The notes beneath the pieces were generated by a model, which searched no databases, was not told the DNA's origin, and worked only from the letters and a program-made list of their open reading frames with translations. Of a stretch of 62,029 nt of DNA, positions 1 to 62,029 are shown in pieces. Numbering within the stretch: the stretch's first letter is position 1; every line of letters starts with the position of its first letter. Made by a program: the position numbers and the translations under genes. The stretch covers positions 1-62,029 of the forward strand of contig JADGHL010000013.1 of assembly GCA_019686135.1 (NCBI GenBank). Direction: 5' to 3'. Source of the stretch: Myxococcaceae bacterium. Its GTDB lineage: Bacteria > Myxococcota > Myxococcia > Myxococcales > Myxococcaceae.

Positions 1-1740
1 GCCCCCAGCGGATCCACCCAGCAGGAGACGAAGCCCGGCACCCCGCCGCCGCCTCCTCCCGGCCCGCCGTCGAAGCCGGCGCCGAAGCACCCCGGCATGG
101 TCACCCTGACCATCGACGGCAAAGAGGTCGTGGTGAAGCCGGGGACCAACATGATCGAGGCGGCGAAGCAGGCCGGCTCGGAGATCCCCTACTACTGCTA
201 CCACCCGCGGCTCTCCATCGCCGCCAACTGCCGCATGTGCCTGGTGGAGGTCTCGCCGGGTCCGCCGAAGCTCGTCCCCGCCTGCCAGACGGCGATCGCC
301 GAAGGCCAGGTGGTGAAGACGAAGACCCCGAAGGTCGCTGAGGAGCAGCGCGCGGTGATGGAGTTTTTGCTCCTCAACCACCCGGTGGATTGCGCGATCT
401 GCGATCAGGCGGGTGAGTGCAAGCTGCAGGACTACTACATGCGGTACGACCACCGGCCCTCGCGGCTAGATGGTCCGAAGATCCTCCGTAACAAGCGCAA
501 GGTGCTCGGCGATCTGGTGGTGCTCGATCAGGAGCGCTGCGTCCAGTGCACTCGCTGCGTGCGCTTCATGGCCGAGGTGGCGAAGGAGCCGCAGCTCGGG
601 ATGTTCGGTCGCGGATCGCACGAGTACATCGACACCTTCCCCGGCCAGAAGCTGGACTCGAACTACTCGGGGAACATCGTCGACATCTGCCCGGTGGGCG
701 CGCTGCTCAACCGCGACTTCCGCTTCCGCGCCCGCGCCTGGTACCTGTCCACCGCGCCGTCCATCTGCACCGGCTGCTCGCGCGGCTGCAACATCTTCGC
801 GGACTTCTTCGGGCAGGACACCTACCGCTACCGCCCGCGCGAGAACGAGGAGATCAACAAGAGCTGGATGTGCGACCAGGGCCGGCTCTCGTACAAGTAC
901 CTCAACACCGCGCGCGCGCTCCGCGCGTCGGTGGGCAAGGGCAACGAGCGCCAGGAGGTCGCTCCCCAGCAGGCCGCCCGCGCCGCCGCCGAGAAGCTCA
1001 AGCCGCTCGCCGGCCAGGGCACGCTCGCGGTGATGGCCTCCGCGGTGGCGTCCAACGAGGATCTGCTCGGCGCGCTCACCTTCGCGCGCGACGTGCTGGG
1101 TGCCAAAGCCGTCTATGCGGCGGGCCGCCCGGACGGCAAGGGCGACCACTTCCTGATGACCGGGGACAAGAACCCCAACCGCAAGGGACTGGAGTGGATC
1201 GCGAAGGGCCTCGGCCTCGAGCTCAAGACCTTCGACGCGCTGATGACCGCGCTGGACGACGGCAAGGTGAAGGCGCTGTACGCAGTGGGCACCGAGGTCC
1301 CGGTCGATCCGGCGGTGTTCGCGAGCGTGGCGCAGAACCTCGAGGTCTTCGTCGCGCAGACGTTCAACCTCAACGCGGTCACCGACCACGCGCACGTGGT
1401 GCTCCCAGCAGCCGTCCACGTGGAGGACGAGGGCTCGTTCGTGAACGGAGACGGCATCATCCAGCGCTTCCGCAAGGCGTACCCGCCGAGGGGCGAGAGC
1501 GTGCCGCACTGGAAGTGGGCAATGGAGCTGGCGCGCGAGCTGGAGGTCCTCACCCCGTACGTCACCTCGAAGGACGTGTGGGCCCAGCACGCGAAGAACG
1601 TCCCCGAGCTTTCGGCGTTCGAGTGGGACAAGGCGGCGCCGCTCGGCAACCCGAAGGGCGTGCACAACCTCCCGGCCGCCGCCGACGGACGGCCGCCCGG
1701 CTACCGCGAGTACGGCGTCCCGCGCGTGAGGGGGATCTAG
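1..1740 (+). CDS. nuoG: NADH-quinone oxidoreductase subunit G (NuoG), 5' end outside window
   Basis: NuoG carries iron-sulfur clusters in the peripheral arm of complex I and passes electrons from the NADH-binding subunits towards quinone. Numbering from the ATG at 97, the [2Fe-2S] N1b ligands are C34, C45, C48 and C63. The N5 ligands are H95, C99, C102 and C108. The N4 ligands are C148, C151, C154 and C198. An N7-type set follows: C224, C227, C231 and C259 (CxxCxxxCx27C). The frame is open without a stop from base 1 through a Pro-rich stretch (PPPPPPGPP) to the ATG at 97, and that ATG has no Shine-Dalgarno. The true start is therefore probably upstream of the window and the protein has a Pro-rich N-terminal extension. 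The C-terminal molybdopterin-oxidoreductase-like region is short, so the protein is much smaller than the roughly 900-residue E. coli form. Three bases separate it from nuoH. Confidence 0.93.
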   Translation, partial: APSGSTQQETKPGTPPPPPPGPPSKPAPKHPGMVTLTIDGKEVVVKPGTNMIEAAKQAGSEIPYYCYHPRLSIAANCRMCLVEVSPGPPKLVPACQTAIAEGQVVKTKTPKVAEEQRAVMEFLLLNHPVDCAICDQAGECKLQDYYMRYDHRPSRLDGPKILRNKRKVLGDLVVLDQERCVQCTRCVRFMAEVAKEPQLGMFGRGSHEYIDTFPGQKLDSNYSGNIVDICPVGALLNRDFRFRARAWYLSTAPSICTGCSRGCNIFADFFGQDTYRYRPRENEEINKSWMCDQGRLSYKYLNTARALRASVGKGNERQEVAPQQAARAAAEKLKPLAGQGTLAVMASAVASNEDLLGALTFARDVLGAKAVYAAGRPDGKGDHFLMTGDKNPNRKGLEWIAKGLGLELKTFDALMTALDDGKVKALYAVGTEVPVDPAVFASVAQNLEVFVAQTFNLNAVTDHAHVVLPAAVHVEDEGSFVNGDGIIQRFRKAYPPRGESVPHWKWAMELARELEVLTPYVTSKDVWAQHAKNVPELSAFEWDKAAPLGNPKGVHNLPAAADGRPPGYREYGVPRVRGI

Positions 1741-1743
1741 GCG

Positions 1744-3183
<1,440 letters not shown>

Positions 3184-3206
3184 CCACTCCTCACCACGAA
3201 CTTGAA

Positions 3207-3989
3207 ATGGCTTATTACAAGGCGAGCAAAGACCCGACGAAGGACCTGCGCGAGCGCCTCTACGTTCCTGAGCTGCTGAGGGGGCTCGGGATCACCGCGC
3301 GGCACTTCTTCCGAAACCTCTTCGGGACGCGGGACACCAACCTCGAGGTCGTGGACCGCAAGGGGTTGAGCCTCGTCTCCACGGTGCAGTACCCCGAGGA
3401 GAAGCCGATCTACCCGGAGGGCTACCGCGGCCTGCACCGCCTGGTCCCGCGCGAGGACGGCAAGCCGCGCTGCGTCGCCTGCTACATGTGCGCGACGATC
3501 TGCCCGGCGCAGTGCATCTACATCGAAGCCGGCGAGTACGACTCGGCCGCGCCCGAGGCCGAGAGCCGGGTGATCGAGAAGTACCCCACCAAGTTCGTCA
3601 TCGACGAGCTGCGCTGCGTGGTGTGCGGCCTGTGCGTGGAGGCGTGTCCCAAGGACGCCATCCGCATGGACACCGGCACCCACGCGAAGTCGGCCTATGT
3701 GCGCGCCGGGTTCGCGCTCGACATCTACGACGAGACCGGCAAGCCCGAGCTGCTCCGGGGCCCCGCGGTCTCCCACCCGTCCGATCCGTGGAACCGACGC
3801 GACGGCTCGGAGGCTCCCGCGCACCCGATCAAGGAAGCCCACACCCGCCTCGGCGAGGGCGACGTCCGCTACACCCGCGAAGGCCACGGACACGGGCACG
3901 GCCAAACTCCGGCCCTGCCGGCCAGCGGCCACAAGGTGGAAATCGACACCTCGAAACAAATTCCAGTCACGAAATTCATCAAACAGTGA
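3207..3989 (+). CDS. nuoI: NADH-quinone oxidoreductase subunit I (NuoI)
   Basis: NuoI carries the two [4Fe-4S] clusters N6a and N6b that relay electrons to N2 next to the quinone site. Two classical ferredoxin motifs are visible: C89, C92, C95, C99 and C137, C140, C143, C147, each ending in CP. The product is 260 residues, longer than the usual 150-230. The extra length is a C-terminal tail containing GHGHGHG, echoing the His-rich tail of NuoH. It lies 23 bases after nuoH without a strong Shine-Dalgarno. No nuoJ-N genes follow: the next gene is unrelated, so the complex I genes are split, or this is one of several nuo loci. Confidence 0.94.
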
Positions 3990-4028
3990 GTCGTGAGTGG
4001 TGGGCTGGGCTTCGGGTAGATTGCCGGG

Positions 4029-4778
4029 ATGGTTCCGGATCCTGCCGCCCGCCCTTCCGCTGCTGACTCAGTCGCTGCTCCCATGGTGGCCCGGATTCCG
4101 GCGCCTCAGGAGTACGTCGGCGTCTTCCTTTTCTTTGGCCTGTTTGGCGCGCTCGCGTTCCGGCTGGCACAGGCGCAGGTCGCGCGCGATCCGAGTCTGT
4201 CCGCGTGGCTGTGGATCGCCGCGGCGGCGTTCGCCGGCTACGTGGTGAGCGACTTCGTCTCCGGGCTGGTCCACTGGACCTTCGACACCTGGGGTTCGAA
4301 CGACTCCTTCATCGTGGGCAAGGCGTTCATCCACCACTTCCGGATGCACCACTTCGATCCGAAGGACATCACCCGCCACGGGTTCGTCGCCACCAACGGC
4401 AACAACTGTCTTGCCACCCTGCCCGCCCTCGCCGCGGCGCTGTTCATCCCGCTCGAGGCGCCCTGGGCCAGCGCGGCCGTCGCCTTCGTCGTCTCGCTGT
4501 GCTTGGGCGTCTTCATGACCAACCAGTTCCACAAGTGGGCACACGCGGACGCGGTCGGGCCGTTCGTCGCGTTCCTTCAGGCGTCGGGACTCGCCCTCGG
4601 CCGCGAGCACCACGACATCCACCACCGCGCGCCGTTCGACACGCACTACTGCATCACCACCGGCTGGCTGAACCGGCCGCTCATGGCGATCGGCTTCTTC
4701 CGCGGGATGGAGCGGCTCATCTCTCGGATCACCGGCGCGGTCCCGCGACGCGACGACCTGCGCGACCCGGAGCGCTGA
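4029..4778 (+). CDS. carF: CarF / TMEM189-type lipid desaturase (plasmanylethanolamine desaturase family)
   Basis: This family (Kua/TMEM189/PEDS1) introduces the vinyl-ether bond of plasmalogens. In Myxococcus xanthus, CarF is needed for the response to singlet oxygen that switches on carotenoid synthesis. The 249-residue protein has hydrophobic segments at about residues 27-45, 55-75 and 130-165. Its many conserved histidines lie in GLVHWTFD, HHFRMHHFDPKDITRHGF, NQFHKWAH and REHHDIHHRAPFDTHYC, which matches the di-metal ligand pattern of the family. The start at 4029 gives 18 residues before a second ATG at 4083 that could also be used. No Shine-Dalgarno decides between them. It follows nuoI by 39 bases but is functionally unrelated. 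Confidence 0.9.
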   Translation: MVPDPAARPSAADSVAAPMVARIPAPQEYVGVFLFFGLFGALAFRLAQAQVARDPSLSAWLWIAAAAFAGYVVSDFVSGLVHWTFDTWGSNDSFIVGKAFIHHFRMHHFDPKDITRHGFVATNGNNCLATLPALAAALFIPLEAPWASAAVAFVVSLCLGVFMTNQFHKWAHADAVGPFVAFLQASGLALGREHHDIHHRAPFDTHYCITTGWLNRPLMAIGFFRGMERLISRITGAVPRRDDLRDPER

Positions 4779-4784
4779 CCGGTC

Positions 4785-5171
4785 CTACGGCCACACGTTG
4801 GAGTTCTGGTCGGTCAGCTCTCCGCGCTGCGGACGGACGACGCAGAACCGGTGCCCGGTCGGCGCCTCCATCACGTACCAGGTCTTCACCTTGCGGAGCA
4901 GCTTCGCCCCCAGCCCCTCGAGCCGCTTCACCTCGGCTTCTTGATCGTCGGTCTCGATGTCGAGGTGGATCCGGCTCTCGTGACCGACGCTCGACTGCAC
5001 CAGAAGCATCGGCTCCTCTGGCGACGCCGACGACAGCTCTCGATAGGTCGGATGCTGCGGGTTGGGCGGCGCCACGGTCCTCCCGAGCGCCCCGGCCCAG
5101 AAGCGCGCAGCTCCCTCGATGTCGTCGGACTGGACGTCGAACACGAACGCGACGGGTCGGCTGTGGTGCAT
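4785..5171 (-). CDS. VOC (glyoxalase/bleomycin-resistance fold) family protein
   Basis: A 128-residue protein of the vicinal oxygen chelate superfamily. The N-terminus (VAFVFDVQSDD) leads into a beta-alpha-beta module containing FWAGALGR. A second module follows with HLDIETDD and a terminal GHRFCVV strand, as in the glyoxalase-like subfamily. The reading frame extends much further upstream, but that part is Arg/Pro-rich with no fold. The ATG at 5171 starts exactly at the family's N-terminus and has a GGCGGAG Shine-Dalgarno-like sequence upstream. The substrate cannot be told from the sequence. It converges on carF with a 6-base gap. Confidence 0.8.
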   Translation of the reverse strand: MHHSRPVAFVFDVQSDDIEGAARFWAGALGRTVAPPNPQHPTYRELSSASPEEPMLLVQSSVGHESRIHLDIETDDQEAEVKRLEGLGAKLLRKVKTWYVMEAPTGHRFCVVRPQRGELTDQNSNVWP

Positions 5172-5541
5172 GCACCCGGAGATACTCCGCCCGGCCCCCT
5201 CCCCGCTCCTGAAATTTGCTCCGGAAACGATCTCGCCCCGGTCGCCGCGCACAGGCTGCGCGCTCGCTCCCGCTGCCGCGTGTCCCTCCCCGTGCCGGTC
5301 GCAACGCACTGGCTGCTCGTTCGGCACGCGCCGTGCGTTCTCTCCCGGTGCTGGCGCTCGCGTTCGATGAGGGATCTTGGGCCGAGAGCGATCCGGCTGC
5401 TCGGGCCATCTCCGGCGAAGACCGCCGCGGCCGCGAACCGCCCGTCCGAGGCCGAGCGCACATCGGGCAGGCTCGGGCGCCAATGACGAGGCGCTGAACG
5501 GGCAGGTCGCGGGACGGAGAGCGGTCCTGTACGGTGCGCCC
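5172..5541. other. Gene-free stretch between VOC gene and EIIC gene
   Basis: About 370 bases lie between two divergent genes. Open frames exist on both strands, as expected in DNA this GC-rich, but their products are Arg/Pro/Ala-rich without recognisable folds. The region should hold the promoters of both neighbours. I see no convincing -35/-10 pair, hairpin or repeat. Confidence 0.5.
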
Positions 5542-6864
5542 GTGAGCGATCCTTCTCACGTCGCGGCGGACGCGCCGTTCGCCCGGGTCCGTGCGCGCCT
5601 GCAGCGCGTCGGCGACTTCTTCCTCCACCAGCGGCACCTCGCCGCCGTCCGCGACGGGGTGATGGGCGCGCTCCCGCTGGTGCTGGTGGGATCGCTCTTC
5701 CTCCTGGTGGCGCAGCCGCCCTCGAAGATCCTTCAGGACGCCGTGGCGGACTGGGTCCCCGTCCTGCTTGTCCCCTACCGGATGCTGGGCGGCCTCATCG
5801 CCGTCTACGTCACCTTCGCCGCGGCCCACTCGCTGGCGAAGAGCTACGGGCTGGACCCGCTCGCCAACGGGCTGCTGGCGATGGCGGCCTTCCTCGTCGC
5901 TGCGTTCCCCACTCCGGGCGTGACCAGCGTGGCCGCTGCTCCGGCGCTGCCGATCGCGCGGCTCGGCGCCGGCGGGATGTTCGCCGGCCTGTTGATCGCC
6001 ATCGCCACGGTCGAGATCACCCGCTTCTTCGTCCGGCGAAACCTCACCATCCGGCTGCCGCCCACGGCGCCCGAGGCGGTGATCCGCTCGTTCGTGGCGC
6101 TGGTTCCGGCGGTGGCGGTGCTCGTCCTCACGTTCGCGGTGGTCCACCTCGCGCGCCTCGATCTCGTGCACCTGCTGGAAGCGGCGACCCGGCCGCTGCT
6201 CGTGGCGACGGGATCGCTTCCGGCCGCGTGCGCGGTCGTGTCGGTGGACAGCGCGCTGTGGCTGCTCGGGGTTCACGCCACAGCGGCGCTGGCCACGCTC
6301 AAGCCGCTGTGGGAGTCCATGCTGGTGCAGAACATGGAGGCGGCCGCGCACGGCGCCGCCGTGCTGCCGAACATCGCCACCCAGCAGTTCTACATCTGGT
6401 TCGTCTGGCAGGGCGGGAGCGGGATGACGCTCCCATTGGCCGTGCACTTGGCCTTCGCCCGATCGCGGCAGCTCAGGAGCCTGGGCCGGGTCGCGCTGCT
6501 CCCGGCGGTCTGCAACGTCAACGAGCCGATCCTCTTCGGGATCCCTGTGGTGATGAACCCGCGGCTGGTCATCCCCTTCTTCCTGGCGCCGCTCGCCGCC
6601 GCCGTCACCTCGTACACGGCCTTCCACTTCGACCTCGTCACCCGGCCGTACCTCGAGACGTTGTGGACGCTCCCCGCCCCGCTGGGCGCGTTCTTCACCA
6701 CGGGCGGAGACTGGCGCGCGGTGGTCCTGCAGCTGTTCAACTTCGCGCTGGGGTTCGGCGTCTACTGGCCGTTCGTCCGGCGCTACGATCGGGATCTGGT
6801 CGCCCGCGAAGAGAGCGGCCAGCCGCAGCCCGCCGGCCTTTCCACCTCGCCGGCCGGCGCATAG
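5542..6864 (+). CDS. PTS sugar transporter subunit EIIC (lactose/cellobiose/chitobiose class)
   Basis: The membrane permease component of a phosphotransferase system, which moves a sugar across the inner membrane while the EIIB partner phosphorylates it. The 440-residue protein has about ten hydrophobic segments. It carries the class hallmark NVNEPILFGIPVVMNP at about residue 325, and GVHA near residue 240. The frame is open for 55 codons upstream, but the product matches the family only from the GTG at 5542 (VSDPSHV...). No EIIA or EIIB gene is present in the window, so this permease is an orphan here. The sugar is unknown; beta-glucosides or chitobiose are typical for the class. Confidence 0.87.
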   Translation: MSDPSHVAADAPFARVRARLQRVGDFFLHQRHLAAVRDGVMGALPLVLVGSLFLLVAQPPSKILQDAVADWVPVLLVPYRMLGGLIAVYVTFAAAHSLAKSYGLDPLANGLLAMAAFLVAAFPTPGVTSVAAAPALPIARLGAGGMFAGLLIAIATVEITRFFVRRNLTIRLPPTAPEAVIRSFVALVPAVAVLVLTFAVVHLARLDLVHLLEAATRPLLVATGSLPAACAVVSVDSALWLLGVHATAALATLKPLWESMLVQNMEAAAHGAAVLPNIATQQFYIWFVWQGGSGMTLPLAVHLAFARSRQLRSLGRVALLPAVCNVNEPILFGIPVVMNPRLVIPFFLAPLAAAVTSYTAFHFDLVTRPYLETLWTLPAPLGAFFTTGGDWRAVVLQLFNFALGFGVYWPFVRRYDRDLVAREESGQPQPAGLSTSPAGA

Positions 6865-6878
6865 GGTCCCCGGCGTCG

Positions 6879-7250
6879 ATGAAGAAGTACCGCGTCTCCG
6901 TCTGCAAAGGGCCGGACTGCCGCCGCAACGGCTCAGAGCACGTGTTCCTCGCCGCGAAGGAGGAGGTGCAGCGGCTGGGGCTCCAGGTGCGGTGCGAACT
7001 GTACCGCGGCGGCTGCTATGGGCTGTGCGACCTCGGCCCGAACTGCGTCATCCGCGAGGCGGACCCGGCGCGGAAAAAGGATCCGTTCTCGCCGGAGGAC
7101 TTCCAGCTGATGGGGTGGCCGGACGAGGTCCACTACCCGCGGATGACGCCGGAGAAGATGGTCCGCGTGCTGCGCGAGCACGTCGATCAGGACCGGCCGG
7201 TCGAAGAGCTCCGCGCCCACGGAGACGATCCGGAGCCGCACGGAGGCTGA
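6879..7250 (+). CDS. Thioredoxin-like [2Fe-2S] ferredoxin
   Basis: A 123-residue electron carrier related to the NuoE / thioredoxin-like [2Fe-2S] fold. The four cluster ligands are visible as CKGPDC (Cx4C) near the N-terminus and GGCYGLC (Cx3C) near residue 50, followed by GPNCVI. The start ATG lies 14 bases after the EIIC stop, so the two genes may be co-transcribed, but no shared function is evident. The C-terminal 30 residues are acidic and variable. The redox partner is unknown. Confidence 0.85.
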   Translation: MKKYRVSVCKGPDCRRNGSEHVFLAAKEEVQRLGLQVRCELYRGGCYGLCDLGPNCVIREADPARKKDPFSPEDFQLMGWPDEVHYPRMTPEKMVRVLREHVDQDRPVEELRAHGDDPEPHGG

Positions 7251-7257
7251 CCGGTCA

Positions 7258-9828
7258 TCACGGCGCCGGCGGTTCGAACACGCCGTCCCAATCCGCTGGC
7301 GGCGGCGTGGCGATCAGCGTCCGGCAGCGCGCCACGTAGACGGCGGCCACCGGATCGTTGAACCGCGAGACGCACGCGGCGAAGCGCTCCATCGCCCGGG
7401 CGAAGTCGCGCTGGTGGTAGGCCCCGAGCGCCCCGGCGAACTCCTCGAGCCCGGCGAGCCGCTCGTCCGCTTCGCCCTTGCGTGCGACCAGCTCGAAGAT
7501 GCGCTCCGCCTTCGGCGCGCCGGGCACGCGGATCCGGTCCACCTCGCGGAACACGAACCCATCGCCTGCGCGGTCGACCGTGGCCTCCCCGGCCAGGATG
7601 AACGTCCCGTACGCGCGGTTGGCGCCCTGTAGCCGCGCGGCGAGGTTCACGGCGCGGCCGATCGCCGTATATGCCGCCTGCACGTGGGAGCCCACGTGCC
7701 CCACCACCGCATCGCCGGTGTTGATGCCCGCGCGCGCGACGATGCGTGCGCCGAAGCGGTCCTCCCATTCGGGCTGCATCCGCTCCACCACCTCGCGCAT
7801 CCGCAACGCGCTCTCGCACGCCAGCGCGGCGTGGCGCGGGTTCGGGTTCGGCGCGTTCCACAACGCCATCACCGCGTCCCCGATGAACTTGTCGAGGTGC
7901 CCGCTCGTGTCGCGCACCTGCCGGGTCATCTCCGCGAAGTACGTCTGCAACAGCTCGACCAGCTCGTCCGCCCGAAGCTGCTCGGCGATACGGGTGAAGC
8001 CCTCGAGATCGGAGAAGTAGACCGTGACCTCGCGCCGCTCGGGACGGATGAGGTCGAAGTCGCGCGCCACCTTCCGGGCCACCTCCGGCGACACGCTCCG
8101 CCCGAGCACCGAGAAGATGAAGTCCCTCACCTCGCGCTCGGTGCGGAAGGCGTGCACGGTGGTGAGCACGAACGTGGAGCCCAGCGCGACGAGCGGCCCC
8201 ACCACGGCGATCCACTGCTGGTGCTCCACGAAGAGAAAGCGCGCGAACCACACGTACCCGCCACCCACCGCGAAGAGCCCGCCCACGTACAACGCCGCGC
8301 CCACCGCGGAGCGCAAGAGGCCCGACAGCAAAAGCGCCAGGAGCGCACCGGCGAACGCCAGCACCACCGCCGCGAGCAGATCGACCTTCGGCGGCACCCG
8401 GACGATCCCTTCGGAGCGCAACAGGTTCGCCACCGCCTGGCCCACGATCGCCCCGCCGGGGGTGAGCGCGCCGATCGGCGTGGCCCGGAAGTCGTTCCGC
8501 TGGCTGGTGCCGTCGGTGAAGATCACCACCTTGTCCTCGAGCTCGCGCAACGGTCGCATCGGCTTGCCGTCCGCGCGGTCGTTGAGCTGGCGGATCACGC
8601 TCCACGCCGACAGGTAGGTCCCCAACGAGCCGCGCCCACCGTCGCTCTCCGCCGCGTCCCAGCGGATCAGCGAGTACCCGGATGGATCCATCGGGATGGA
8701 GAGGGCGCCGCCGATGTGGAGACGTCCGTCCCGGTAGACGAGCGTGTCGGCGTGCGCCCACCGCATCGCCGCGGCCAGTGGCATGGACGGAAGCACGTGG
8801 AGCCGGTCCCGGGTCCGGTAGGCGTACAGGTGCTGGATCCCGCGCACCGCCCCGTCCAGGTCCGGCCGCATCAGCACCGCCCCATAGCCGCTCTTCGTGC
8901 CCAGGAGCGCGGCGTTCGGCGGCGTGATGGTGTCGAGCAGCGGAAGCGCCTCCGGGTTGAGCCCCTCCACGTGCACCTCGGCCAGCGCCACGGCGAGGTC
9001 CGCGGGGGTGACCTCCCACGGGGCGACTTCGTCGGTGCGGGGACGGATCACCGGCTCCCGCGCCGCGCCGAAGGACGCAAGGAGCCGGCGCGCGTCGTCT
9101 TCGGACTCCACGCCGGACCACACCTGCAGCCGCTGGCCCTCTGGGACGGAGAAGGCGCGCCTTCGGGTGGCGAGGACCTTCCGCAGAAGCTCGTACGTCT
9201 CCTCGCGCGACTCCACCTGCTCCACCAGGGCGATCCGGGGCAACAGCGGCTGGATGTGCAGGTGGTGCTCTTCGCGATCGCCGGAGAAGGCCAACACGGA
9301 TTTGTCCGGCACCGAGTCCAGCAGCGCGCGGAAGCGCAGATCGTCGTCCAGCTCCAGATCGTCCAGGCCGAACGTCGCCCCGACGCGCGACGCGCAGGCG
9401 TGCGGGCTGAGCGCCGGATAGAGCGCGTCCACCAGCACGAGGCGCGCGCCCTCCTCCACCATCTCGCGCACCAGCCCCCCCACGACCTCGCGGGGCCACG
9501 GCTGCGTGGCGATGCCGGGATCGCGCGCGTCCGCCGCGGCCACCAGCGTCTCCTCGTCCATGGCGACGATCGCCACGTCCCTGGGCGGCTGCGAAGCGCG
9601 CCCCAACGCCCGGGCGCGCCAGTCATAAGTCCGAAGCTCCAGCTCCTCCAGCCAGGTGCGCAGCCTGAGGTGCCAACGCAACTTTCCGCCCGCGTCCTCC
9701 CACTCGGCGCGCGGCACGCGGAAATACACGATGAGGCCGATGAGCGCGCCGAACAGCGCCGCCGAGCCGAGCGCGAAGCCGGACTTCCGGAGGAAGCGGC
9801 CCGCGGAGGATCCAGGTGGCTTTTGCAC
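7258..9828 (-). CDS. CHASE2-domain class III adenylate/guanylate cyclase
   Basis: An 856-residue membrane cyclase. An N-terminal membrane helix (about 15-35) is followed by an extracytoplasmic CHASE2 sensor domain (about 40-430, with VAIVAMDEETL and LVLVDALYP). Three membrane segments lie at about 470-560. The class III catalytic domain begins with the metal site FSDLEGFT (605-612) and continues with GDAVMALWNAP and the GRAVNLAARL segment, which keeps the catalytic Asn and Arg. The usual acidic residue after the Gly is Arg here. A short TPR-like tail ends in PPADWDGVF, a motif shared with the second CHASE2 cyclase of this window. It probably makes cAMP, but the signal is unknown. It converges on the ferredoxin gene and diverges from a lipoprotein gene. 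Confidence 0.9.
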   Translation of the reverse strand: MQKPPGSSAGRFLRKSGFALGSAALFGALIGLIVYFRVPRAEWEDAGGKLRWHLRLRTWLEELELRTYDWRARALGRASQPPRDVAIVAMDEETLVAAADARDPGIATQPWPREVVGGLVREMVEEGARLVLVDALYPALSPHACASRVGATFGLDDLELDDDLRFRALLDSVPDKSVLAFSGDREEHHLHIQPLLPRIALVEQVESREETYELLRKVLATRRRAFSVPEGQRLQVWSGVESEDDARRLLASFGAAREPVIRPRTDEVAPWEVTPADLAVALAEVHVEGLNPEALPLLDTITPPNAALLGTKSGYGAVLMRPDLDGAVRGIQHLYAYRTRDRLHVLPSMPLAAAMRWAHADTLVYRDGRLHIGGALSIPMDPSGYSLIRWDAAESDGGRGSLGTYLSAWSVIRQLNDRADGKPMRPLRELEDKVVIFTDGTSQRNDFRATPIGALTPGGAIVGQAVANLLRSEGIVRVPPKVDLLAAVVLAFAGALLALLLSGLLRSAVGAALYVGGLFAVGGGYVWFARFLFVEHQQWIAVVGPLVALGSTFVLTTVHAFRTEREVRDFIFSVLGRSVSPEVARKVARDFDLIRPERREVTVYFSDLEGFTRIAEQLRADELVELLQTYFAEMTRQVRDTSGHLDKFIGDAVMALWNAPNPNPRHAALACESALRMREVVERMQPEWEDRFGARIVARAGINTGDAVVGHVGSHVQAAYTAIGRAVNLAARLQGANRAYGTFILAGEATVDRAGDGFVFREVDRIRVPGAPKAERIFELVARKGEADERLAGLEEFAGALGAYHQRDFARAMERFAACVSRFNDPVAAVYVARCRTLIATPPPADWDGVFEPPAP

Positions 9829-9973
9829 GCGCGCAATCTAGCCCGGGAGCGCACGCGTCCCACCTTCTGTGCGCACCCAGCGCGATGCGCGCACGCTGCG
9901 GCGCCCGCACGGTCGCCTGCTATGCTCGTTACGACTCCGAGGCGGCCGGCCTCCACGACCCCTGGCAGAACCC

Positions 9974-10852
9974 ATGAACCGATTGCTCTGCGTCACCGCC
10001 GCCGCGTCTTTGGCGACCTTCGTTGGCGGCTGCGACCTTCAGAAGACCGGCAGTCAGATCAAGGCCGAGAAGACGCTGGTGGCGACGCTTCTGGCTACGC
10101 CGCCGGTGGTCCTGGACCCCGCCACGCTGGCGGGCCTGGACGCCGGAACTTTCGACGCGGGGACGATCCCCGTGGACGGCGGGACGGTCACGCTGCCGCC
10201 TCAGACCGCGGCGTTTGTCTTCTGGGGCGAACGCGACAACTCCGCGCTCGACCAGCCGCCCGAGCCGCTCACCGGGGCGGAGATCACCGTCGGCGCCGAG
10301 GGTGGCACCACCTTCGAGCTCAAGGAGGTGGGGGACGGCAACTACCAGCTCACCAGCCAAGACGACGACGCGTTCGCGTACCAGCCGCGAGCGGACTACG
10401 TCTTCACCGTGGAGCACGAGGGCGAGACCCACGTCGCCCGCGTGGAGGACACGCCCGAGCTCGAGCAGATCCCCGACCTGCACCCGTCGCAGGGATTCGT
10501 GGATCACCCGGCCGGCACGCCCTTGACGCTCCACCGCCCGCCGCCGGTCGGCAAGGAACGCAACCTCGGCTTCGTCACCGTGTTCCCGCTGAGCGAGTCC
10601 GGCGAGCGGGGCCAGCCGACGTGGACCAATGTGCCGGACGAGCCGCTCGAATTCCTCAAGCTGGCGGCGCGGCCGGGAGACTGGCGCAAGGACACGATCA
10701 CCGTGGACGGAAGCGCCTTCCCCGAACCGAACCGGACCTACCTCCTCGTGATGCAGGCGGTGAAGCTGGGCGGCGCAGAGTCCGCCAACCTCTTCAAGGC
10801 ATCGCCCGTCCTCGCCGGCACCGCAGAGGTGGGCGTCTTCCGGACGAGGTAG
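9974..10852 (+). CDS. Putative lipoprotein, unknown function
   Basis: A 292-residue secreted protein. The ATG at 9974 gives a lipoprotein signal peptide (MNRLLCVTAAASLATFVGGC) with a lipobox ending at Cys20. An upstream in-frame start would bury this signal behind an Arg-rich stretch and is rejected. The mature part is acidic and beta-rich, with Gly/Asp loops (LDAGTFDAGTIPVDGG, VGDGNYQLTSQDDDAF), and reads like an Ig-type or carboxypeptidase-regulatory-like fold. No catalytic motif is visible. It diverges from the CHASE2 cyclase gene across 145 bases and converges on the next gene with a 3-base gap. Confidence 0.72.
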   Translation: MNRLLCVTAAASLATFVGGCDLQKTGSQIKAEKTLVATLLATPPVVLDPATLAGLDAGTFDAGTIPVDGGTVTLPPQTAAFVFWGERDNSALDQPPEPLTGAEITVGAEGGTTFELKEVGDGNYQLTSQDDDAFAYQPRADYVFTVEHEGETHVARVEDTPELEQIPDLHPSQGFVDHPAGTPLTLHRPPPVGKERNLGFVTVFPLSESGERGQPTWTNVPDEPLEFLKLAARPGDWRKDTITVDGSAFPEPNRTYLLVMQAVKLGGAESANLFKASPVLAGTAEVGVFRTR

Positions 10853-10855
10853 CCC

Positions 10856-11932
10856 TCAGCCCGCCTCCATCTCGAGCCGGATCTTCCCGGCGAGCTTGAG
10901 GCGCAGCAGGTGACCGGCGAAGCGCTCTCCCTCCTCGCGCTCGAGGATCGAGGTGAACTCGCCGCCGCGCAGAAGCTCGACCTCCATCACCGGCCCGCGC
11001 TGCAGCAGGCGGTAGAACGCCTCGCCGCCGTCGGGCGTGGGAACGAACACCGGCAGAAAGCCCTTGATGGCCAGCACCCGCGTCCCGCTCTGCAGGTACG
11101 CGCGCAGCTGGTCCGGATCCGGCCGCGTACCGGAAGCGGGCACGCCCTCCTCCGCGTAGAGCGGCTGGGGCGGCAACGTCGCGTCGTCGGTGGAGTCGTC
11201 GAACAGAAAGCCGTAGCGCGAGGGGATGCGGCCGGCGAACGCGTACAGGAGCAGCACGGATTCGTCCCCCGACACGCGATCGAGGTGCAACAGGGTCCGC
11301 GTCTGCCCCAACGGCCGCAACAGGAGCCGCAGGCGCGGAGGCGCACCGGCCAGCATCCGCTGCACACGCTGTTCGATCTCGGTGCGGATCCGCTCGAAGG
11401 CCTCTTCGTAGAGCGCCACCTCGCTGGCCAGTTCCTTCTCGAGCGTCGCGCGCGCGTCGGCGATCTTCGTCTCCGCCTCCGCGAGCAGCTTCTGGAGCGG
11501 ATCCTCCGAGCGGGTGGCCAGGGTCGTCGAATCCGGCGCCGCCGGGCCGCTCTGCTCCGCTGCCGCCCGCACCGCGCCGACGAGGAACGTGCCCTGGCGA
11601 TCCAGCTTCCGCCGCTCCTCGACGCAGCGGGAAAGGAACGCCGCGTGCTCCGCGCGAAGCTCGTCCCACGCCTCAAAGGCGTGCTCCAAAGTCTCGAGCA
11701 GATCCAACCGCTGAAGCGCCGCCTCGGTCACCCGCCGCGCCGTCCGGACCGCGGACGAGAGCGCCTCGGTGCCGGGCGTCAACAGCGCCAGCGCCGTGGG
11801 CGCCTCCGCCTCGGAGGCCGCCTTCGGGGTCGTTTTCGTTCGCCGGGTCCGGGGCCGCTTCGGATGGCCCGGGCCCGTCCTGGTGCGCCGGGGCGACTTC
11901 TCCGCGCGCTTGTCCACAAGCCGTCGGGTCAC
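10856..11932 (-). CDS. Unknown protein with basic N-terminus and coiled coil
   Basis: I do not recognise a family for this 358-residue protein. Residues 1-40 are extremely basic (KRPRTRRTKTTPKAA). A long helical, charge-alternating region follows at about 60-195 and is probably a coiled coil (KLLAEAETKIADARATLEKEL). The C-terminal part (200-358) is a folded alpha/beta region with LLYAFAGRIPSRYGFLFDDS. There is no signal peptide or membrane segment, so it is likely cytoplasmic, and the basic tail could contact nucleic acid or the membrane. The start is a GTG. It stands alone in orientation against its left neighbour and is 29 bases downstream of the YtxH operon, so it may be that operon's last gene. 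Confidence 0.65.
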   Translation of the reverse strand: MTRRLVDKRAEKSPRRTRTGPGHPKRPRTRRTKTTPKAASEAEAPTALALLTPGTEALSSAVRTARRVTEAALQRLDLLETLEHAFEAWDELRAEHAAFLSRCVEERRKLDRQGTFLVGAVRAAAEQSGPAAPDSTTLATRSEDPLQKLLAEAETKIADARATLEKELASEVALYEEAFERIRTEIEQRVQRMLAGAPPRLRLLLRPLGQTRTLLHLDRVSGDESVLLLYAFAGRIPSRYGFLFDDSTDDATLPPQPLYAEEGVPASGTRPDPDQLRAYLQSGTRVLAIKGFLPVFVPTPDGGEAFYRLLQRGPVMEVELLRGGEFTSILEREEGERFAGHLLRLKLAGKIRLEMEAG

Positions 11933-11961
11933 GCCCCGAACCTATCAGATGCGCAGCGACT

Positions 11962-12246
11962 TCAGGCCGTTCGTGCGGCGCCTTCGCCGACCCGGGCGGC
12001 CGGGCCGATCTGCCCGCTGACGTTGTTGCCCTGGATGCGGCTGCGCAGCTCGCCCACCAGCTCCCGGCCGGGCTTCGGGGCGAGCAGTAGGCCGATGCCG
12101 GCGCCGACCACCAGCCCCGCGCCGAACAAGCCCAGCGCCGGCAGGAGCACGTCCATCATGGAGCGGCGCTCCTCCACCCCGAAGATCTTCAGGATGTCGT
12201 CCTTCTCCAGGTTGCCGAGCTGCTTGCGGATGTCCTTGAGGTCCAT
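11962..12246 (-). CDS. YtxH domain-containing membrane protein
   Basis: A 94-residue protein with an N-terminal amphipathic part (MDLKDIRKQLGNLEKDD) and a glycine-zipper membrane segment (LFGAGLVVGAGIGLLLAPKPG). The LLAPKPG motif after the helix is the signature of the YtxH family, which is linked to envelope and general stress. GGAGG lies 8 bases before the ATG. It is the last of five small membrane-protein genes on this strand (13556 to 11962). Confidence 0.82.
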   Translation of the reverse strand: MDLKDIRKQLGNLEKDDILKIFGVEERRSMMDVLLPALGLFGAGLVVGAGIGLLLAPKPGRELVGELRSRIQGNNVSGQIGPAARVGEGAARTA

Positions 12247-12248
12247 GG

Positions 12249-12644
12249 TCAGCTTCCTCCCTGCGGGTTGTACGGGGCGGATCCCGGCGCTCCGGCGCCA
12301 CCGCCACGATGGGCGAAGCCGTCGACCGCCGCCTCCGCCATGCCGATCAATTCGTCCTTCACCAATGGCAACGCAGCCAGCTTCATCGCCAGCCGCAAAA
12401 GCCGCGCGGTGGTGGGAGTGAACAACCCGCCGCCGAGCACGTAACCAACCCCGAACGCGGCGAGCACCATCCCGTACGGATGCCGCTCCACCCGGCCGCG
12501 GAGATCCAGCGCGGACGACAGCTGCGACACGGCGCCCTTCGCGTCGTCGACGAAGCGCCGCGCGTCTTCGCCGATCTGGTCCAGCCGCTGTCCGAACCCG
12601 CCGTCCACGGCGTGACCATTGCCCTGGTTCTCGTTCGCTTCCAT
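12249..12644 (-). CDS. Small membrane-associated protein of the envelope operon
   Basis: A 131-residue protein starting at the ATG at 12644, preceded by a GGAG Shine-Dalgarno. The longer open frame upstream overlaps the next gene and is not coding. An amphipathic helix containing IGEDARRFVDDAKGAVSQL is followed by a glycine-zipper hydrophobic stretch (LAAFGVGYVLGGGLF). A second hydrophobic helix (AMKLAALPLVKDELIGMAEAA) and a Gly/Ala/Pro tail complete it. It resembles DUF883/YtxH-type proteins but I cannot assign a named family. It ends 2 bases before the YtxH gene, so translation is probably coupled. Confidence 0.7.
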   Translation of the reverse strand: MEANENQGNGHAVDGGFGQRLDQIGEDARRFVDDAKGAVSQLSSALDLRGRVERHPYGMVLAAFGVGYVLGGGLFTPTTARLLRLAMKLAALPLVKDELIGMAEAAVDGFAHRGGGAGAPGSAPYNPQGGS

Positions 12645-12676
12645 GCGTTCTCCGGTCTGGTGCGGTGCCGTCGGCG

Positions 12677-12880
12677 TCAGCGGCGCGACGCGATCTTTCC
12701 GATGATGAAGCCCACCGCGAGCGCCCCCAGAAGGCACGTGCCGGGGTTCTCCCGGATGAAGGTGGTCACCTTCCGGTTCAGCTCCGAGAGGTTCTGACGT
12801 GCGAGGTCGAGCTGCGGCCCGAGCTTCTCCTGAAGCTCCCGGGCCCGGTCCTGCAGGTGCTGCGCTTCGTGGATGTCCAT
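12677..12880 (-). CDS. DUF883/ElaB-like tail-anchored small protein
   Basis: A 67-residue protein: a charged helix (HLQDRARELQEKLGPQLDLARQ) followed by a single C-terminal membrane segment (LLGALAVGFIIGKIASRR). This is the layout of the DUF883 (ElaB/YqjD/YgaM) family, whose E. coli members bind ribosomes or respond to stress. AGGAG sits 7 bases before the ATG. It is the third gene of the small envelope operon. Confidence 0.72.
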   Translation of the reverse strand: MDIHEAQHLQDRARELQEKLGPQLDLARQNLSELNRKVTTFIRENPGTCLLGALAVGFIIGKIASRR

Positions 12881-12907
12881 CCGTCCGCTCCTGGAAGAAA
12901 AACTGCT

Positions 12908-13132
12908 TCAGCTCCTCCGCCTCAGGCCGGCCAGAAAGCCGACCGTGAACGCGCCGATGAGGAAGAGCGCGGTGTGCCGGCGGTACCACTCGCGCGCGTC
13001 CACCTTGCGCGACAGGGCCACCTTCAGATCCACCACCGAGGCGGCCAGCTCCGCGCGTGCGCGTTCGAGATCGGCGCGGATGGCTTCCGCGCTGCGGCCG
13101 TCGGTGCTCTCGACCATCGCTTCACGCGCCAA
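12908..13132 (-). CDS. DUF3618 family small membrane protein
   Basis: A 74-residue protein with the DUF3618 pattern: an amphipathic helix with IRADLERARAELAASV and a C-terminal membrane helix FLIGAFTVGFLAGLRRR. The TTG at 13132 has GGAG 7 bases upstream and overlaps the end of the holin-like gene by 11 bases. An ATG at 13117 (MVESTDG) is an alternative start. In many genomes DUF3618 genes sit beside holin-X genes, as here. Confidence 0.75.
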   Translation of the reverse strand: MAREAMVESTDGRSAEAIRADLERARAELAASVVDLKVALSRKVDAREWYRRHTALFLIGAFTVGFLAGLRRRS

Positions 13133-13556
13133 GACGCCGCTCCACTCCGTTGCCGCGCGCCGGCCGGGCCACGCTCGCGAGCGCGTGGGTGGTGCGCGTC
13201 ACCTCCACGCGGGTGGTCTCCAGCACCGGCTGCGCCTTCAGCTTCGCCGCCGCGCGCCACGCCCCCAGCCCTCCGACGATCACGTTCAGCCCGCCCACCA
13301 GCACGAGCGCGCCCACCCGGCCCAGCCAGGGCGAAAGGGCGAGCGCGAGCGCGCCGCACAGAAACCCGTACCCGACGAGGATCAGCGGCACGAAGACGGC
13401 GATCCCCGCCACGCTCCCGGCGAGCGCGCGCACATCGTCCCGGAGCTCCACCCGCGCGAGCGCGAGGTGTTCGGAGATGAGCCGGGACAGACCGTCGGTG
13501 ATCCGCGCCACCGCCGCTCCGAGGCCGCCTCTGTCTGGCTGTCCGCCGCCGCTCAT
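13122..13556 (-). CDS. Phage holin family / Actinobacterial holin-X-like membrane protein
   Basis: A 144-residue protein. The N-terminal helix (LSRLISEHLALARVELRDDV) and two membrane hairpins (about 45-70 and 78-100) match the holin-X (Phage_holin_3_6) family. Despite the name, these proteins are usually chromosomal envelope-stress genes rather than lysis genes. GGAGG lies about 10 bases upstream of the ATG. It is the first gene of the five-gene operon, and no phage genes are nearby. Confidence 0.8.
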   Translation of the reverse strand: MSGGGQPDRGGLGAAVARITDGLSRLISEHLALARVELRDDVRALAGSVAGIAVFVPLILVGYGFLCGALALALSPWLGRVGALVLVGGLNVIVGGLGAWRAAAKLKAQPVLETTRVEVTRTTHALASVARPARGNGVERRLGA

Positions 13557-13639
13557 CGTCCGTTGCCCTCCGGGTCATCAACGGAGGTCCGAACCTAGGC
13601 CCGCGAACGGAGTGGGACAACCACAGAGGGTGGGGAGTG

Positions 13640-13667
13640 TCGTCTGCCGTCTACCGCCTTCCGGCGC
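13640..13667. repeat. Degenerate heptanucleotide repeat
   Basis: Tandem 7-base units read TCGTCTG, CCGTCTA, CCGCCTT, CCGGCGC in the gap below the EEP-hydrolase stop. The same unit type occurs at 20421-20448, also just after a stop codon. Confidence 0.5.
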
Positions 13668-13673
13668 GGCGGT

Positions 13674-14438
13674 TCACGCGACGAGCCTGGCCGGGTGAGC
13701 GGCCGAATCCACGTGGGCGCGTACCGTCCGGAAGCGCATCACCAGCGGGAGATGATCGGACGCGAGCTGCGCGCGCGGGCTGCGATGCGGCGTGAGCGAC
13801 AACGGCTCGATCCCCGCGTCCACGTACATCCGGTCGAGCCGCAGGAGCGGAAACCGCGAAGGGTACGTACGCTGCGCGCGGTGCAGAAGGTGCGCGACGT
13901 CGCGGATCGCTCCGCGCATGAGGCCCGGCGTGGGGCCGTTCAGCCAGTAGTTGAAGTCGCCGCACACCACGACCGGATCCTTCCGCACCGTGTCCCGCAG
14001 GATGTCGGCAGACAGAAGGAGCGCCTCCTGCCGGCGGCGCTCGCCGATGGACAGGCCGAGGTGGATGTCGAACACGTGCAACAGTCGCCCTTCGCCGAGA
14101 TCGAGATCGCACCGCAACGCGCCGCGCGGTTCGCGCCGGTGCACGGAGAGGTCGTAGTTCTTCGATTTGACGATCGGCAGCCGGCTGAGGATCGCGTTTC
14201 CGTAGCGCCGGCCCTCGCGGACCACGTTCGGCCCGAACGCCATCTGCATCCCCAGGTGCTCGGCGAGCAGCTCGGGGTGGTGATGGTTCCCGGTGTTGCC
14301 CCGGAAGTCGCCCACCTCCTGCAACGCCACCACGTCCGCATCCAGCTCGCGAAGGACCTCGGCCGTCCTGAACAGGTCGAACCTCCCATCGGTGCCGATG
14401 CCCGAGTGGATGTTGTAGGAGGCGAGCGTGAGTTCCAT
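13674..14438 (-). CDS. Endonuclease/exonuclease/phosphatase (EEP) family hydrolase
   Basis: A 254-residue metal-dependent phosphohydrolase of the EEP (DNase I-like) fold. The family motifs appear in order: ASYNIHSGIG at the N-terminus, ALQEV (metal-binding Glu, about residue 42), VFDIHLGL, GDFNYW (about 167-172) and SDHLPLV near the C-terminus. There is no signal peptide. A TTG 9 bases upstream (14447) could be the start; the ATG at 14438 begins right at the first conserved strand. The substrate could be DNA, phospholipid or an inositol phosphate. Confidence 0.85.
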   Translation of the reverse strand: MELTLASYNIHSGIGTDGRFDLFRTAEVLRELDADVVALQEVGDFRGNTGNHHHPELLAEHLGMQMAFGPNVVREGRRYGNAILSRLPIVKSKNYDLSVHRREPRGALRCDLDLGEGRLLHVFDIHLGLSIGERRRQEALLLSADILRDTVRKDPVVVCGDFNYWLNGPTPGLMRGAIRDVAHLLHRAQRTYPSRFPLLRLDRMYVDAGIEPLSLTPHRSPRAQLASDHLPLVMRFRTVRAHVDSAAHPARLVA

Positions 14439-14473
14439 CCGCGCCAAGAACGCGGATCAGGGGCCACCGCATT

Positions 14474-15004
14474 TCACACCCTGCGGAGGCGCAGCTTCCC
14501 CCGGGCCATCGCCACGGCTTCGAAGGGCAGCCGGACCAGCCGGCGGCTCCCGGTCACCACGTCGTGCAAGCCGCCGCGGACCATGTGGAAGTACCGCCGC
14601 GCGTCGCCCAACAGCTCGGAGAAGCCCGAGCGCGGCGGCGGTTCCGCCACCGGAGGCACCGCGCCGATCGGCGCCCCGCGGATGACCTCTTCGATCGCCG
14701 GACCGGCGCCGCCGGCCTTCTTCCGGGGCGCACGCGCCTCCACGTACATCCCGCCTCTGCCCGGCCCAGGAGCCTCGGGCGCCAGGGGCCGTTCGTCCTC
14801 GCGCGCAAGCTCCTCCAGCTCCCGCTCCATCATGTGCGCGCGGTAGAGCGCCTCGGTCTCGGCGAACTTCTTCCCGTAGCTCGTCTTTTTCGCACCGCCT
14901 CCGGAGAGCTCCTTCTGCTGCTTGCGGAACGCCTCCTTGAACCCCCGGTCGAGCTCGTGCTCGTCGGTGTGCTGCGGTCTCTGGTCCTTGATGTTCGCGC
15001 CCAT
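14474..15004 (-). CDS. Hypothetical protein, hydrophilic
   Basis: Not recognised. The 176-residue product is strongly hydrophilic. Lys/Glu-rich helices lie at about residues 15-75 (FKEAFRKQQKEL, HMMERELEELARED). A Pro/Gly linker follows, then a C-terminal amphipathic helix region with LLGDARRYFHMVRGGLHDVV. The ATG at 15004 has GGAG nearby. A TTG 14 codons upstream is possible but less likely. It lies 35 bases upstream of the EEP hydrolase on the same strand and may be co-transcribed. The next 207 bases up to the aminopeptidase gene are divergent promoter space with no clear signal. Confidence 0.6.
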   Translation of the reverse strand: MGANIKDQRPQHTDEHELDRGFKEAFRKQQKELSGGGAKKTSYGKKFAETEALYRAHMMERELEELAREDERPLAPEAPGPGRGGMYVEARAPRKKAGGAGPAIEEVIRGAPIGAVPPVAEPPPRSGFSELLGDARRYFHMVRGGLHDVVTGSRRLVRLPFEAVAMARGKLRLRRV

Positions 15005-15211
15005 CTGCTCCGCCCCCTCCCGACGTTCGTCGATGCGCCGCTTCAAGGTAGGCGCGCCGGCGTGCGCCGGAACCGGGCGGATGTCGAATGTTGCACGGTT
15101 TCCGTGACGGCAGGCTGGACGGCGGCCGGGCGGCTTCGAGCCTTTGTTTCAGCGCCCGACGCGGCGCTTCTGCTGTAGAACGGCCGCTCGCCCCCTTTCG
15201 ACGGAGAACGC

Positions 15212-17782
15212 ATGCTCTGGCCCGCACTCGTCATCGCGCTGTCGCAGGCATCCGCTGCCGCTCCCGCATCGCGTCCCTACGACGCACAGCACTACCGGAT
15301 CGAGCTTCGGCTGAAGGAGGACGGCGCGTTCGAGAACACCGTCCAGGTGACGCTCATGCCCACCCGCGCGCTCGGCACGGTCGACCTCGACAGCTACGGC
15401 CTCGACATCCAGTCGGTGACGCAGGATGGCGCGGAGGTTCCCTTCACCGTGAAGGACGATCCCGCCGCCCGAAGCGGCGTCCTCACCCTCAAGCCGAAGA
15501 AGGCGCTCGCGGCGAAGAAGCCCGTCACCTTCGAGATCCGCTACCAGGGCAAGGCCGCGCAGAGCGGCAACGCGGGCTTCTTCACGGTCAAGGACGCGGA
15601 CGCCTCGCTGCCGCCCTACTACTTCACGCAGTTCGAGCCGGACTACGCCCGCCGCTTCTTCCCTTGCAACGACCGCCCGGACGACAAGGCCACCTTCGAG
15701 CTGTTCGCGGTCGTCGGCGGCGATCAGGTGGTCATCTCCAACGGTAGGAAGACAAAGGACGAAGCGTTCACCGACCAGGGCAAGGCGCTGCGCCGCGTGG
15801 AGTGGAAGCAGGAGCAACCGATCCCGCCGTACCTGGTGGCGGTGGCGATCGGCCGGTTCGAGCCGATCGAGATCCCCGCGGCGGCGAAGGCCACGCTGTG
15901 GGTCCCGCCGGGGCGGCAGGACCGCACCTTCACCGCGCAGGACGTCACCACCTCCCACCTCTCCTTCGAGCAGGCCTTCGTGGGCGTGAAGTACCCGTGG
16001 GCGAAGTTCGACCAGGTGGCGGTGCCCCGCTTCATCTGGGGCGGGATGGAGAACGCCTCGGTGGTGTTCGCGCGCGACAACGCGCTGGTGCTCGATGACA
16101 AGAACCACATCGCCGGCCGCACGCGGATCAGCTCGCTCATCGCCCACGAGATGGCGCACCAGTGGTTCGGCGACCTGGTCACCTGCAAGTCGTGGGCGGA
16201 CATCTGGCTGAACGAGGGCTTCGCCACCTACCTCACGTGGAAGGCGGAGGACGACTACTACGACAGCGACATGGTCGAGGTCGGCCGCGCCATCCTCACG
16301 TGGGACGACTACTTCCGCGCCGAGGACGGCCCGCGCTCGCACCCGCTGGCGATGAAGGCCGGCGAGGGCGCGGACGCCTTCGATGCGATCAGCTACACCA
16401 AGGGCGCCCTCGTGGTCCGGATGCTGGAGGACTGGGTCGGCACCGACAGGTTCAAGGCCGGGATCAAGGCGTACCTCGAGAAGTACGCGCACTCGAACGC
16501 GTCCTCCGCCGACTTCTTCGACACCTTCCAGAAGGCCACGGGCACCGAGAAGGAGCTCAAGGGCTTCCGCAACGCGTGGCTGTACAAGCGCGGTTACCCG
16601 GTCATCACCCCCACCGTCCAGTGGACCGGCGAGAAGCTGAAGGTGACCATCCGGCAGAAACCGAACCACGCGGACGAGCGCGGGCCCTTCGTGTTCAAGC
16701 TGCCGGTGGTGTTCCACCGCGACACCACGCCGTCGTACACGAAGAAGGAGGTGATCCTCGTCGATCAATCCGAGGTCACCGTGGACGTGGAGCTCCCGGC
16801 GGCGCCGAACTGGATCAACTGGAACGAGGGCGGCAGCGCGCTGGTGAAGATCCACGGGCCGGCGATCGCCGAACAGCAGTGGACCGCGGCCGCGCGCCAC
16901 GATCCGGATCCAGTGTGGCGGACGCGGGCCGTCTTCGAGCTGCTCGGGACACAGATCGACCCGGACGCCCGCGAACAGGTCAAACCCACCGACGCGGCGA
17001 TGGACGCAGTGCAGTACGTGCTGACGAAGGATCCGTCTCCGTGGGTCCGCGAGGCGGTGCTGTCGCAGATGGCCCGGTCGCAGTGGAAGCGGCTGCCATC
17101 GGAGCTCGGCGAGAGCGTGCTCGCGCTGGCGAAGCGACCCACCGGGATGGGCGAGGACGCGCTGGGCGTGGTGCGCGTGCGCCGCGCCGCCCTGATGGCG
17201 CTGGGCAAATTCGACTACAAGCCCGGACGCGAATACCTCTTCGAACAGACGCTCAAGCCGGACCTGGAGATCAACTACTTCCCCGCCGCCGCCCGCGGCA
17301 CGGCGCACGTGGGCGACTCCGAAGCGCTCGCCACCCTGCGCGCCGGGATCCACAACGCGAAGGCGAAGGGCTACGAGATCTACAAATACGCCGTCCCCGC
17401 GCTGGGCGCCTTCACCTCGCCGGAGGTCATCCCGCTCATCCGCAGCGTCCTGGCCGACAACGCCGGGGACAACGCGCTGGTGTCCGACCTCGTCGTGGCG
17501 ATGCACCAGAACCGGATCCTGCTCTCCGCGCCGGAGCTGGCCGGCCTGGTGAAGAGCTTCGTGCTGGAGGACCAGCATTTCGGCGACGACCTCAAGGCCC
17601 GCTTCGTCCGGCTCCTGGACGAGGTGAAGACGAAGGACGCGAAGGAGGCGCTCCTGGCGATCGCCGAGAAGAGCGATTCGGCGGAGCTTCAGAAGAGCGC
17701 GCGGCAGGTGCTGGCGAAGAACTTCCCCGGAACGGCGGCCGGCGGAACCGTCAAGCCGGCGAAGGGAAAGAAGGGCCAATAG
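15212..17782 (+). CDS. M1 family metallopeptidase (aminopeptidase N-like), secreted
   Basis: A zinc aminopeptidase of the gluzincin M1 family that trims N-terminal residues from peptides. The 856-residue protein begins with a short signal peptide (MLWPALVIALSQASAAAPA), so it probably acts in the periplasm or outside the cell. The exopeptidase motif GGMEN is at 277-281. The zinc site is H312, E313, H316 (HEMAHQW) plus E335 (LNEGFATY). The C-terminal 300 residues are a helical HEAT-like domain. The ATG is preceded by ACGGAG with good spacing. An intrinsic terminator follows the gene. Confidence 0.94.
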   Translation: MLWPALVIALSQASAAAPASRPYDAQHYRIELRLKEDGAFENTVQVTLMPTRALGTVDLDSYGLDIQSVTQDGAEVPFTVKDDPAARSGVLTLKPKKALAAKKPVTFEIRYQGKAAQSGNAGFFTVKDADASLPPYYFTQFEPDYARRFFPCNDRPDDKATFELFAVVGGDQVVISNGRKTKDEAFTDQGKALRRVEWKQEQPIPPYLVAVAIGRFEPIEIPAAAKATLWVPPGRQDRTFTAQDVTTSHLSFEQAFVGVKYPWAKFDQVAVPRFIWGGMENASVVFARDNALVLDDKNHIAGRTRISSLIAHEMAHQWFGDLVTCKSWADIWLNEGFATYLTWKAEDDYYDSDMVEVGRAILTWDDYFRAEDGPRSHPLAMKAGEGADAFDAISYTKGALVVRMLEDWVGTDRFKAGIKAYLEKYAHSNASSADFFDTFQKATGTEKELKGFRNAWLYKRGYPVITPTVQWTGEKLKVTIRQKPNHADERGPFVFKLPVVFHRDTTPSYTKKEVILVDQSEVTVDVELPAAPNWINWNEGGSALVKIHGPAIAEQQWTAAARHDPDPVWRTRAVFELLGTQIDPDAREQVKPTDAAMDAVQYVLTKDPSPWVREAVLSQMARSQWKRLPSELGESVLALAKRPTGMGEDALGVVRVRRAALMALGKFDYKPGREYLFEQTLKPDLEINYFPAAARGTAHVGDSEALATLRAGIHNAKAKGYEIYKYAVPALGAFTSPEVIPLIRSVLADNAGDNALVSDLVVAMHQNRILLSAPELAGLVKSFVLEDQHFGDDLKARFVRLLDEVKTKDAKEALLAIAEKSDSAELQKSARQVLAKNFPGTAAGGTVKPAKGKKGQ

Positions 17783-17831
17783 CAGGGGCGTGTCCCTTTT
17801 GAAACGCGGTGCGCTTCTTGACGCGACCGGG

Positions 17832-17868
17832 CCGCGGGCAAATGCTCGCGGCTTGTTGCTTTTCTTTT
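17832..17868 (+). terminator. Intrinsic terminator after the M1 peptidase gene
   Basis: CCGCGGGC (17832-17839), loop AAAT and GCTCGCGG (17844-17851) form an 8-bp stem with one G-U pair. It is followed by a T-rich tract, CTTGTTGCTTTTCTTT. The position 49 bases after the stop codon and the T-run fit Rho-independent termination. Confidence 0.65.
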
Positions 17869-17893
17869 GACACGTCCCGGAGGGATCCCCTGC

Positions 17894-19480
17894 ATGACAC
17901 GCGTTTCACTCTCGTTGTTGGCCGCACTCGTCGTCCTCGGCACCGCCTGCGGGCCGCAAGACTTGAACGGTGATGGCATCGCCGACGGCGTACGCGATCC
18001 CGACAGCGTCACACTGGTCGCGCCGTCCACGCCGCTGGGCACCGTCGCGGGCCAGGTGCTGGACACCCGGTTCCAGCCGCTCGCCGGCGTGACCGCCACG
18101 CTCACCGTGGGAACGCCCACCGCGGACAACGCGCCGCGCACCGCGCAGACGGACGCCAACGGCGACTTCCGGTTCACCGGGATCCCTGCCGGGTCGGACG
18201 TGGTGGTGACGCTCAGCAAGGAGGGCTACGGCACCGTCCGCGCGCACGCCTACGTCCCCGCCGACGCCGGCAACTTCCCGCTCAACAACGGCAACGCCTT
18301 CGTCGGTCCGTACGCGCTGACCCAGCTCAACGGCACGGTCTCGGTGCTGGTGGTCACGCACTCCGGCCGCCCGGCGAAGGGCGCCCAGGCGGTGATCGAG
18401 GCCACGCCCGCGGCGGTGCGGCTGTCGGATACCGGGACCTACGGCACCAACGTGGGGGTGATCGTCCAGACCGCCACCGCGGACGACAACGGGATCGTCA
18501 CCTTCACCAACGTGCCCTCGCCCGAGGAGCTCAGCCGCCTCAACGGCCGCTACGACATCTCGATCGCGCCGATCGACGAGAACGGCGACGGGATCTACGA
18601 GTCGGCCGGCGCCTACGTCTCCTACACCGGCGAGACGGTGATGCTCGATCCATCGCCCCGCCTCATCCAGCTGCCGGACGCGCGCACGCCGGGCACGTTC
18701 AAGGTGATCGCCACCAACGTCACCTCGCTGCTGGACGGCACCCCCCCGCCGATCGAGAACATGGTGAAGCCGGGCGAGCCGATCTACCTGGTCTTCAACC
18801 AGGCGATCCAACCGAGCTCGGTGCAGGCCGTGCTCACCGACGAGGCCGCGCATGAGGCCCTGGGCGTGGCCACCACCATCGGCAAGACCGGCAACGTGCT
18901 GATGCTCCAGCCGGCGGTCGCCCTGCAGAACGGCAAGGAGTACAACGTCTGGGTCCGCGCCACCTCGGCCGACACCGGCGCATTCCTGGACGCCACGGGC
19001 TACCTCTTCGGCGGCGATCCGTACGGGCCGATCGAGGCGTCTCTCTCGAAGATCGCGATCAACGACGGGATGGTCCAGGACGGCCTGCTCTCCCTGTCCG
19101 AGATCGTCTACGTGCACTTCAATGTCCCGCTGGGGCTGGCGAAGGGCCGGGGCGGCCTCCAAGCGTTCATCAACTACGACATCAACAACTCCGGTTCGAT
19201 CGGCGACGCCGTGGGCGAGTCCGGCAACGACCGCGGCTTCCAGGTCTATCCCGCCGAGTACACCGGCTACGAGAATCCGAGCGACCTGTTCCCACTGAAG
19301 CTGTCGAAGTACACCACCCGGTGGATGTTCACCTACTACGGCACGGCGTCGGTGCCCCCGCAGGTGATGGTGAAGGTGGACTTCGAAAACGTCGATGCCG
19401 CGTGGGGCGCGTACCAGACGATCTGGGGCCAGCCGGTCAACAAGTCGATGAGCGCCGGAATCACCGTGGGGCCGCAGTAG
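17894..19480 (+). CDS. Lipoprotein with carboxypeptidase-regulatory-like domain
   Basis: A 528-residue surface or periplasmic lipoprotein. The ATG at 17894 has GGAGGG 9 bases upstream and gives a lipoprotein signal (MTRVSLSLLAALVVLGTAC). A TTG further upstream adds only nine non-signal residues. After a DLNGDGIADG loop (calcium-type DxNxDG), residues about 55-130 form a carboxypeptidase-regulatory/CNA-B-like fold (GQVLDTRFQPLAGVTATL ... DANGDFRFTGIPAG). A second Ig-like repeat and DENGDGIYE follow. Residues 290-400 resemble a bacterial Ig-like (Big_5) domain (GEPIYLVFNQAI). No catalytic site is visible. The gene precedes an M23 peptidase gene by 33 bases and may be co-transcribed with it. Confidence 0.82.
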   Translation: MTRVSLSLLAALVVLGTACGPQDLNGDGIADGVRDPDSVTLVAPSTPLGTVAGQVLDTRFQPLAGVTATLTVGTPTADNAPRTAQTDANGDFRFTGIPAGSDVVVTLSKEGYGTVRAHAYVPADAGNFPLNNGNAFVGPYALTQLNGTVSVLVVTHSGRPAKGAQAVIEATPAAVRLSDTGTYGTNVGVIVQTATADDNGIVTFTNVPSPEELSRLNGRYDISIAPIDENGDGIYESAGAYVSYTGETVMLDPSPRLIQLPDARTPGTFKVIATNVTSLLDGTPPPIENMVKPGEPIYLVFNQAIQPSSVQAVLTDEAAHEALGVATTIGKTGNVLMLQPAVALQNGKEYNVWVRATSADTGAFLDATGYLFGGDPYGPIEASLSKIAINDGMVQDGLLSLSEIVYVHFNVPLGLAKGRGGLQAFINYDINNSGSIGDAVGESGNDRGFQVYPAEYTGYENPSDLFPLKLSKYTTRWMFTYYGTASVPPQVMVKVDFENVDAAWGAYQTIWGQPVNKSMSAGITVGPQ

Positions 19481-19513
19481 TTCCTCCCGCCCCGCGACAG
19501 GAGCGCCATCGGC

Positions 19514-20419
19514 TTGATCGTCACCCGTGCATCCCTGGTCCTGCTCGCATCGCTCCTGTCGGTACCGGCGCTCGCGGAGGGCGCCGCCCCGGCGCTGGAG
19601 CTGCAGCCGGGGGCGGCGCACCCGGGCGATCTGGTGATGGTGACCGTGCGCGGATGGGCCCCGTGCCCATCCGCCACGCTGGGCGAGCGGCCGCTCCGCT
19701 TCTATGAGATCCCGGGCGGCTGCCGCGCGCTCGTCGGGCTCACCGTCGAGCAGCAGGCCGGCCCGCTGGAGGTGCGGCTTAGGGCCCCCGGCGACGCCGG
19801 AGAGGATCTCGTCCTGGGCACGCTGGAGGTGCTGCCACCGAACTTCAACGTCCGCGAGCTCCGCGTCGCCCGGAAGTTCATCAAGCCTTCGCCGGCCCAG
19901 GTGCGTCAGCGCCGCGCGGACCAGCGCGCCTTCGAAAAGGCCTGGGCGCAGCCGTTCATCCCGCCCCTGTTTACCGCCGACTTCGTTGTGCCAATCGACT
20001 CGGAGGTGACGGCGCCGTTCGGCGATCTGCGCACCTTCAACGGCAAGAAACAGAGCCAGCACTACGGGATGGACCTGGATGGCCGCATCGGAGATCCGAT
20101 CCGCGCCGCCAACGACGGCGTGGTGGTGATGGTGCGGAAGAACTTCGCGTCCGGGAACACCGTGCTTCTGCACCACGGCGCGCACCTGTTCACCGCCTAC
20201 TTTCATATGTCGAAGATGCTGGTGAAGCCGGGCCAGAAGGTGAAGCAGGGCGAGCGGATCGGCCTGGTGGGCAAGACCGGGCGCGTCACCGGACCGCACC
20301 TGCACTTCGGCTGCAAGGTCGACGGGCTGTGGGTGGACCCGGCGTCGCTTCTGGCGATGAAGTTCGGCGCGCCGGCGATGCTCGTCGTCGAGCCGGCGTC
20401 GGTGCAGCGACCGAAATAA
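19514..20419 (+). CDS. M23 family metallopeptidase (LytM-type), secreted
   Basis: A cell-wall endopeptidase of the LytM/M23 family. The TTG at 19514 has AGGAG about 10 bases upstream and begins a good signal peptide (IVTRASLVLLASLLSVPALA). The N-terminal half (25-120) is a beta-rich domain. The catalytic domain runs from about 165 to 280. Its zinc ligands and active-site residues are in HYGMDLDG (HxxxD) and TGPHLHFG (HxH). The domain is complete, so it should be an active peptidoglycan hydrolase. The ligand pattern is family knowledge and its presence is seen directly. Confidence 0.9.
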   Translation: MIVTRASLVLLASLLSVPALAEGAAPALELQPGAAHPGDLVMVTVRGWAPCPSATLGERPLRFYEIPGGCRALVGLTVEQQAGPLEVRLRAPGDAGEDLVLGTLEVLPPNFNVRELRVARKFIKPSPAQVRQRRADQRAFEKAWAQPFIPPLFTADFVVPIDSEVTAPFGDLRTFNGKKQSQHYGMDLDGRIGDPIRAANDGVVVMVRKNFASGNTVLLHHGAHLFTAYFHMSKMLVKPGQKVKQGERIGLVGKTGRVTGPHLHFGCKVDGLWVDPASLLAMKFGAPAMLVVEPASVQRPK

Positions 20420-20420
20420 A

Positions 20421-20448
20421 CGGTCTTCCGTCTACTGTCTTCCGTCTA
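20421..20448. repeat. Heptanucleotide tandem repeat
   Basis: Four 7-base units CGGTCTT, CCGTCTA, CTGTCTT, CCGTCTA lie 1 base after the M23 peptidase stop, between two convergent genes. They match the degenerate units at 13640-13667. Confidence 0.6.
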
Positions 20449-20494
20449 CAGCAGGCCCTGTCTTGAGCTCTGAGCCGGCTTCGCGGCCGTCACG

Positions 20495-21400
20495 TCAGTC
20501 GCGCTGGTCTGCGAGCGGCGGAATCCCCAGCGCGGCGCGCGCCTCGTCCGGCGTCATCGGTTCGCGGCCCACGTCCCGCGCCATCCGGGCCGCCTTCTCC
20601 ACCAGCTCGCCGTTGCTCTTCGCCATCTTCGTGCCGGCGGGGTCCAGGTAGAAGTTGTCCTCCAGCCCGACGCGGATGTTCCCGCCCAGAGCCAGCGCGG
20701 CGCCCACCAGCCGCCACTGCTGTTTCGAGATGCCGATCACCTCCCAGGTGTCTTCCCGTCGCACCTGACGCGCCATCGCCGCGAGGTTCTCGGTGGTGGG
20801 CGCCACGCCTCCCAGAACGCCCATCACGAAGCTGTACTGCAAGGGGCCCTTCAAAGCGCCCATCGCCAACAGCGGCTCGGCGTTGTGAATGTGGCCGAAG
20901 TCGAAGCACTCCAGCTCCGGGAGCGCCCCGCCCGCCTTCATCGCCTCGCACGCGATCAGGATGTCGCTGAACGGGTTCATGAACACAAAGTCGAAGACGA
21001 AGCCCTTCCGCTTCTCGGAGTACTTCGCGTAGTTCATCGACCCCATGTTCAGCGCGGCCATCTCCGGCCGCACCTTCCACACGTACTCGATGTTCTTCTT
21101 CTTCTCGCCCTCGGAGGAGACGCCCATGTTGAAGCCGCCGGTGGAGAAGTTGATGACGATCGGACAGCGCTTGCGGACCTCGCGCTTGATCGCCCCGTAG
21201 ATCTCCGACGACCAAGTCTGGTCCCCGGTGTCCGGTTCGCGGCCGTGGATGTGGACCACCGCTGCGCCGGCGTCGTACGCGCGCCGGGCCTCCTCGGCGA
21301 TCTCCTCCGGTGTGTAGGGGATGTACGGGCACTGCTCGCGCCTGGTGAGCACGCCGTCCAGCGCGCAGGTGATGATCACCTTGTCCGGGTAGAGCGGCAT
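20495..21400 (-). CDS. Beta-keto acid cleavage enzyme (BKACE, DUF849)
   Basis: BKACE enzymes cleave a beta-keto acid with acetyl-CoA to give a CoA ester and acetoacetate; the founder acts on 3-keto-5-aminohexanoate in lysine fermentation. The 301-residue protein has the zinc site H50 and H52 (VVHIHGREP) and the matching Glu in VGLEDN near residue 235. It also has the family segment VINFSTGG. The ATG at 21400 has GGAGG 8 bases upstream, and the longer frame upstream belongs to noise. It is the third gene of the tetR-ech-bkace operon. The substrate side chain is unknown; the neighbouring enoyl-CoA hydratase suggests acyl-CoA catabolism. Confidence 0.9.
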   Translation of the reverse strand: MPLYPDKVIITCALDGVLTRREQCPYIPYTPEEIAEEARRAYDAGAAVVHIHGREPDTGDQTWSSEIYGAIKREVRKRCPIVINFSTGGFNMGVSSEGEKKKNIEYVWKVRPEMAALNMGSMNYAKYSEKRKGFVFDFVFMNPFSDILIACEAMKAGGALPELECFDFGHIHNAEPLLAMGALKGPLQYSFVMGVLGGVAPTTENLAAMARQVRREDTWEVIGISKQQWRLVGAALALGGNIRVGLEDNFYLDPAGTKMAKSNGELVEKAARMARDVGREPMTPDEARAALGIPPLADQRD

Positions 21401-21413
21401 CCGTCTTTCCTCC

Positions 21414-22196
21414 CTACTTGTCCTTCCACCGGGGCCGACGCTTGTCGAGGAACGCGGACACGCCCTCCCCGGCGTCCTCCAGAAGGACATTGAGCGACAG
21501 CTGCGTGGCGAGGTGCTCCACGGCCGGGCCGAGCGGGAGATCCTCGGCGGTGTAGAAGGCGCGGCGCCCGAGCTCGAGCACCGCCCGGCTCTTGCCGGCG
21601 AGCTTCTCCACCATCGCGGCCACCGCGCCATCCAGCTCCGCGGGCGGGACCACCCGGTTCAACAGGCCCCACTCCAGCGCCTGTTGCGCGCTCAGCCGGT
21701 CGCCGGCCATCACCAGCTCCAGCGCGCGCTTGCGGCCGACGTGGCGCTGCAACAACGCGATCACCTGCATCGGGAACAGCCCGACGTCGATCTCCGGCAG
21801 CCCCAGCTCGGCGGACGAAGCGGCGATGGCCACGTCGCACGCGAGCACCAGCCCCAGCCCGCCGGCGAGCGCGTGCCCGTTCACCCGGGCGATCGTCGGC
21901 AACGTGGCGTCCTGGATCCGCCGCATCAACAGGCCATAGGCGCGGCGCCGCTCGTGCCCGGCCAGAAAGCCGTCCCCGCCCGCCATGGAGGTGAGGTCGC
22001 CGCCGGCGCAGAAGATGGTCCCGCCCGATCCGGTGAGGACGATGACCCGCACCGCCGGATCCGCCTCCGCGCGGGCGATCCCCTCGAGCAGCTTTTCAAT
22101 CGCCCGCGCCGAGAGCGCGTTGCGCGCCTTCGGCCGGTCGATGACTAGGCGCGCCGCGGGGCCGGAGACTTCGTAGTGGACGTGCTCTTCTTCCAT
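21414..22196 (-). CDS. Enoyl-CoA hydratase/isomerase family protein
   Basis: A 260-residue crotonase-fold enzyme. Visible motifs are RPKARNALS, FCAGGDL (oxyanion-hole loop, about residue 65), NGHALAGGLGLVLACDVAIA (about 100-120) and ELGLPEIDVGLFP. The second catalytic acid position (PEIDVGLFP) is typical of hydratase/isomerase paralogues. The exact reaction cannot be fixed. The ATG at 22196 has GGAGG upstream. The first 52 bases overlap the 3' end of the tetR gene, and 13 bases separate it from the BKACE gene, so the three genes are one transcription unit. Confidence 0.9.
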   Translation of the reverse strand: MEEEHVHYEVSGPAARLVIDRPKARNALSARAIEKLLEGIARAEADPAVRVIVLTGSGGTIFCAGGDLTSMAGGDGFLAGHERRRAYGLLMRRIQDATLPTIARVNGHALAGGLGLVLACDVAIAASSAELGLPEIDVGLFPMQVIALLQRHVGRKRALELVMAGDRLSAQQALEWGLLNRVVPPAELDGAVAAMVEKLAGKSRAVLELGRRAFYTAEDLPLGPAVEHLATQLSLNVLLEDAGEGVSAFLDKRRPRWKDK

Positions 22197-22879
22197 GCGA
22201 CCTCCGAGCCTGCGCTCGCGCCGGCGTGCGCGGCCGCCGCGGCGGGAGACAGCACGCCGGTGAGGAACACTTCCGCGATCTGCCGCTGCACGCGCTCCAG
22301 CGCGGCCTCGTCCTTCGGGTCGAAGAGCCCGACCACGAAGGAGGTCAACCCCATCTCGATCGCGCCGAACATCATGGCCGCCGCCAGGCGCGCGTCGAGG
22401 TCCGCGCGCAGTTCGCCGCGCACCTGGGCCTGCCGGAACATCGACTCCGCGAGCCGGATGATGTCGACGAACGCGCCGCCGCGGTCCACCTTCGCCCCTG
22501 CCGGCGAGCGGGCGATCTCCAGAATCAGCACCCGGACCGCGCGCGGGTCGTGCCGGTAGGCCTCGAACGCGACGCGCGCCACGCCGCGGATTTTCTCGGC
22601 CAGCGGCGCGTCGCCCGTCGCCACGCCCTCGAGCCGCCCGACGAAGCCCTTCCACGCGGTGTCGAACACCGAGGAGAGCAGCTCGTCCTTGTTCTGGAAG
22701 TAGTGGTAGACGAGCCCGTAGGCGACTCCTGCCTCCTTCGCCACGTCGGCGATCCGGCAGCCGTGGTACCCCTTCCGGGCGAAGACCTCGATCGCCGCCC
22801 GGAGGATGGTCCTGCGCCGTTCTGCCTCCCGAGCCGAAGGTTCCCCCGTCCCCGCCGTCTTGCCGTTCGTCCGTGCCAC
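22145..22879 (-). CDS. TetR/AcrR family transcriptional regulator
   Basis: A 244-residue repressor. The N-terminal helix-turn-helix (about residues 22-65) contains ILRAAIEVFARKGYHG and VAYGLVYHYFQNKDEL, as in the FadR/AcrR-type members that sense acyl-CoAs. The C-terminal ligand domain is helical (LILEIARSPAGAKV, LESMFRQAQ-like region). The start is a GTG. It heads the operon with enoyl-CoA hydratase and BKACE, and a palindromic operator lies 17-42 bases before its start codon. An acyl-CoA inducer is inferred from the operon, not seen. Confidence 0.9.
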   Translation of the reverse strand: MARTNGKTAGTGEPSAREAERRRTILRAAIEVFARKGYHGCRIADVAKEAGVAYGLVYHYFQNKDELLSSVFDTAWKGFVGRLEGVATGDAPLAEKIRGVARVAFEAYRHDPRAVRVLILEIARSPAGAKVDRGGAFVDIIRLAESMFRQAQVRGELRADLDARLAAAMMFGAIEMGLTSFVVGLFDPKDEAALERVQRQIAEVFLTGVLSPAAAAAHAGASAGSEVAWKKSTSTTKSPAPRRA

Positions 22880-22895
22880 CGTGCGCCGTTCCTTC

Positions 22896-22921
22896 CGCGA
22901 TTGATTCGCGAATCAGTCGCG
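22896..22921. promoter_or_regulatory. Palindromic operator for the TetR regulator
   Basis: A 26-base near-perfect inverted repeat whose inner 14 bases, TGATTCGCGAATCA, are perfectly symmetric and whose outer arms are CGCGAT and AGTCGCG. Only one base pair in the 13-bp arms mismatches. It lies between the candidate -10 and the tetR start codon, so binding would block transcription of the operon (autorepression). Confidence 0.75.
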
Positions 22922-22925
22922 GCGC

Positions 22926-22955
22926 ACCCTAAGCATCGGCGTCGGGGTGGGTCAA
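22926..22955 (-). promoter_or_regulatory. Candidate promoter of the tetR-ech-bkace operon
   Basis: On the minus strand TTGACC (22955-22950) and TAGGGT (22931-22926) are separated by 18 bases. The -35 matches the consensus at five of six positions; the -10 keeps the key TA and final T. The operator starts 4 bases downstream of the -10. Confidence 0.5.
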
Positions 22956-22965
22956 GCGAGGACGG

Positions 22966-24567
22966 CTACTTGACCGTGCCCTTGATGGGCGTGAGGTTGA
23001 CCTCTACCTCGAAACCGTCCCTCCGGGACGAGTGCACCTTGCAGGCGGGGTAGATGAACCAGTCCGCCGGAGGGTTGAAGGTCGTGGCGCCGCCGTCCGG
23101 CGGGTCCTCCTCGTGGGCGTCGTAGATGTCGAAGTTGATGGGGATGACGCCTCCGTACGCGAGCCGGATGCCCGTGGCGCCCGTGCCGTACTGCGACACC
23201 CTCACCAGCTCGGTGGGGTTGGCGAAGCACCCGTCGCCGTCGTCATTCCCCGGCAGCGTGTTGAACCACGGGTCGGAGATCCGATAGCCGACGCTCACCG
23301 AGCCGTGGTGGTCGAGGTTGAGCTGCATGGAGCCCGGCGCGGGATAGATCTGCGCAACGACCGGGATGTACTGGGCCAGCGGGGTCGACGGCAGCGGGCT
23401 GGGCGCGCCCTCCTGGTAGTCGTAGTTGTTCGGAAGGCCGGTCCAGAGGATCCGCTCCTGCGCCCAGATCAGCGTGTTCGCGTCCCAGGTCCCGTTCTTC
23501 CCGGTCCACGATCCGTCGGCGTTGGTGTCGACGTAAAACTCGCCGGGGTCCCAGGTCCCGTTGTCGTTGGCGTCGACGAACGGTTCGATGGTGTCGACGA
23601 ACGGCTCGGTGTCGTCGTGCACGCCGTTGTCGTTGAGATCGACGTAGGGCTCTTCGCCCGCGGTGACGGCGATCATCGTGACCAGGTTGTCACGCGGGTT
23701 GTTGGTGATGCCGGGGCGGACCGGATCCGCGCGGCGCGGCTCGGGGCAGCCGGCCGGGCACGTGGGATCGTCCGGGGGCGGGTTGTTCATCGGGTCGATC
23801 CGCCACTCCCACGGTTGCATCCAATCGGGAGCGAGCGGCTGGGGGATGTGGACGGAGTCGTAGTCCGGCGAAGTGGGATCCGGGTTGATGTGACGGTAGG
23901 TGCCCGGATCCACGTCCTGGGGAAGCGGCAGCGAGACCTTGTAGGTGACGTCCGCGTTGCCCACGGCGTCCGTGAGCGTGGTGGCCGAAGGACCGATCGC
24001 CCCCGCCTCGGCGAGGAATGTCACGCTCGCCCCGGCGATGCCGATGCCGCTGCGATCCGCGACGTGCGCCGTGCAGTCCATCACCGTGCCGGCGATGAGG
24101 TCGCGCGACGGTCCATACGCGAGCAGCGCGTGAATGCCCGCAGCGGCGCCGGCGATGTGACCGCACTGGAAGGTGATGCCGCGGCCGGAGACGTAGTCGC
24201 CGGAGATGGAGATCACCGGCGACTGCGCGACCTTGTCACCGGCGGTGGCGATCACGCTCACCGCGGCCGGCCGCCTGGTGGCGATGATCTGCGTGATGAC
24301 CTCGCCGGTGCCCTTGTTGGTCGAGCTGTCGGCGGGCTGCACCTTCACGTCCGGCGATGTCGTCGACGACAGCTCGAAGTGCACCGGAATGCCCTCGGCA
24401 GGCAGGCCGCGGGTGTCGACCGCCGCGAACCGCACGGTGACGATGTCGCCGATCTTCGGCTGAGCCGGTTCGAAGCCCACGTACACCAGGGAGGCAGGGC
24501 TCTGCTCTCCACACCCTGCGAGGACCACCGCAAGCGCGGCTACGGCCACGCCAGATCGCATCAACAA
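22966..24567 (-). CDS. Large lipoprotein with Ig-like and calcium-loop motifs
   Basis: A 533-residue exported lipoprotein of unknown function. The signal (MRSGVAVAALAVVLAGC) ends at a good lipobox. The TTG at 24567 sits 7 bases after AGGAG; the in-frame ATG at 24561 is too far from it but is an alternative. Residues about 25-130 look like a bacterial Ig-like (Big_1) invasin-type fold (PKIGDIVTVRFAAVDTRG). A second one lies at about 150-225. Residues 300-380 hold a run of Asp/Asn-Gly loops (DLNDNGVHDD, DANDNGTWDPGE, DTNADGSW) typical of calcium sites. It ends 44 bases from the tetR promoter. Confidence 0.8.
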   Translation of the reverse strand: MLMRSGVAVAALAVVLAGCGEQSPASLVYVGFEPAQPKIGDIVTVRFAAVDTRGLPAEGIPVHFELSSTTSPDVKVQPADSSTNKGTGEVITQIIATRRPAAVSVIATAGDKVAQSPVISISGDYVSGRGITFQCGHIAGAAAGIHALLAYGPSRDLIAGTVMDCTAHVADRSGIGIAGASVTFLAEAGAIGPSATTLTDAVGNADVTYKVSLPLPQDVDPGTYRHINPDPTSPDYDSVHIPQPLAPDWMQPWEWRIDPMNNPPPDDPTCPAGCPEPRRADPVRPGITNNPRDNLVTMIAVTAGEEPYVDLNDNGVHDDTEPFVDTIEPFVDANDNGTWDPGEFYVDTNADGSWTGKNGTWDANTLIWAQERILWTGLPNNYDYQEGAPSPLPSTPLAQYIPVVAQIYPAPGSMQLNLDHHGSVSVGYRISDPWFNTLPGNDDGDGCFANPTELVRVSQYGTGATGIRLAYGGVIPINFDIYDAHEEDPPDGGATTFNPPADWFIYPACKVHSSRRDGFEVEVNLTPIKGTVK

Positions 24568-24653
24568 GCGCCGACTCCTTCTCTGCGGGAAATGTGGGGA
24601 ACCCGACAGCATCTTGTCGGTCGCCCCTCGAGCGAGTCAAGGCTGGAGGCGGG

Positions 24654-25004
24654 CTAGGATTGCGGGCCCTGGAACATCGCGCGGGCCACGCCGAGGAGCT
24701 TCTCCACGTCGCGGGGCGTGAGCCGCCGGGTGCGGGCGAACTCGGAGAGCGGCCGCAGCAATTCCTCATCATCCGGGACGTCGCGATCGGTGCCTGCGAA
24801 GAGCTCGGACAGGGTGACATCCAGGGCCCGCGCGAGCGAAGCCAGAGTCTCCACGTGCGGCATCCGTTCGCCGCGCTCGATCATCGAGAGGAACGACACG
24901 CTGATCTGGGCGCGCTCCGCGAGGTCCTCCTGCGTCCACTTTTCTGGTTTTTGCGTCCTGAGATCCCGGATCCTCCGGCCTAGACGCTTCCCGATTTCAG
25001 ACAA
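24654..25004 (-). CDS. XRE family helix-turn-helix regulator
   Basis: A Cro/CI-type DNA-binding protein. The HTH spans about residues 5-60 (IRDLRTQKPEKWTQEDLAERAQISVSFLSMIERGERMPHVETL by parts), followed by LASLARALDVTLSELFAG. A C-terminal helical part of about 45 residues follows. The start is uncertain: no ATG is in frame. The TTG at 25004 (LSEIGKRLG) places the HTH at the N-terminus as usual and has AGGA just upstream, giving 116 residues. The frame continues to 25148, but bases 25005-25137 are less GC-rich than their surroundings and look intergenic. Confidence 0.78.
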   Translation of the reverse strand: MSEIGKRLGRRIRDLRTQKPEKWTQEDLAERAQISVSFLSMIERGERMPHVETLASLARALDVTLSELFAGTDRDVPDDEELLRPLSEFARTRRLTPRDVEKLLGVARAMFQGPQS

Positions 25005-25137
25005 GGTTCCTCGAAAATCCGGCAGACTGGCTGCAACAACTTCGAGAGCCAGTGGTCTTCCTAACAGCTTGACCACGACTCGCCAGCGACTCGCAGTGAA
25101 GAATTTCGGGGGGTTGCGGGCGACCCACCGTCCCCCA

Positions 25138-27588
25138 TCAGGTCCCAAAGGACCCGAACTGACTGATGGTCAGGGAAGCGCCGAAGTTCGGGGTGAGAAA
25201 CGGACCGAATACCTGGCCATGACCGGATCGATCGGTCACCACCGTCGCGTGTACTTCGAAGCGCCAGCAATCGCACCCGGGCCCGTAGGATACCGCAACG
25301 TTTTGCTGCCAGATCGGGTGGGGGTCCAGCGGGTAGGACAAAAACGAGTACCGGAGGCCCAGCCCGAATGGGAACCGCGCACGGATGCCGCCGGAGACCT
25401 GTTCGGCCCGCACGAAGTCCTGGCGGGCGGGGATGGTGAATCCCACGAGCGCAAGCGGCCTTCCGACGAGCTCGTCGATGCCCGCGCGCTGCGGGTCGGA
25501 GCCGACGTCGAGCAGCCGGTCGTAGCTCAGCCACATCCCGGTGCCCTTGCCGTCGTCGACGTTGAGCTGGGCGGAGATCTGCGAGGGCAGCCGTCGGTCC
25601 AAGTCGTAGCGGCCCAGGGCGGCGAGCGTCAGCGGCCCCTGCCGCAGCGAGAAGCGGCCGAAGCTGTCGCCGGTCCGGCCGGAGCGCAGGTCGAAGTCCT
25701 GACCGAGATCGAGGCGGAGAAGCTCCTGCCGCGATGCGCCCTGGCGGCGCTCGAGCGTCTGGCGCACCTGGACCACCGCCTGCCAGATCCCCGCGTGCGA
25801 ATCGGCCGGGTCGAAGGGGAGCGCGGCGTCGATCTGATCGTACGGCCGGGCCTGCGGCACGCCGTTTCCGAAGACGTACGGCACGTACCGCATCTCCGCC
25901 TCGGGCGTGATGGTGTGGCGGAAGCCCTGCTCCTTCGGCCCAAAGTCGCGCACCAGCGTGGTCGCCAGATTCACGCCGCCGATCGGATAGCCGCGGTGGC
26001 TGACGTCGCCCAGGAGCTCGCCCAGCCACACCGTCTCGCGGTAGCCGAGGTATGGCGTCAGCCGCGCATATCGTCCGGCCAGCGGCAGTGACAGCTGGGG
26101 ACGCAAGTCGAGCCGATCGCGCGCCTCCCGTTCGCCGGGCTCGAACGCGCCGTCGCCCTGCCCCGGGTCCGCGCACGGTTCGATCCACGTGCCGGACGGC
26201 TGCTGGGTGGGGCACAGCCGGTACAGCCCATCGGGGCCCTCGTCGCCGAACAGCCCGTACACCGGGGCCAGCCGCGTGTACTCGGCCTTGATCCCGCCCC
26301 ACAATGGCCCGGCGATGGAGCGCTCCGGCATCGCCCAGGTGATGGCGGGGAACCGCCCGAAGGTGCGCGGTGGCTGGATGTCCCCGTTGCGGCCGAAGAC
26401 GTCGAACCCGAACGGCTGGGTGGTGGTCCAGATCGGCTGCCGGACCACGAGGTCGACGCCGAAGTAGCTCATCAGATCCTTGTGGTTGAGGACCGCGGAG
26501 GAGCGCAGATAGTCGCTCTGCTGTGCGAGCACGTCGGTGGTGACGTCGCGGAAGAAGTACCCGTCGGAGACGAAGCCGGCGTCGACGCGATCCCGCCACC
26601 CGTTGCCGAGATCCTGCAGGTGCTGCCACGAGGCCTCGAGCCTCGGGCCCCGTACGCCGTCCGGGGTCAGGCGCAACTGGGGGATGACCGGGTTGCGCGA
26701 GCGGTTCGCGTCGTAGAGCAGCCCCACGGTGGCGCGGCCGGAGGTCCCCTCGTTCGGCACGTACCGGAACTCGGTGTGCAGCCGCCCGCCCTTGATGCCG
26801 AAGTTGGGGTCGCTCCCGCCGGTGTAGAAGCCGGGGGTGAGTGTGAAGTCGTAGCTGTCCCCGGCGGTGAGGAACAGCGGCTGCTCGAGGCTGAACCCCG
26901 CAAGGCTGGAGAAGTTGGGGCGCGGGATGAGGAACCCGCTGCGGCGATCGGAGAGCGGCAGGTACAGCCACGGCACCGCGAACACCGGCACCTGGTACAC
27001 GTAGATCACCGGCCAGGTGAGGATGGCGCGCTCGCCCATCTCCACGTCCGCGCGGCTGGCCTCCACGCGCCACGAGGGTTCGGTGGGATCGCAGTCGCAG
27101 GGGGTGAAGGACAGATCGTCCACCTGGAACGAGTCCTTCCCCACCTTCTTGATGTGGCTGCCGGTGATGGTGAGAACCGTCTCGCCGGCCTTCTTCAGCT
27201 CCCAGGGCGTCCGCGCGGCCAACAGCTGCGCTTCGGTGACGTTGCGCTTTCGCAGAAACAGCCCGCCTTTGACGTGCGCCTCCAGCGAGCGGAGGTCGAT
27301 GTCCACCTCCTCCGCCACCGCCGCCAGCAACCCCGCCACCAGCATCACGTTGCCCTTCGCCTGGGCGCGCTGGTTCGCCTGGTCCCAGACGACCTCGTCC
27401 GCGCGCAGGGTGACCTGGTTGCTGGAGAGCACCGTGTGCCCGCGCGCGATCAGCGTCTCCTTCGAGGGCTCGTACAGCAGCTGATCCGCCGCGAGCGTCA
27501 CCTTCTCACCCGAGGGGAGCTCGGTCTCGGTGGCCAGCGGGATCTGCCCCGTGGCCACCAGCACGGCGAAGGCTGCAGGAAGGATCAC
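25138..27588 (-). CDS. lptD: LPS-assembly protein LptD
   Basis: LptD is the outer-membrane beta-barrel that, with LptE, inserts lipopolysaccharide into the outer leaflet. The 816-residue protein starts at a GTG with a short hydrophobic signal (ILPAAFAVLVATGQ). Residues about 25-150 form the LptA-like jelly-roll (ADQLLYEPSKETLIARGHTVL). The LptD segment VPVFAVPWLYLPLSDRRSGFLIP lies at about 200, where PxxYxPxxxRRSGFL is the family signature. The rest is the 26-strand barrel with many Tyr/Trp-rich strands. The paired disulphide cysteines of E. coli are not obviously conserved; a CDCDP cluster is at about 165. It lies 18 bases downstream of the AMIN-domain gene on the same strand. Confidence 0.9.
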   Translation of the reverse strand: MILPAAFAVLVATGQIPLATETELPSGEKVTLAADQLLYEPSKETLIARGHTVLSSNQVTLRADEVVWDQANQRAQAKGNVMLVAGLLAAVAEEVDIDLRSLEAHVKGGLFLRKRNVTEAQLLAARTPWELKKAGETVLTITGSHIKKVGKDSFQVDDLSFTPCDCDPTEPSWRVEASRADVEMGERAILTWPVIYVYQVPVFAVPWLYLPLSDRRSGFLIPRPNFSSLAGFSLEQPLFLTAGDSYDFTLTPGFYTGGSDPNFGIKGGRLHTEFRYVPNEGTSGRATVGLLYDANRSRNPVIPQLRLTPDGVRGPRLEASWQHLQDLGNGWRDRVDAGFVSDGYFFRDVTTDVLAQQSDYLRSSAVLNHKDLMSYFGVDLVVRQPIWTTTQPFGFDVFGRNGDIQPPRTFGRFPAITWAMPERSIAGPLWGGIKAEYTRLAPVYGLFGDEGPDGLYRLCPTQQPSGTWIEPCADPGQGDGAFEPGEREARDRLDLRPQLSLPLAGRYARLTPYLGYRETVWLGELLGDVSHRGYPIGGVNLATTLVRDFGPKEQGFRHTITPEAEMRYVPYVFGNGVPQARPYDQIDAALPFDPADSHAGIWQAVVQVRQTLERRQGASRQELLRLDLGQDFDLRSGRTGDSFGRFSLRQGPLTLAALGRYDLDRRLPSQISAQLNVDDGKGTGMWLSYDRLLDVGSDPQRAGIDELVGRPLALVGFTIPARQDFVRAEQVSGGIRARFPFGLGLRYSFLSYPLDPHPIWQQNVAVSYGPGCDCWRFEVHATVVTDRSGHGQVFGPFLTPNFGASLTISQFGSFGT

Positions 27589-27606
27589 AGATGGCCGGTT
27601 TTCGGC

Positions 27607-29115
27607 TCAGCGGGCCTGGAACTCAAGCACGAGATCGTCCCCCTGCTGCTTCGCCTGGTACGGCACCGGCTTCGCGAGGGTGATCTCCACCTCCACGTCT
27701 GCGCCGGCCTGGCTCGGGTTCACTCGGAGCACCGGCGTGCCGAAGAAGGACGTGTCGAGGAACAGCGCGTTGTTGTGCGCGCCGATCCGGGTGTTGGCCA
27801 ATGCCACGACGACCGTCCGTTCGTCGGCCTCCCGGATCTCGTACTCCGCCGGCCCGTCGGTCTTGATGGTGACGCGCGCGCCGCGGCCCAGGGGGCGGAA
27901 GCCCACGAACGCGAGCGTGTGACGCTTCCCGCGCCCCGCGGTGGCGCCCTCTGCGCGCCGCGCCTCGGCGGCCTGGCGGCGGCGTTCCTCCTCCGCGCGC
28001 GCCTTCGCCTCGCGCGCGGCCTTCTCCTGCGCCCTTCGCGCCTCCAGCGCCGCGCGCTTCTGTGCCTCCTCCGCCTCGCGCGCCGCCTGAAGCTGCCGCC
28101 GGCGCTCCTCCTTTGCGGCCTGCTTCGCGGCGCGCTCCTCGGCGAGTTGACGCTGACGCTCCTCGGCCGCGGCCTTCTTCGCGGCCTCCTGTGCGCGCCT
28201 CGCCTCCTCCTCCTGGCGCCGCCGCTCCTCGGCCGCCCGCTTCGCCGCCTCCTCCGCGGCGAGCTTCGCCTTCCTCGCCTCCTCCTCGCGCTGCGCCTCC
28301 TCCCGGGCCCGGCGCGCGGCCTCCTCCTGCGCGCGGCGCTCTTCTTCTGCGCGCCGTGCGGCCTTTTCGGCGGCCTTGCGTTGCTTCTCCAGCTCCGCCT
28401 GACGGGCCTCTTCGGCACGCCGTTGGGCCTCCGCCGCCCGCTCGGCTTCCTGACGCGCGGCCTCCTCCGCCTTCTTCCGCTCGGCCTCCTGTTGCCGGCG
28501 CGCCTGTTCCGCCTGCTTCGCCGCCTCCTCCGCCGCGGCCTGCTCTGCGCGGCGCGCCGCCTCAGCCTGTTTTGCGGCCTCCGCCGCCGCGGCCTCCTGT
28601 ACGCGGCGTGCCTGCTCCGCCTGCTGTGCGACCTCCTCCGCCGCGCGCTGTTGCGCGTGATCGGCCTGCGCCGCCTCTTCTTCAGTGCCCTTCTGCGCGC
28701 CCGATTCCGTCGGCCCGGCCTGCGCGACGGGCGGCGGCGCGGTGCCAGCGAGCACCTTCACCGTCACGGTCGTCCCGTGGGTGGTCAGATCCGTCTCCAC
28801 CTCCCGATCGAAGCCCACCAGCACGCGGGCGATCGCCGTGGACGCCGATCCGTAGCTGGCGGTCTTCACGCCGGTGATCACCCCCTGCCCGGGGATCACC
28901 TCCGGCACGCCCGCGAAGACGGCTTCGGAGATGTCGATCACCAGCCGCGGGGGGTCGGTCATCGTGAAGGTGTTGAAGGTGGGCGTGCGGCTCCCGGTGA
29001 TCTCCACCGCGCCGTCCTTCACCTCGACGCGGGTGATCCGGTTGAGCTCGACCTTGTCCTGCGCGAAGGCAGTCGCGGGCAGCACCGCGACGAGCGCAGC
29101 AACGACACGCACCAT
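27607..29115 (-). CDS. AMIN domain protein with a long Ala/Glu/Arg coiled coil
   Basis: A 502-residue exported protein. The ATG at 29115 gives a signal peptide (MVRVVAALVAVLPATAFAQ); upstream in-frame codons add Arg/Ser-rich noise. Residues about 25-120 are an AMIN domain (ITRVEVKDGAVEI, PPRLVIDISEA), a module that binds peptidoglycan or secretin and pilus machinery. Residues about 140-390 are an almost pure Ala/Glu/Arg/Gln/Lys helix, predicted as a long coiled coil or single alpha helix like TolA. A second AMIN-like domain closes the protein (FVGFRPLGRGARVTIKTDGP ... VEVEITLAKPVPY by parts). It is upstream of lptD, so a periplasm-spanning role in envelope assembly is plausible but inferred. 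Confidence 0.8.
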   Translation of the reverse strand: MVRVVAALVAVLPATAFAQDKVELNRITRVEVKDGAVEITGSRTPTFNTFTMTDPPRLVIDISEAVFAGVPEVIPGQGVITGVKTASYGSASTAIARVLVGFDREVETDLTTHGTTVTVKVLAGTAPPPVAQAGPTESGAQKGTEEEAAQADHAQQRAAEEVAQQAEQARRVQEAAAAEAAKQAEAARRAEQAAAEEAAKQAEQARRQQEAERKKAEEAARQEAERAAEAQRRAEEARQAELEKQRKAAEKAARRAEEERRAQEEAARRAREEAQREEEARKAKLAAEEAAKRAAEERRRQEEEARRAQEAAKKAAAEERQRQLAEERAAKQAAKEERRRQLQAAREAEEAQKRAALEARRAQEKAAREAKARAEEERRRQAAEARRAEGATAGRGKRHTLAFVGFRPLGRGARVTIKTDGPAEYEIREADERTVVVALANTRIGAHNNALFLDTSFFGTPVLRVNPSQAGADVEVEITLAKPVPYQAKQQGDDLVLEFQAR

Positions 29116-29266
29116 GTGCGACAGCCTAGCAACGCGTCCCGAGCCGCCGAATTTTTCACCGCCCTCCGACCGGGCCGAGCCGTTGAGTGCCCGGCGGTCG
29201 ACGGGGCGGAATGTCGAATCCACACCCGATCGACGCCGGATGCATGAGAGTTGTTCCCGCGCGGAC

Positions 29267-31345
29267 ATGTCGGACACGGAACAGGCCGATCTCGAACGCA
29301 AGCTCGAAGACATCCCCCGGCCGCTGCGGCTGTTGGCGAGGCTCTTCGCGAACGCGCCGGTGGGCTTTCAGATCTACCGCGCCGACGGGCACTGCCTCCT
29401 CACCAACCGCGCCTTCCGCGAGCTGTTCGGATCGGAGCCGCCGCCCGAATACAGCGTGCTCGAAGACGACGTGGCCGCGCGCTCGGGCGTGCTCGGGTTG
29501 ATCCGCCGGGCGTTCGCGGGCGAGGCGGTCAGCATCCCCACCATCTGGTACGACCCGCGCGAGCTCGAGCAGCTCTCCATCCCGGTGGGCCGCCGCGTGG
29601 CGGTGTCCGCCACCTTCTTCCCGCTCTTCGACAGCGAGGGGAAGGTCTCCCACGTCGGTATCGCGTTCCGCGACGAGACGCGGGAGCGGCTGTTGCTGGA
29701 GGAAGCGGAGGCCGGCAGGGCGCCTGCGGAGGCGGCCGAGCGCCGCGCGGCGTTCCTCGCCGCTGCCAGCACCGCGCTCTCCGACGCGCGCGATCTCGAG
29801 CGGACGCTCCGGGACGTGGCGGAGCTGGCCTCCGCGTCGATCGCCGACTGGACGGTGGTGACCGCGCGCATCGGGAGCGGCGAGCTCCGGCGCATCGCCG
29901 TGGTGCACCGCGATCCCGCAAAGCGCGCCGCCGCGGAGGAGTACCTCCGATCCTTCCCGCCGCACCTCCACCGCCCCGACCTCCGCGAGATCTCCGAAGG
30001 GCGGCGCCCGGTCCTCTTCGAACGGCTGGACGCGAAGGACCTCGCGCGCGTGTCCCAGGATTCGCGCCACCTCGAGGTGCTCGAGTCGCTCGGGGTCGCC
30101 TCCGCGATCCTCGTGCCGCTCACGCGCGGCGCCGAGCTGATCGGCGTGCTGACGCTGGTGCGCGGTGCCGAAGCTCCGCCCTACGGCCGGGACGATTTCG
30201 CCTGCGCTCAGGACTTCGCCGCGCGGCTGTCGCTGGCGCTCGAGAACGCGCGGCTGTTCGAGGCCTCCCGGCACGCCGAAGAGCGGCTCCGCGCGGTGGT
30301 GGAGAACCTCCCCCAGCTCGCCTGGACCGCGAGCACGGACGGGACGATCGACTTCTACAATCAGCGCTGGTTCGAATACACGGGAACCACCCTCGGGCAG
30401 ATGAAGCGGGACGGCTGGCAGTCGGTCCTCGACGCGGAGGCCGTGCCGGGCGTGGCCCGGACCTGGGCGCGGGCGATCGACCGGGGCGAACCCTTCGAGC
30501 TGGAGCTCCGGCTTCGCGGGGCCGACGGGAGCTACCGCTGGTTCCTCACCCGGATGCGCCCGCTTTCGGACTCCGCCGGACGGCGGCTGGGCTGGGTGGG
30601 CACGCACACCGACATCGATGAACAGATGCGGCAGACGACCGAGCTCAGGCACGCGGTGGACACGCGCGACACCTTCCTCTCCGTGGCCAGCCATGAGCTC
30701 CGCACGCCGCTGACGCCGCTGATGCTCAAGCTCGAGGCGCTGGAGGTGGAGGCCGCGACCCACTCCGACTCGCCGCTCGCCCCGCTGGTGCTCCGGCACA
30801 CCGAGGTGATGCGGCGGCAGCTGGGGCGCCTCACGAGCCTCGTGAACACGCTCCTGGACGTCTCGCGGATCAGCTCGGGCCGGATGGTGCTGGAACCGGC
30901 GCGGTTCGACCTCGCCGCCGCGGTGCGGGAAGCTGCGGGGCGGTTCGAGCTGCAGGCGGGTCGTCAGGGGACGCTCTTGCGCGTGGACACGCCGGACGAC
31001 CTGCCGGCCTTCACCGACCGGCTGCGCGTGGAGCAGATCGTCACCAACCTGGTGGACAACGCGCTCAAGTACGGCGCCGGAAGCCCGGTCGAGGTGAAGC
31101 TGCGGCCCGAGGGCGATGCGGCCATCCTCACCGTGGCGGACCGGGGCATCGGGATCGCTCCGGAGAACCTGGCGCGGATCTTCCAGCGCTTCGAACGCGC
31201 AGTGTCCGACCGGAACTACGGCGGGCTCGGGCTGGGGCTGTACATCGTGCGCACCGTCGCCGAGGCGCTGGGCGGAGCGGTCAGCGTCCAGAGCACGCCG
31301 GGAGCGGGCTCCACCTTCACGGTGCGGCTGCCGCTCGGAAGGTGA
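29267..31345 (+). CDS. PAS-GAF-PAS sensor histidine kinase (orphan)
   Basis: A 692-residue cytoplasmic sensor kinase. Domain order: PAS (about 25-140, APVGFQIYRADGHCLLTN), GAF (about 160-330), PAS with PAC (about 345-465, LPQLAWTASTDGTIDFYN), HisKA with the phospho-accepting H476 (SVASHELRTPL), and HATPase_c with the N box (TNLVDNALKYG), G1 box (DRGIGI) and G2 box (GLGLGLY). No membrane segment is present, so it should sense an internal signal or a bound cofactor. No response regulator is adjacent. An ATG 27 bases upstream (29240) is an alternative start. It diverges from the AMIN gene across 151 bases. Confidence 0.9.
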   Translation: MSDTEQADLERKLEDIPRPLRLLARLFANAPVGFQIYRADGHCLLTNRAFRELFGSEPPPEYSVLEDDVAARSGVLGLIRRAFAGEAVSIPTIWYDPRELEQLSIPVGRRVAVSATFFPLFDSEGKVSHVGIAFRDETRERLLLEEAEAGRAPAEAAERRAAFLAAASTALSDARDLERTLRDVAELASASIADWTVVTARIGSGELRRIAVVHRDPAKRAAAEEYLRSFPPHLHRPDLREISEGRRPVLFERLDAKDLARVSQDSRHLEVLESLGVASAILVPLTRGAELIGVLTLVRGAEAPPYGRDDFACAQDFAARLSLALENARLFEASRHAEERLRAVVENLPQLAWTASTDGTIDFYNQRWFEYTGTTLGQMKRDGWQSVLDAEAVPGVARTWARAIDRGEPFELELRLRGADGSYRWFLTRMRPLSDSAGRRLGWVGTHTDIDEQMRQTTELRHAVDTRDTFLSVASHELRTPLTPLMLKLEALEVEAATHSDSPLAPLVLRHTEVMRRQLGRLTSLVNTLLDVSRISSGRMVLEPARFDLAAAVREAAGRFELQAGRQGTLLRVDTPDDLPAFTDRLRVEQIVTNLVDNALKYGAGSPVEVKLRPEGDAAILTVADRGIGIAPENLARIFQRFERAVSDRNYGGLGLGLYIVRTVAEALGGAVSVQSTPGAGSTFTVRLPLGR

Positions 31346-31357
31346 CGACGGGGCTCG

Positions 31358-32635
31358 TCAGTGCGCGCCGCGCCTCGGAAGCGAGGGCGGCTTGTGCCGG
31401 TGCGACCGCGCGTACTCGACGAGGTTCTTGATGTCGTAACAGATCTGCCGGATGTCGTGCCCCATCGTCAGCTCGATGTGGCTGTTCCCCTTCACCGGCC
31501 GCCAGAGCAGGTACTCGCTCTGCGCCGCGCGGTAGACGCTCCGGGTCGAACGGACCGAGGCCAGTGGATCGAGGTCGCCGAAGATGATCGCCATCGGCAC
31601 CTTGATCTTGGAGAAGCCGCGCTTGAAGTCGTAGCCGGTGCGGTAGCAGACCAGCTCCCCGCGGCGGATCCACCGTGCGAACTGGTTGACGACCTTGCGC
31701 GGTTCGCGTTCGCCGCCTTCGCGCAGAAGCCACCGGATGTCGTCGCTGCGCACGCGCTGCGCGTTGGAGAGCCAAAAGAGCCGTTCGGCCACCCGGCGGT
31801 ACAGCGGCGACTGCTCCGCGTGCGCGAGCTGGGACTCGATGATCTTCAGCAGCGAGTCGATCGGCACGTACTTGTACTCGAGCGTGCGCAGCTCCCCGCG
31901 CGGGGCGATCGCCTCGCCCCAGTCCTTCTTCACCCGGCCCAGCGCGGCCGCCGCGCCCCGCTGCAACAAGCGCGCGCCCCGCCGCTCCAGGTTGATCGCC
32001 CCAAACGTCGCGTCCACCGAGGTGGTGATGACGGGTCCCGCCAGCGCCAGGAGCCGCAAGAGCGCGAACCCGGCGCCGAGGTCTCCGGGCGCGCCGATGG
32101 TGATGAGCCCCTCGAAGTCGTCGTGGATGCCCGCGTAGCCGTAGCCGAGCATCCCGCCCATGGAGTGGCCGCAGAAGAAGATCTTCTCCCGCCGGGTGAT
32201 CCGCTTCACCCCGGACACCGCCGCGGGCAGGTCGTAGAGGAAGTAGCTGTCGATGTCCCAGCCGTAGTCGAGGTCCGGCGGGAGCTGCCGGCCGAAGCGC
32301 TGCGCCCGCTCCTTCTGCAGGGCGATGGAGCTCTTGCCGTGCCCGCGCAGCTCCAGGATGTGGATGTCCATCCCGAAGAAGAGGAGGTTCTTCACGAACT
32401 GGCCGGACGTCCAGGCGTGCCGGTTCTGCGAGAACCCGTGGACCAGAAGCATCGTCTCGCCCAGGAGCGGCTGGGCGAACGGCTGCGGCCGCGGCCGGTA
32501 GCGCGAGATGACGAGCGACCAACCATCCGCGGTATCCACGACGTACCGCGTCTTCGTGTACAGGCTGCGGAACTCGACGTCGTCGACCGTGACGTCGCTC
32601 AGCTGCTCGCTGGGCTTCCAGTCGGGGATCCGCAT
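31358..32635 (-). CDS. Alpha/beta hydrolase
   Basis: A 425-residue alpha/beta-hydrolase-fold enzyme. The oxyanion strand MLLVHGFSQNRHAW is at about residue 62. The nucleophile elbow GHSMGG is at about 160 (catalytic Ser). The acid is probably in GDLDPLAS at about 360, and the His in GNSHIELTMGHD near 390. An N-terminal lid of 55 residues precedes the fold. It resembles lipases or esterases with long-chain substrates, but the substrate is not evident. The stop of folC is 7 bases upstream, so it is probably the third gene of the accD-folC operon. Confidence 0.85.
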   Translation of the reverse strand: MRIPDWKPSEQLSDVTVDDVEFRSLYTKTRYVVDTADGWSLVISRYRPRPQPFAQPLLGETMLLVHGFSQNRHAWTSGQFVKNLLFFGMDIHILELRGHGKSSIALQKERAQRFGRQLPPDLDYGWDIDSYFLYDLPAAVSGVKRITRREKIFFCGHSMGGMLGYGYAGIHDDFEGLITIGAPGDLGAGFALLRLLALAGPVITTSVDATFGAINLERRGARLLQRGAAAALGRVKKDWGEAIAPRGELRTLEYKYVPIDSLLKIIESQLAHAEQSPLYRRVAERLFWLSNAQRVRSDDIRWLLREGGEREPRKVVNQFARWIRRGELVCYRTGYDFKRGFSKIKVPMAIIFGDLDPLASVRSTRSVYRAAQSEYLLWRPVKGNSHIELTMGHDIRQICYDIKNLVEYARSHRHKPPSLPRRGAH

Positions 32636-32642
32636 CGCATCC

Positions 32643-33971
32643 CTAATCTAGGTCCGCGCGGGCGGTCCCGCGAGTCGCCTGCCTGCCTTGCGCGAGCGGC
32701 CGAAGCGCCCCCACCAGGAACAGCGAGCCGGTGCCAAGCACCATCTCGCCCGGTCCAGCGCGCATCACCGCCCCCGTGAACGCCGCCTTTGGAGAGGCGT
32801 ACAGCTCCACCTCCGGGCACAGCGCGCGGGCCTCGTCCGCGTAGCGGCCGGGCGCCAGCGTGCGCGGGTTCGGCACCGGGGTCAGGTGCACCGAGGCGAA
32901 CCTCGGCAGGAGCGTTCGCAGCACCGGCCGGTAGTCCTTGTCCGAGAGCACGCCGAACACCGCGTGGATCCGCTGCCCCGGGTACAAGACGTCGAGCGCG
33001 CGCGCGAGCGCCTCTGCCCCGGCGGGGTTGTGCGCGCCGTCCAGCACCACCTTCGGCTCGCCCTCGAACGTCTCGAGGCGCCCCGGCCACTTCGCGCGCA
33101 CGAGCCCTTCGCGGACGCTCTTCTGGGAGATGGGCAGCCCGCGCACCTCCAGATGCTCCAGGCACGCCAGCGCCACCGCCGCGTTCTGCACCTGGTGCGG
33201 CCCCTTCAGCCCGAGGCTCAGCTGCCCCACGGAGGTGCGCGTCCCCCGGTAGACCAAGGTGCCGCTCGGCTCCGGCTCGAGTCTGAAGTCGCGGTCCTGC
33301 ACCGCCACCAAAGCGCCCTTCTCGCGCGCCACCGCTTCGATCACCGCGAGCACTTCCGGCGGCTGCCTCGCCACCACCACCGGGACGCCGGGTTTGATGA
33401 TGCCGGCCTTCTCGGCGGCGATGGCCGCCAGGGTGTGGCCGAGGTAGTCCATGTGGTCGAACGAGACGGGCGTGATGGCGCAAACCGCTGGCGCCGCCGC
33501 GGTGGTCGCATCCAACCGCCCGCCCAGCCCGGTCTCCAGCACCGCGACGTCCACGCGCTCGCGCGAGAAGTGCCACAGCGCGACCAGGGTGCCGAACTCG
33601 AAGTACGTCAACGGCGCCGGGTCCGCGAGCGCCTCGGGGTAGAGCTCCAGCACCTCGAGGATGCGGCGGCCGAAGACCTCGTCGGAGATCTCCACGCCGT
33701 CGATCTGGATCCGCTCGTTGACACGCTCGAGGTGCGGCGACGTGTACAGCCCGACCTTGTAGCCCTGCGCGGTGAGACAGGAGGCGGCGAACGCAGAGGT
33801 GGAGCCCTTCCCGTTCGTCCCCGCCACGTGCAGCGCCGGAAAGTCGCGCTCGGGGTTCCTGAGCGCGCGGAGCGCAGCGTGGATCCGATCCAGGCCGAGC
33901 CGGACGCCGGAGGGCGCGAGGCTCTGGAGAAAGGCGAGCGCTTCGGCGGGCGTGGAGGGTCGGCTGGGCAT
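32643..33971 (-). CDS. folC: Folylpolyglutamate synthase / dihydrofolate synthase (FolC)
   Basis: FolC adds glutamate to dihydropteroate and extends the polyglutamate tail of folates in the cytoplasm. The 442-residue Mur-ligase-type enzyme has the ATP-binding P-loop GTNGKGS (51-57), SPHLERVNERI, ETGLGGRLDATT (about 145-156), VSFDHMDYLG and the C-terminal DGAHNPAGAEAL (about 310). Length and motifs are complete. It starts 10 bases after accD, the classic accD-folC arrangement. Confidence 0.95.
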   Translation of the reverse strand: MPSRPSTPAEALAFLQSLAPSGVRLGLDRIHAALRALRNPERDFPALHVAGTNGKGSTSAFAASCLTAQGYKVGLYTSPHLERVNERIQIDGVEISDEVFGRRILEVLELYPEALADPAPLTYFEFGTLVALWHFSRERVDVAVLETGLGGRLDATTAAAPAVCAITPVSFDHMDYLGHTLAAIAAEKAGIIKPGVPVVVARQPPEVLAVIEAVAREKGALVAVQDRDFRLEPEPSGTLVYRGTRTSVGQLSLGLKGPHQVQNAAVALACLEHLEVRGLPISQKSVREGLVRAKWPGRLETFEGEPKVVLDGAHNPAGAEALARALDVLYPGQRIHAVFGVLSDKDYRPVLRTLLPRFASVHLTPVPNPRTLAPGRYADEARALCPEVELYASPKAAFTGAVMRAGPGEMVLGTGSLFLVGALRPLAQGRQATRGTARADLD

Positions 33972-33981
33972 GCCGGGCGAC

Positions 33982-34830
33982 CTACGCGAGCAGTCCGAGC
34001 AGCTGCCCCAGCTTCTGCCGCAGCTCCTTGCGCGGGACGATCGCGTCGATCATGCCGTGGTCGAGGAGGAACTCCGAACGCTGGAAGCCCTCGGGGAGCT
34101 TCTGCCGGATGGTCTGTTCAATCACCCGCGGCCCGGCGAAGCCGATGAGCGCCTTCGGTTCGGCGAGGATGACGTCCCCCAGCCAGGAGAACGACGCGGC
34201 CACGCCGCCGGTGGTCGGGTGGAGCAGGACCGAGATGTAGGGCTTACGAACCTCGCGGAAGCGGGCGATCGCCGCGGAGGTCTTCGCCATCTGCATCAGG
34301 GAGAAGATCCCCTCCTGCATGCGGGCGCCGCCGGACGCGGAGAAGATGATCGCCGGCAGGTTGCGCTCGCGAGCGCGTTCGAAGACGCGGGTCACCTTCT
34401 CTCCGACCACCGATCCCATCGACCCGCCCATGAACTCGAAGAGGAAGCACCCCACCGAGACCTGGGTGCCCTCGATGCGGCCCAGGCCGCTGATGAAGGC
34501 GTCGGCTTCATCCAGGTTCTTGCGCGTGGCCTTCAGCCGGTCGCGGTACCGCTTCGAGTCCATGAAGCCGAGCGGATCCTGCGGTTCGAGCTCGCGGTCG
34601 AGCTCCTCGAAGCTGTCCGGATCGAGCACCGCCGCCAGCCGCGCGCGCGCCGGCCACGGCATGTGGTGGCCGCAGTTGGGGCAGACGTTCAGGTTCTTCT
34701 CGATCTCCGGCCGGTAGATGATCTCCGAACACTCCTCGCACTTGACCCAAAGGCCCTGCATGCGGGAGGGGCGCGCCTCGTCCTCTTCCGGCCGGGAGAT
34801 CCGCGGCTGCTTCTTGGAAAACCACGCCAT
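33982..34830 (-). CDS. accD: Acetyl-CoA carboxylase carboxyltransferase subunit beta (AccD)
   Basis: AccD with AccA forms the carboxyltransferase that makes malonyl-CoA for fatty acid synthesis. The 282-residue protein has the N-terminal zinc ribbon C31, C34, C50, C53. The crotonase-like core follows, with GGARMQEG (about 170) and PTTGGVAASF (about 212). The chain ends near the usual length. It is the first gene of the accD-folC-hydrolase operon and diverges from the 868-residue gene across 84 bases. Confidence 0.96.
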   Translation of the reverse strand: MAWFSKKQPRISRPEEDEARPSRMQGLWVKCEECSEIIYRPEIEKNLNVCPNCGHHMPWPARARLAAVLDPDSFEELDRELEPQDPLGFMDSKRYRDRLKATRKNLDEADAFISGLGRIEGTQVSVGCFLFEFMGGSMGSVVGEKVTRVFERARERNLPAIIFSASGGARMQEGIFSLMQMAKTSAAIARFREVRKPYISVLLHPTTGGVAASFSWLGDVILAEPKALIGFAGPRVIEQTIRQKLPEGFQRSEFLLDHGMIDAIVPRKELRQKLGQLLGLLA

Positions 34831-34914
34831 GGGGCAGCGGGCGTAATGTGAAGGGCGGCGTGAGTCAACGCCGTTCGGGCTACGCTACGCTGCCGGACGA
34901 GACACCGGGACCGC

Positions 34915-37521
34915 TTGGCCGCTCAGACCCCCATCCCCTTCCGCCGAATCATCTCCCCCGCCGGCGAGCTCCGGATCGAGCTGTGCAGCGCGTTCCGCGC
35001 AGGCGCAGTGAAGCTGCCGGAGCTCGAGCCCCGGCGGCTGCGCTACGCGCTCGGCAGCTCGATAGCCGATCTGAAGATCCCCTACGAGATCACCGCGGAC
35101 GCGGTCCGGATCGTGACCTTCGGCGCGGTGCAGCTGGCGGTGATGCTGGTCGCCCGTCACAAGGACGTGCTGCCGCGCGGCGAGTTCGACCGCTTCCTGA
35201 TGGACGAGCGGTTCGGCGCGCTCCCGTCGATCCCCGAGACGTTGACCGGGCAGAGCACCCACCCCGACATCCGCACCGCCGCGGAGCTGGCGCCGCGCGC
35301 GCACCCGGCGCTCACCGGCGGCGTGATGGCGGCGTGGCTGGGCCCGGGCGGCGGCGGGCGCAGCCTGGTGGCGCTGGTGATCGAAAAGCTGCGCACGGCG
35401 ATCGGCGAAATGGCCGCCTGCAACGGCCGGGAGGAGACGCCCACGCTGATCGCGCTCATGCTGGGTTCGCTTCTGCCGAAGGTGGAGGCGGCGCTCGCGG
35501 CCGTCCCGCTCTCCCACCCCACCGATCGGATGATCCGCGGCGCCGCGGCCTGCGGGGTGTACCTCGCGCTGAGGCTGGGGCTGGAGCGCGCCCTGCGCGA
35601 CACGCGCCTCCCCGCCGCGGTGGCGATGCGGATGGAGGCGCCGATCAACCCCACCGTGCTGTTGGGCGGGCGGGGCGGCGTCGTCCAGTCCGGGGCCACG
35701 CTGTTCGGGGGCGAGCTCACGGTGGGCATTCCGTTCTTCGAAGAGATGTCCTCCCGCATGGCCGCCGGCGCGAGCGCGGACGCGATCCAGGCGCATCTCG
35801 CGCAGCTTCTGGCCGCCGACCGCGAGGTGTCCCGGAAGGTGGAGGCCACCGCCGCGCTCTCGCTTCTGCGCGAACGGTTCATCGGCGCCGCCACGCTCGG
35901 GGACCAGGGCTTCCTCCCGAGGGATCTCGCCACGCTGTTCCGCGACCTCGTGATGTACCCAGCAAAGCTCCAGGCGCTCCTCGACGACGAGAAGGCGCGC
36001 AAGCGCCTGTGCAAGGAGCTCCCCGGGCGCGTGCAGAATGCCCGCCCCCGGGTGACCGGGGCGCTGCAGACGGTGGTGGAGGCGTTGACGGGCTTCAACC
36101 CGAAGTCGCCGTCCGCCGCGCTGGGGATGAGCCGCGAGGAGGCGCTCCGGGTCTACGCGCGCTCGGCGATCGCTCTTCTGTGCGACCTGTGGCTGGACCG
36201 CGCCCTCTTGCCCGCGCGGCGGGCGCTCGACCCGCGCACCGGCACCGAGGCCGAGGGCGGCAACGCCGCCGAGTATGAGGCCGGACGGCTCTACCGGATC
36301 TCCACCCAGAGCGCCCCATTGTTGCGCGACCGGGTGGTGGCGCAGGTCGGCCACCTGTTCGCCGACGTCAAGGACTTCACGCGCCGCACCAGTCTGGTGG
36401 GCCAGGCGGCGATCGGCGATCTGCTCCGCCGCGAGTTCTACGCGCCGGTGATCGCCGCGGCGAAGCGGCACTACGCCGGCTTCTCGGTGCTGCCCGACAA
36501 GGGCGGGATCCAGCTCAACAACCTGCTCGGGGATGCGATCTCCCTGTCCGGGACGATCACCGGGCTCGTGGCCCTGGCCACGGAGCTGAGGCGCCATCTG
36601 CAGAGCTACGAGCGGCGGCTCGCCCGGGAGATCTCCCGCGACGAGGTAGCCCGCGCGGTGCAGGCGATCGAAGCGGAGTACACGGCGAAGCTGCTCACCG
36701 CACCGCCCCAGCTGCAGCCGAAGATCGCCGCCGAGAAGGAACAGGCGCTCGCGCGGGCCCGCGGCGAGGGGCTGGAGGCGGGGGTGTTCATCTCCTACGG
36801 CCCCGCGCCGATCGTCATCACCATCTCCGACGAGCTGTTCGGGCAGTCGCGGGTGGCGATCGCCGAGAAGATCAACGAGAGCGCCCGCGGCACCGCGCGC
36901 AGCGCCGGCGCCCGGGCGTTGGCGGACGCGGAGCTCGCCGCGGAAAGAGCGCGGCTGGGCGATCCGAATCTGCAGCACCCCTTCAGCGTGTTCGTGGGCG
37001 CGCCGCTCCCGCTGAACGTAGCGCCGGCCATCGAGCAGCAGGTCCGCTCCGCCCTCGCCCGCGGCGACGTGGCCGGCGCACGACGAACGCTGGAGAACGC
37101 CATCACCCAGGCGCTCGAGCAGGCGGCGCGCCCGGACCCGGACTCGCCGGGCGACATCTACAACAACGGGATCGCGCTGTCCGAGGAGGCGCTGTTGGGC
37201 TTTCAGCAGGAGATCGGCCCAGAACGCGTGTTCCGCGGCGTGGAGGTGCACCCGGCCTCGCTCCACGAGGCGATCCGCCGCCGCTTCTTTTTCCCCGATC
37301 GGCCGCTCCGGTTGATCGCCGCCTTCTCCCCCGAGGGCGCGTTGAAGGAGCTGTTCCGCTACGCGGGCCGCGTGATGTTCAAGGGCTTCGAACGCCAGGG
37401 CGGGATCAGAATCTGGGAGCTGGTGAGCGAGACATTGGCCGGGCAGCTCATCCAGCAGTACCACGCGGCGGCGTGGTTCCGGGTCCCGGCGCCGAAGGGC
37501 GCGTCCGCGGGCACCGGCTGA
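34915..37521 (+). CDS. Unknown 868-residue protein with degenerate class III cyclase-like domain
   Basis: No named family recognised as a whole. The TTG at 34915 follows GGGA by 5-6 bases. Residues 1-470 are a mostly helical region with no membrane segments. Residues about 475-660 read like a divergent nucleotide-cyclase homology domain. LFADVKDFT (481-489) mirrors FxDxxGFT, LLGDAI (about 535) mirrors the GDAV metal loop, and FGQSRVAIAEKINESAR (about 641) mirrors GDTVNLAARL. The second Gly, the adenine-selecting Lys and the transition-state Asn and Arg appear lost, so activity is doubtful. Residues 700-868 are a separate domain. It is next to a cyclic-nucleotide phosphodiesterase and receptor gene, and may be a receptor or pseudo-enzyme for the same signal. 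This is inference. Confidence 0.7.
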   Translation: MAAQTPIPFRRIISPAGELRIELCSAFRAGAVKLPELEPRRLRYALGSSIADLKIPYEITADAVRIVTFGAVQLAVMLVARHKDVLPRGEFDRFLMDERFGALPSIPETLTGQSTHPDIRTAAELAPRAHPALTGGVMAAWLGPGGGGRSLVALVIEKLRTAIGEMAACNGREETPTLIALMLGSLLPKVEAALAAVPLSHPTDRMIRGAAACGVYLALRLGLERALRDTRLPAAVAMRMEAPINPTVLLGGRGGVVQSGATLFGGELTVGIPFFEEMSSRMAAGASADAIQAHLAQLLAADREVSRKVEATAALSLLRERFIGAATLGDQGFLPRDLATLFRDLVMYPAKLQALLDDEKARKRLCKELPGRVQNARPRVTGALQTVVEALTGFNPKSPSAALGMSREEALRVYARSAIALLCDLWLDRALLPARRALDPRTGTEAEGGNAAEYEAGRLYRISTQSAPLLRDRVVAQVGHLFADVKDFTRRTSLVGQAAIGDLLRREFYAPVIAAAKRHYAGFSVLPDKGGIQLNNLLGDAISLSGTITGLVALATELRRHLQSYERRLAREISRDEVARAVQAIEAEYTAKLLTAPPQLQPKIAAEKEQALARARGEGLEAGVFISYGPAPIVITISDELFGQSRVAIAEKINESARGTARSAGARALADAELAAERARLGDPNLQHPFSVFVGAPLPLNVAPAIEQQVRSALARGDVAGARRTLENAITQALEQAARPDPDSPGDIYNNGIALSEEALLGFQQEIGPERVFRGVEVHPASLHEAIRRRFFFPDRPLRLIAAFSPEGALKELFRYAGRVMFKGFERQGGIRIWELVSETLAGQLIQQYHAAAWFRVPAPKGASAGTG

Positions 37522-37531
37522 CGGCGCGGCG

Positions 37532-38290
37532 TCACAGCTCGAACGTGTCGTCGAGCTCCAGCACGCGCACGTTGAGGCCGTTCACCTCGCGCTTGAGCTG
37601 CTGAACGAAGGCGGGCTTGAGGTGGTACAGCATCACCTCCGCCCCGTTGCGCTGGAACTTCTTCAGCTCGGTGGCGAGCGTCTGTGGCGTCAGGTGCCCG
37701 GAGATGTCCGCGAGCTGCTGCAGCTTGTTGGGGAAGCTCGTCTCCAGCAGCACCGCCTTCAGGTTCTTCGACCGGTTGAAGAGCTTCCAGAGCTTGTCGG
37801 TAGGGCCGGTGTCGCCGCTCATCCCCAGCGCGGTCTGACCGTTGGAGATGACGAACCCGCAGGACTCCACCGGGTGGCTCACCGGGACGGTCTGCACGGT
37901 GTACCGGTTGTCGATCCGGAAGGTGGATCCGGCGCGGAAGGACCGGAGCTGCATCACCGGGTTGCGCCGGGTGGGGATGCGCGTGAAGTCCGGCCACAGC
38001 GCGTTGTTGAACATGTTCTCCCGGAGCGTGCGGATGCACTCGCGGGAGCCCCAGATCGTCATCGGCTTGTCGCGGCGGCCGACGATCAGATCCGCCACCA
38101 GCGGCAGATCCTTCACGTGATCGAAGTGGCTGTGCGACAGGAGCACGTGATCGACGCGGCACAGCTCTTCGAGGGAGAGCGTACCGGTGAGCGCGCCGGC
38201 GTCGAGGGCGAGCACGCCGTCGACCAGAAAGCAGGTGCTTCTGCACCGGGGCAGCTCACCGCCGTGGCAGCCGAGGACCCTGAGGTTCAA
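37532..38290 (-). CDS. Class II cyclic-nucleotide phosphodiesterase-like protein (MBL fold)
   Basis: A 252-residue metallo-beta-lactamase-fold hydrolase. The metal site is H53, H55, D57, H58 (LLSHSHFDHVKDL). Further ligands follow in VSHPVESCGFVIS (His at about 140) and SGDTGPTDKLW. The pattern and layout match class II 3',5'-cAMP phosphodiesterases (PDE1/CpdP), including the SHPVES segment. The TTG start follows the stop of the crp-family gene with no base between, so it is co-translated with a cyclic-nucleotide receptor. RNase Z-like activity is a less likely alternative. Confidence 0.82.
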   Translation of the reverse strand: MNLRVLGCHGGELPRCRSTCFLVDGVLALDAGALTGTLSLEELCRVDHVLLSHSHFDHVKDLPLVADLIVGRRDKPMTIWGSRECIRTLRENMFNNALWPDFTRIPTRRNPVMQLRSFRAGSTFRIDNRYTVQTVPVSHPVESCGFVISNGQTALGMSGDTGPTDKLWKLFNRSKNLKAVLLETSFPNKLQQLADISGHLTPQTLATELKKFQRNGAEVMLYHLKPAFVQQLKREVNGLNVRVLELDDTFEL

Positions 38291-38941
38291 TCAGAGATCT
38301 CCAAACTTCCAGCGCATCTCGAGGTAGCTGAGGTAGTCCTTCAGCCGCGCGGTGTCGTGGACCGTGAGGCGATCGCCGCTGCGCTCCAGGAGGCCGCCGC
38401 GCTCGAGGCGGTTGAGGGTGATGCGGATCGCCGGTTCGCCGACACCCAGCTCCCGCGGGAGATCGCGCACAGGGAACTCGATCTCGATGCCCTCTTCGGT
38501 CGGGCGTCCGCGGGATGCGCAGGTCTCCAGGATCCGGTGCACCACCCGGGAGGCCGGATCCGACAGCAACAGATTCTCGATCTGGGCGTCCGCCTCGCTG
38601 AGGCGGTCCGCCAGCTTCTTGATCATCCGGACGGCGATCTCCGCGTTGCCGCGGATCATCGACTCGAACGTCTTGGGGTCGATGACCAGAAGCCGCGCGT
38701 CCTCCGACACGGTGGCCGACGCGTTCCGGGGCTTGTTGGAGATGATCGCCATCTCCCCGAAGAACTCGCCCGGGCCGAGCGTGGCCAGCACCTTCTCCAC
38801 GTCCCGCACCCTCTTGGAGATGGCCACCTTGCCGGACTGGACGACGTACATCTCCTTGCCCGGATCGCCCTCCCGGAAGAGGACGGTCCCCCGGGGCATC
38901 TCCTTGCCGAATCGACTGAAGAGTTGTTCCTCGGCGCCCAT
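38291..38941 (-). CDS. Crp/Fnr family cyclic-nucleotide-binding regulator
   Basis: A 216-residue transcription factor. The cyclic-nucleotide-binding domain (about 10-120) has the phosphate-binding cassette GEFFGEMAIISNKPRNASATV by parts: FFGEMA and PRNASATV keep the Glu and Arg that hold the cyclic phosphate and ribose. The dimer helix (120-145) is followed by a winged helix (about 155-205, LPRELGVGEPAIRITLNRLE). It is expected to bind cAMP or cGMP. It lies directly upstream of the phosphodiesterase gene and 94 bases downstream of the CHASE2 cyclase gene, all on the minus strand. Confidence 0.92.
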   Translation of the reverse strand: MGAEEQLFSRFGKEMPRGTVLFREGDPGKEMYVVQSGKVAISKRVRDVEKVLATLGPGEFFGEMAIISNKPRNASATVSEDARLLVIDPKTFESMIRGNAEIAVRMIKKLADRLSEADAQIENLLLSDPASRVVHRILETCASRGRPTEEGIEIEFPVRDLPRELGVGEPAIRITLNRLERGGLLERSGDRLTVHDTARLKDYLSYLEMRWKFGDL

Positions 38942-39035
38942 GGCGGTTCTCGGGAGTTAGCCGTTGGTTTCTGCGACGGTCAATTATCCGGCGAAGCCTG
39001 TAGCAGCCGCTACCGGAGAGTCGTGCCCGACGTCG

Positions 39036-41417
39036 CTATTTGGTGGTGGCGGTGTAGACGCCGTCCCAGCCGGGTCCGGGCGGGTTCACCTTGAAGACGG
39101 CGATCTCCTCCAGATAGCGGAGCGCCGGCGGATCGTTCGGCCATAGCTCGGCCACGCGGCGGAACTTCGCCTCCGCCTCTTCGAAGCGCCGCTCGGCGTA
39201 CAGGTCCAATCCCTCGTCCATGGTCCGCACCGCCTCGGCGTCCGCGCCCTCGGGCAGCCCGAACTTGCGCAACTCGTAGATTCGCACCGGCCGCCGTTTG
39301 CCCTTGACCCGCACCGCGCCCAGCCGGCGCGTGGTGAACGGCTGACCCTGGATCGCCGCGAAGGTGCCTTCAGAGATCAGCACCCTCGTCTCGTACTCTT
39401 TGTTGGTTCCCTCCAGCCGCGAGGCGAGGTTCACCGCGTCGCCCATTACGGTGTAGTCGCCGCGCACGCGCGATCCCATGAACCCCACCGACATCGCGCC
39501 GGTGTTGATCCCCACGCCGATGTCGAAGTCCGGGCGGCCCATCTGCCGCCACTGCTTCTTCAGCTCCTCGAGGCGCTGCAGCATCAACAGGGCCGCGGTG
39601 CACGCGCGCGTGGCGTGGTCCGGCTGATCGACGGGCGCGCCCCAGAAGGCCATCACCGCGTCGCCGATGTACTTGTCCAGTGTCCCGTCCGTCTGGAAGA
39701 CGATGTCGGTCATCGGCGTGAGGTACTCGTTGATGAACTTCGAGAGCTCCTCGGCGCTCATCCGTTCGGAGATCGAGGTGAAGCCGCGGATGTCGGAAAA
39801 CAGGACGGTGAGCTCCTTGCGCTCGCCGCCCATCTTGAACTTCTCCGGGTGGGCCAGCATCTCCTGCATCACCTTGGGGCCGACGCGGTACTGGAACGCC
39901 GCCGACAGCTTCTGCCGTTCGGTGTCGGCCGACAGGTAGCCGAGGAAGATCACCGCGAACGACGTCACCAGCACGTTGGAGACGGGGATCAGCGTGGACA
40001 GGTGAACGTTCGCGTTGAAGGCGAGCTGATCCAGGACGACCCACCCGCCCAGCACCGCGGCGATGGTCACCAGCTTCCAGCGGAACCGGATGCGCGGGAG
40101 CCAGAAGCCGAGGAAGAGCGCGGAGACGAGGAGGAACGCCAGCTCCAGCGGGCGCCCGTACCAGGGCCGCGTGAGGAAGCGCCCCTCGAGGATGTTGGAG
40201 AGGAACGACGCGTGGGTGAACACGCCCGGCTCGAACTCGCTGAACGGGGTGACGCGCTGGTCGTAGTTCCCGGCCTGGGTCACGCCCAGGAGCACCGCCT
40301 TGCCCTTCACCGCCGCGGGATTGAACGTGCCGTCCACCACGTCCGCGAAGCTGATCGTCCGGAACACGTCGCGCGGGCCGAGGTGGTTCACCAGCGCGTA
40401 CGGCTCGTTCAGTGACAGCGGCACGAGCACCGGCGGCCCCTCGGGCCGGCGCAGCCGCACGCCGAGCACGCTCCGGGTGACCGCGTCGTAGACGATCTCC
40501 GGCTGCGTCTTGAAGTAGGCCGCCGCGGTCTGTACCTCCAGCGAGGTCAACATCCCCTGCGCGCTCTCCACGTACGCGAACGGCGGCATCCGGCGCAGCG
40601 AACCGTCGGCATCGGGCACCACGTTGAAGTAAGCGAACCGGGCGCCCGCCTCAACGAACCGGGGCAGCGGCGTCTGGACGCCGTAGTAGTGGAGCATCGG
40701 GACGTCCGCGGGGGCGATCGTCTCGATCGTGCTGCCGGGGACCTTGCCGGCCAGGTGGGGGATCACGAAGGACCTGGCCAGCGCGGCGTGCTCGCGGACG
40801 CGGTCCTCCCCCAGCTCGGCGAGCGCGTTGTCGTTGTAGAGGATGACGCCCTGCACGGCCTCCGGCGCATCCGCCAGCGCCTTCGCCAGCGCCTCGTCCG
40901 GCGAGAGGCCGCGCAAGGCCTCGATCCGTTGCTTCCAGGTCGCGGCGACGACCTTCTGTTCCGGCGGAGCATCCTGTGTGACCCGATCGAGCTCGCGCAG
41001 CGCGGCGGAGAGCGCCTCCTCGCCCCGGTCCGGCACGACGTCGGTGAAGGTCATGTCCAGCCCGATCGCCGCTGCGCCCGCGGCGTGGAGATGTTCGATC
41101 CCCCTGGCCACCACCGATCGGGACCAGGGCCAAAGGCCGTAGCGGTCCGCACCGCGCTCGTCCACCTCCACCACGACGACGTCCGGGTGGGGCGTCCGGC
41201 TGCCGCGGATCCGGAACTGGATGTCGGTCAGCCGCGACTCGAGCACCTGGATGCCGCGCAAAAAGGTCTGCGACGCGCCCACCGCGTCCCCTTCCTTGAG
41301 CAGCGTGCGCGCGCCGATGACCGGCGTGTTCTCGACCCAGACGTGAAGCGCGCCGAGCGCCACCGCGATCAGCACGGCCGTCAGCTCGAACCGGCGCTTC
41401 GAGAGGAGCTTTTTCAT
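39036..41417 (-). CDS. CHASE2-domain class III adenylate cyclase
   Basis: A 793-residue membrane cyclase starting at the ATG at 41417 (MKKLLSKRRFELTAV). Layout: membrane helix (about 10-27), extracytoplasmic CHASE2 domain (about 40-390), three membrane segments (about 415-495) and a catalytic domain (about 530-710). Catalytic residues are complete: FSDIRGFT (540-547), DKYIGDAVMAFWG with the adenine-selecting Lys, and YTVMGDAVNLASRLEG with the Asn and Arg. A TPR-like tail ends in PPGPGWDGVY, as in the cyclase at 7258-9828. It should make cAMP in response to an external signal, for the adjacent Crp-type receptor. It diverges from purM across 73 bases. Confidence 0.93.
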   Translation of the reverse strand: MKKLLSKRRFELTAVLIAVALGALHVWVENTPVIGARTLLKEGDAVGASQTFLRGIQVLESRLTDIQFRIRGSRTPHPDVVVVEVDERGADRYGLWPWSRSVVARGIEHLHAAGAAAIGLDMTFTDVVPDRGEEALSAALRELDRVTQDAPPEQKVVAATWKQRIEALRGLSPDEALAKALADAPEAVQGVILYNDNALAELGEDRVREHAALARSFVIPHLAGKVPGSTIETIAPADVPMLHYYGVQTPLPRFVEAGARFAYFNVVPDADGSLRRMPPFAYVESAQGMLTSLEVQTAAAYFKTQPEIVYDAVTRSVLGVRLRRPEGPPVLVPLSLNEPYALVNHLGPRDVFRTISFADVVDGTFNPAAVKGKAVLLGVTQAGNYDQRVTPFSEFEPGVFTHASFLSNILEGRFLTRPWYGRPLELAFLLVSALFLGFWLPRIRFRWKLVTIAAVLGGWVVLDQLAFNANVHLSTLIPVSNVLVTSFAVIFLGYLSADTERQKLSAAFQYRVGPKVMQEMLAHPEKFKMGGERKELTVLFSDIRGFTSISERMSAEELSKFINEYLTPMTDIVFQTDGTLDKYIGDAVMAFWGAPVDQPDHATRACTAALLMLQRLEELKKQWRQMGRPDFDIGVGINTGAMSVGFMGSRVRGDYTVMGDAVNLASRLEGTNKEYETRVLISEGTFAAIQGQPFTTRRLGAVRVKGKRRPVRIYELRKFGLPEGADAEAVRTMDEGLDLYAERRFEEAEAKFRRVAELWPNDPPALRYLEEIAVFKVNPPGPGWDGVYTATTK

Positions 41418-41490
41418 GCGATGGCCGCGCACTGTAGTCGAAAAGCGGCGCTTCACCCCGGCGCGGTGGAGCGGTAAGACGCCGCGCGAG

Positions 41491-42525
41491 ATGACCACCT
41501 ACAAGGATGCCGGGGTCGACATCGACGCGGGCGACGCGTTCGTGGAGAAGATCGCCCCGTATGCGGCGAAGACCCGGCGGTCCGAGGTGATCTCCGGCGT
41601 AGGCGGGTTTGCGGGCCTGTTCGCGCTCCCGCCCGGTCGATACAAGGAACCGGTCCTCGTCTCCGGCACCGACGGAGTGGGCACCAAGCTCAAGATCGCG
41701 TTCCTCGCCAACCGGCACGCCACCGTGGGGATCGACCTCGTGGCGATGAGCGTCAACGACGTCATCACCTGCGGCGCCGAACCGCTGTTCTTCCTCGACT
41801 ACTTCGCCACCTCGAAGCTGCAGGTGGACGACGCGGCGGAGGTGGTGAAGGGCATCGCCCGCGGCTGCGAGGAGGCCGGGTGCACGCTCCTGGGCGGCGA
41901 GACCGCGGAGCTGCCCGGCTTCTACGCGAAGGGCGAATACGACCTCGCTGGATTCTGCGTGGGCGTGGTGGAGCGCGCGCAGATCCTCGACGGAAAGAAC
42001 GTGGCGCCGGGCGATGCGCTGGTGGGCCTGGCCTCGAGCGGGCTGCACTCCAACGGGTACTCGCTGGCGCGCAAGGTGCTGCTCGAGGACGCGCGGCTGT
42101 CGCTGGATCAGGTCGCGCCGGGCACCACCCGCCCGCTGGTCGACGAGCTGTTGGAGCCGACGCGGATCTACGTGCGCGCCGCGCGGGCGCTCCTGTCCGC
42201 GGTGCAGGTCAAGGGCATGGCCCACATCACCGGGTCGGGGATCCCCGGCAACCTTCCGCGGGTGATGCCGGAGGGGACGCAGGCGGTGCTCGATCCGTCG
42301 GCGTGGCGGCGTCCGGCGATCTTCGACGCCATCGAGGCGCTCGGGAACGTCCCGCGCGAGGAGATGTACTCCACCTTCAACATGGGCCTGGGCCTTCTGG
42401 CGATCGTCCCACGCGCTGAGGTGTCCGCGGCAATCGCCGCGGTGAAGGCGCTGGGGATCGACGCGTGGGAGGTCGGGCGGATCGAACCGGGCGCTGGCGA
42501 GCCCCGGGCGATCATCTCCGGGTGA
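41491..42525 (+). CDS. purM: Phosphoribosylformylglycinamidine cyclo-ligase (PurM)
   Basis: PurM closes the imidazole ring to make AIR in purine synthesis, using ATP. The 344-residue protein has the family motifs SGTDGVGTKL (about 61-70), MSVNDVITCGAEPLFFLDY and GGETAELPGFY. C-terminal GSGIPGNLPRVMP and FNMGLGL complete the set. The ATG at 41491 (MTTYKDAGVDIDAG) is the conserved start. The last bases overlap the GTG of purN (GTGA). Confidence 0.97.
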   Translation: MTTYKDAGVDIDAGDAFVEKIAPYAAKTRRSEVISGVGGFAGLFALPPGRYKEPVLVSGTDGVGTKLKIAFLANRHATVGIDLVAMSVNDVITCGAEPLFFLDYFATSKLQVDDAAEVVKGIARGCEEAGCTLLGGETAELPGFYAKGEYDLAGFCVGVVERAQILDGKNVAPGDALVGLASSGLHSNGYSLARKVLLEDARLSLDQVAPGTTRPLVDELLEPTRIYVRAARALLSAVQVKGMAHITGSGIPGNLPRVMPEGTQAVLDPSAWRRPAIFDAIEALGNVPREEMYSTFNMGLGLLAIVPRAEVSAAIAAVKALGIDAWEVGRIEPGAGEPRAIISG

Positions 42526-43202
42526 GCGTGAACGGCGGCGAGGCGAAGAAGCGGCTGGGGGTGCTGGTCTCCGGCAGCGGGTCGAATCTGCAGGCGCTGA
42601 TCGACGCGTGCGCGCAGCCGGACTACCCCGCGGAATTGGCCGTGGTGATCTCCAACGTGCCCACCGCGTTCGCGCTGGAGCGCGCGCGCCGGGCGAACGT
42701 CTCCGCGGTGGCGCTGGATCACAAGTCGTTCGCCGACCGCGAAGCCTTCGACGCCGAGCTGGTGGCGGCCTTGCGCGCGCACCGGGTGGACGTCGTGTGC
42801 CTCGCCGGCTTCATGCGGCTGGTGGGCAAATCCTTCCTCGACGCCTTCCCCCAGCGGGTGCTCAACATCCACCCCTCGCTGTTGCCTGCGTTCCCCGGGC
42901 TCCACGGCCCGCGGCAGGCGGTGAAGCACGGCGCCAAGGTGGCGGGCTGCACGGTGCACTTCGTCGACGCGGGCCTGGACTCGGGGCCAATCATCGCCCA
43001 GGCGGCGGTGCCCGTGCTCCCGGAAGACACCGAGGAGACGCTCGCCGCGCGCATACTCATTCAGGAACACCAGCTCTACCCCTTGGCGGTGCGGTGGCTG
43101 TGCGAGGGGCGGATCGAGATCCGCGACCGCACCGTTCACGTCCGCGGCGGCGCGCCGGCGATCGACGCGCACGCGCTGCGCAGCCCGGGAGGCGCGCGGT
43201 GA
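42522..43202 (+). CDS. purN: Phosphoribosylglycinamide formyltransferase (PurN)
   Basis: PurN transfers a formyl group from 10-formyl-THF to GAR, the third step of purine synthesis. The 226-residue protein contains VSGSGSNLQALID, CLAGFMRLVG, NIHPSLLPAFPGLHG (catalytic Asn and His) and GCTVHFVDAGLDSGPII (catalytic Asp). The GTG at 42522 overlaps the purM stop in a GTGA; a second GTG two codons later is possible. Its own stop overlaps the next gene in the same way. Confidence 0.96.
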   Translation: MSVNGGEAKKRLGVLVSGSGSNLQALIDACAQPDYPAELAVVISNVPTAFALERARRANVSAVALDHKSFADREAFDAELVAALRAHRVDVVCLAGFMRLVGKSFLDAFPQRVLNIHPSLLPAFPGLHGPRQAVKHGAKVAGCTVHFVDAGLDSGPIIAQAAVPVLPEDTEETLAARILIQEHQLYPLAVRWLCEGRIEIRDRTVHVRGGAPAIDAHALRSPGGAR

Positions 43203-44704
43203 CCCCTCCGACGCGGGTGAAGATCGCCGCCGGACCGTCGCGGCACATCTACGACGTGATCGTCCTCGGCGGACAGCTGGGCGGACCACTCGCGGGGGCG
43301 CTGCTGCAGAAGCGCGGGTACCGGGTCCTCCTGATCGAGCACGATGGGCTGGGACACGGCTACGACCATGGCGGCTACACGCTGCCGTGGGCGCCCTTCG
43401 TCGCCCCATCGCTCAAGGCAATGCCGGTGGTGGAGGAGGTGCTCCACGAGCTGGGGCTCAACACCACCATCCAGCGCGCGCTCCGCCCGCATCACCCGGG
43501 GCTGCAGCTCGTCCTGCCGCGCCACCGGGTGGATCTGCACGCCGATCCGGCGAAGCGCCGTGCGGAGCTGGTCCGCGAGTTCGGCGAGGACGGCGCGAAG
43601 GTGGACGACGCGCTCTCGCGCTTCTGCACGCATCACGAGCAATCCAACGCCTTCATCCAGAAGGTGCAGGATCTGCCTCCCACGGGGCTTCTGGGCGGCT
43701 GGTCCGCGCGGCGGGAGATCGCGAAGTACCCGGAGATCGAGGCGCTGCCCGCGCTCGATGGCGCCACCCCGGCCACGCAGCTTCTGGGGCGCATGCTCCC
43801 GTTCGTGACGTGGCTGGAGAACACGGATGCGCCGCTGGCGCGGACGCGGCCGCTCTCGCAGGTGCTGCACACGCCGAACCGCTACCCGGGCGGACGCGAA
43901 GGGCTCCGCGAGTTGTTGGTGAAGAAGCTGCAGGATCTCGGCGGGCACGTGCTGTCCCGGGATACGTCCGACGCGTGGGTGGTCGAACAGCTGGTGTTCG
44001 ACGGCGACAGGCTCAAGGGCGTGCAGGTGCTTCAATCGAACAACGAGTACGCCTCGAGCGCGGTCGTGGCGGCCACGGATGCGGGCGCGCTGCGGCGGCT
44101 CGTCCCGGACAAGAAGCGCCACCGCGCGCTGGTGGAGATGCTGGACGGCGTCAGCACGCGGCGCTTCCTCTACGCGGTGAACTGGGTGGTGCCGACCGAG
44201 GCGCTCCCGCGCGGGATGGGCGAGCTGTTGCTGCTGGACACCCAGGACGATCTGGAGGCGCTGCTCATTCAGGTCCACGGCGCGCGCAAGAGCTCGGGCG
44301 AAGAGGACACGCAGTCGCGCGTGGTGTGCGCCGGCGCGTTCGTCCCGGCGTCCGTCCGCGATCTCGGCGAGCCGAAGCTGGAGGCGCTGCGCAAGCAGAT
44401 CGAAGGGCACCTCGACGCGCTGATGCCGTTCGCCCGGTCCCGCGCGGTGCTCTCCTCGGCGCCGTACCTGGACGCGGACAGCGTGCGCGGCAGCCGGCTG
44501 CTCCCCCACCCGCTCCTCGACGTGGACGCCGAGCGCTACGCCGGCGTGTCCGGCCTGTCTCCGAAGACGCCGCTGAAGAACCTCTTCGTCGCCAGCCGCG
44601 AGGTGCTGCCGGGCCTGGGCCTCGAGGGCGAGCTGATGGCGGGCGTGCGGGCGGCCCGGCTGGTCCACGAGCTCCTCAATAAATCGAAGCCGATCCGTCG
44701 TTAG
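43199..44704 (+). CDS. NAD(P)/FAD-dependent oxidoreductase (phytoene desaturase-like)
   Basis: A 501-residue flavoprotein. The N-terminal dinucleotide-binding fold is [18 protein letters not shown] with the Glu of LIEHDG (about residue 47), and a C-terminal FAD segment [21 protein letters not shown]. The general layout is that of phytoene desaturase/CrtI-like amine-oxidase-fold proteins. The first glycine pattern GGQLGG departs from the usual GxGxxG. The GTG start overlaps the purN stop (GTGA) and has GGGAGG 6 bases upstream. Substrate unknown. The link to purine genes may only be transcriptional. Confidence 0.82.
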
Positions 44705-44714
44705 GGGTACACGC

Positions 44715-44743
44715 TTGTCCCACGGCGGCCGACCGTGTAGAAG
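44715..44743 (+). promoter_or_regulatory. Candidate rpmB promoter
   Basis: TTGTCC (44715-44720) and TAGAAG (44738-44743) are separated by 17 bases, a good sigma-70-type spacing. The transcript would have a leader of about 40 bases and include AGGAG before the rpmB ATG. Confidence 0.45.
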
Positions 44744-44790
44744 CGCCGCCCCGCTTCACCTTCGAAGTTCGGGTCAGGAGTCACGAAGTC

Positions 44791-44982
44791 ATGGCCTTCA
44801 TGTGCGATATCTGCGGGAAGCGCCCGCTGGTGGGGAACAACGTCTCCCACGCCAACAACAAGACGAAGACGCGTTCGAACCCGAACCTCCAGAAGGTGCG
44901 GGCCAGCGTGAACGGCCGGACGCAGCGGATGCTGGTGTGCACCCGCTGCATCAAGGCCGGCAAGGTGACGAAGGCGGCGTAA
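44791..44982 (+). CDS. rpmB: 50S ribosomal protein L28 (bL28)
   Basis: A 63-residue ribosomal protein of the large subunit. The N-terminus [25 protein letters not shown] (by parts), the central [11 protein letters not shown] and the C-terminal [12 protein letters not shown] match bL28. It keeps two Cys pairs (C5, C8 and C50, C53), so it is the zinc-binding C+ form. AGGAG lies about 9 bases upstream. Confidence 0.97.
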
Positions 44983-44988
44983 CGCCGG

Positions 44989-46002
44989 TTGCCGTCCCCG
45001 AACCGTTCGTCGAAGGAGTCGTCTCTCCCGACCGAAAGGCTTCATCCGCTCGCCGAGGAGCTGGATCGCCTTCCGGTGCGGGAGATCGTGTCTTTGCTGC
45101 ACCGGGAGGATCGCGCCGCCGTCGAGGCCGTGCGCCGGGTCCTTCCGTCGGTCACCCGGGTGGCAGAGGCCGCGCGTGACGCGCTGGCCGCCGGGGGCCG
45201 GATCGTCTACGTCGGCGCGGGCACCAGCGGCCGCCTGGGTGCGCTGGACGCTGCCGAATGTCCCCCCACTTTCGGAACCGATCCGGCGCAGGTGGTGGCG
45301 CTGATCGCCGGAGGGCCGAAGGCGCTGATCCACGCGGTGGAGGGCGCGGAGGACGACGCGGCCGCCGGCGCCCGGGAGATCCGCGCGCTGCGCATAGGTT
45401 CGCGCGATCTGGTGATCGGCATCAGCGCCAGCGCCACGACGCCGTACGTGGTGGGTGCGTTGAAGGCCGCGCGTGCGCGCGGGGCGAAGACCGCGCTCAT
45501 CACCGCCGCCGCGCGCCGTGGCCAGGCGAAGACGGTGGATTTTCTCGTCGCGCCGAAGACGGGCGCGGAGCTCGTGGCGGGATCCACGCGGCTCAAGGCC
45601 GGAACCGCGACGAAGCTCGTGCTCAATGCGATCTCCACCGCCGCGATGGTCGCGCTGGGGAAGGTCTACCGCGGGCGGATGGTCGATCTGCAGGTCACCA
45701 ACGCGAAGCTGCGCGCACGCGCCGAGCGGATGGTGGCGGAGCTGACGGGGCTGTCGCTGCGTCGAGCGCGCCGGCTGCTGAAGGCCGCAGGGGACAGTCC
45801 GAAGCTCGCGCTGGCGATGCACTTCACGGGGGCCTCGGCGCCCGTCGCACGCCGGGCCGTCGAACGACACGGGCTCCGCGGACTGGAGCGACTCCGTCAC
45901 GGCCGCGGTACCACCATGGGCGCGGCGGCGGTCCAGAAGACCGTCAGTGCCCTCTCCTCATCGCGCCGCCGCCGCCAACAGCCCGGTCCGGCACGGCGCT
46001 GA
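44989..46002 (+). CDS. murQ: N-acetylmuramic acid 6-phosphate etherase (MurQ)
   Basis: MurQ cleaves the lactyl ether of MurNAc-6-phosphate, giving GlcNAc-6-phosphate and D-lactate in cell-wall recycling. The 337-residue SIS-fold enzyme has the signature YVGAGTSGRLGALDAAECPPTFG by parts (about 74-96) and GISASATTPYV (about 145). It also has the catalytic Glu in EGAEDD (about 115) and ATKLVLNAIST. The TTG at 44989 is the only reasonable start. The last 30 residues are Arg/Gln-rich and unlike the family, and the stop codon falls inside the first unit of the 40-bp repeat array. The gene may therefore have gained a new 3' end. AnmK, which makes its substrate, is encoded at 52270. Confidence 0.93.
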   Translation: MPSPNRSSKESSLPTERLHPLAEELDRLPVREIVSLLHREDRAAVEAVRRVLPSVTRVAEAARDALAAGGRIVYVGAGTSGRLGALDAAECPPTFGTDPAQVVALIAGGPKALIHAVEGAEDDAAAGAREIRALRIGSRDLVIGISASATTPYVVGALKAARARGAKTALITAAARRGQAKTVDFLVAPKTGAELVAGSTRLKAGTATKLVLNAISTAAMVALGKVYRGRMVDLQVTNAKLRARAERMVAELTGLSLRRARRLLKAAGDSPKLALAMHFTGASAPVARRAVERHGLRGLERLRHGRGTTMGAAAVQKTVSALSSSRRRRQQPGPARR

Positions 46003-46705
46003 TCCTCCGCGCATCCAATGTGCTTCGGCCGGGGCCGCGACGAATTCTCTGCATCACCGCTGTCCCCGCCCGGACGCACTGATTCTCAGCGCGTCCGATG
46101 CCCTAGGCTCGGCCCGCGCTGAACCTCAACGTGTCCTCTCCCATGGCCCGGAGCCGCGCTGAGCCGTCCGCGTCTCCGATGTGCGTGCCAGCGCCGCGGC
46201 GATCCCTCCGCGTCTCCGATGTTTCGACCTGGCGCCGTGGCCATGCGCCTCTCCGAGGCTCCGCCGCGGGGCCGCGACGATCCTTTCGTCTGTCCGATGC
46301 CACGGCTCGGCCCGGGGAGATCCCTCCGCGCCTCCGATCACTCCGCCTCCCCGATGCCCCCCGGCTCAGGGCCGCGTCGCTCCTCTCGGCTGTCCGCCCC
46401 CGCGGATCGGCCGCGGAGACCCGTCCGCGCCTCCGATGCTCGACCTGGCGCCGTGGCCATGCGCCTCTCCGATGCTCCGACCCGGGGCCGCGACGATCCT
46501 TTCGTCTGTCCGATGCCACGGCTCGGCCGGGGAGATCCCTCCGCGCCTCCGATCACTCCGCCTCCCCGATGCCCCCGGCTCAGGGCCGCGTCGCTCCTCT
46601 CGGCTGTCCGCCCCCGCGGATCGGCCGCGGAGACCCGTCCGCGCCTCCGATGCCCCACCCGGTGCCGCGGTGATCCTCCGCGTGGCGGATGCCCCGGAGT
46701 GACGC
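45996..46705. repeat. Array of ~17 degenerate ~40-bp units
   Basis: From the murQ stop onwards the sequence is built of units whose starts lie at 45996, 46036, 46075, 46115, 46155, 46195, 46236, 46273, 46314, 46372, 46411, 46452, 46489, 46529, 46587, 46626 and 46666. Spacings are 37-41 bases, except for two of 58. A typical unit begins CGCGNNGATCC, continues TCCGCG and ends with TCCGATG plus a C/G-rich spacer. In several units CGCGG and CCGCG (or CGCGGA and TCCGCG) can pair as a small hairpin. Unit lengths are not multiples of three and frames shift between units, so I regard it as non-coding. Confidence 0.8.
46225..46654. repeat. 216-bp tandem duplication inside the repeat array
   Basis: 46225-46440 is repeated at 46441-46654 with only a few differences (two single C deletions in the second copy and a few substitutions). 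Both copies start at CGACCTGGCGCCGTGGCCAT and end in CCGTCCGCGCCTCCGATG. Each copy holds five to six ~40-bp units, so a block of units was duplicated recently. Confidence 0.85.
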
Positions 46706-46795
46706 ACGAGGGCATGGCGTCGGCACGAGCAGGCAGAACCACACGTTTGCGGGTTGGCGGACCACGACGCCCGATGGTCGGTACACGACCGACGT

Positions 46796-49700
46796 TCAGC
46801 GGAAGCGCTCACCCACGAACGTCGTCGGCCGCTCGTGGAGTCCGCGCGACGAGGCCGCGCTCCGCCGGTCGAACAGGCCCTCGTAGCCGAGGATCCGGAT
46901 CGAGAAGTTGGTCACCCAGTCTCCGTTCCCGTTGGGCAGCCCCGCCGGCGCGCCGATGTCGAGCGGCTTCGCGAAGTGCAGCCGCAGGATGAGCGGCCCG
47001 AGGCCGAAGTTTACGCCCACCACCGGTGAGAGCACGCGCTGGTCCCAGATCTCGCGCACCGACTGCGGCCCCACTCCGCCGAAGTCGATGCCGGCGATCG
47101 CCTCGATGTCGGTGAGGATCAGCACGCGGATGAGCGCGTTGAGCGGGACCTGCAGCTCGGCGGTGCTGAAGAAGAAGTGCCTGCCGACGGTCCAGTGGTC
47201 GAACGCGCCGTAGGGGATTCCCCGGATGGTGTCGAACGTGGAGAGCGCGAACTGCCGCGCCAGCTCGCCGCCGAAGGTGGTGCCGAAGCCGGCGCGCAGG
47301 AAGAAATGGGTGCGGCCGTAGATCGGGAAGTAGCGCTCGGCGTCCAGCCGCAGCGTGCCGAAGGTCTCGTGCTGGAACGGCTGCCAGTCCCCGGTGCCCT
47401 CGAGCAGAAACGAGCTGCCGTCGATCGGCCCGCCCACCGAGTAGCGGATGGTGTCGTAGCCGAAGCGCAGGGTGGCCTCGGTCTGAAAGCGCACGCCGCC
47501 GTTGCGCTTCGACCACTCCGGGAAGAGGTCGATCACGTTGCCGCCCGCGTCCGTGGTGGTGATGGATTCGCGCTGAAAGTCGGTGGCGAAGTAGTTCACC
47601 GCGCCCACGGACACGTCGCCCTGCACGTAGACGAACTGGTCGAACGGGAAGCGGAGGCTGCCCAGCGCGCCGGCGAAGCGTTCGGTCGTCACGAACAGCG
47701 AATCGGGGGCGATGTCGGCGAGCGTGCGATCGAGCCGGAACACCAGCGACGAGAACAACCCGGTGCCCCAGGTCAGCCGGTGCTCCTGGTTGAGGTACAC
47801 GAGGTACCCGTCGGTGAGCTCGAACGAGCCGAGCACGGCGGCGTTCAGCAACAGGGCGTGGTTCCGCAGCTTGTCCGACGCGCTCGCCACGACCTGTCCG
47901 TAGATGCCACCCGTACCACCGCCGATGAACCCGAACGGCGGCCCGAGCTCCCAGTTTCGCGGGGAGAGCGCGCGGTACGGCTGCGCGTCCGCGAGCGCGC
48001 GCTGGGGAATCGTCCGCGGCGGTGCTGACGCCGGCTGAGGCAACGACTCGAGCGTCTCCAGCATCCGCGCGGGGACGAACACCGGCTTGCGGCGCCCGGC
48101 GTGGTGGTACAGCGCCCACAGCCCCTGGTTCGGGCCGGGCGAGAGATTGAAGAGCCCCGTCGTGACGTCGGTGCGGCGGATCACCGTGCCCTCGCGAACC
48201 TCGTGGACATCCGCACGGCCGCGGTCCCAGGCGGTGAAGAGCACGCGGCCGTCGGCGAGCGCCACCGGATCGAGGTGATCGCGCGCCTCGGTGGTGAGGC
48301 GCGCCACCTCCCCAGGATGCGCAGGATCGACGCGAAAGAGGTTGTACCGCCCGTGCGCGGTGGCGTCCGAGTTGTAGACGAGCCCGCGGGGGCCCCAGGT
48401 CACCTGCCGCTCGGAAAAGTCGTCGTGGGTGATGCGGGTGAGCCGGAAGCCGGCGGGATCGGAGGGATCGGGATCGAGGACGTAGACGTCGCGCCGGCCG
48501 GAGGGATCGAAGCCGATCAGCGCCAGGCGCCGTCCGTCCGGCGAGAACGCGGGCGAATACGCGGCGATCAACCCCTTCTTCGCGAGGTCGAACCGCTGGC
48601 GCGCACCCAGCCGGATCCGCACGTCCCACTCCGGCTCGGGCCGCCAACGATCGGGCTGCGGCGGCGAAGTCGGCACGGCGCCGATCGGCGATCCGTTGAC
48701 GCCAGCACCGGGCGCGATCGCCGGGGGTGGAGCCGGCGCCGGCGCAACGCGCTCCGGTTTCGCCGGCGCCTCTTCGTGCGCCTCATGCTCCACCGTCTGC
48801 CAGTAGACGACGTCCGATCCGCCGCTCTCCGCGACCCAGGCCAGCGCACCATTCGAGAGCGCGAAGTTGCGGCCCCACACCGGGTGGAGCGACTCCACCC
48901 CCGGCACGCCATCGATCGCCACGAACGTGTCGTCGGTGGGCGCGCGCGGATCGATCAACGTGAGCCGGCTCGCCCCGGTGTCCAGGTCCAGCCACCTGAG
49001 CGCGATCAGCGTGCCGTCCGGCGACGACGCCAGCGCGTCGACGAAGGCCTCGTCGAATCCCTCCAGCGGCTGGAGCGTCTGCGTGCCCTGCTGGCTGCTC
49101 AGGTACGTGCGATAGGCGCGGCGCTTCAGCCACGCCTCGAAGCGCGCGCTGATCTGCTTCGGATCGTCCCCGGTGAGCCTCGCGAGCAGGCTCGGGAAGT
49201 CGTTCAGCGCCGCCTGGCCGCGGAAGTCGCCCACCAGCCGCGGCGAGTCCTCGAGGATCCGCTGGATCGTCCCCTGCCCGTAGGTCTCCTCGAGGAAGGC
49301 GCACCGGACCTGCCCGACCTTGTAGGTCCACAGCACGCTGAACGGCCGGTCCTCGAAGAAGTCCAGCATCGTGTACCCGAGCCCGAAGTCCGGGTGGATC
49401 ACGATGTCGCGGACCATCATCTCCGCCTCGTCGTCGATGCCGCGCTTCGCGTAGTACTCGGCCAGGCCCTCGACGAACCACAGCGGCATCAGCTGCAGCG
49501 GATCGCCGAACAGCTCCGCGTTTTCGGTGAGCGAGCGGATCTTCTGGATGGTGAACTGGTGCGCCATCTCGTGGGCGCTCACCTCCTCGAAGAGCTCGTG
49601 GTCGCCGAAGTACGGCAGGGTCAGCTTGAGATCGACGGGGCTGGTGACGCCGAGCACGCCCTCCTGCAGCGGGAAGAGGTTCGTCTGCAGGAACTCCTGG

Positions 49701-50383
49701 TACGACGAGTAGAGGATGTACGGGAACGTTTGTGTGGGCACGTAGTTGAACTGCCCGACCAGGTACACGTACGAGCGGACGATGAGCGCCGCCGCGCGTT
49801 CGGCGACCTCGCGCTCGCGCTCGTAGAAGTAGAGGCGGACACCGCCGGCGGTGCGGCCCAAGAGCGTGCGCGGATCGTGCGGCGGCGGCAGCGTGCGCGT
49901 GGCGAACGGAACGTCCGGCGCGACGATGTCGGGAACCCCGCCGTCGGGTACCTGCGGTGTTCCCCCGTCCGCGGTGGCCTCAGGGCCCGCCTCCGGGTTT
50001 CCGATCTCCGCGGCGCCGCTTCTTCCGTCCAGCGTCTCCCCCTGCGCGGCACCGAAGCCCACACCCTGCCCTTCACCCTGCTCCACCTGCGTGGGCGTGC
50101 CGCTCTCGCCCGTGGGCACGTGCGGCGCTTCGGTGGGACCGGCCTGATCCGGCGGGGACACGACGGTCGGGCCCACGCGGCGCTTGAGGTCGTCCGCCTT
50201 CGACGTGTCCGCGTCCGGTCCGACGAGGATGTCCACGTGCTTCCAATTGAAGTCGTAGTAGCGGACCTGGCTCTTGTTGGGCCGGCGCGGGTACACGTAG
50301 ACCTGCGCCTGAACGGAGTCGGCACAGAGCGCTGCCATCAGCACGCCCCAGAGCGCTGCGCCCCTCGCGGTCCGTCGAGTCAT
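46796..50383 (-). CDS. Secreted metallopeptidase with beta-propeller and outer-membrane barrel
   Basis: A 1195-residue multidomain protein with a signal peptide (ending at SVQAQ, about residue 26). Residues 30-170 are a Pro/Gly/Thr-rich, low-complexity region. A gluzincin-type peptidase domain (peptidase MA-like) has zinc site H271, E272, H275 (HEMAHQF) and E305 (WFVEGLAEYY). Residues about 440-790 contain TolB/PD40-like propeller repeats (FSPDGRRLALIGFD, VYVLDPDPSD). From about 850 to the end, alternating aromatic strands (FGYDTIRYSVGG, TLRLDAERYFPIYG, LILRLHFAKPL) look like a surface-antigen/BamA-type beta-barrel. It probably sits in the outer membrane with a protease on one face. The start overlaps the stop of the GH15 gene (ATGA). 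Confidence 0.85.
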   Translation of the reverse strand: MTRRTARGAALWGVLMAALCADSVQAQVYVYPRRPNKSQVRYYDFNWKHVDILVGPDADTSKADDLKRRVGPTVVSPPDQAGPTEAPHVPTGESGTPTQVEQGEGQGVGFGAAQGETLDGRSGAAEIGNPEAGPEATADGGTPQVPDGGVPDIVAPDVPFATRTLPPPHDPRTLLGRTAGGVRLYFYEREREVAERAAALIVRSYVYLVGQFNYVPTQTFPYILYSSYQEFLQTNLFPLQEGVLGVTSPVDLKLTLPYFGDHELFEEVSAHEMAHQFTIQKIRSLTENAELFGDPLQLMPLWFVEGLAEYYAKRGIDDEAEMMVRDIVIHPDFGLGYTMLDFFEDRPFSVLWTYKVGQVRCAFLEETYGQGTIQRILEDSPRLVGDFRGQAALNDFPSLLARLTGDDPKQISARFEAWLKRRAYRTYLSSQQGTQTLQPLEGFDEAFVDALASSPDGTLIALRWLDLDTGASRLTLIDPRAPTDDTFVAIDGVPGVESLHPVWGRNFALSNGALAWVAESGGSDVVYWQTVEHEAHEEAPAKPERVAPAPAPPPAIAPGAGVNGSPIGAVPTSPPQPDRWRPEPEWDVRIRLGARQRFDLAKKGLIAAYSPAFSPDGRRLALIGFDPSGRRDVYVLDPDPSDPAGFRLTRITHDDFSERQVTWGPRGLVYNSDATAHGRYNLFRVDPAHPGEVARLTTEARDHLDPVALADGRVLFTAWDRGRADVHEVREGTVIRRTDVTTGLFNLSPGPNQGLWALYHHAGRRKPVFVPARMLETLESLPQPASAPPRTIPQRALADAQPYRALSPRNWELGPPFGFIGGGTGGIYGQVVASASDKLRNHALLLNAAVLGSFELTDGYLVYLNQEHRLTWGTGLFSSLVFRLDRTLADIAPDSLFVTTERFAGALGSLRFPFDQFVYVQGDVSVGAVNYFATDFQRESITTTDAGGNVIDLFPEWSKRNGGVRFQTEATLRFGYDTIRYSVGGPIDGSSFLLEGTGDWQPFQHETFGTLRLDAERYFPIYGRTHFFLRAGFGTTFGGELARQFALSTFDTIRGIPYGAFDHWTVGRHFFFSTAELQVPLNALIRVLILTDIEAIAGIDFGGVGPQSVREIWDQRVLSPVVGVNFGLGPLILRLHFAKPLDIGAPAGLPNGNGDWVTNFSIRILGYEGLFDRRSAASSRGLHERPTTFVGERFR

Positions 50384-52191
50384 CCGTCGCTGCCTGCCTT
50401 TCGCCGGTGGTGCGCCGGGCCTTCGCCCGCCAGATGCCGCGCCGTATTCAGCAACGCCACGTGGGAAAACGCCTGCGGAAAGTTGCCGAGGAGCCGCCGG
50501 CCCACCGGGTCATACTCCTCCGCCAGAAGCCCCAGGTCGTTGCGGATGGACAGAAGCCGCTCGAACAACCGGCGCGCCTCCTTCTGCCGGCCCTGCAGGA
50601 CCAGGTTGTCCGCGTACCAGAAGCTGCAGGCGATGAAGGCGCCCTCGGTGCCGTCGCCCAGTCCCTCCAGCACGTCGCGGTTCCGGTAGCGGCGCAGAAA
50701 GCCGTGGTCGAGCAGCTCGCGCTCGAGCGCGCGGACGGTGTTCACCATCCGTTCGTCGGTCGCCGGCAGAAAGCCCACGAGCGGGATCATCAGCACCGCC
50801 GCGTCCAGCTCTTTCGATCCATAGGACTGCGTGAACGCCCGCCGGGTGGACGAATAACCGCGGGTGAGCACCTCGTGGCGAAGCTCGTCGCGGAACGCCC
50901 GCCAGCGCTCCACCGGCCCCTCGAGGCCGAACCGCTCGGCGCCGCGGATCGCCCGGTCGAAGGCGACCCACAGCATCACCCGCGAATGTGTGAAGAAGCG
51001 CTCCTTGCCGCGAACCTCCCAAATGCCCTTGTCGCGACGAGCGCCGTTGAGCTCGAGCCAGTCCAACAGCCTGCGCTGCAGCGACCACGCGCTCTCCTCG
51101 GACGGTATCCCCATCACACGCGCCTGGTGCAGGAGGTCCAGCACCTCGCCGTAGGTGTCCAGCTGGAACTGCCGCGCGGCGTCGTTGCCCACCCGCACCG
51201 GCACAGAGCCTTCGAACCCCGGGAGCCACTCGAGCTCATACTCGTGCAGCTGCCGCTCGCCGGCGCAGCCGTACATGATCTGCATCCGGCCCGGATCGCT
51301 CGCCACCGCGCGCAACAGCCAGTCGCGCCACGCGCGCGCCTCCTTCTCGAAGCCGTTCATCATCAGCGCGTAGAGCGTGAACGTGGCATCCCGCAGCCAG
51401 CAGTAGCGGTAGTCCCAGTTGCGCGTCCCGCCCGGCTCCTCCGGCAGCGAGGTCGTGGGCGCCGCCACCACGCCGCCGGTGGGCTCGTAGGTGAGCGCCT
51501 TGAGGACGGCGAGCGACGTCGTCACCGCGTCCTCGTAGATGCCGCGGTAGGTGCAGTGGGCGATCCACCGACGCCACCAGCGTTCGGTGGAGTCCAATTC
51601 GCGCAGCCCCTTCACCGCCGGGGTCATCGGCCGGTTCGAGGGGGACCAGGTCAGCACGAAGGGAATCCGATCGCCCTTCTCCACCGGAAACGTGCCGAGG
51701 ATGTCCGTGCCCGAGCAGTCCAGCTTCACCGGCGCGTAGAGCCCCAAAGAGTCCGGCCCGGCGACCGCCAGCCAGTCCCGCACGTCCGACTGGCGGATCC
51801 ATGGCCGCAGGCGCCCGTAGTCGAAGCGCGGCCGCAGCGTGAACGCGACCTCCACGCGGCCGCTCACCCCCTCCACCACGCGGACCAGATCCGGCACGCC
51901 ATCGCGCGGCGGCATGAAGTCGATCAACCGGACCGTGCCGGTGGACGTGTGGAAGTCGGTCTCGAGGATCAACGTGCCCTTGCGATAGCGGCGCTCCACC
52001 CGGCGCGCGCGGCTCCGTGGAGCGATCCGCCAGCAGCCGTGATCCTCCTCGCCCAGCAACGAGGCGAAGAACGCCGGCGAGTCGAAGCGGGGCGCACACA
52101 TCCACTCGATGGCGCCGTCCCGGCTCACCAGCGCGGCGGTCTGCGTGTCTCCGATGAGCGCGTAGTCCTCGATCCGGCGGCGGGCAGTCAT
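50380..52191 (-). CDS. Glycoside hydrolase family 15 protein (glucoamylase/trehalase-like)
   Basis: A 603-residue GH15 enzyme. It starts at the ATG at 52191 (MTARRRIEDYALIGD), the family's conserved N-terminus (IEDYALIGDTQTAALV). A GTG 24 bases upstream is an alternative. The N-terminal beta-sandwich (1-230) is followed by the (alpha/alpha)6 barrel with RNWDYRYCWLRDATF (about 255, substrate and first acid) and EEYDPVGRRLLGNFPQAFSH near the end (second acid Glu). No signal peptide is visible, so it acts in the cytoplasm on trehalose, maltose or short glucans. It ends in an ATGA overlap with the peptidase gene. Confidence 0.92.
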   Translation of the reverse strand: MTARRRIEDYALIGDTQTAALVSRDGAIEWMCAPRFDSPAFFASLLGEEDHGCWRIAPRSRARRVERRYRKGTLILETDFHTSTGTVRLIDFMPPRDGVPDLVRVVEGVSGRVEVAFTLRPRFDYGRLRPWIRQSDVRDWLAVAGPDSLGLYAPVKLDCSGTDILGTFPVEKGDRIPFVLTWSPSNRPMTPAVKGLRELDSTERWWRRWIAHCTYRGIYEDAVTTSLAVLKALTYEPTGGVVAAPTTSLPEEPGGTRNWDYRYCWLRDATFTLYALMMNGFEKEARAWRDWLLRAVASDPGRMQIMYGCAGERQLHEYELEWLPGFEGSVPVRVGNDAARQFQLDTYGEVLDLLHQARVMGIPSEESAWSLQRRLLDWLELNGARRDKGIWEVRGKERFFTHSRVMLWVAFDRAIRGAERFGLEGPVERWRAFRDELRHEVLTRGYSSTRRAFTQSYGSKELDAAVLMIPLVGFLPATDERMVNTVRALERELLDHGFLRRYRNRDVLEGLGDGTEGAFIACSFWYADNLVLQGRQKEARRLFERLLSIRNDLGLLAEEYDPVGRRLLGNFPQAFSHVALLNTARHLAGEGPAHHRRKAGSDG

Positions 52192-52269
52192 GAAGGCCGG
52201 GATGATGATGGGCACACACCCCAGGCGCGGCGCCCCTTTCGCCGGGGGACTGTCTGATACAAAGCGGGC

Positions 52270-53430
52270 GTGGGCTCACGGCGGCTGCGGCGCGCGATCG
52301 ACAAGGACGAACGGCTCTGCATCGGCCTGCTCTCCGGCACCAGCGTCGACGCGGTGGAGGCGGCCCTGTGCCGGATCCGCGGATCGCGCACCACGGTCTC
52401 GCTGCAGCTCATCGCCCACGTCTCGATGCCGTTCGACCCGGCGCTGCGCGAGCGGGTGCTGGGTGTCCGCACCGTGCCCGAGCTGAGCGCGCTCAACTTC
52501 GAGCTGGGCGCGGTGTTCGCGGACGCGGCGCTCCGGGTGATCGCCCGCGCGGGGCTCACGCCGGAGGCGATCGACGTGATCGGCTCGCACGGGCAGACGG
52601 TGGCGCACCTGCCGCCCGGCTCGGGCGCGGCGGTCCCCTCGACGCTGCAGATCGGCGAGCCGGCCGTCATCGCCGAACGCACCGGCATCCCGGTGGTGGC
52701 GGACTTCCGCGTGCGCGACGTCGCCGCCGGCGGTCAGGGTGCGCCGCTGGTGCCGTATGCAGACTGGGCGCTCTTCCGGAAGACCGGCGCGGTGCGGGCG
52801 CTGCAGAACCTGGGAGGGATCGGAAACGTCAGCGTGGTGGGCGACCGGCTGGAGGACACGATCGCCTTCGACACCGGGCCCGCCAACATGGTGCTGGACG
52901 GGCTCGCTACCCGCGCCACCGGCGGCGTCCTCACCTTCGATCGCGACGGCACGCTCAGCGCGAAGGGGACCGTCCTGCCGGAGCTCCTCGAGGAGCTGCT
53001 CCAGCACCCCTTCTTCGCCCAGCCCCCGCCGAAGAGCAGCGGCCGCGAAGCGTTCGGCGCTGCCTTCGTGGACGCGCTCTGGGACCGTCACGGCGACCGG
53101 CCGTACGACCTCATCGCCACCGCGCTCGCGCTCACCGTGGAAGCGACCGCCCGGGCGTACGAAGCGTGGGTGCTGCCGCGGTTCCCGTCGCTGGAAGGCG
53201 TGTACCTCTCCGGCGGCGGTTCGCGGAACCCGAATCTCGTGCAGGGGCTCACCCGGCGCCTCGCCCCGGTGCCCGTGCGACCGCTCTCCGTGCTCGGGTT
53301 CCCCGAGGAGGCCAAGGAGGCGGCCTGCTTCGCGCTCCTCGCGAGCGAGTGCCTCTCCGGCACCGCCCAGAATGTCCCGAGCGCAACAGGCGCGAGACAT
53401 CCGGTAGTCATGGGTAAGATGGTCCCGTGA
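52270..53430 (+). CDS. anmK: Anhydro-N-acetylmuramic acid kinase (AnmK)
   Basis: AnmK opens and phosphorylates 1,6-anhydroMurNAc to MurNAc-6-phosphate, the substrate of MurQ. The 386-residue ASKHA-fold kinase has the N-terminal phosphate loop GLLSGTSVDAVEAAL (about 18-32), GSHGQTVAHLPP, NLGGIGNVSV, FDTGPANMVLD and the C-terminal LSGGGSRNP. The start is a GTG (52270). The stop overlaps the GTPase start in a GTGA. It heads a chain of six overlapping genes. Confidence 0.92.
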   Translation: MGSRRLRRAIDKDERLCIGLLSGTSVDAVEAALCRIRGSRTTVSLQLIAHVSMPFDPALRERVLGVRTVPELSALNFELGAVFADAALRVIARAGLTPEAIDVIGSHGQTVAHLPPGSGAAVPSTLQIGEPAVIAERTGIPVVADFRVRDVAAGGQGAPLVPYADWALFRKTGAVRALQNLGGIGNVSVVGDRLEDTIAFDTGPANMVLDGLATRATGGVLTFDRDGTLSAKGTVLPELLEELLQHPFFAQPPPKSSGREAFGAAFVDALWDRHGDRPYDLIATALALTVEATARAYEAWVLPRFPSLEGVYLSGGGSRNPNLVQGLTRRLAPVPVRPLSVLGFPEEAKEAACFALLASECLSGTAQNVPSATGARHPVVMGKMVP

Positions 53431-54539
53431 GCAGCGTCAACCTGATGGCCCGCGAGATCGCGGTGAAGATCGTCTTCTACGGTCCCGGCCTCTCCGGGAA
53501 GACGAGCACCCTGCGGAAGATCTACGAGACGGTCCGCCCCTCGAACCGCGGCGAGATGATGTCTCTGGCGACCGAGGGCGATCGCACGCTGTTTTTCGAC
53601 TTCCTCCCGGTGAAGGTGGAGCGGGTCGGCGACTGCGCGGTCCGGCTGGCGCTGTACACCGTGCCCGGGCAGGTCTTCTACAACGCCACCCGCAAGCTGG
53701 TGCTCCAGGGGGCGGACGGCGTGGTGTTCGTCGCGGACTCCCAGGCCGAGGCGCTCACCCAGAACAAGGAGTCTTTGCGGAACCTCGAGGAGAACCTCCT
53801 GGAGATGGGCTACCAGCTCCAGTCGTTCCCGCTGGTGATGCAGTACAACAAGCGCGATCTGCCCAAGGCGCTGCCGGTGAGCGAGCTGCGCGCGGCGCTC
53901 AATCCGTACGGCGCGCCGGAGTTCGAGACCTGCGCCACCAGCGGACGCGGGGTGCTGGATGGGCTGAAGACCATCACCCGGTTGGTCATCAAGGACCTCA
54001 AGAACAAGAAGGTGGTGCCCCCGCCCAGGACCACGAGCGTGGGCGCCGCGCACTTCCCGGACGACGAGGACGGCGCGGGGCTGGAGGGGCAGATCCAGCA
54101 GCACCTCTCCTCGTCGGAGCGGAGCGACGAGCGCGGCGGCGGTCCGCTGCCACGGCCCACCACGACCCAGCGCCCGACCCACGCGCAAACCACTCCGCCG
54201 GCGGTGGTGGAGTCACAGCTCGGCCCGGCGGCGGCGCTCGCTCCGGCCGCGCTGGTGGACTACGCGCGCGCCGCGGACGACGCGTTCCGCCGCGGAGACA
54301 TCGCCGCCTGCGTGCGCGCGTGCCAGGAGGCGGTGCGGCGCGGGCTGGCGTTCGCCGGCGAGGGCACCACCGCGGAGCAGGGCTTCCTCCTCGGCGTCGA
54401 CGGGACGGACCTGTTGCGGCTGGGTCAGTTGGCCGTGCGCCCCGTGGTCCGAGCCGAGGACGGCGCGTTCGCCCTGTACGTGCTGATGCAGGTGCTGACG
54501 CGGCTCAACCGCGCCGGCCTCCCCGGCCCGGAAGTGTGA
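53427..54539 (+). CDS. MglA-like small GTPase with C-terminal extension
   Basis: A 370-residue protein. Residues 1-195 are a Ras-like GTPase of the MglA/MglA-like family: P-loop GPGLSGKTS (19-27), the switch II TVPGQVFYNATRK (78-90, with the Gln of MglA-type proteins), and the base-recognising NKRD (141-144). A low-complexity linker (about 200-275, PPPRTTS, QRPTHAQTTPP) leads to a small helical domain (280-370). MglA sets cell polarity and motility in myxobacteria; this paralogue is much longer than the 195-residue MglA and its role is unknown. GTGA overlap with anmK and TGATG overlap with the next gene. Confidence 0.88.
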   Translation: MSSVNLMAREIAVKIVFYGPGLSGKTSTLRKIYETVRPSNRGEMMSLATEGDRTLFFDFLPVKVERVGDCAVRLALYTVPGQVFYNATRKLVLQGADGVVFVADSQAEALTQNKESLRNLEENLLEMGYQLQSFPLVMQYNKRDLPKALPVSELRAALNPYGAPEFETCATSGRGVLDGLKTITRLVIKDLKNKKVVPPPRTTSVGAAHFPDDEDGAGLEGQIQQHLSSSERSDERGGGPLPRPTTTQRPTHAQTTPPAVVESQLGPAAALAPAALVDYARAADDAFRRGDIAACVRACQEAVRRGLAFAGEGTTAEQGFLLGVDGTDLLRLGQLAVRPVVRAEDGAFALYVLMQVLTRLNRAGLPGPEV

Positions 54540-55495
54540 TGCCGCTGGCGCTTCTGTTCATCGACGGCGTCGGCGTGGGCGCGAAGGACCCGGACCTCAA
54601 CCCGCTCGCGCGCGGCGACTATCTGCTCTCGCGGTTCGAAGGGGCCGAGCGCGGGCCGCTGCCGTTCGGCGGCATCGCCACCGCGGTGGACACCACCTTC
54701 GATGTCCGCGGCCGGCCACAGAGCGCCTCGAACCAGACGGCGCTGCTCACCGGGCTCCCGGCGCCGAGGATCATCGGTCAGCACATCCTCGGGTTTCCGA
54801 ACGCGCCCCTGCGCGCGCTCCTCGCGGAGCACTCCATCGTGCGAAAGCTCACCGAGGCCGGCCGGGAGGCGACGTTCGCCAACGCGTACCCGGCCGGGTA
54901 CCTCGACGCGCTCGGGCTGGCGCGGCGGCCGTCGCAACGCGCGGACGTGGAGATCCCCCGGCGGCTGGTCCGCAAGCTGAAAGCGTCCGCCACGACGCTG
55001 GCGATGAGCGCCGGGCGCGTGCCGTTACGCACGCTCGATGACGCGCGGGCGGACGAGGCCTTGACCCACGACATCGACGGGCGGCGCGCTCGGTCGCGGG
55101 GCTTCGAAATCCCCGGGCGCAGCCCCGAGGAGGCCGCGGCGATCTTCTGGCGCGTGGCAAAGGGCGCGGACTTCACCCTCTTCGAGCACTACCTCGCGGA
55201 CGAGGCCGGGCATGCGCAGGACATGGCAGCGGCCGAGGACGCGCTCGCCACGTTCGATCGCTTCCTGCGCGCAGTGGCGTTGAATCGACCAGCGGGTACG
55301 CACGTCCTGGTCTGCAGCGATCACGGCAACGTGGAGGATCTCTCGACGCGCAGCCACACCCTGAACCAGGTGCCGGTCCTCTATTTCGGGCCCGCGCCCG
55401 AGGCGGTGATCCCCGCTTTGACCGATGTGGCGGACGTGGGGCGGATCATCCTGGGCCTTCTGGGCGTCGCCGCGCCGGCGGAGATCCGCCCATGA
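54539..55495 (+). CDS. Alkaline-phosphatase-superfamily metalloenzyme
   Basis: A 318-residue protein of the phosphopentomutase/phosphoglycerate mutase/alkaline phosphatase superfamily. The first metal site FIDGVGVG is at residues 7-14. The nucleophile region SASNQTALLTG is at about 62-72. Metal ligands are in DEAGHAQD (about 222) and CSDHGNVED (about 260), with a final SHTLNQVPVLYFG. The metal set looks complete. The exact substrate is unknown; family members act on phosphate or phosphonate esters. The ATG at 54539 overlaps the GTPase stop and its own stop overlaps the next start (ATGA). Confidence 0.85.
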   Translation: MPLALLFIDGVGVGAKDPDLNPLARGDYLLSRFEGAERGPLPFGGIATAVDTTFDVRGRPQSASNQTALLTGLPAPRIIGQHILGFPNAPLRALLAEHSIVRKLTEAGREATFANAYPAGYLDALGLARRPSQRADVEIPRRLVRKLKASATTLAMSAGRVPLRTLDDARADEALTHDIDGRRARSRGFEIPGRSPEEAAAIFWRVAKGADFTLFEHYLADEAGHAQDMAAAEDALATFDRFLRAVALNRPAGTHVLVCSDHGNVEDLSTRSHTLNQVPVLYFGPAPEAVIPALTDVADVGRIILGLLGVAAPAEIRP

Positions 55496-56445
55496 GCACG
55501 CGCCGCGCCCCGGGCGCCGTGTGGGCGGTGGCGGTGATGGCGCTTTGCGCGGGCGGGTGCCGCGCGCACCTGGGCGCGAACATGCAGCAGACGCGCGCGT
55601 CGACGCCCGCGGGCGAGTTCGTCTTCTCCTTCGAGCCCCCGGACCGCCAGGCGCGCGACAAGGTCGAGCAGGCCATCCGCAACGCCGCGCCGGCCCTGGC
55701 CGCGTGGGGCGGCGTGCGCGAGCCGGTGGCGGTCTACATCCTGCCCAGCCACCGCGCGCTGGAGGATGCGGTCCACCGTAACGGGTACGCCTGGCTCAAG
55801 GCGTGGGCGCGGTACGAGGAGATATTCCTGCAGTCTCCGCGCACCTGGAGCGTGTTCGGGGCGCGCCAGGCGGACGTCGACGAGCTCGTGCTCCACGAGC
55901 TCACCCACACGGTGATGTACCAGCAGGCGGCGGACAGTACGCACTGGGCGCGCAAAGGCATCCCGCTGTGGTTCCGCGAAGGGATGGCGTCGTACACCGC
56001 GAACCAGGGCTACCGCTGGCCCACGTTGGAGGATCTGGCGCGCTTCTACGACGACTTTCCCGGACGCGACCCGCTGCTCGATCCCGATCCGCTGTACCAG
56101 AACGACAGCGACATCGTGTACGGCGCCGCGCACCACGCCTTCACCTTCCTCGTGAACCGCTACGGCAGAGACGGCGTGAAGCGGCTTTTGGCGCAGATGC
56201 GTGCGGGGGATGACTTCGGCACCGCGTTCGCCGGCGCGCTGGCGATCTCCCAGGAGCGGTTCACGAAGGACTTCCAGAATTACGTCCGGTGGAGGGGCTT
56301 TCGCGGCGGGCGGATCCGCCGGCCCGAACCGGCGACCGGGACTCCGGCCGGCAGCCCGGAGAGCGACATCAGAACGACATCGATGGAACCGTTCCCGCCG
56401 CCTGCGCGTCGAAGCGACCCTGAGGAGGAGACATGCACCCGTTGA
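55492..56445 (+). CDS. Lipoprotein metallopeptidase (peptidase MA-like)
   Basis: A 317-residue lipoprotein. The signal ends at the lipobox ALCAGGC (Cys23). The gluzincin zinc site is H135, E136, H139 (VLHELTHTVMYQ) with E163 (LWFREGMASY). This domain is similar to the peptidase part of the 1195-residue protein at 46796. The C-terminal 40 residues are disordered and Pro/Arg/Glu-rich. It starts in a 4-base ATGA overlap and its last 13 bases overlap the next gene, so all genes of this string are translationally coupled. Confidence 0.82.
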   Translation: MSTRRAPGAVWAVAVMALCAGGCRAHLGANMQQTRASTPAGEFVFSFEPPDRQARDKVEQAIRNAAPALAAWGGVREPVAVYILPSHRALEDAVHRNGYAWLKAWARYEEIFLQSPRTWSVFGARQADVDELVLHELTHTVMYQQAADSTHWARKGIPLWFREGMASYTANQGYRWPTLEDLARFYDDFPGRDPLLDPDPLYQNDSDIVYGAAHHAFTFLVNRYGRDGVKRLLAQMRAGDDFGTAFAGALAISQERFTKDFQNYVRWRGFRGGRIRRPEPATGTPAGSPESDIRTTSMEPFPPPARRSDPEEETCTR

Positions 56446-58367
56446 CTGCGGCGACGCTTCTGGCCATCGCCGCCATCGAGGCGCCGGTGACCGACGTCAC
56501 CGTCTACAGCGACCGCGCCCGCGTCACCCGCACCGCGAAGGTGACCCTTTCCGGCACCGAGCAGCTGGAGCTCCCGCCGCTTCTGGACCGCGTGGACCCT
56601 TCCACGATCCGGGTGACCGCCACCGGCGCGGAGGTGGTCCGCGTCGATCTCCAGCCGGTCGAACCGGATGCGCTCCCAGTGGACGAGGCCCGCCGCCTTC
56701 TGGCGGAGCTGGAGCGGCTGGATGACGCCATCGCCGCCGCCACCGCCGAACAGAACGCCTACGCCCAGCAGATCGGCGCGCTCTCCACCATCACGCCCAC
56801 CGTCCCCCAGGGCGATCCGCTCAAGCCACCGCCGCGCCTGGACAGCTCGGGCTGGAGCGTGGCGCTCCGTTTCATCTCGGATCTGTCCGCGCGCCTGAAG
56901 GCGAACCAGCGCGAACGCGCGGAGACGCTCCGAAAGCTCGAGGAGGAGCGCGCGCGCGTCGCGAAGCAGGCCGAGCTGATCGGCGGCGCGACGCGACATA
57001 GCGGCGTGCTCGTCCGCCCCACCCTGAGCGGCAAAGGACCGGCGACGGTGCAGATCACCTACGTCGTCGGACCGGCGCGCTGGTACCCGACGTATGACCT
57101 CGAGCTTCTGCCCGACTCCGGAAAGGTGAAGGTGTCCTTCTCGGGGCTGGTCAGCCAGGAGACCGGCGAAGACTGGACCGACGCACGGCTCGTGCTCTCC
57201 ACCGCCGAACCGGCGACCCACCTGCGCCTGCCGGAGCTGACCAGCTGGAGGATCGGCGAACGGGACCGCTTCATCCCCACGCCGCATCCCAGACCGCGCC
57301 CGGTGCGCCCTGCGCCGAACGCGCCGCCGCTGCCCACCGCCGAACGCGAAGAGGACGTGCTCCGCGAGCGGCTGCTCGCCGCCGCGCGCACGTCGCCAGG
57401 GAAGCTGCTCGGGGAGCTGGACGCGCAGGAGGCGTACGCGGTGGGACACGGTGCCGGCATCGCCACCCCCAGTGCCGGCGCGGCCGAGTACCGGGCGGCA
57501 GCCGCCCCACCTCCGCCGCCTCCGGCGGCGCCGGCACGGCCGAAGGCGAAGACCTGGTCGGGCGCATCGCGCGCGCCGTCTGCCGCGCCTGCCGCCGAAG
57601 TGGAGATGGAGGCGGCCGCTCCCACGCGGACGTTCAGCCTGACCGGCGCGAACGAGAGCGACGACGCCACCCGCACCTCGACCTTCAGCCTCTCCCCGCC
57701 GCCCGCGTACCGGCCTCCCTCGTTGTCGCCGGATCTCCCCGCGGCGCAGGCGGGTGGGTATGACCTCGCGTGGTCCTCGCTGCAGAAGGAGACCATCGGC
57801 AGCGGCAAGGGCGCGCGGCGCGTGGCGCTGTTCTCGCAGGAGTGGCCGGTGACGGCGGAGCGCCGCCTCTACCCGGCGCTGGCGCAGGAGGCGTACCTCG
57901 TCGCCGAGCTCAAGAACCCGTCCCCCACTCCGCTCCCGGGCGGCACGGCGCAGCTCTTCGTGGGCGCGGATCCCGCCGGCACCGCACGGCTGGAGCTGGT
58001 CGCCCCCGGCGAGACGTTCACCCTCCCGCTGGGCCTGGACCGCGCGGTGAAGCCGGTCCGCAACGTGGAGCTGGTCACCGCGGAGAAGGGGCTCATCGGC
58101 AAGGACGACGTCTCGCGCTACGTGGTGCGCACGGAGATCGTCAACCCCTGGCGCGTGCCGATCGCCGTCAAGGTCTTCGACCAGTGGCCGCTCACCGACG
58201 ACGAGAACGTGGAGGTGAAGCTGGAGGAGACCACGCCGTGGGCCATCCAGGATCCGGTCAAGGGATCGCTGGAGTGGCACCTCACGATCCCCCCGGGCAA
58301 GAAGGTCGAGACCCGGTTCACCTACTCCATCCGCCGCCCGAAGAACTGGCGGCTGCACCAGAACTAG
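56433..58367 (+). CDS. DUF4139 / mucoidy-inhibitor-like (MuiA) family protein 1
   Basis: A 644-residue protein. A short hydrophobic N-terminus (HPLTAATLLAIAAIEAPV) may be a signal. The DUF4140 domain follows (about 20-110, VTDVTVYSDRARVTRTA), then a coiled coil (about 150-185). The DUF4139 domain begins at YVVGPARWYPTYDLELL (about 215), is interrupted by a Pro/Ala-rich insertion (290-430) and continues to the C-terminus (WHLTIPPGKKVETRFTYSIR by parts). The family is widespread but its biochemical role is not known; the name comes from a mucoidy phenotype. GGAGG precedes the ATG. A paralogue follows 12 bases downstream. Confidence 0.82.
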   Translation: MHPLTAATLLAIAAIEAPVTDVTVYSDRARVTRTAKVTLSGTEQLELPPLLDRVDPSTIRVTATGAEVVRVDLQPVEPDALPVDEARRLLAELERLDDAIAAATAEQNAYAQQIGALSTITPTVPQGDPLKPPPRLDSSGWSVALRFISDLSARLKANQRERAETLRKLEEERARVAKQAELIGGATRHSGVLVRPTLSGKGPATVQITYVVGPARWYPTYDLELLPDSGKVKVSFSGLVSQETGEDWTDARLVLSTAEPATHLRLPELTSWRIGERDRFIPTPHPRPRPVRPAPNAPPLPTAEREEDVLRERLLAAARTSPGKLLGELDAQEAYAVGHGAGIATPSAGAAEYRAAAAPPPPPPAAPARPKAKTWSGASRAPSAAPAAEVEMEAAAPTRTFSLTGANESDDATRTSTFSLSPPPAYRPPSLSPDLPAAQAGGYDLAWSSLQKETIGSGKGARRVALFSQEWPVTAERRLYPALAQEAYLVAELKNPSPTPLPGGTAQLFVGADPAGTARLELVAPGETFTLPLGLDRAVKPVRNVELVTAEKGLIGKDDVSRYVVRTEIVNPWRVPIAVKVFDQWPLTDDENVEVKLEETTPWAIQDPVKGSLEWHLTIPPGKKVETRFTYSIRRPKNWRLHQN

Positions 58368-58379
58368 CGGACCTGCACC

Positions 58380-59951
58380 ATGCTCGCTCTCTCCGTGACG
58401 ATGTTGGTGGTGACCGCCGCGCCCCGCGTGGAGCAGGTCGTCCTCTATCCTGACCGCGCCCAGGTCACCCGCGCCGCCGAAGTCGCGTGCGACGGCCGGA
58501 CCCGGGTGACGTTCGCGAACATCCCGCCCGCGGCCGACCCACAGTCGCTCCGTGCCTCTGCGCGCAGTGCCACCGTGGAGGGCCTGCGCAGCGAGACGCG
58601 CCCCCGGACCGAGGCGTACTCGAAGGAGCGCGCCGCGCTCGAGGCGGATCAGCACGCCGTCGAACAACAGCTCGCCGCGCTCGACGACGAGGTGGCCAGA
58701 GCCCAGCACACGGCCTCACTGGGCGCGCAGTTCGACACCGTGGCCTCGTCGATGATCTCCCGCGATCTGGCGACCACCCGGCCGGACACGAAGAGCTGGA
58801 GCCAGGCCTACACCGCCGCGCTCCAGGCCCGCCTCGAAGCGGCCGCGCAGGTCGCCGCCACCTTGAGCAAGCGCCGCGCGCTCACGCGGCAGCTCGAAGA
58901 TCTCCAGCGCAAGCTGGCGCGGCTGGACGCGGCGGCGTCGCGGACCGAGCTTTTCGCGGACGTGATCGTCTCCTGCCGAAGCGGGACGGCGCGCGTGGAG
59001 CTGACCTACCTGGTGGGCGGCGCGAGCTGGTCTCCGGCCTACGAGGCCCGCGCCGACGAGAGCGCCCACATCGTCGAGCTGTCCACCTGGGCCACGGTGA
59101 GCCAGCGCACCGGCGAGGACTGGACGAACGCGAAGATCGTCCTGTCCACCGCCATCCCCTCGCAGGACGCCACGCCGCCGGAGCTCGAGCCGCTCAAGGT
59201 GTACGCGGAGCGGGTGGACCAGGAGAAGAAGGTCCTCGTCCGGCGCGAGCAGCAGATCCGCCACGCCGAGGCCCCCGCGGGCTCGAGCGCGGACACACAG
59301 GCCCTGGGCGGCCTGGCGGCCCGCTCGCAGGGGCTCTCGGTGCAGCTGGAGGTGCCGAAGCCGGGCACGGTGCCGGGAGACGGCGCGCCGGTGCGGCTGT
59401 TCGTCGGCCGCCACCGGCTCCCCGCGAAGTTCGCCTGGCGGGCGGTGCCCACGCTGGCGCCGTTCGTGTTCCGGGTGGCGGACGTGGTGAACACCGCGCC
59501 CTATCCGCTCCTGCCCGGTCCGCTGGACGCGTTCGGCCGCACGGGCTTCGTAGGCCGCAGCGACCAGGACCGCGTGGCCGAGGGCGCGCCGTTCCACCTC
59601 ACCTTCGGTATCGAGGATCGGGTGAAGGTGAAGCGGGTCGTGCTGGAGGAGCTCGCGCGCGACGAGGGCCTGTTCAACCAGAGGCGCCGGTACCGCTACT
59701 CCTACCGCTTCGAGCTGGCCAACTACGCCGGGCAGCCGATCACCCTCGAGCTGTCCGACCGCGTCCCGGTCTCCGAGCTGGACGACGTCCTGGTCGGCAT
59801 CGACGAGGACGTGACCACGAAGGGATTTTCGCTGCAGCGCCAGGACGGGGTGGTGACCTGGAAGCTCAAGCTGGCGCCGGCGGAGAAGAAGGACGTGACG
59901 CTCAAGTTCCACGTCGACGTCCCCAACAGCTACGACACCGGAGGAATCTGA
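58380..59951 (+). CDS. DUF4139 / mucoidy-inhibitor-like (MuiA) family protein 2
   Basis: A 523-residue paralogue of the preceding gene without the long Pro/Ala insertion. The DUF4140-type N-terminus shows VLYPDRAQVTRAAEV, followed by a coiled coil (about 75-195). DUF4139 begins at YLVGGASWSPAYEARA (about 213) and contains VSQRTGEDWTNAKIVLSTA, matching VSQETGEDWTDARLVLSTA in the first copy. The C-terminal part has ELSDRVPVSELDDV and a final FHVDVPNSYDTGGI. The two copies probably form a complex or divide one job. Its 3' end overlaps the heparinase gene by 22 bases on the opposite strand. Confidence 0.85.
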   Translation: MLALSVTMLVVTAAPRVEQVVLYPDRAQVTRAAEVACDGRTRVTFANIPPAADPQSLRASARSATVEGLRSETRPRTEAYSKERAALEADQHAVEQQLAALDDEVARAQHTASLGAQFDTVASSMISRDLATTRPDTKSWSQAYTAALQARLEAAAQVAATLSKRRALTRQLEDLQRKLARLDAAASRTELFADVIVSCRSGTARVELTYLVGGASWSPAYEARADESAHIVELSTWATVSQRTGEDWTNAKIVLSTAIPSQDATPPELEPLKVYAERVDQEKKVLVRREQQIRHAEAPAGSSADTQALGGLAARSQGLSVQLEVPKPGTVPGDGAPVRLFVGRHRLPAKFAWRAVPTLAPFVFRVADVVNTAPYPLLPGPLDAFGRTGFVGRSDQDRVAEGAPFHLTFGIEDRVKVKRVVLEELARDEGLFNQRRRYRYSYRFELANYAGQPITLELSDRVPVSELDDVLVGIDEDVTTKGFSLQRQDGVVTWKLKLAPAEKKDVTLKFHVDVPNSYDTGGI

Positions 59952-62011
59952 CGGCGCGCCGGGTGACCGAAGAGGATGACCCAGCCAAAGCGCCACGGCG
60001 TCCGCACCCGCCCGTGCACGCGGACCTTCACCGCCTCGACGATTTCGCCGTAGCCGGTGGCGGTGGGGCTCGGCTCGAGCGAGACCTCGAGGCCGCGCTC
60101 CAGGAAGAGCACCGCGCGCGGCCGGCGCGCCGGCCCCAGCTCGATGGCGAGGCCCTCGTCCACTGCCCCGCCCCGGAGGATCTGCGACAACAGAAGGCGC
60201 TCCTTCCCGCGCGGCCCGCGCAGGCGCACCTGCCCATCCGGTAGCTGTAGGCCCAGCGACACCTCGTGGACGCCATCGTCGCTCCCGCGCGCCCGTGTCA
60301 GCCACTCGGTCACCACCAGCGCGCGGCTCTCCTTGTGGAGGCGCAGCTCGCGGCGCACGGTGACGGGCCGCTGCAGCCGCTCGTAGCCGTGGTGCACGGC
60401 GACCAGCCGATCCACCTGCGCGCCCGTCTCGAAGCACTCCACCCGGGCGCGCGCGCCCTCCGGGAGCGCGAAGAGCCGGGACGGATCGAATGGCGCCTGC
60501 TCGAGGCCGTCCACGACGAGCGCGTTGTGCGCGGCGCTCGCCCGCCAACGGTTCCGATCTGCGGCGTCGCGGCCGTAGACCGGGCTGCCCGGGTCCACGA
60601 TCACCGGCACGCCGCCTATGTGCAGCTCAAAGGAGAGCTTGTCGTTGTGGCTGTGGCCGCCGGCGCCGCGCTGCCCCTGCGGACCCGCGCTCACCGTCAC
60701 CACCGCCCCGCCACCGCGCAGGACGTGGATCCCCCCGCGGGGCGAATAGAAGGACTGCGGCGTCCGTCCTCGACGCGCCGGCAGCGCCGCGTACAGGCGC
60801 ACGCCCTCCTCGCCGAAGAGCCACAGCGCCTCGTCGCACAGCCGTTCGGACGGCCGCTTGAGCCCGCCGTCCGCGAAGAGCACCGCTCCCAGCGGAGCGA
60901 GGTAGCCGTGGTCGAGGCTGCGCCGGTCGGTGAGCGCGAGCGCACGGCCCGAGTCGTTGTCGCCGATCTGCGGCGCCAGCCCGTCTTTTGAGCACCACGC
61001 GGCCGCAGCGCAGAGCAGCCCGTGGGTGCGCTGCATCGCGGATGCGCCGAGGGCGATCCGGTGGCTCCGCGCGAACACCGTGGCGATGATGCAGAGCTCC
61101 GCCACCAGCCGGTGGTACCCGGTGGAGCCCTCGAACGAGACACCGTCCTCGAAGACCTGGGCGGGGATCTGCGCGGCAAGGCCCCGTCGCGCCAGCTCGC
61201 GCTGCTCCCGCGCGCCGGGTAGCCGCGGGAACAGCGTGCTCACCACGAAGAGCCCCACCAGATCGGCGATCAAGTGGTTGTTGGGCACGAGCCCTTTGTC
61301 CTCGAGGTTCGCCTCGACGAAGGCGGCGTGTTCCGCCAGCGCCCGTAACGCGTTCTGAAGGAACGCGGGCGCGCGCACCGCCGGCGCGTCGCGCATCATC
61401 CACAGCGCCTGGGCGATGTTGGCCGCGCGCAGCGACACCTCCATCGGGCAGGCCCAGTGGATGCCTCCGTTCTGCGGGTTGGCGACGATGAAGTCGGACA
61501 CCAGCGCCACCAGCGCCTCGGAGAAGGCGCGCCGCTTGTGCGCGGTGGTCGCCAACCAGTACCCCTGTCCAAGGGCGATGGCCGCCTCCAGCCGCGCGAG
61601 CTGCCAGGGGTACTTCGGATCCGTCTCCGTCGACTGAAGCTGCCAGTCGATGGCGCCATCGCGGCCGAACGAGACGGTGCGTTCGAAGATCCGGTAGCGG
61701 CGCTCGAGCGCTGCGACTGCCCGCTCCCACGCGCGTTCGCGGGCATCCGGGTGCGCCCCGAGCGCGGCGAGCACGCTGGACCGGCGCCCTGCGTCGCACC
61801 ATGCGCGGGACGGAACGCCGAACACCGCCGGCGCGAGCGCCTCTGCGGAGCCCACGCCCAGCGCACGAAGGAGCACGGCCTCTTCGATCGGCCCGCCGTG
61901 GCGAAAGAGCGCCTGGCGCGCGCTCCGCACCACCCGGCGCGCAGCGCCCTTCGCCAGCGCGCCCGGCGACATCCCGCGCGCCCGCGCCCCCAGATACGTC
62001 ATCCGGTTCAC
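59930..62011 (-). CDS. Heparinase II/III family protein (alginate lyase-like)
   Basis: A 693-residue polysaccharide lyase-type protein. The N-terminal helical toroid (about 40-400) has NPQNGGIHWACPMEVSLRAANI by parts (IHWACPMEVSLR near 185), NNHLIADLVGLF and FEDGVSFEGSTGYHRLVAEL by parts. The C-terminal beta-sandwich (about 410-690) has SFYSPRGG, GHSHNDKLSFELH and a VIVDPGSPVY metal/substrate segment, as in heparinase II/III. Such genes are common in exopolysaccharide loci. No signal peptide is clear. The GTG at 62011 or the ATG at 62002 could be the start; a TATAAG lies just upstream at the window edge. Confidence 0.88.
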   Translation of the reverse strand: MNRMTYLGARARGMSPGALAKGAARRVVRSARQALFRHGGPIEEAVLLRALGVGSAEALAPAVFGVPSRAWCDAGRRSSVLAALGAHPDARERAWERAVAALERRYRIFERTVSFGRDGAIDWQLQSTETDPKYPWQLARLEAAIALGQGYWLATTAHKRRAFSEALVALVSDFIVANPQNGGIHWACPMEVSLRAANIAQALWMMRDAPAVRAPAFLQNALRALAEHAAFVEANLEDKGLVPNNHLIADLVGLFVVSTLFPRLPGAREQRELARRGLAAQIPAQVFEDGVSFEGSTGYHRLVAELCIIATVFARSHRIALGASAMQRTHGLLCAAAAWCSKDGLAPQIGDNDSGRALALTDRRSLDHGYLAPLGAVLFADGGLKRPSERLCDEALWLFGEEGVRLYAALPARRGRTPQSFYSPRGGIHVLRGGGAVVTVSAGPQGQRGAGGHSHNDKLSFELHIGGVPVIVDPGSPVYGRDAADRNRWRASAAHNALVVDGLEQAPFDPSRLFALPEGARARVECFETGAQVDRLVAVHHGYERLQRPVTVRRELRLHKESRALVVTEWLTRARGSDDGVHEVSLGLQLPDGQVRLRGPRGKERLLLSQILRGGAVDEGLAIELGPARRPRAVLFLERGLEVSLEPSPTATGYGEIVEAVKVRVHGRVRTPWRFGWVILFGHPARRQIPPVS

Positions 62012-62029
62012 GGCCCAGTCACTTATACA

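Follow-up and report, generated by a model that had tools for sequence, protein, structure and literature searches.

A degenerate tandem array beside murQ in a Myxococcaceae bacterium, probably a minisatellite at the junction of a split gene pair

The murQ locus and its tandem array

The window analysed here is the whole stretch of 62,029 nucleotides from a Myxococcaceae bacterium (contig JADGHL010000013.1). On its plus strand lies murQ (44989–46002), which encodes N-acetylmuramic acid 6-phosphate etherase, a protein with a SIS domain. A gene for a 1195-amino-acid M61-peptidase-like protein (46796–50383, minus strand) converges on murQ, and next to it on the same strand is a gene for a 611-amino-acid protein (50380–52215), read from its sequence as a putative GH15-type glycosidase. 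anmK, which adjoins murQ in most relatives, is found here 6.3 kb away, at 52318–53427 on the plus strand. The gap between the converging murQ and M61-like genes measures 794 bp and is filled by a degenerate tandem array.

The array extends over 45979–46697 on the plus strand, has a GC content of 74%, and consists of 17 units of ~40 bp and two 17-bp half units, with a consensus of about C(C/n)CGGGGCCGCGnnGATCCnTCCGCGnnTCCGATG. The region was cut into units and these were aligned to give a sequence-only profile, R1, which matches 17 units between positions 45988 and 46692, all on the plus strand. A preliminary description had reported about 17 such units abutting murQ, and this count holds. Its spacing of 37–41 bases between units is also correct, but the two wider steps, given as 58 bases, are gaps of 59–60, and both contain the same 17-bp half unit (46340–46356 and its duplicate at 46555–46571). 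The array was said to start after the murQ stop codon. It does adjoin murQ; however, unit 1 begins within the C-terminal codons of the gene and supplies its stop (46000–46002).

Five units and a half unit at 46222–46438 (U7, U8, U9, half unit, U10 and U11) recur as 46439–46652 (U7b–U11b). This is a tandem block duplication of 214–216 bp, and its second copy differs from the first by three 1-base indels and a few substitutions. The ~215-bp duplication is recent. It had been overlooked, and because the block is repeated, the 17 units represent only 12 independent ones, whose mean identity is ~65% (range 50–80%). Second-order duplication of this type can make an array seem more conserved than it truly is. 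With the duplicate removed, 5-mer matches at lags of 36–42 number 47, as opposed to 11.1 (sd 4.4, maximum 30) in 1000 dinucleotide shuffles, i.e. far over chance. A repeat finder had been proposed as a check on the ~40-bp period. TRF reports a second-order period of 214 bp at 46193–46667 (score 843, 94% matches), and the 40-bp period is absent from its output for the array because the units are too diverged; it is the excess of matches at lags 36–42 over shuffles that bears this period out.

Gene order and distribution of the array among relatives

anmK comes next after murQ, on the same strand, at 10 loci from the same family (L096, L097, L098, L102, L103 and L107–L111) and at one from the same order (L105). 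The distance between the two genes, taken from tblastn coordinates, is mostly about 50–350 bases, and about 0.8 kb in L107. Among the relatives examined, it is only here (46002–52318) that murQ and anmK are separated by an array, an M61-like gene and the 611-amino-acid GH15-like gene. The M61-like gene of relatives sits elsewhere, with no homologue of murQ, anmK or the 611-amino-acid gene in flanks of up to 1.5 kb. Since murQ and anmK are adjacent in relatives, and the M61-like gene is elsewhere, a conserved pair has been split in this lineage. The array occupies the left, convergent junction, on the murQ side of the split.

A search of the organism's own genome (5.5 Mb, 97% complete) with R1 places all 17 units on a single contig (C21), the other matches being isolated and weak. 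A strict IUPAC pattern finds a few single sites beyond the array in this genome, and a blastn match on another contig (C24) has no repeats around it. The BLASTN comparison suggested in the preliminary description turned up no relative of the array: the whole-array query gave only short scattered matches in 60 relatives, as expected by chance in GC-rich genomes. R1 detected no clustered copy in 145 genomes of the order, where matches at E values up to 0.01 are single sites; the best of them (E down to 7.6e-5) have no neighbouring units and are read as chance. A set of 147 genomes of the class, largely overlapping that of the order, added nothing further. Array units were not found beside the murQ or M61 genes of relatives and have no match in phages or plasmids. 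One 20-base string of the array gave no match in IMG/VR, and a literature search produced nothing relevant to the array. Among the genomes searched, the array is private to one locus. The relatives compared belong to other genera and give no measure of how old the array is or how fast it turns over.

Reading frames, RNA structure and constraint

The statement that no ORF crosses the array does not hold literally, as open frames of 173–257 amino acids span most of it. Pfam gives no match for the frames scanned through the array (two long ones on the plus strand and one on the minus strand), and the repeat lags (214, 215, 216, 40 and 98) ignore frame, with residues modulo 3 of 0.34/0.39/0.27. 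Unit and duplication lengths do not keep to multiples of 3 along an open frame, as those of a protein-coding repeat do. A coding repeat is ruled out by the frame-breaking lags and by the lack of a Pfam domain in the scanned frames. Repeats internal to genes keep frame, whereas the murQ-side array does not. This was seen in a control sample of 862 kb of the same genome (the window and 40 stretches of 20 kb, about 16% of the total), which was scanned with TRF: in 11 of the 12 other long arrays examined, 89–100% of lags are multiples of 3 and the frame is uninterrupted. The exception, L168:19318–19756, has lags of 115 and 117, yet its frame is fully open. A genome rich in minisatellites was also considered; the other long arrays in the sample are nearly all in frame and look coding.

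Several of these other repeats deserve mention in their own right. Four long GC-rich tandem arrays (L185:10773–11593, L186:14821–15512, L174:12838–14156 and L168:3128–3857) have periods that are multiples of 3 (54–126 bp) and are probably repeats inside genes. The L185 array is open in three plus-strand frames and one minus-strand frame, and therefore its coding strand is uncertain. The units at L168:19318–19756 may resemble a tail-fibre-type repeat, and a frameshift pair may be present there. The window itself contains a repeat with a 54-bp period at 28467–28676 (TRF score 193), which probably lies within a gene.

A structured RNA was among the possibilities raised at the outset, and would take the form of an array of hairpins or a cis-acting RNA of repeated stem-loops. 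Pairing of CGCGGA with TCCGCG is indeed possible in some units. Unit 3 (46063–46100, plus strand), the sole unit with a strong palindrome (GGACGCACTGATTCTCAGCGCGTCC, nearly perfect), has a fold z of −5.6 on the plus strand. The pairing is not accompanied by covariation, however: RNAalifold predicts three pairs in the units, none with both sides changed, and in the best pairing register of the 12 hand-aligned units, 62% of cells are paired vs 60% with 3′ arms dealt randomly (p 0.16). Compensatory base changes at paired positions do not appear across the 12 independent units. The sum-of-units fold z is −1.9 on the plus strand, a value driven largely by unit 3, and −1.5 on the minus strand, and Rfam shows no match to the array at gathering score or at E up to 1. 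The fold z of the whole array, −3.9 with 20 shuffles, favours structure, although repetition in tandem could by itself account for part of this value. A conserved hairpin is not supported, and a hairpin RNA, rejected for the lack of covariation among units, is very improbable. Much the same has to be said of a protein-binding array, whether iteron-like or for a nucleoid protein, which had also been put forward and which we consider highly unlikely. The regular spacing of ~40 bp corresponds to about four helical turns, and a core of GCCGCGnnGATCC...TCCGATG recurs; however, this spacing is broken by the 17-bp half units and by 1-base indels, further copies were found neither in the rest of the genome nor at the murQ loci of relatives, no replication or partition gene was noticed adjoining the array, and positive evidence of binding did not emerge. 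The unit core is conserved marginally at best. In neutral simulations (star-like, from a 40-bp ancestor and at similar identity, and simple in having no tree and no correlated duplication), the observed variance in column conservation was reached in 5–28% of runs; strongly conserved columns (>=90%) number 14 of 39, on the upper side of simulations at similar identity. Judged against these simulations, column conservation appears near-neutral, with little sign of constraint. Weak constraint on the unit core may be present, the count of conserved columns being on the high side and the simulation simple.

Repeated RNA segments with C in excess of G load Rho, and the array sits between converging genes. 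It might therefore be a zone of Rho-dependent termination or insulation, where the C-rich, G-poor murQ transcript would load Rho and be stopped from reading into the opposing gene. The plus-strand GC skew is about −0.2 across the array, with C above G throughout, and no intrinsic terminator was found in the array. Most 78-nt windows have a C/G ratio of 1.2–1.8, and one, with the peak value of 2.28, exceeds the background 99th percentile of 1.89. However, for most of the array the ratio does not depart from ordinary background, strong folding is predicted for the RNA and would disfavour Rho loading, and no such array follows murQ in relatives. We consider a Rho zone unlikely. It is quite improbable that a lineage-specific array serves converging genes, newly joined by rearrangement, as a Rho-dependent terminator or collision barrier, with slippage having supplied the new termination zone.

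Origin of the array and comparison with known repeats

The array is probably a lineage-specific, non-coding minisatellite that grew at a rearrangement junction through slippage or unequal recombination. Of the identities first offered, it is the fast-evolving minisatellite that agrees with the data. This reading is based on the single locus, the 214–216-bp duplication with its 1-base indels, the frame-free lags, the near-neutral columns and the lack of covariation, as well as on absence from relatives, in which murQ and anmK are still neighbours. The 14 of 39 conserved columns and the whole-array fold z of −3.9 are points against it. Minisatellites have units of roughly 10–100 bp arranged head to tail, as the ~40-bp units are here above chance, and they grow by tandem duplication of units or blocks, here the 215-bp block.

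The following sequence of events can be envisaged. A two-gene block on the minus strand would have come between murQ and anmK and, with or after this rearrangement, a GC-rich stretch of ~40 bp where murQ met the block may have been copied in tandem via replication slippage or unequal recombination. Unit copies would have decayed between bursts of block duplication, the latest of which would be the renewed duplication of five units and a half unit (~215 bp). Nothing would constrain length or frame in the 794-bp convergent gap, and the array, presumably devoid of function, would be free to grow and drift. It has the look of a commonplace, fast-changing minisatellite at the site of an old rearrangement rather than of a novel RNA or regulatory system. 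The observation in the preliminary description is confirmed and its interpretation is partly supported. The locus serves chiefly as a caution that a minisatellite in decay can present as a conspicuous array with regular spacing and partial palindromes. It also offers one detailed example of a minisatellite occupying the junction where a conserved gene pair, murQ-anmK, has been broken.

CRISPR arrays share with the murQ-side array regularly spaced repeats in a non-coding region, but they have near-identical repeats with unique spacers between them. Here, as was correctly pointed out before, there are no unique spacers, and whole ~40-bp units diverge together. REP/BIME elements, which are mobilized by RAYT, are closer in several respects, i.e. 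they have short, partly palindromic, GC-rich units that are found in tandem, extragenically and near gene ends. REP/BIMEs, however, are dispersed in many copies in a genome, whereas this array is at one locus and its palindrome is not kept across units. In addition, a search for Y1_Tnp/RAYT gave no PF01797 match in the genome, while control genomes matched. REP/BIME is ruled out by the single locus and the absence of a RAYT gene. At about 65% identity, the array units diverge more from one another than those of typical VNTR loci do, and TRF misses their basic period. Nevertheless, the array resembles bacterial minisatellites/VNTRs in its head-to-tail units of ~40 bp, its block duplications and indels, and its presence at a single intergenic locus not common to relatives.
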